Below are positions 1-12,905 of a stretch of 12,905 bases of DNA, piece by piece. The stretch is taken from positions 1 through 12,905 of the forward strand of contig JAISYW010000044.1 in the NCBI GenBank assembly GCA_031269645.1, in the 5' to 3' direction. Position numbers and translations under genes: made by a program. This DNA comes from Holosporaceae bacterium (GTDB lineage Bacteria; Pseudomonadota; Alphaproteobacteria; UBA3830). Within the stretch, counting starts at the first letter, position 1. The number at the start of each line of letters is the position of its first letter. The notes under the pieces were generated by a model. The model did no database searches, was not told where the DNA came from, and saw only the letters and a list, made by a program, of their open reading frames with translations.

Positions 1-388
1 TTGCTCCGTCTGTTCCAAAATCAAACGGCATAGAAACTTTATATGCGTAGTAGAAAACGTAGCTGATCTCTGGGCTATCGAAAGAACGTCCTGTTTTAAT
101 GGACAGTATCACGTTTTGAAAGGATTACTTTCTTCCATTGACGGACAAGGTCCGGAGGTTTTGATGTTGGAAAAATTGCAAAATCGTTGCAACGAATATA
201 CGGTTTGTGAAATTATTGTAGCTCTGAGCGCGACTGTTGAAGGCCAGACGACGGGACATTACATAAAAAATTTCTTTAAGGATACGAATATTAAAATAAC
301 ATTTTTGGCTCACGGAATACCGATCGGCGGCGAATTGGATTATCTGGACGACGGCACGTTATCTACCGCTTTTTCTGCCAGAGGATAA
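1..388 (+). CDS. recR: Recombination mediator protein RecR, C-terminal part (5' end outside window)
   Basis: RecR works with RecO and RecF to load RecA onto SSB-coated gapped DNA in the cytoplasm. Complete codons begin at base 2 and give 128 residues before TAA at 386-388. The visible part opens with C-S-V-C, which matches the last two cysteines of the RecR zinc finger. It continues into the Toprim domain with ICVVENVADLWAIERT, then the QYHVLKGLLSSIDGQGP segment, and the conserved closing AHGIPIGGELDYLDDGTLS. The N-terminal helix-hairpin-helix and the first two zinc cysteines lie upstream of the window. The 3' end looks normal: the family usually stops shortly after this TLS..A segment. No strong terminator follows. 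In many bacteria recR follows dnaX and a YbaB-family gene, but that context is not visible here. Confidence 0.96.
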   Translation, partial: CSVCSKIKRHRNFICVVENVADLWAIERTSCFNGQYHVLKGLLSSIDGQGPEVLMLEKLQNRCNEYTVCEIIVALSATVEGQTTGHYIKNFFKDTNIKITFLAHGIPIGGELDYLDDGTLSTAFSARG

Positions 389-586
389 CATAAATCTCAT
401 GAAAATCTATGCCCATAACCGATTGTTGCGCACAAAACACATTTATATAAAATTTTATATGCTTTATACAAAAATTATTTGTTTTATTGAGCGAAGGCGT
501 TTAGAATTCAAACTAATATTTATGTCGGCGATCGACATGATCTGCGCTTGTGCGCATGGTTGGTTGTTTTTGTGGAGGAATTGACG
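389..586 (+). other. Intergenic leader of the outer-membrane-like gene, with two adjacent hairpins
   Basis: This 198-base gap has no credible gene. The first part (about 430-480) is very AT-rich and could hold a promoter, but I cannot pick a convincing -35/-10 pair with normal spacing. Just before the next gene are two small perfect hairpins. One pairs ATGTCG (522-527) with CGACAT (533-538). The other pairs TGCGC (543-547) with GCGCA (552-556). A strong Shine-Dalgarno GGAGG (574-578) follows. The hairpins would lie in the 5' leader if transcription starts upstream of 520. They could affect mRNA stability or translation, which is inference. Confidence 0.4.
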
Positions 587-1417
587 ATGAAAAAGACTGT
601 TTTTTCGATGATATGTTCGGCTACGTTGCTTGCGGCAGGCGCAATGGCCGACGATAATGCTAATCCTGCAGCAGACAATAATGCTGAATCTGCTGCGGCA
701 AACGAAAATGCCGTCATCGGCAGACAAAGCCAGGTATGTGGAGGTTGTTCTTTTTATCTTGGCCTTGGTGGACATGCTGCCAACCTCGGCGAACGAACGG
801 ATTTTAAATATAAAGATAGTTTTACGTATTCCGCAAGTAACGACAAAAAAACCGTTTTGGGAGGTTCTCTTGTTCTCGGCCTTAGCAAAAAGATAAATAA
901 TCTTTTTTGTGTTAGCTTAGAAGCGGGAGCTGATTTTTCGCCTAATGTAGAGAATACACATCAGGATAGACTTGCTATGGATGATACTGCTAGTAGATAT
1001 TATGATTTGGAAGCGAGACACAATGGATCAAGGCCGTTTGGAGCAATGAGGATTGGGGCCTTTGTTGATCAATATGTTTTGGTATATCTGAAGGCCGGCG
1101 CGTCTTATGGGTCGTCTGCAATTAAATATTCGGAGTACGCCCAGAATGCAGGAGGAGGAGGAGGAGGAGGAGGACGTTTGTCATATACTAGTAATGCAAA
1201 ACTGTCTGCTGTACAGCCAGATTTCGGCATTGGTGTAGAAAGCAGCCTTAGCGGCAAACTAAGTTGCCGAGTGGAAGCTTGCTATAGGTTGCCCAAAAGT
1301 AAGGATTGTAATGTCATCAAACAATCTACCGGAGACTTGGGCGATACTGTAAAACTTCATCAGAAAGATACTGTTACTTTCAGAATACTGTTTTGTTATA
1401 ACATGAAGTTGTCTTGA
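587..1417 (+). CDS. Exported, probable outer-membrane beta-barrel protein, cysteine-containing
   Basis: This 276-residue protein is not assigned to a named family. The start is ATG 587 because GGAGG (574-578) sits 8 bases upstream and the product begins with a classic signal peptide: MKK, a hydrophobic core, and a likely cut after AGAMA at residue 21. A low-complexity stretch rich in Ala, Asn and Asp follows (22-42), then a CGGC motif (51-54). Alternating strands typical of small outer-membrane barrels come next, for example FYLGLGGHAA (56-65), VLGGSLVLGLS (90-100), GAMRIGAFV and VYLKAGASYG (152-175), PDFGIGVESS (211-220), LSCRVEACYRL and TFRILFCYNM at the end. Residues 189-196 are eight glycines. 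The mature part has seven cysteines, unusual for a barrel. The last residue is Ser, not the usual aromatic. It is likely a surface antigen-like porin or adhesin, but its function is unknown. Confidence 0.75.
   Translation: MKKTVFSMICSATLLAAGAMADDNANPAADNNAESAAANENAVIGRQSQVCGGCSFYLGLGGHAANLGERTDFKYKDSFTYSASNDKKTVLGGSLVLGLSKKINNLFCVSLEAGADFSPNVENTHQDRLAMDDTASRYYDLEARHNGSRPFGAMRIGAFVDQYVLVYLKAGASYGSSAIKYSEYAQNAGGGGGGGGRLSYTSNAKLSAVQPDFGIGVESSLSGKLSCRVEACYRLPKSKDCNVIKQSTGDLGDTVKLHQKDTVTFRILFCYNMKLS
1151..1174 (+). repeat. (GGA)8 trinucleotide tract inside the outer-membrane-like gene
   Basis: Eight perfect GGA codons in a row encode Gly189-Gly196 of the gene at 587-1417, between two predicted strands, so most likely in a loop. 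Because the unit is three bases, gain or loss of copies would change loop length without breaking the frame. Each copy pair also resembles a Shine-Dalgarno sequence. Confidence 0.9.
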
Positions 1418-1547
1418 TACTCGCTTTTTAACTTGATCTTCTTGTGATGATTTTTGTTCTTCATCATTATGGTTGTATGCCAAAAAATTGGTTGTTTTTG
1501 GTTTGTGTTAGAAAGTATGCTACGCCGTTGTTAGTGAAGCGATAAAA

Positions 1548-2780
1548 ATGGATAACTCCGAAGTGCTGGACGACGATACTCGTAAGGTTTCTAAAATCCT
1601 TGTGATAGACGATCAAGAAAGCGCTCGCGCTCTCCTAAAACGTCGATTGTCCATATATGGTTATGAAGTGTTGGCTGCCGCCAATTGGGAGCAGGCTACG
1701 GAAATGCTTTCCCAAAACTCTATGGACGTTGTATTTTTAAATATGTTCATTGGCGGAGTAAGCAGCTATGAATTTCTCACAAATCTAAAAGAAAACGAAA
1801 ATTACAAAAGTATACCGGTAATAATGATTTCAAGCGATAGCGATATCGAGTTGATCGTTCGGTGCATCGAAGCCGGAGCGGAGGATTATTTAACTAAACC
1901 GCTAAATCAAACGCTACTTAAGGCAAGATTATCCAACTGCGTTGCTAAAAAAGAAGCCTACGACAAAGAAATCGCATATCTTGCCAAAATCGAACAAGGA
2001 CAAAAACAAATCGTTGCCCAAGAAAAAATGGCGTCGTTGGGCGTTTTGGTTAATTCCATTTCTCAGGAGCTCAAAAATCCACTGAATTTTGTCATAAATT
2101 TTGCAGAAGTCAGCGCTGAAGTATGCGAAGAATTGACAAAGAAAATTGAATCGGACAAAAACGGGATTTCTGCAGACTTTTATGCTTTTTTATCAGATCA
2201 ATTGGGAAAATTTCGATCTAATGTATCCAAAATCTCGGAATACGGCAAAAATGCCGATAAAATCATTAGATTTATGTTGGATCAATCAAACACTTCCGCT
2301 GGACAAAAATCTCCCGGCAACATAAATAAAATAATTTCCCAAACCATTACTATGCTACTAGCGACTTATAAAACAAATGGAATAACAAAGTTACCGACAA
2401 TAGATACCGTTTTAGACGGTGCAATTCCTCATATTCCAATATCAATCCAATCTTTTAGCAAAGCGATCTACAACATACTTGATAATGCTGTGTTTTCGGT
2501 AATTAATAAATTTGAGGACATTTCGACGGGCAAAGTTATCGTGAAAACAGAAAATACGCCGGAAACAGTGGAAATATCAATCTATGATAATGGTAGCGGC
2601 ATAAAAGACGAAATTAAAAGCAAAATTTTTAATCCATTCTTCACTACCAAAACGGAAGGAACAGGACCGGGATTGGGATTATCCAGCGCAAGCGAAATAA
2701 TATCTGAACATAACGGCTCAATTACTGTGGAATCTACGGCGGGAGAATATGCCGAATTTGTCGTTTCGGTAAAAAAATAA
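1548..2780 (+). CDS. Receiver plus histidine-kinase-like protein lacking both phospho-acceptor residues
   Basis: This 410-residue cytoplasmic protein has no membrane segments. Residues 16-130 form a response-regulator receiver: KILVIDD holds the acidic pair D21/D22, SS at 95-96 gives the conserved hydroxyl, and LTKP gives K117. The phospho-acceptor position reads VVFLNMF, so Asp is replaced by Asn65 (codon aat, 1740-1742). A coiled-coil linker follows (about 134-160), then a HisKA-like segment MASLG...SQELKNPLNF. There the H-box His is replaced by Gln173 (codon cag, 2064-2066). The HATPase domain looks intact, with the N box around N309-N313, DNGSGI (347-352), FNPFFTTK (361-368) and GPGLGLS (373-379). 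In the family, cytoplasmic kinases with HEINNPLNF autophosphorylate on that His. Here neither domain can carry phosphate in the usual way, so it is probably an ATP-binding pseudokinase or scaffold. Only a weak ribosome site precedes ATG 1548, and it appears monocistronic. Confidence 0.88.
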   Translation: MDNSEVLDDDTRKVSKILVIDDQESARALLKRRLSIYGYEVLAAANWEQATEMLSQNSMDVVFLNMFIGGVSSYEFLTNLKENENYKSIPVIMISSDSDIELIVRCIEAGAEDYLTKPLNQTLLKARLSNCVAKKEAYDKEIAYLAKIEQGQKQIVAQEKMASLGVLVNSISQELKNPLNFVINFAEVSAEVCEELTKKIESDKNGISADFYAFLSDQLGKFRSNVSKISEYGKNADKIIRFMLDQSNTSAGQKSPGNINKIISQTITMLLATYKTNGITKLPTIDTVLDGAIPHIPISIQSFSKAIYNILDNAVFSVINKFEDISTGKVIVKTENTPETVEISIYDNGSGIKDEIKSKIFNPFFTTKTEGTGPGLGLSSASEIISEHNGSITVESTAGEYAEFVVSVKK

Positions 2781-2805
2781 GATTATCAGAAATATATTGT
2801 ACATT

Positions 2806-2823
2806 TTCATTGAATTCATTGAA
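2806..2823 (+). repeat. Tandem 9-base direct repeat, possible operator
   Basis: Two perfect head-to-tail copies of TTCATTGAA lie at 2806-2814 and 2815-2823. Each copy is itself nearly palindromic (TTCA-T-TGAA). The second copy overlaps the proposed -35 box (2819-2824) of the exported-protein gene. A regulator-binding role is inference. Confidence 0.5.
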
Positions 2824-2847
2824 ACTGCAAAATCTTCAAAATATTTT
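2819..2847 (+). promoter_or_regulatory. Putative sigma-70 promoter for the exported proline-tail protein
   Basis: TTGAAA (2819-2824) and TATTTT (2842-2847) are separated by 17 bases, giving five of six and four of six matches to the consensus boxes. Transcription would begin near 2854 and leave a leader of about 70 bases before ATG 2923. In such AT-rich DNA, chance matches are common, so confidence is low. Confidence 0.3.
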
Positions 2848-2922
2848 CAATAACAATTGCGAATTAACTTTTTTTTAATAGTGGACGAGGTAGGATTCAT
2901 CATATATTTGGAGGGAACAACA

Positions 2923-3615
2923 ATGAGAAAATTGATAATGGGCACCGCCGTCGTCACTATATTTGCTGTAGGGATTACTGATGTAGAAGCTATTAAAACC
3001 CGTCTCGGTTACGACAATAAGAAAACGGTGGAAGAATTTAACATGTACTTCAATGGCTATGGCATTGCTGGTGAAGGAGGAGTTGCCGATCGAGCGATGG
3101 TATTTTGCAACGCGCTTAAGAAAAACATGGAAAATCAGAAAAAACAATGTAAGAATCAACCTGTACTAGTGAATGCCATAAAAAAAATTATCGAAACTAC
3201 AAAGAATGCGGTGTTAGCGTTTGAGTCCATTAAAAGACAGAGGAAAAAGGAAGATATAATACCGGAAAGTAAAAAAGCTTTGGAAATTGCTGAACTGGTT
3301 CATGTATTTCAAACGTATGGATTAGATTTGCAACACTTAGCTGCGTTCGCTGAGTTTGCTAATATAGGCATTCCGCAAGCTACTTACGAGTACGAACATG
3401 ATACTGTCCACGCTGTAGTCGCATTATTGGAGGCTTTAAAAAGGCTCGGAATTGAAGTGCAAACGTTTATTGTGGCGCAACAGCAAGCTATGTTACCGCA
3501 GCAAACAACGTTTACTGCGCCGGTAATAATTCCTACACCAATAATACCTACGCCAGCGCCAGCTCCTGTAGTGGAGCCAGCAAGAAGCGTCTCCCCTGTA
3601 CAAGGTAGGCAGTAG
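2923..3615 (+). CDS. Small exported protein with proline-rich C-terminal tail, function unknown
   Basis: I do not recognise this 230-residue protein. ATG 2923 is chosen because GGAGGG (2910-2915) lies 7 bases upstream and the product then opens with a clear signal peptide: MRK, a hydrophobic stretch over residues 4-18, and a likely cut after VEA at residue 23. The mature part is mostly predicted helix and rich in Lys, Glu and Gln. It has two cysteines (C62 and C76) that could form a disulfide, a helical stretch around HAVVALLEALKRLGIEVQTF, and a Gln-rich QQQAMLPQQ. The last 35 residues form a proline-rich tail with repeated IIPTP units. There is no lipobox and no C-terminal membrane anchor, so it should be periplasmic or secreted. 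A host-interaction or envelope role is possible but unsupported. It may be a lineage-specific gene. Confidence 0.75.
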   Translation: MRKLIMGTAVVTIFAVGITDVEAIKTRLGYDNKKTVEEFNMYFNGYGIAGEGGVADRAMVFCNALKKNMENQKKQCKNQPVLVNAIKKIIETTKNAVLAFESIKRQRKKEDIIPESKKALEIAELVHVFQTYGLDLQHLAAFAEFANIGIPQATYEYEHDTVHAVVALLEALKRLGIEVQTFIVAQQQAMLPQQTTFTAPVIIPTPIIPTPAPAPVVEPARSVSPVQGRQ

Positions 3616-3851
3616 AAGATTAACAAAATAGTAATCAATTGCGCCGTAAAGATGACGATTGACGAATAGGGATTTGCAGATTCCACAGCAGTTGACGATG
3701 CAAGCCGTTGATTTTCAACATTTCGACAGAATACCAAAACGTCTCTGTCGAATTATGCATATCTTCAGTTGGTAATCTTCAATTCTCCCACATTATTGAT
3801 TGCTTTTCCATTTTATTATAGTATACGATCAAGTCATTGAGCGATGAGCGA
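3616..3851 (+). other. Gap before the F0 operon: hairpin and promoter-like boxes, no gene
   Basis: No convincing ORF is present on either strand. In particular there is no atpI, which often precedes atpB in alphaproteobacteria. The stretch holds a small hairpin GTTGA (3707-3711)/TCAAC (3715-3719), the stronger hairpin at 3722-3752 listed separately, and promoter-like boxes TTGATT (3796-3801) and TAGTAT (3819-3824), 17 bases apart. If that promoter is real, transcription would begin at about 3831, very near the atpB start, which would give an almost leaderless message. Confidence 0.35.
3722..3752 (+). terminator. 9-bp perfect hairpin between the exported-protein gene and atpB (terminator or regulator)
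   Basis: TTCGACAGA (3722-3730) pairs perfectly with TCTGTCGAA (3744-3752) around a 13-base loop. No T-run follows, so it is not a standard Rho-independent terminator. It could protect the 3' end of the upstream transcript, act with Rho, or be a dyad protein-binding site ahead of the ATP synthase genes. Confidence 0.4.
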
Positions 3852-4574
3852 ATGCTTGATCCATTACATCAGTTTGTTATATCTCCAATTTTTAAGATAA
3901 ATGTAGGCGGCGTCGATTTATCCTTTACGAATTCCTCTTTTTCTGTTTTCTGCGTCGTTGTACTAATGATCGCGCTTTTTTTGGTCGGGTTGGGAAGAAA
4001 ACGATTGATTCCCAATCGTGCGCAAGCATTTATCGAAATAATGTATACGATAATATCCGATTTAGTAGATAACAATATAGGGAACAAAGGTCGACATTAT
4101 TTCCCATTTGTATTTTCTGTGTTTTTATTCATTTTATTTGGGAATTTATTGGGAATGGTTCCGCATATGTTTACGTTTACCAGCCATATAATAGCGACTT
4201 TTACGCTAGCGGCAATAGTTTTTTTATTTGTAACGATTCTTGGAATTATTCTGCACGGAACTCATTTCTTTAGTTTATTCGTGCCAAAAGGTTTACCGAA
4301 ATTTTTGGTGCCTTTGTTGATCCCAATTGAATTAATTTCCTATCTTTCTAGGCCCGTTAGCCTTTCGGTTAGACTTTTTGCCAATATGATGGCTGGACAT
4401 ACAATGATAAAGGTTTTTGCAGGATTTGCAGCTATGCTTGGCCTTTGGAGTATTCTTCCTATTGCTGTTAACGTCATATTGACAGCATTTGAAATAGTGA
4501 TAGCTATTTTGCAAGCGTATGTATTTGCGATATTAACTTGTGTATATATAAATGATGCTGTACATTTACATTGA
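3852..4574 (+). CDS. atpB: ATP synthase F0 subunit a
   Basis: Subunit a forms the two proton half-channels next to the c-ring of the membrane F1F0 ATP synthase. From ATG 3852 the product has 240 residues and begins MLDPLHQF, matching the alphaproteobacterial pattern DPxHQFxI followed by G(V/Y)D(L/V)SFTNS. An in-frame TTG at 3837 would add five residues (MSDER). Neither start has a good Shine-Dalgarno, so the exact start is uncertain. Five to six hydrophobic segments are visible. The signature SLSVRLFANMMAGH carries the essential arginine at residue 174 (codon 4371-4373), equivalent to R210 of E. coli. Downstream are atpE, atpF' and atpF in close order, the usual alphaproteobacterial F0 cluster. 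The F1 genes are not adjacent, also typical of the class. Confidence 0.96.
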   Translation: MLDPLHQFVISPIFKINVGGVDLSFTNSSFSVFCVVVLMIALFLVGLGRKRLIPNRAQAFIEIMYTIISDLVDNNIGNKGRHYFPFVFSVFLFILFGNLLGMVPHMFTFTSHIIATFTLAAIVFLFVTILGIILHGTHFFSLFVPKGLPKFLVPLLIPIELISYLSRPVSLSVRLFANMMAGHTMIKVFAGFAAMLGLWSILPIAVNVILTAFEIVIAILQAYVFAILTCVYINDAVHLH

Positions 4575-4598
4575 TTTTTTTGTTTATGGAGGTCGAGG

Positions 4599-4826
4599 AT
4601 GTCTACGGAAGCTGCTCGTATGATTGGTGCTGCGGTAACGGTTTTTGCGTTGTACGGCGTTGGCATGAGCATGGGGAACTTATTTTCCACATGGATTAAT
4701 TCGGTAGCAAGGAATCCAGAAGCTGAAGATAAAGTTCGCTTTGTTGGTATGCTGGGTTTTGCCCTCACGGAATCAATAGCTCTCTTTGCTCTTTTAATAG
4801 CATTATTGATATTGTTTAAAAATTGA
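4599..4826 (+). CDS. atpE: ATP synthase F0 subunit c (proteolipid ring)
   Basis: This 75-residue hairpin protein forms the rotating c-ring. Two transmembrane helices (about 8-31 and 48-73) flank the polar loop ARNPEAEDKV, which contacts the F1 stalk. The proton-carrying carboxylate is Glu58 in ALTESIALF (codon 4770-4772). The residues around it (E-S-I-A-L-F) lack the E-S-T...Y set of sodium-type rings, so proton coupling is expected. The Gly-rich helix-packing stretch reads GVGMSMG, with one Gly replaced by Ser. A strong Shine-Dalgarno GGAGG (4588-4592) precedes ATG 4599, fitting the high copy number of subunit c. The gene lies 24 bases after atpB and 11 before atpF'. Confidence 0.97.
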   Translation: MSTEAARMIGAAVTVFALYGVGMSMGNLFSTWINSVARNPEAEDKVRFVGMLGFALTESIALFALLIALLILFKN

Positions 4827-4837
4827 TGAGATAAAAC

Positions 4838-5290
4838 ATGCCGCAGTTAGTTACCGCGACATTCCCGTCCCAGATTTTTTGGACTTTGGTTGGATTTTTT
4901 TGCGTATACATATTTGTCTCTAGAATTGCTGTCCCAAAAATTGAGGAAATCATTAACAAACGCGTTGCCCTTATTGATGATTTATTGAAAAGGGCAAATC
5001 AGTTAAGTTTCGAAGCAAACAAATTGGAAAAAGATTCTATTGTCGCTCTTGAAAATGCTCAAATAGAATCCAAAACGGCGGAAACGCAACTTATATCTGA
5101 CCTTCGGGAGCAAAACATAAAAGAAAAAAAGCTTTTATATGATTCATTTGCTGAAAAATCTGTTAAAGAAGTAAAAATAATCTCGCTATCCGCTCAAAAA
5201 GCGTTGTCCGATGTACTAAAAAATAATATCGACGATATTCTGAATACCGCCATGAGCAAGGCATTTGGAGATTTGAAAAACAATTCATGA
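4838..5290 (+). CDS. atpF': ATP synthase F0 subunit b' (peripheral stalk)
   Basis: This 150-residue protein opens MPQLVTATFPSQIFW, the hallmark of the b' type found in alphaproteobacteria, cyanobacteria and plastids. One transmembrane helix spans about residues 11-30, ending near VSRIAVPKI. A long charged, Ala/Glu/Lys-rich coiled coil follows and reaches the F1 head to hold alpha3beta3 still while the ring turns. It pairs with the b subunit encoded next. Only a weak ribosome site precedes ATG 4838. The stop TGA (5288-5290) overlaps the atpF ATG in an ATGA, so the two stalk subunits are probably translationally coupled at equal amounts, as a b/b' heterodimer needs. Confidence 0.93.
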   Translation: MPQLVTATFPSQIFWTLVGFFCVYIFVSRIAVPKIEEIINKRVALIDDLLKRANQLSFEANKLEKDSIVALENAQIESKTAETQLISDLREQNIKEKKLLYDSFAEKSVKEVKIISLSAQKALSDVLKNNIDDILNTAMSKAFGDLKNNS

Positions 5291-5778
5291 ATATAAGTTC
5301 TGAACTTTCAATAATCATTTCTTTCTTTGGTTTTTGCTGGATTTTTATGAGAAAGATCTACCCTTTAATCGCTAAAACTCTAGATGATCACATAGAATCT
5401 GTTAGAAGCAAAATTCGCGAAGCGGAACTGTTGCAAGAAGAGGCTTATATCGCATTTAAAAGAGCTAACGAGAAGAAAAGCGATATTGAAGGTATGATTG
5501 AAGAAAATCGCCGGATTTCAATCAAAAAAATTAAACAACTACACGAAGAAAATGAAAAATATCTCAAGTCTTTGCATGAAAGATACGAAGCTTCATTACA
5601 AGCCAGACTAGAAGCTGAGTTGGCGAAGCAAAAAGACTTGGTTATAGAGAAATTATCTGAAATCATAAACGAACGATTATCCGAAGAGATAAACGATTCC
5701 AGCTATAAATCATATATCAATATCCCAAAAGAAGATTTGAAAAAATTAATACCTCCTGCCGCCGGCAGAAACCATTGA
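5287..5778 (+). CDS. atpF: ATP synthase F0 subunit b (peripheral stalk)
   Basis: This 163-residue protein has one N-terminal membrane helix (about residues 6-24, ending FCWIFMRKIYP) and then a long coiled coil. The start of the coil shows the family pattern LDDHIESVRSKIREAELLQEEA, followed by Lys/Glu-rich heptads to about residue 135. ATG 5287 overlaps the preceding stop by four bases. It is the last gene of the F0 operon here. The atpHAGDC genes are absent from the window, as is normal for alphaproteobacteria. The extreme C-terminus (PPAAGRNH) is variable in the family. Confidence 0.93.
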   Translation: MNISSELSIIISFFGFCWIFMRKIYPLIAKTLDDHIESVRSKIREAELLQEEAYIAFKRANEKKSDIEGMIEENRRISIKKIKQLHEENEKYLKSLHERYEASLQARLEAELAKQKDLVIEKLSEIINERLSEEINDSSYKSYINIPKEDLKKLIPPAAGRNH

Positions 5779-5836
5779 TGCTGAAAAAGCGCATTCCATC
5801 ATGTCGATTTATCTATCTTTGGTAAAGGTCCGCACG

Positions 5837-5860
5837 CACAAAAAGTAGTTTGTGTTTTCT
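5837..5860 (+). terminator. Weak hairpin plus T-rich tract after atpF
   Basis: CACAAA (5837-5842) pairs with TTTGTG (5849-5854) around a six-base loop, followed by TTTTCT (5855-5860). The stem is short and AT-rich, so it would be a weak Rho-independent terminator for the F0 operon. Confidence 0.3.
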
Positions 5861-5906
5861 CGCATAACGTATATGCTACTCGTCACAGTGATGATTGGAG
5901 AAAAAA

Positions 5907-6923
5907 TTGAAGTGCATCGTCGGTTTATCAGGAGGAGTCGATAGCTCGACTTCAGCCGCCATAATGAAGGAAAAAGGGGTTGAAGTAATCGGATGTACAT
6001 TTAAAATGATGGAATCGAAAAATACGGCTTCCGCCATTCAGGATGCGCAGAAAGTAGCCGATTTTTTAAAAATAAATCATATTGTCATCGATTGCGTCAA
6101 GGATTTTAAAAATTATGTAATCGACTATTTCATCGATTCCTATAAAAAAGGAATAACTCCTAATCCATGCGTTATGTGCAATAAATTTATTAAGTTCAAA
6201 CATCTAGAAAATGTTAGACTACAGCAAAATGCGGATTTGATCGTTACTGGTCATTACGCGAACCTGAAAAAGAAAAATGATAGAGTCGAATTGATGCAGG
6301 CCGTCGATTTAAGTAGAGATCAAAGTTATTTTCTTTACAGAATTGATGCGGAAATTTTACGGCACGTGAAATTTCCACTAGGGGACAATTCAAAAACTTA
6401 TACCAGAGAATTAGCTAGAAAATTTGGAATTCATGTCGCGGAAAAATCGGATAGTCAAGACGTTTGCTTTATTCCAAATGGAGATTATGTAGGCTTTATC
6501 CAAAATCGTTCGTCCGAACTTACTGAAAGCGGAGACATAGTAAATGAAAAAGGAGAAATACTAGGCAAACATGACGGTATCGTTAATTATACGGTAGGGC
6601 AGCGTAAGGGATTAGGATTGGCAGGCGGTCCATTTTTTGTGTCAGCTCTGGATGCGCAAAAAAATAGAGTAATTGTATCCAACAAAAGCGGAATTGGAAA
6701 AAAACAAATCTTACTGCGAGACGTAGTTTTCATTAACGAGCCGTATTTAGGAAGTTGCGAAGTAAAAATCAGATCAACCACCCAAAAAATTTCGGCAGAA
6801 ATCATTCAAAATTCGGGCAATTATTTTGTAGAGTTGTTCCAATCAGAATATGGAATAGCGCCGGGACAACACTGCGTTTTTTACATAGAAAACATCGTCT
6901 TGGGCGGAGGCGTTATTTGCTGA
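5907..6923 (+). CDS. mnmA: tRNA-specific 2-thiouridylase MnmA
   Basis: MnmA thiolates U34 at the wobble position of tRNA-Lys, -Glu and -Gln. It activates the base with ATP and takes sulfur from an IscS/Tus-type relay or directly from a cysteine desulfurase. The PP-loop SGGVDSS lies near the N-terminus, and the catalytic cysteines are present in NPCVMC (first Cys = residue 88) and SQDVCFI (residue 187). The family motifs TGHYAN, QSYFLYR, YTVGQRKGLG and the closing IAPGQHCVFY and VLGGG are all visible. At 338 residues it is slightly short for the family. I chose TTG 5907 because GGAG (5897-5900) lies six bases upstream, giving MKCIVGLSGG. An in-frame TTG at 5895 would add four residues, and a stop at 5892 blocks further extension. 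The 3' end overlaps the convergent FlbD-like gene by 43 bases. Confidence 0.95.
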   Translation: MKCIVGLSGGVDSSTSAAIMKEKGVEVIGCTFKMMESKNTASAIQDAQKVADFLKINHIVIDCVKDFKNYVIDYFIDSYKKGITPNPCVMCNKFIKFKHLENVRLQQNADLIVTGHYANLKKKNDRVELMQAVDLSRDQSYFLYRIDAEILRHVKFPLGDNSKTYTRELARKFGIHVAEKSDSQDVCFIPNGDYVGFIQNRSSELTESGDIVNEKGEILGKHDGIVNYTVGQRKGLGLAGGPFFVSALDAQKNRVIVSNKSGIGKKQILLRDVVFINEPYLGSCEVKIRSTTQKISAEIIQNSGNYFVELFQSEYGIAPGQHCVFYIENIVLGGGVIC

Positions 6924-7960
6924 CGACGGGAAAATACATCTGCAAAAATAGCTGCGTCTATTGTCTTGTCAGAAGAAAGCAAAACTGTTCTGTGTACTAG
7001 GTTTTCTAATTCGCGGATATTACCTTTCCATCTGTAATTTCCTAGAGATTTTAAAAAACAATCAGATAAAGTTTTTTTATTATCTGAATATTTTCGGCAA
7101 AAGAAAATAGCAAGTGGCTCTATATCCAAGGGTCTTTCATTTAATTTTGGCACTTCAATTGGAATCACATTTAATCTATAAAAAAGATCTTCCCGAAAAA
7201 CGCCGTCCGATATTGCTTGATATAGATTTTTATTGCTGGTAGCAATGATTCGCGTATTTATTTTTATATCGACGCCGCCTAAGCGAGTGATTTCCTTTTC
7301 TTGTATCACCCTTAATAACTTTGCCTGCAAATGCATCGGCATTTCGCTTATTTCGTCTAGCAAAATTGTTCCATGACTGGCTTCTTCAAATTTTCCAATC
7401 CGTTTTTGGATAGCATGCGTAAATGATCCCTTTTCGTGCCCAAATAGTTCTGATTCCAGTAAAGTTTCTGGTATGGCGGCACAGTTAATAGCTACATATT
7501 TTTGATCAAATCTGTCGCTTTTTTGATGAATATACTTTGCTAACATTTCTTTCCCAGTGCCAGTTTCTCCAGTAATAAGAACTGTGGCATCAGATTTGGC
7601 GATTTTTTCTGCAATTTGAAAAATCTCTTTAGTAGCAGGATCTACAATAATTGGATCGGAGTTTTTGGATTTATTTTGTATTATTTTTTCTATAGCTTGT
7701 ATCGAAGATAAACTAAGCGTCATTTCGTTTTTTAGCGAAGGAGAATAATTAACAGAGCTAACGACAGAAATCACAGTATTATCTATATGCTTTGGAAGTT
7801 GGTCAATTAGAGAGCTATCTATTACGATTACGTCGTCGTAGTTAATTTTTACCTTTATATTTTTTTTAAAAAAGACCGTGTCGCAATTCATTTGTTTCGA
7901 TATTTTTACGATTTCGAATAAATGATTTTCAAGCCTTTCTCCGATAACAAGAATTTTCAT
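6881..7960 (-). CDS. FlbD-like sigma-54 enhancer-binding AAA+ protein lacking the DNA-binding domain
   Basis: In Caulobacter, FlbD activates late flagellar genes with sigma-54. This 359-residue protein resembles it in its degenerate N-terminal receiver (1-100: MKILVIG, then DDVIVIDSS, with no usable Asp/Lys set) and its central AAA+ domain (about 103-330). The AAA+ part has Walker A GETGTGKE (131-138), ESELFGHEKG, the FlbD-like RIGKFEEA, Walker B TILLDEISEM (198-207), FREDLFYRLNV (255-265) and WKGNIRELEN (311-320). Two things are odd. The sigma-54-contacting GAFTGA loop reads GSFTHA (178-183). The protein also stops 30 residues after the AAA+ domain, with no Fis-type helix-turn-helix, where the family usually has one. 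Its last residues (PPPKTMFSM) are encoded antisense to mnmA. ATG 7960 has an AGGGA site six bases upstream on its strand. No flagellar genes flank it. It may be a remnant or act without direct DNA binding. Confidence 0.85.
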   Translation of the reverse strand: MKILVIGERLENHLFEIVKISKQMNCDTVFFKKNIKVKINYDDVIVIDSSLIDQLPKHIDNTVISVVSSVNYSPSLKNEMTLSLSSIQAIEKIIQNKSKNSDPIIVDPATKEIFQIAEKIAKSDATVLITGETGTGKEMLAKYIHQKSDRFDQKYVAINCAAIPETLLESELFGHEKGSFTHAIQKRIGKFEEASHGTILLDEISEMPMHLQAKLLRVIQEKEITRLGGVDIKINTRIIATSNKNLYQAISDGVFREDLFYRLNVIPIEVPKLNERPLDIEPLAIFFCRKYSDNKKTLSDCFLKSLGNYRWKGNIRELENLVHRTVLLSSDKTIDAAIFADVFSRRQQITPPPKTMFSM

Positions 7961-7992
7961 TTAAATCCCTATTCTTGGAGGAATCTACTACC

Positions 7993-8055
7993 AATTTTAT
8001 GAAAATTTAGTAAATAAAGCAGATTGCTAGAAGAAAAATTATTTTTGATTTACTA
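7993..8055. promoter_or_regulatory. Nested palindromes in the divergent flbD-like/mutL gap
   Basis: Three symmetric elements sit in the 120-base divergent gap. AATTTT-atg-AAAATT spans 7993-8007. AAAAAT-T-ATTTTT spans 8034-8046. The inverted pair TAGTAAAT (8008-8015)/ATTTACTA (8048-8055) encloses the second element. They could be regulator sites serving both genes, but in AT-rich DNA such dyads also arise by chance. I cannot place a convincing promoter for either gene here. Confidence 0.35.
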
Positions 8056-8080
8056 TACAACTAATTAAGTGCGATTAATT

Positions 8081-9871
8081 ATGACAATAAAATTATTATC
8101 CCAGAACTTAATCAACCAAATAGCAGCAGGAGAAGTAATAGAACGTCCTGCGTCCGTTATTAAAGAATTAATGGAAAATGCCATTGATGCAGAAGCTACT
8201 GAAATTGAAGTAAAAATTACAGACGCCGGGAAAAATTTCCTCTCCGTAAGCGATAATGGACACGGTATGGACAAAGAATCCCTTGAATTATGTATATTAA
8301 GCCATGCTACGTCAAAACTTAAGTCGGAAAATCTATTTGATATACAAACTTTTGGGTTCCGCGGAGAGGCGCTGCCATCAATTGCTTCTGTTTCGCGTCT
8401 TTCAATCACATCCGTGCCATATAGTGAAGTTGATAAATCAGCAGAGGCTTGGTCTATCAAGTTAGAAGGGTCAAAAATCCTGGAATTATCTCCGGCAATT
8501 CGAAAGGTAGGAACAACGATCGAGGTGAGAGATTTATTCTTCGCTACACCGGCCCGTTTAAAATTTTTGAAATCCGACTTTGCAGAGTCAGATAATTGTC
8601 GAGATGTATTCGACCGAATAGCTCTAGCATTTAATAAAATTTCTTTTAGATTCATCGAATCTGGTAAAGAAAAATATTGCTACAATCGAACGGACGATTT
8701 GCTGACAAGAATAAAAGATGTTTTGGGCGAGTCATTCACAGACAATACATTTGCAATCAATTGTCAGAAGGACGATCTAAAATTATATGGATTCGTTGGG
8801 GTTCCAACATTCAACAAGTCTTCCGCTGGTTACCAATACTTTTTTGTGAATAATCGCTTTGTAAAAGATAAAATTTTCGCCTATGCATTAAAATTCGCTT
8901 ACGCCGGCTTGGTTCCACAAGGAAGATACGCTGTTGCAGTTTTGTTTTTAGAGATACCTTACGACGCCGTCGATGTAAACGCGCACCCAAGTAAAATAGA
9001 AATCCGGTTTCGGGAATCCGAAAAAATAAGACATTTCATTGTTTCCGAGCTTAAAAAAGCTCTTTTTTCTTTTGGAGCTAATAGGCCGACTAGCGATGCG
9101 TTAGTCGATTTTCCCACAAGAACGATAACGCCGACACGCTCTTCTCGGTTTGTCGCTAACTCTGCGCAAAAATATATCCTAAATATAGGAGAACAGAAGG
9201 AAGAAACTCCAATTTCATCGTGGAAACACAAGAATATCAGCAACAACGAGCCTCCGATATCGCCACTTAAACAGCCGAATAACGAAGATATATACGAAAA
9301 AATTTCTCTTGGCGAGGCTTTGTGCCAAATAAATAATACGTATATTGTAGCTTTCAATGAAAACCATTTGATAATTATAGATCAACATGCTGCTGCCGAA
9401 AGAATTACTTTGGAAAAGTTAAAAAATAATCTTTCGTTGGATTCGCAAGTCTTGTTATTGCCGGAAGTATGTACAATGACGGAATTTAAGGTTCAATTAT
9501 TGGAGAAAAACATAGAACTACTTCGAAAATTTGGAATTTACCATGACAAACTAGCGCCCGATCTAATTGTCGTTAATTCTATACCGGCAATTTTGGAAAC
9601 ATGCGATGCAAAATCGTTAATCTCCGACGTTACCGACGAGTTATCCACTTTTGATGACACGCACTCTGTCGAAGAGCGAATAAATCGTGTTTTATCTACT
9701 ATTTCTTGTCACGGCAGTTTGCGTGCTGGCAAAAAGTTAACGCTAGAAAAAATGAACTCTCTATTGCGCCAAATGGAAAATTCCCACAATATCGCTCAAT
9801 GCTGCCACGGAAGACCGTCGTATATAAAATTGTCCGTCAAAATTTTAGAAAAATTATTTGAAAGATCTTGA
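8081..9871 (+). CDS. mutL: DNA mismatch repair protein MutL (endonuclease type)
   Basis: MutL links mismatch recognition by MutS to strand removal. ATG 8081 gives 596 residues starting MTIKLLSQNLINQIAAGEVIERP, the standard N-terminus; an in-frame GTG at 8069 would add four residues without family support. The GHKL ATPase has the general base E29 and N33 in ELMENAIDA, DNGHGM (58-63) and GFRGEALPSIASVS. A variable linker with acidic and Ser/Pro-rich stretches lies at about 340-400. The C-terminal dimerisation domain carries the metal-dependent nicking motif DQHAAAERITLE (434-445), fitting the DQHAx2Ex4E pattern. It also has SCHGSLRAGKK and CCHGRPS (574-580), the variant of the family CPHGRP. 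It therefore should nick DNA itself, unlike E. coli MutL, and a MutH partner is not needed. Confidence 0.97.
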   Translation: MTIKLLSQNLINQIAAGEVIERPASVIKELMENAIDAEATEIEVKITDAGKNFLSVSDNGHGMDKESLELCILSHATSKLKSENLFDIQTFGFRGEALPSIASVSRLSITSVPYSEVDKSAEAWSIKLEGSKILELSPAIRKVGTTIEVRDLFFATPARLKFLKSDFAESDNCRDVFDRIALAFNKISFRFIESGKEKYCYNRTDDLLTRIKDVLGESFTDNTFAINCQKDDLKLYGFVGVPTFNKSSAGYQYFFVNNRFVKDKIFAYALKFAYAGLVPQGRYAVAVLFLEIPYDAVDVNAHPSKIEIRFRESEKIRHFIVSELKKALFSFGANRPTSDALVDFPTRTITPTRSSRFVANSAQKYILNIGEQKEETPISSWKHKNISNNEPPISPLKQPNNEDIYEKISLGEALCQINNTYIVAFNENHLIIIDQHAAAERITLEKLKNNLSLDSQVLLLPEVCTMTEFKVQLLEKNIELLRKFGIYHDKLAPDLIVVNSIPAILETCDAKSLISDVTDELSTFDDTHSVEERINRVLSTISCHGSLRAGKKLTLEKMNSLLRQMENSHNIAQCCHGRPSYIKLSVKILEKLFERS

Positions 9872-9884
9872 TTTTTTATATAAT
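9858..9884 (+). promoter_or_regulatory. Putative promoter for the EAL gene, overlapping the mutL stop
   Basis: A perfect TATAAT (9879-9884) lies just after mutL. TTGAAA (9858-9863) is 15 bases upstream, or TTTGAA (9857-9862) is 16 bases upstream. The spacing is a little short. Transcription would begin near 9891, about 27 bases before ATG 9918. Confidence 0.4.
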
Positions 9885-9917
9885 GACCTTATATTCTAAA
9901 AAAATGGGATATAAAGG

Positions 9918-10658
9918 ATGATAAATAAAATAAGATTACAACCGCTAGTAAAATTGAGCGATAATTCCATATACGGTTATGAAGCTCTTTACAAAAAAGA
10001 GCCGTCAGCAGAGTATCCGAGCGCGTCAAAAATACTAAATAGTATACTTTGTAATCACAAGGATAAAAGTACCTGCAAATGTCATAATTTTAAATTATTT
10101 ATCAACTTAACAGTTCAAGATATTGAAGACGCGTCGTTCGGCGATTCTTTTTTAAAGGTTATTAGCGATGACGGAATCATAAATGAAAATAATATTGTTG
10201 TGGAGATAAATGAAAATACATCCCCGGGCGCGCTATTTCAGGCAAAAGAAACGATAAACATATTGCGCGACTATGGCATAAAAATTGCGCTGGATGATTT
10301 CGGAAGCCAAGATTCTTGTTTATCATTTATGGGAGAATTACCTATAGATATAGTTAAAATAGATAAAAAATTTATCCAATCAGCACCGTTAAATAAAAAA
10401 GCTCAAGAAATATTAATGTTTATAATACAGGTTTCACATGATATAGGATGTGAAGTTGTCGTTGAAGGTATAGAAAATACCGACCAACTCGCTTGTGCGG
10501 AAGAATTTAGAGCAGATATTGGGCAAGGTTTTTTGTTTGCTCCGCAGCTTCCAAGTTTTAATCAGACAAGCTTTATCAAGCAAACTACGCCATTTATAAA
10601 TTTACGAGAGTTCGATTTATATATTTCCAAACACTTGCCTTCCCTATCCATAGCGTAA
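9918..10658 (+). CDS. Stand-alone EAL-domain protein, probable c-di-GMP phosphodiesterase
   Basis: EAL domains hydrolyse cyclic di-GMP to linear pGpG using two metal ions. This 246-residue protein is essentially a single EAL domain, with no GGDEF, PAS or membrane segment. The key residues are present: E22 in YGYEALYK, N63 in FINLT, E96 in VEINE, D126/D127 in ALDDFGS, K147 in VKID, E183 and E186 in VEGIE, and Q203 in GQGFLF. The Arg that usually follows EAL (EALxR) is Lys26. Catalysis is therefore plausible. A small Cys/His cluster (C45, H47, C53, C55, H56) just before the N63 strand is not typical and could bind metal or sense redox state. GGGAT (9906-9910) seven bases upstream may serve as the ribosome site. 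No diguanylate cyclase is in the window. It could modulate motility or host-associated surface behaviour, which is inference. Confidence 0.88.
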   Translation: MINKIRLQPLVKLSDNSIYGYEALYKKEPSAEYPSASKILNSILCNHKDKSTCKCHNFKLFINLTVQDIEDASFGDSFLKVISDDGIINENNIVVEINENTSPGALFQAKETINILRDYGIKIALDDFGSQDSCLSFMGELPIDIVKIDKKFIQSAPLNKKAQEILMFIIQVSHDIGCEVVVEGIENTDQLACAEEFRADIGQGFLFAPQLPSFNQTSFIKQTTPFINLREFDLYISKHLPSLSIA

Positions 10659-10741
10659 ATCATTCGTGAATTCGTCATGCATTCAAAATTATATCAAAGA
10701 TGAGTTGGTTAGATTTTTTAAAAGATTTTATATTTTGTGTT

Positions 10742-10769
10742 TTGCATTCTGAAGTTTTCGTGCTATAAG
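10742..10769 (+). promoter_or_regulatory. Extended -10 promoter for the RRM gene
   Basis: TTGCAT (10742-10747) and TATAAG (10764-10769) are 16 bases apart, and TG at 10761-10762 makes an extended -10 element (TGcTATAAG). Predicted transcription start is about 10776, so the leader would be near 75 bases and would contain the whole structured element that follows. Confidence 0.5.
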
Positions 10770-10779
10770 GTAGCCGTTC

Positions 10780-10831
10780 GATCCATTGTATAAGAAGCTT
10801 GGTGGATCAGCGTTGTGTTTAGCAAGCTTCT
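10780..10831 (+). promoter_or_regulatory. Possible H-type pseudoknot in the RRM gene 5' leader
   Basis: Stem 1 pairs GATCCA (10780-10785) with TGGATC (10803-10808). Stem 2 pairs AGAAGCTTG (10793-10801) with CAAGCTTCT (10823-10831). The arms interleave, so the two stems either exclude each other or form an H-type pseudoknot with loops of 7, 1 and 14 bases, which are sterically reasonable lengths. TCTTTAAATATT follows stem 2, then a weak ribosome site GGTG (10843-10846) and ATG 10851. The position between promoter and start suggests post-transcriptional control, perhaps by temperature or by the RRM protein itself. I do not recognise a known riboswitch class. Confidence 0.45.
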
Positions 10832-10850
10832 CTTTAAATATTGGTGAATT

Positions 10851-11174
10851 ATGGTAAAAAAGTTGCACATTGGAAATTTGGCTTACTCCGTAACCGAAGA
10901 AACCCTAAAGGAGGCGTTTTCTCCGTTTGGAACAGTGGAATCGGTAACGGTTATAAAAGATAAATTCAGCGGCCGAAGCAAGGGATTTGGTTTTATTGAA
11001 ATGTCTACCGAAGAGGAAGCTGCAAATGCTCTGGAAAAATTAAACAAAACAGAACTTGCTGGACGTACTATATTTGTTGCCGAATCTCGCTCTTCTACTG
11101 GCGACAGTTTCCGGAAAAATGAGTATTCGGGAAACAAAGGATCTTTCAAAACAAATCATAGGTCGAGATCTTAA
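10851..11174 (+). CDS. Small RRM-type RNA-binding protein
   Basis: This 107-residue protein has one RNA-recognition motif (residues 3-77) and a short basic, Ser-rich tail. RNP2 reads LHIGNL (5-10) and RNP1 reads KGFGFIEM (44-51), with the two RNA-stacking aromatics of RNP1 present (F46, F48). The usual RNP2 aromatic is His6 and the last RNP1 aromatic is Met51. Bacterial proteins of this type (cyanobacterial Rbp-like) are often cold-induced and bind single-stranded RNA in the cytoplasm. The tail (about 78-107) ends KTNHRSRS and is probably disordered. A leader with an extended -10 promoter and pseudoknot-like stems precedes it, so autoregulation is possible. The gene ends 94 bases before pgsA on the same strand. 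Confidence 0.92.
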   Translation: MVKKLHIGNLAYSVTEETLKEAFSPFGTVESVTVIKDKFSGRSKGFGFIEMSTEEEAANALEKLNKTELAGRTIFVAESRSSTGDSFRKNEYSGNKGSFKTNHRSRS

Positions 11175-11268
11175 CAAACCTTGTTACTTCAGCCGAATAA
11201 TATCTCTGCAAAATTACATTGATTTTTGTTCTTTTGAGTACTATCGTTGTGTTTGCTGTTTCTTGTTC

Positions 11269-11835
11269 GTGAGTGTTGTTGTGCTTCCTAATTTGTTGAC
11301 TTTGTCGAGAATTTTTTCAATTCCATTTATTATTTGGTGTTTTTATGTCGATGGATTTTGGGCGCATCTGGGCGCGACAATTTTGTTCGTCACGGCCTGT
11401 ATCACTGATTTTTTTGACGGATATTTCGCAAGAGAATGGAAACAAGCGTCTGCTTTTGGGCGTTTTTTGGATCCTGTTGCGGATAAGTTATTAGTGTCTA
11501 CAATTCTGCTAATGTTATCGGGAACAGGTTTTATTTCTGGGGTCCATCTAATAGGAGCCGCGATAATTTTAGCGAGGGAGATTATTGTTTCTGGCTTGAG
11601 AGAATTTATGTCTGAAATGCAAATGAGGGTTCCAGTAACCAAGTACGCCAAGTGGAAGACCGCGATGCAAATGGCCTCTATTTCTTGTTTACTTTGTTCA
11701 GCTATGTTTCCCGATATTGTTTTGTTTAAAAAGACTGGTATTACCATGCTTTGGCTTGCCGTTATAATGACCGTGTTTACCGGAGTTAGATATCTAAAAT
11801 TCGGCATAATTCGAATAGCTGATAGTACGAAATAA
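11269..11835 (+). CDS. pgsA: CDP-diacylglycerol--glycerol-3-phosphate 3-phosphatidyltransferase
   Basis: PgsA is an inner-membrane enzyme that makes phosphatidylglycerophosphate from CDP-diacylglycerol and glycerol-3-phosphate, the committed step to phosphatidylglycerol and cardiolipin. The CDP-alcohol phosphotransferase signature DX2DGX2ARX8GX3DX3D is complete, running from TDFFDGYFAREW to FGRFLDPVADK. About five hydrophobic segments are visible. The family N-terminus LPNLLTLSRI fixes the start near GTG 11269 (MSVVVLPN, 188 residues) or GTG 11281 (MLPN, 184 residues). Neither has a clear Shine-Dalgarno. The open frame runs back to 11056 inside the RRM gene, but that extension lacks family similarity and is rejected. 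The conserved closing region includes TKYAKWKTAMQM. Confidence 0.93.
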   Translation: MSVVVLPNLLTLSRIFSIPFIIWCFYVDGFWAHLGATILFVTACITDFFDGYFAREWKQASAFGRFLDPVADKLLVSTILLMLSGTGFISGVHLIGAAIILAREIIVSGLREFMSEMQMRVPVTKYAKWKTAMQMASISCLLCSAMFPDIVLFKKTGITMLWLAVIMTVFTGVRYLKFGIIRIADSTK

Positions 11836-11855
11836 AAATAGCTTTGTTATTTCTT
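11829..11855 (+). terminator. Weak AU-rich hairpin overlapping the pgsA stop
   Basis: GAAATAA (11829-11835) pairs with TTATTTC (11847-11853), and an inner AAA/TTT extends the stem with one bulged G. A pyrimidine-rich stretch follows. The stem has little GC, so termination would be weak. Confidence 0.25.
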
Positions 11856-11858
11856 TCC

Positions 11859-11887
11859 TTGCATGAAAGCCAAAAAACGAGTATATC
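11859..11887 (+). promoter_or_regulatory. Putative promoter for tRNA-Val (and possibly accBC)
   Basis: TTGCAT (11859-11864) and TATATC (11882-11887) are 17 bases apart, and transcription would begin about 8 bases before the mature tRNA. The -35 hexamer is identical to that proposed for the RRM gene. Since no terminator separates the tRNA from accB, this promoter may serve both. Confidence 0.4.
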
Positions 11888-11901
11888 TATCTGGCAGTGA
11901 T

Positions 11902-11976
11902 GGGCGTATAGCTCAGTGGTAGAGCACTACGTTGACATCGTAGTGGTCGTAGGTTCGACCCCTGCTACGCCCACCA
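11902..11976 (+). tRNA. tRNA-Val (anticodon GAC)
   Basis: The full cloverleaf is visible. The acceptor stem GGGCGTA (11902-11908) pairs with TACGCCC (11966-11972). The D arm is AGCTCAGTGGTAGAGC. The anticodon stem is CTACG/CGTAG with loop TTGACAT, placing anticodon GAC at 11934-11936. The T arm contains GGTTCGACC. Discriminator A (11973) and a genome-encoded CCA (11974-11976) complete it. It reads GTC and GTT valine codons. accB starts 31 bases downstream on the same strand. Confidence 0.97.
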
Positions 11977-12007
11977 TCTATTATCGGCAAGATCGGAGAG
12001 ATAGGAT

Positions 12008-12481
12008 TTGGCTGGAAAAACAAAAGTAGACCGCGAAGCAATCAAGGTCCTGGCGGATCTTCTAAGAGAAATGGACTTAGCTGAGATTGAATATCAAGTT
12101 GATTCTTTAAAAATAAAAGTATCTAGATCAATACAACAAATTCCCATTCCTTTATCGAGCAATCCTCAAATTCCTATTGTAAATCAAAATAGCAGTGATG
12201 AGAGTATCAAAAAAATCGATTCCTCCCCAGAAGATTTAGCCAATCATGCAGGAGTTATAGAGGCACAAATGGTTGGAACTGTGTATCTATCTCCTGGGCC
12301 GGGAACAAAGCCGTTTGTTTCTGTTGGAGAAAAAGTTTCCCAGGGACAAACATTATTTATAATTGAAGCAATGAAGGTGATGAACATGATTAAAGCGCCG
12401 CGTTTTGGAATTATAAAACATATCTTCGTGAAAGATTCGCAGCCAGTTGAATATGGCGATCCAATAGTTATAATCGACTAG
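12008..12481 (+). CDS. accB: Biotin carboxyl carrier protein of acetyl-CoA carboxylase
   Basis: AccB carries the biotin that shuttles carboxyl groups from biotin carboxylase (AccC) to the carboxyltransferase (AccAD), the first step of fatty-acid synthesis. The 157-residue product has an N-terminal helical segment ([20 protein letters not shown]), a flexible Pro/Ser/Asn-rich linker (about 44-80) and a C-terminal biotinyl domain. The domain contains EAMKVMN, with the biotinylated lysine at residue 123 (codon 12374-12376). The family thumb-like segment and the closing [11 protein letters not shown] are present. The start is TTG 12008, supported by GGAGAG (11995-12000) seven bases upstream. accC follows after 14 bases, so the two form the usual accBC operon, possibly read from the tRNA promoter. 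Confidence 0.96.
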
Positions 12482-12495
12482 CAGAAATCTTTTCT

Positions 12496-12905
12496 ATGAT
12501 AAAAAAGATATTAATCGCTAATAGAGGCGAAATAGCTGTCAGAATCTTGAGAGCTTGCAAAGATCTCGGCATACAGACTGTTGCCGTTCATTCTACCGCT
12601 GATGCGGACGCTATGCATGTCCGTTTGGCAGATGAAAGCGTATGTGTTGGACCTCCTCATCCGCGAGAAAGCTATCTAAATATTCCAGCCATTATTTCAG
12701 CAGCTTGTATTAGCGGCGCAGATGCAATTCACCCAGGATTTGGTTTTTTAAGTGAAAATTCCACATTTGCTTACATGGTCGAAGAACATGGATTGGCCTT
12801 TATCGGTCCAAAAGCAGACCACATAGCCATGATGGGAGACAAAATAATGGCTAAAAAAACTGTGGCGCGGCTTGGGTTACCGACTGTGCCTGGTTCTGAT
12901 GGAGC
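12496..12905 (+). CDS. accC: Biotin carboxylase subunit of acetyl-CoA carboxylase, N-terminal part
   Basis: AccC uses ATP and bicarbonate to carboxylate the biotin on AccB. The window holds the first 136 codons and then ends mid-gene. The product opens [21 protein letters not shown], the hallmark start of biotin carboxylases. It continues with [29 protein letters not shown], the signature [13 protein letters not shown] and [15 protein letters not shown], which leads into the ATP-grasp domain. The catalytic residues lie beyond the edge. There is no strong Shine-Dalgarno before ATG 12496. With only 14 bases after the accB stop, translation is probably coupled. Confidence 0.97.

Follow-up and report, generated by a model that had tools for sequence, protein, structure and literature searches.

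A receiver-histidine kinase protein without either phospho-acceptor residue is conserved across a bacterial family and mostly encoded beside a TPR-cyclase

Results

Gene and domain layout of HKp

The window, a DNA stretch of 12,905 nucleotides, makes up one contig of an assembly of 711 kb in 134 contigs that is 59% complete. At 1548..2780 on its plus strand lies an open frame without stops that encodes HKp, a 410-aa protein of the domain order REC-DHp-CA, which we read as phospho-dead. The receiver domain (PF00072, residues 17-128, 84.6 bits) occupies 1596..1931 (+), and the HATPase_c (CA) domain with its N, G1, F and G2 boxes (residues 305-409, 66.4 bits) occupies 2460..2774 (+). Response_reg, HATPase_c and HATPase_c_5 were the only Pfam families over cut-off; HisKA (PF00512) scored 19.3 bits, under its gathering cut-off of 26.9 bits. 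At the position of the phospho-acceptor Asp the codon is AAT (Asn65, 1740..1742, +), and at that of the phospho-acceptor His it is CAG (Gln173, 2064..2066, +), which confirmed the codons and coordinates of the original prediction. The residues it had named as kept (D21, D22, S95, S96, K117 and the N, G1, F and G2 boxes) are likewise all present in the window protein.

In the structural model (mean pLDDT 80.5, pTM 0.46, 33 sequences), residues 121-202 form a single helix in which receiver α5 continues into DHp helix 1, the stretch of residues 121-155 being encoded at 1908..2012 (+); block pLDDT was low across residues 111-170 (56-73), and 59-73 within the stretch 121-155. The best PDB match by sequence was LvrB (8vc9, E 5.2e-22, residues 86-407), which has the same order of REC, signalling helix, DHp and CA. 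LvrB chains also took the first six Foldseek places (about 409 columns, best E 6.3e-21), with an LvrB-to-HKp TM-score of 0.33-0.34 that denotes a weak overall superposition. Pfam, the model and 8vc9 all place in HKp a REC-DHp-CA order with the receiver helix entering the signalling helix. The LvrB-type traits absent from HKp are a phosphorylatable receiver Asp and a phosphorylatable DHp His (33/33 aligned rows of the window's family).

Both acceptor residues are missing throughout the family

The order was represented by 49 genomes: 40 from the window's family (f1), 3 from f2, 5 from f3 and 1 from f4. Relatives of HKp at E ≤ 1e-40 were found in 35 of them (32/40 f1 and 3/5 f3; 0/3 f2 and 0/1 f4). 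The alignment held 37 rows, comprising 33 from 32 f1 genomes, 3 from f3 and one distant f4 homologue. Two of the f1 rows come from G052, an assembly with 7% contamination. L036-L040 were counted as duplicates of G046, G014, G020, G023 and G047 and excluded from the 33 rows; L041, which represents G048, ends at about residue 269; L125 was swapped for L207, the same gene in G054; and L123, whose frame is open far upstream, was cut back to an inner Met.

Results showed that residue 65 is Asn in 33/33 f1 rows and that residue 173 is never His (27 Q, 5 N and 1 R). The window gene is therefore no lone exception, and a sequencing error is very unlikely because the same pattern is fixed in 32 genomes. 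Asp21, Ser95, Glu174 and Asn177 were found in all 33 rows, Ser96 in 29, Lys117 in 28 (Arg in the other 5) and Asp22 in 27 (replaced in 6). Among the 32 f1 rows that span the ATP-binding boxes, N313, D347, G349, G351, G375 and G377 are invariant and N309 is kept in 31; G373 of the G2 box is kept in only 23, with 7 of the 9 replacements being N. The claim that exactly two residues had been lost proved too strong. Three further residues that all 3 f3 rows share, Pro at D+4, Gly at D+8 and Ala at T+1, are gone from all 33 f1 rows, and these changes are counted as typical of pseudo-receivers in PMC12632262.

In the f3 orthologues, residue 65 is Asp in 3/3, and residue 173 is His in two and Gln in one. 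The two His-bearing proteins scored 27.0 and 28.6 bits against HisKA and the Gln-bearing one 22.3 bits. The latter (L028, genome G031), with its receiver Asp retained and Gln at the His position, represents a half-lost state, which indicates that the His was lost at least once with the Asp still present. Cys131 (1938..1940, +) and Cys193 (2124..2126, +) are Cys in 33/33 f1 rows and at the aligned places of the f4 homologue, and in f3 they are Ser and Ala, respectively (3/3 each). Cys at 131 also occurs in L042, an outside homologue bearing both D and H.

The f4 genome encodes a 377-aa protein (L201, 8539-9672, minus strand) head to head with the cyclase and at 23-25% identity. By alignment it carries Asn65, Met117, Asn173, Asp177 and Gln178; Pfam found HATPase but not the receiver, so these assignments rest on a low-identity alignment. 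In the HKp tree the f4 row sits on a very long branch, nine of the ten intended outgroups having been left out for frame breaks, and the cyclase tree grouped f4 weakly with f2 and f3. A search of 289 genomes of the class with an f3 protein gave matches in 21 of them at E ≤ 1e-35; outside the order, the matches listed cover the kinase or the receiver half only.

HKp has a PF00072 match without the key active-site Asp, as a pseudo-receiver is defined, and a kinase-like core in which Q, N or R replaces the phospho-acceptor His, as a pseudo-histidine kinase is defined. On this residue pattern, its standing as a pseudo-enzyme is strongly supported. According to the figures given in PMC12632262, the Asp is missing from 2.0% of PF00072 domains and the His from 0.9% of HisKA domains; both losses in one protein would come to about 0.02% if independent (the product of the two).

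HKp is under purifying selection

Substitution rates place HKp under purifying selection in f1. Whole-gene dN/dS (NG86) was 0.021-0.075 in the 11 of the 12 closest pairs that were computable, that of the ATPase domain 0.031-0.103 in 10 of the 12, and that of the DHp part 0.006-0.058 in 9 pairs. These values are rough, though far from neutral, because several dS exceed 1 and the pairs come from genera g3 and g4 only, the window gene and its genus being in none. The original prediction had argued for selection rather than decay; dN/dS far below 1, the HATPase domain included, together with losses fixed in 32 genomes, bears this out. The lowest-entropy 16-mer of the whole protein is residues 170-185 (2055..2102, +), i.e., the H-box minus its His. 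Mean entropy was 0.54 in the linker (residues 131-155) and 0.52 in DHp helix 1, as against 0.97 in the receiver and 1.14 in the CA domain.

HKp is mostly encoded head to head with a TPR-cyclase

Synteny of the window is mostly unconserved. When its 15 genes were compared with 19 regions of relatives, 9 had no reported match; HKp was matched in 19/19 regions, the EAL gene and mutL in 3 each, and accB, accC and the outer-membrane gene in 1 each. In 14 of the 19 regions, HKp stands head to head with a gene for a protein of about 690-780 aa. This partner has weak TPR and TPR-S matches and a class III cyclase domain (PF00211) over cut-off. The TPR-cyclase was found in 40/49 genomes of the order, and it is the sole PF00211 match in each of 12/13 genomes, the thirteenth (G007) having none.

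Among the 32 f1 genomes having both genes, HKp and the cyclase are divergent neighbours in 25. One of these, G053, counts through an HKp truncated by the end of its contig, which is not among the 33 alignment rows. The genes are unlinked in six (G000, the window genome, and G006, G017, G041, G047 and G048), and in G023 linkage is ambiguous, since each lies at a contig end. Of the other f1 genomes, six have neither gene, G054 has HKp alone, and G002 has the cyclase alone, at a contig end. Fisher's test for co-occurrence gave 1.2e-5 over the 40 genomes and 0.004 over the 19 that are at least 90% complete, values that overstate the link, since neighbours are lost together with one contig and joint absence is partly an artefact. 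The 96% complete G007 is without HKp and cyclase; it has genes that we read as valS and truA on one contig, with a different gene in the cyclase's place. In several members of the genus these two come after the cyclase, but in G012, also of this genus, valS is likewise unlinked to it.

In 2/3 f2 genomes the cyclase was found but HKp was not, and in f3 the two genes are on different contigs in 3/3 genomes with both. Paired f1 and f4 versions lack D and H, and the Asp-keeping f3 versions are unlinked, so the paired versions are the phospho-dead ones. Across 101 loci of histidine kinase relatives, the cyclase was near in one, that of the f4 genome (L034). The partner resembles TPR class III cyclases (TPR/PF20308 with PF00211) and has homologues in other alphaproteobacteria; unlike f1, none of 17 such cyclase regions outside the order showed an HKp-like neighbour, two of them (L236 and L249) ending near the cyclase. 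A plasmid search with the cyclase returned 12 records, none with 80% query coverage. As far as gene order and co-occurrence can indicate it, a link between HKp and the cyclase is supported.

In the window itself, an outer-membrane β-barrel gene (620..1417, +; a weak OMP_b-brl match under cut-off) stands in the cyclase's usual place. Homologues of this gene lie directly behind the cyclase in L143 (12961-13698) and L145, which suggests that here the cyclase moved out from between the outer-membrane gene and HKp.

Across 23 aligned cyclases of the order, both metal-binding Asp and the active-site Asn and Arg are kept, and Asn sits at the adenine-Lys place. The cyclic-nucleotide-binding domain PF00027 had no match in 13/13 genomes of the order at E ≤ 0.001, and the control for this search gave matches in 10/14 named genomes. 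With one cyclase in 12/13 genomes and PF00027 in 0/13, the search gave no receptor of this known type. The cyclase product may be read by another kind of receptor, act outside the cell, or have HKp itself as its receptor.

A candidate promoter site accompanies the paired genes

The pattern TTAA-N6-GTAAA, with six variable spacer bases, occurs 76-131 bp upstream of the HKp start in 22/36 regions (L017 is without upstream sequence). Dinucleotide shuffles gave an expectation of 0.27, which is no blind test, since the pattern was chosen after 14 of those regions had been viewed; it replaced an earlier exact pattern, TTAA-N7-TTAA, present in 6/14 upstream regions. All 22 regions belong to adjacent pairs, of which 24 have a complete upstream sequence. 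The two exceptions, in G004 and G016, and the remaining 12 regions are without it. In the unlinked genomes the site was not found before HKp, window positions 1400-1547 included. A reverse site was found before the cyclase in exact form in G006 and G041 (a script match) and in G000 (read by eye); in G017 and G047 a site read by eye differs at one base, and G048 showed none. The pattern resembles the CtrA motif TTAA-N7-TTAAC as given in PMC7200025 and, judged by its letters, is a candidate site.

Discussion

The phosphate carriers of HKp are gone, yet the gene is kept under selection and mostly lies beside a cyclase, so HKp is probably a shape-changing switch and not a kinase. With moderate confidence we propose that it is a phosphorylation-independent, nucleotide-bound switch or docking platform of the LvrB type that is coupled to the TPR-cyclase. 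HKp would be an old, selectively maintained pseudo-enzyme derived from a Rec-controlled histidine kinase of LvrB architecture, with neither the receiver Asp position nor the DHp His position able to take phosphate. As a nucleotide-bound dimer it would act as a conformational switch or as a docking platform. Its pseudo-receiver would respond to a phosphate-independent input such as a partner protein, a small ligand or redox state; this input would alter the signalling helix as well as the receiver dimer and thereby switch the DHp/CA core to another state, and a partner may dock on the conserved H-box face of that core. The likeliest functional partner would be the cyclase encoded alongside in most relatives. 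The sequences themselves show the fixed loss of both acceptors, purifying selection, largely retained ATP-site residues, and the gene pair with its promoter site; we infer that HKp binds ATP and dimerises, which way the signal runs, and any physical or regulatory tie with the cyclase. The "ATP-binding, non-phosphorylating switch or scaffold" of the original prediction agrees with the data, ATP binding and absence of autophosphorylation being predicted from conserved and lost residues.

LvrB provides the mechanical precedent. As described in PMC13269768, receiver phosphorylation in LvrB leads to a coiled coil of the signalling helix and frees the CA domains; LvrB is activated by this phosphorylation and phosphorylates its own His, whereas the HKp family is without both acceptors. 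The f1 family retains the lever parts of LvrB minus the phosphate chemistry. Two Caulobacter proteins resemble HKp in other respects. DivL is likewise His-less, keeps a conserved patch close to the lost residue and has H, N, G1, F and G2 boxes, and the account in PMC4211667 makes it a precedent for partner docking by a His-less kinase core. It differs in having PAS input domains, where HKp has a pseudo-receiver (no PAS over cut-off), and in having Tyr at the His position (Ala in one species), where the HKp family has Q, N or R. ShkA, as reported in PMC7010744, has a pseudo-receiver within a histidine kinase, with c-di-GMP replacing phosphate as input; it still autophosphorylates, an activity predicted to be lost in HKp, and it carries a second receiver. 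Known controls of pseudo-receivers include ligand binding and Cys-based dimerisation, and PMC12632262, which describes these, calls the activation mechanisms of bacterial pseudo-receivers still a mystery.

The pairing with the cyclase could also reflect a shared promoter or chance synteny, with HKp serving another pathway such as CckA-ChpT-CtrA in the manner of DivL. Six f1 genomes keep both genes after losing linkage, and once the genes separate the TTAA-N6-GTAAA site remains with the cyclase. Its likeness to the CtrA motif in PMC7200025 would also suit such a pathway, and ChpT-like matches (E ≤ 0.001) occur in 9/13 genomes, eight of them over cut-off and the ninth, a 580-aa frame in G025, doubtful. 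Nevertheless, the genes stand head to head in 25/32 f1 genomes and also in the distant f4 genome, both are absent from 6/40, and it is the Asp-keeping f3 versions that are unlinked; we regard this explanation as rather unlikely.

HKp could alternatively be an obligate phosphatase, dead as a kinase, whose DHp domain dephosphorylates a response regulator through the Asn at His+4. The conserved N177 (33/33 f1 rows) supplies the HisKA phosphatase trait of Asn or Thr four residues past the His, and further receiver-domain proteins exist in genomes of the order. In CrdS, according to PMC3510030, the equivalent Asn375 is needed for phosphatase activity only, and the H371A change lowers that activity only modestly. 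However, E174 is just as invariant, and its CrdS equivalent is described in the same source as serving kinase, not phosphatase, activity. His-bearing homologues, too, have E174 without exception and N177 almost always, so neither residue points specifically to a phosphatase, and the f4 homologue carries Asp177 and Gln178. Moreover, a His mutant of PleC is described as having lost both kinase and phosphatase activities, and PMC4211667 describes DivL as having neither. A pure phosphatase is conceivable because Asn177 is fixed, but Glu174 is equally fixed, and we hold this reading to be unlikely.

More speculatively still, HKp and the cyclase could make up a self-contained module that has given up phosphate relay: its pseudo-receiver would sense the cyclic nucleotide made by the cyclase, or a redox state through the fixed Cys131 and Cys193, and the ATP-bound DHp/CA core would pass the signal on. 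The absence of PF00027 noted above would be compatible with this reading, which we consider doubtful; if true, a former two-component kinase would have turned into a receptor for a nucleotide or for redox state.

A half-kinase, whose CA domain would act in trans on the phospho-acceptor His of a second kinase within a mixed dimer, would explain why most CA motif residues are retained, and other HATPase-domain proteins over cut-off are present; with G373 replaced in 9/32 f1 rows (7 by N) and no heterodimer partner identified, it is very unlikely. Decay towards loss in a shrinking genome, which the small genomes of the order (0.5-1.6 Mb), the 8/40 f1 genomes without a match at E ≤ 1e-40 (one of them with a contig-end partial copy) and the long branch of G012 might suggest, is hardly credible and was rejected as the main account, given N65 and non-His173 fixed in 32 genomes, the low dN/dS in close pairs (0.021-0.075) and the freedom of all listed HKp copies from internal stops.

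Pseudo-kinases and pseudo-receivers are already known; here both acceptors are gone from one protein, family-wide. Among the best matches in open-licence PubMed Central literature, no paper dealt with such an HKp-cyclase pair. The second-messenger enzyme linked to HKp supplies an output that can be measured, which makes the function of a two-component core without phosphate directly testable, and the two of three f3 orthologues that keep both acceptors serve as cousins for comparison.

Other genes of the window

PADLOC gave weak matches only. The gene at 2923-3615 (+) codes for about 230 aa, and the start of the protein suggests that it may be secreted; it had no NCBIfam match, none in the 19 regions of relatives, and, as the longer frame 2857-3615, none in Pfam at E ≤ 0.001. 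A stand-alone EAL-domain protein is encoded at 9918-10658 (+), with homologues in L131, L136 and L137; its homologue lies directly behind HKp and convergent to it in G001, and about 6 kb beyond HKp in G021 and G015. The frame at 6881-7960 (-) encodes a 359-aa FlbD-like sigma-54 activator (NCBIfam FlbD 343 bits, under the cut-off of 750). Pfam at E ≤ 0.001 gave neither a receiver nor a helix-turn-helix match in it, and it is thus a second regulator in the window that is missing the usual phospho-input.
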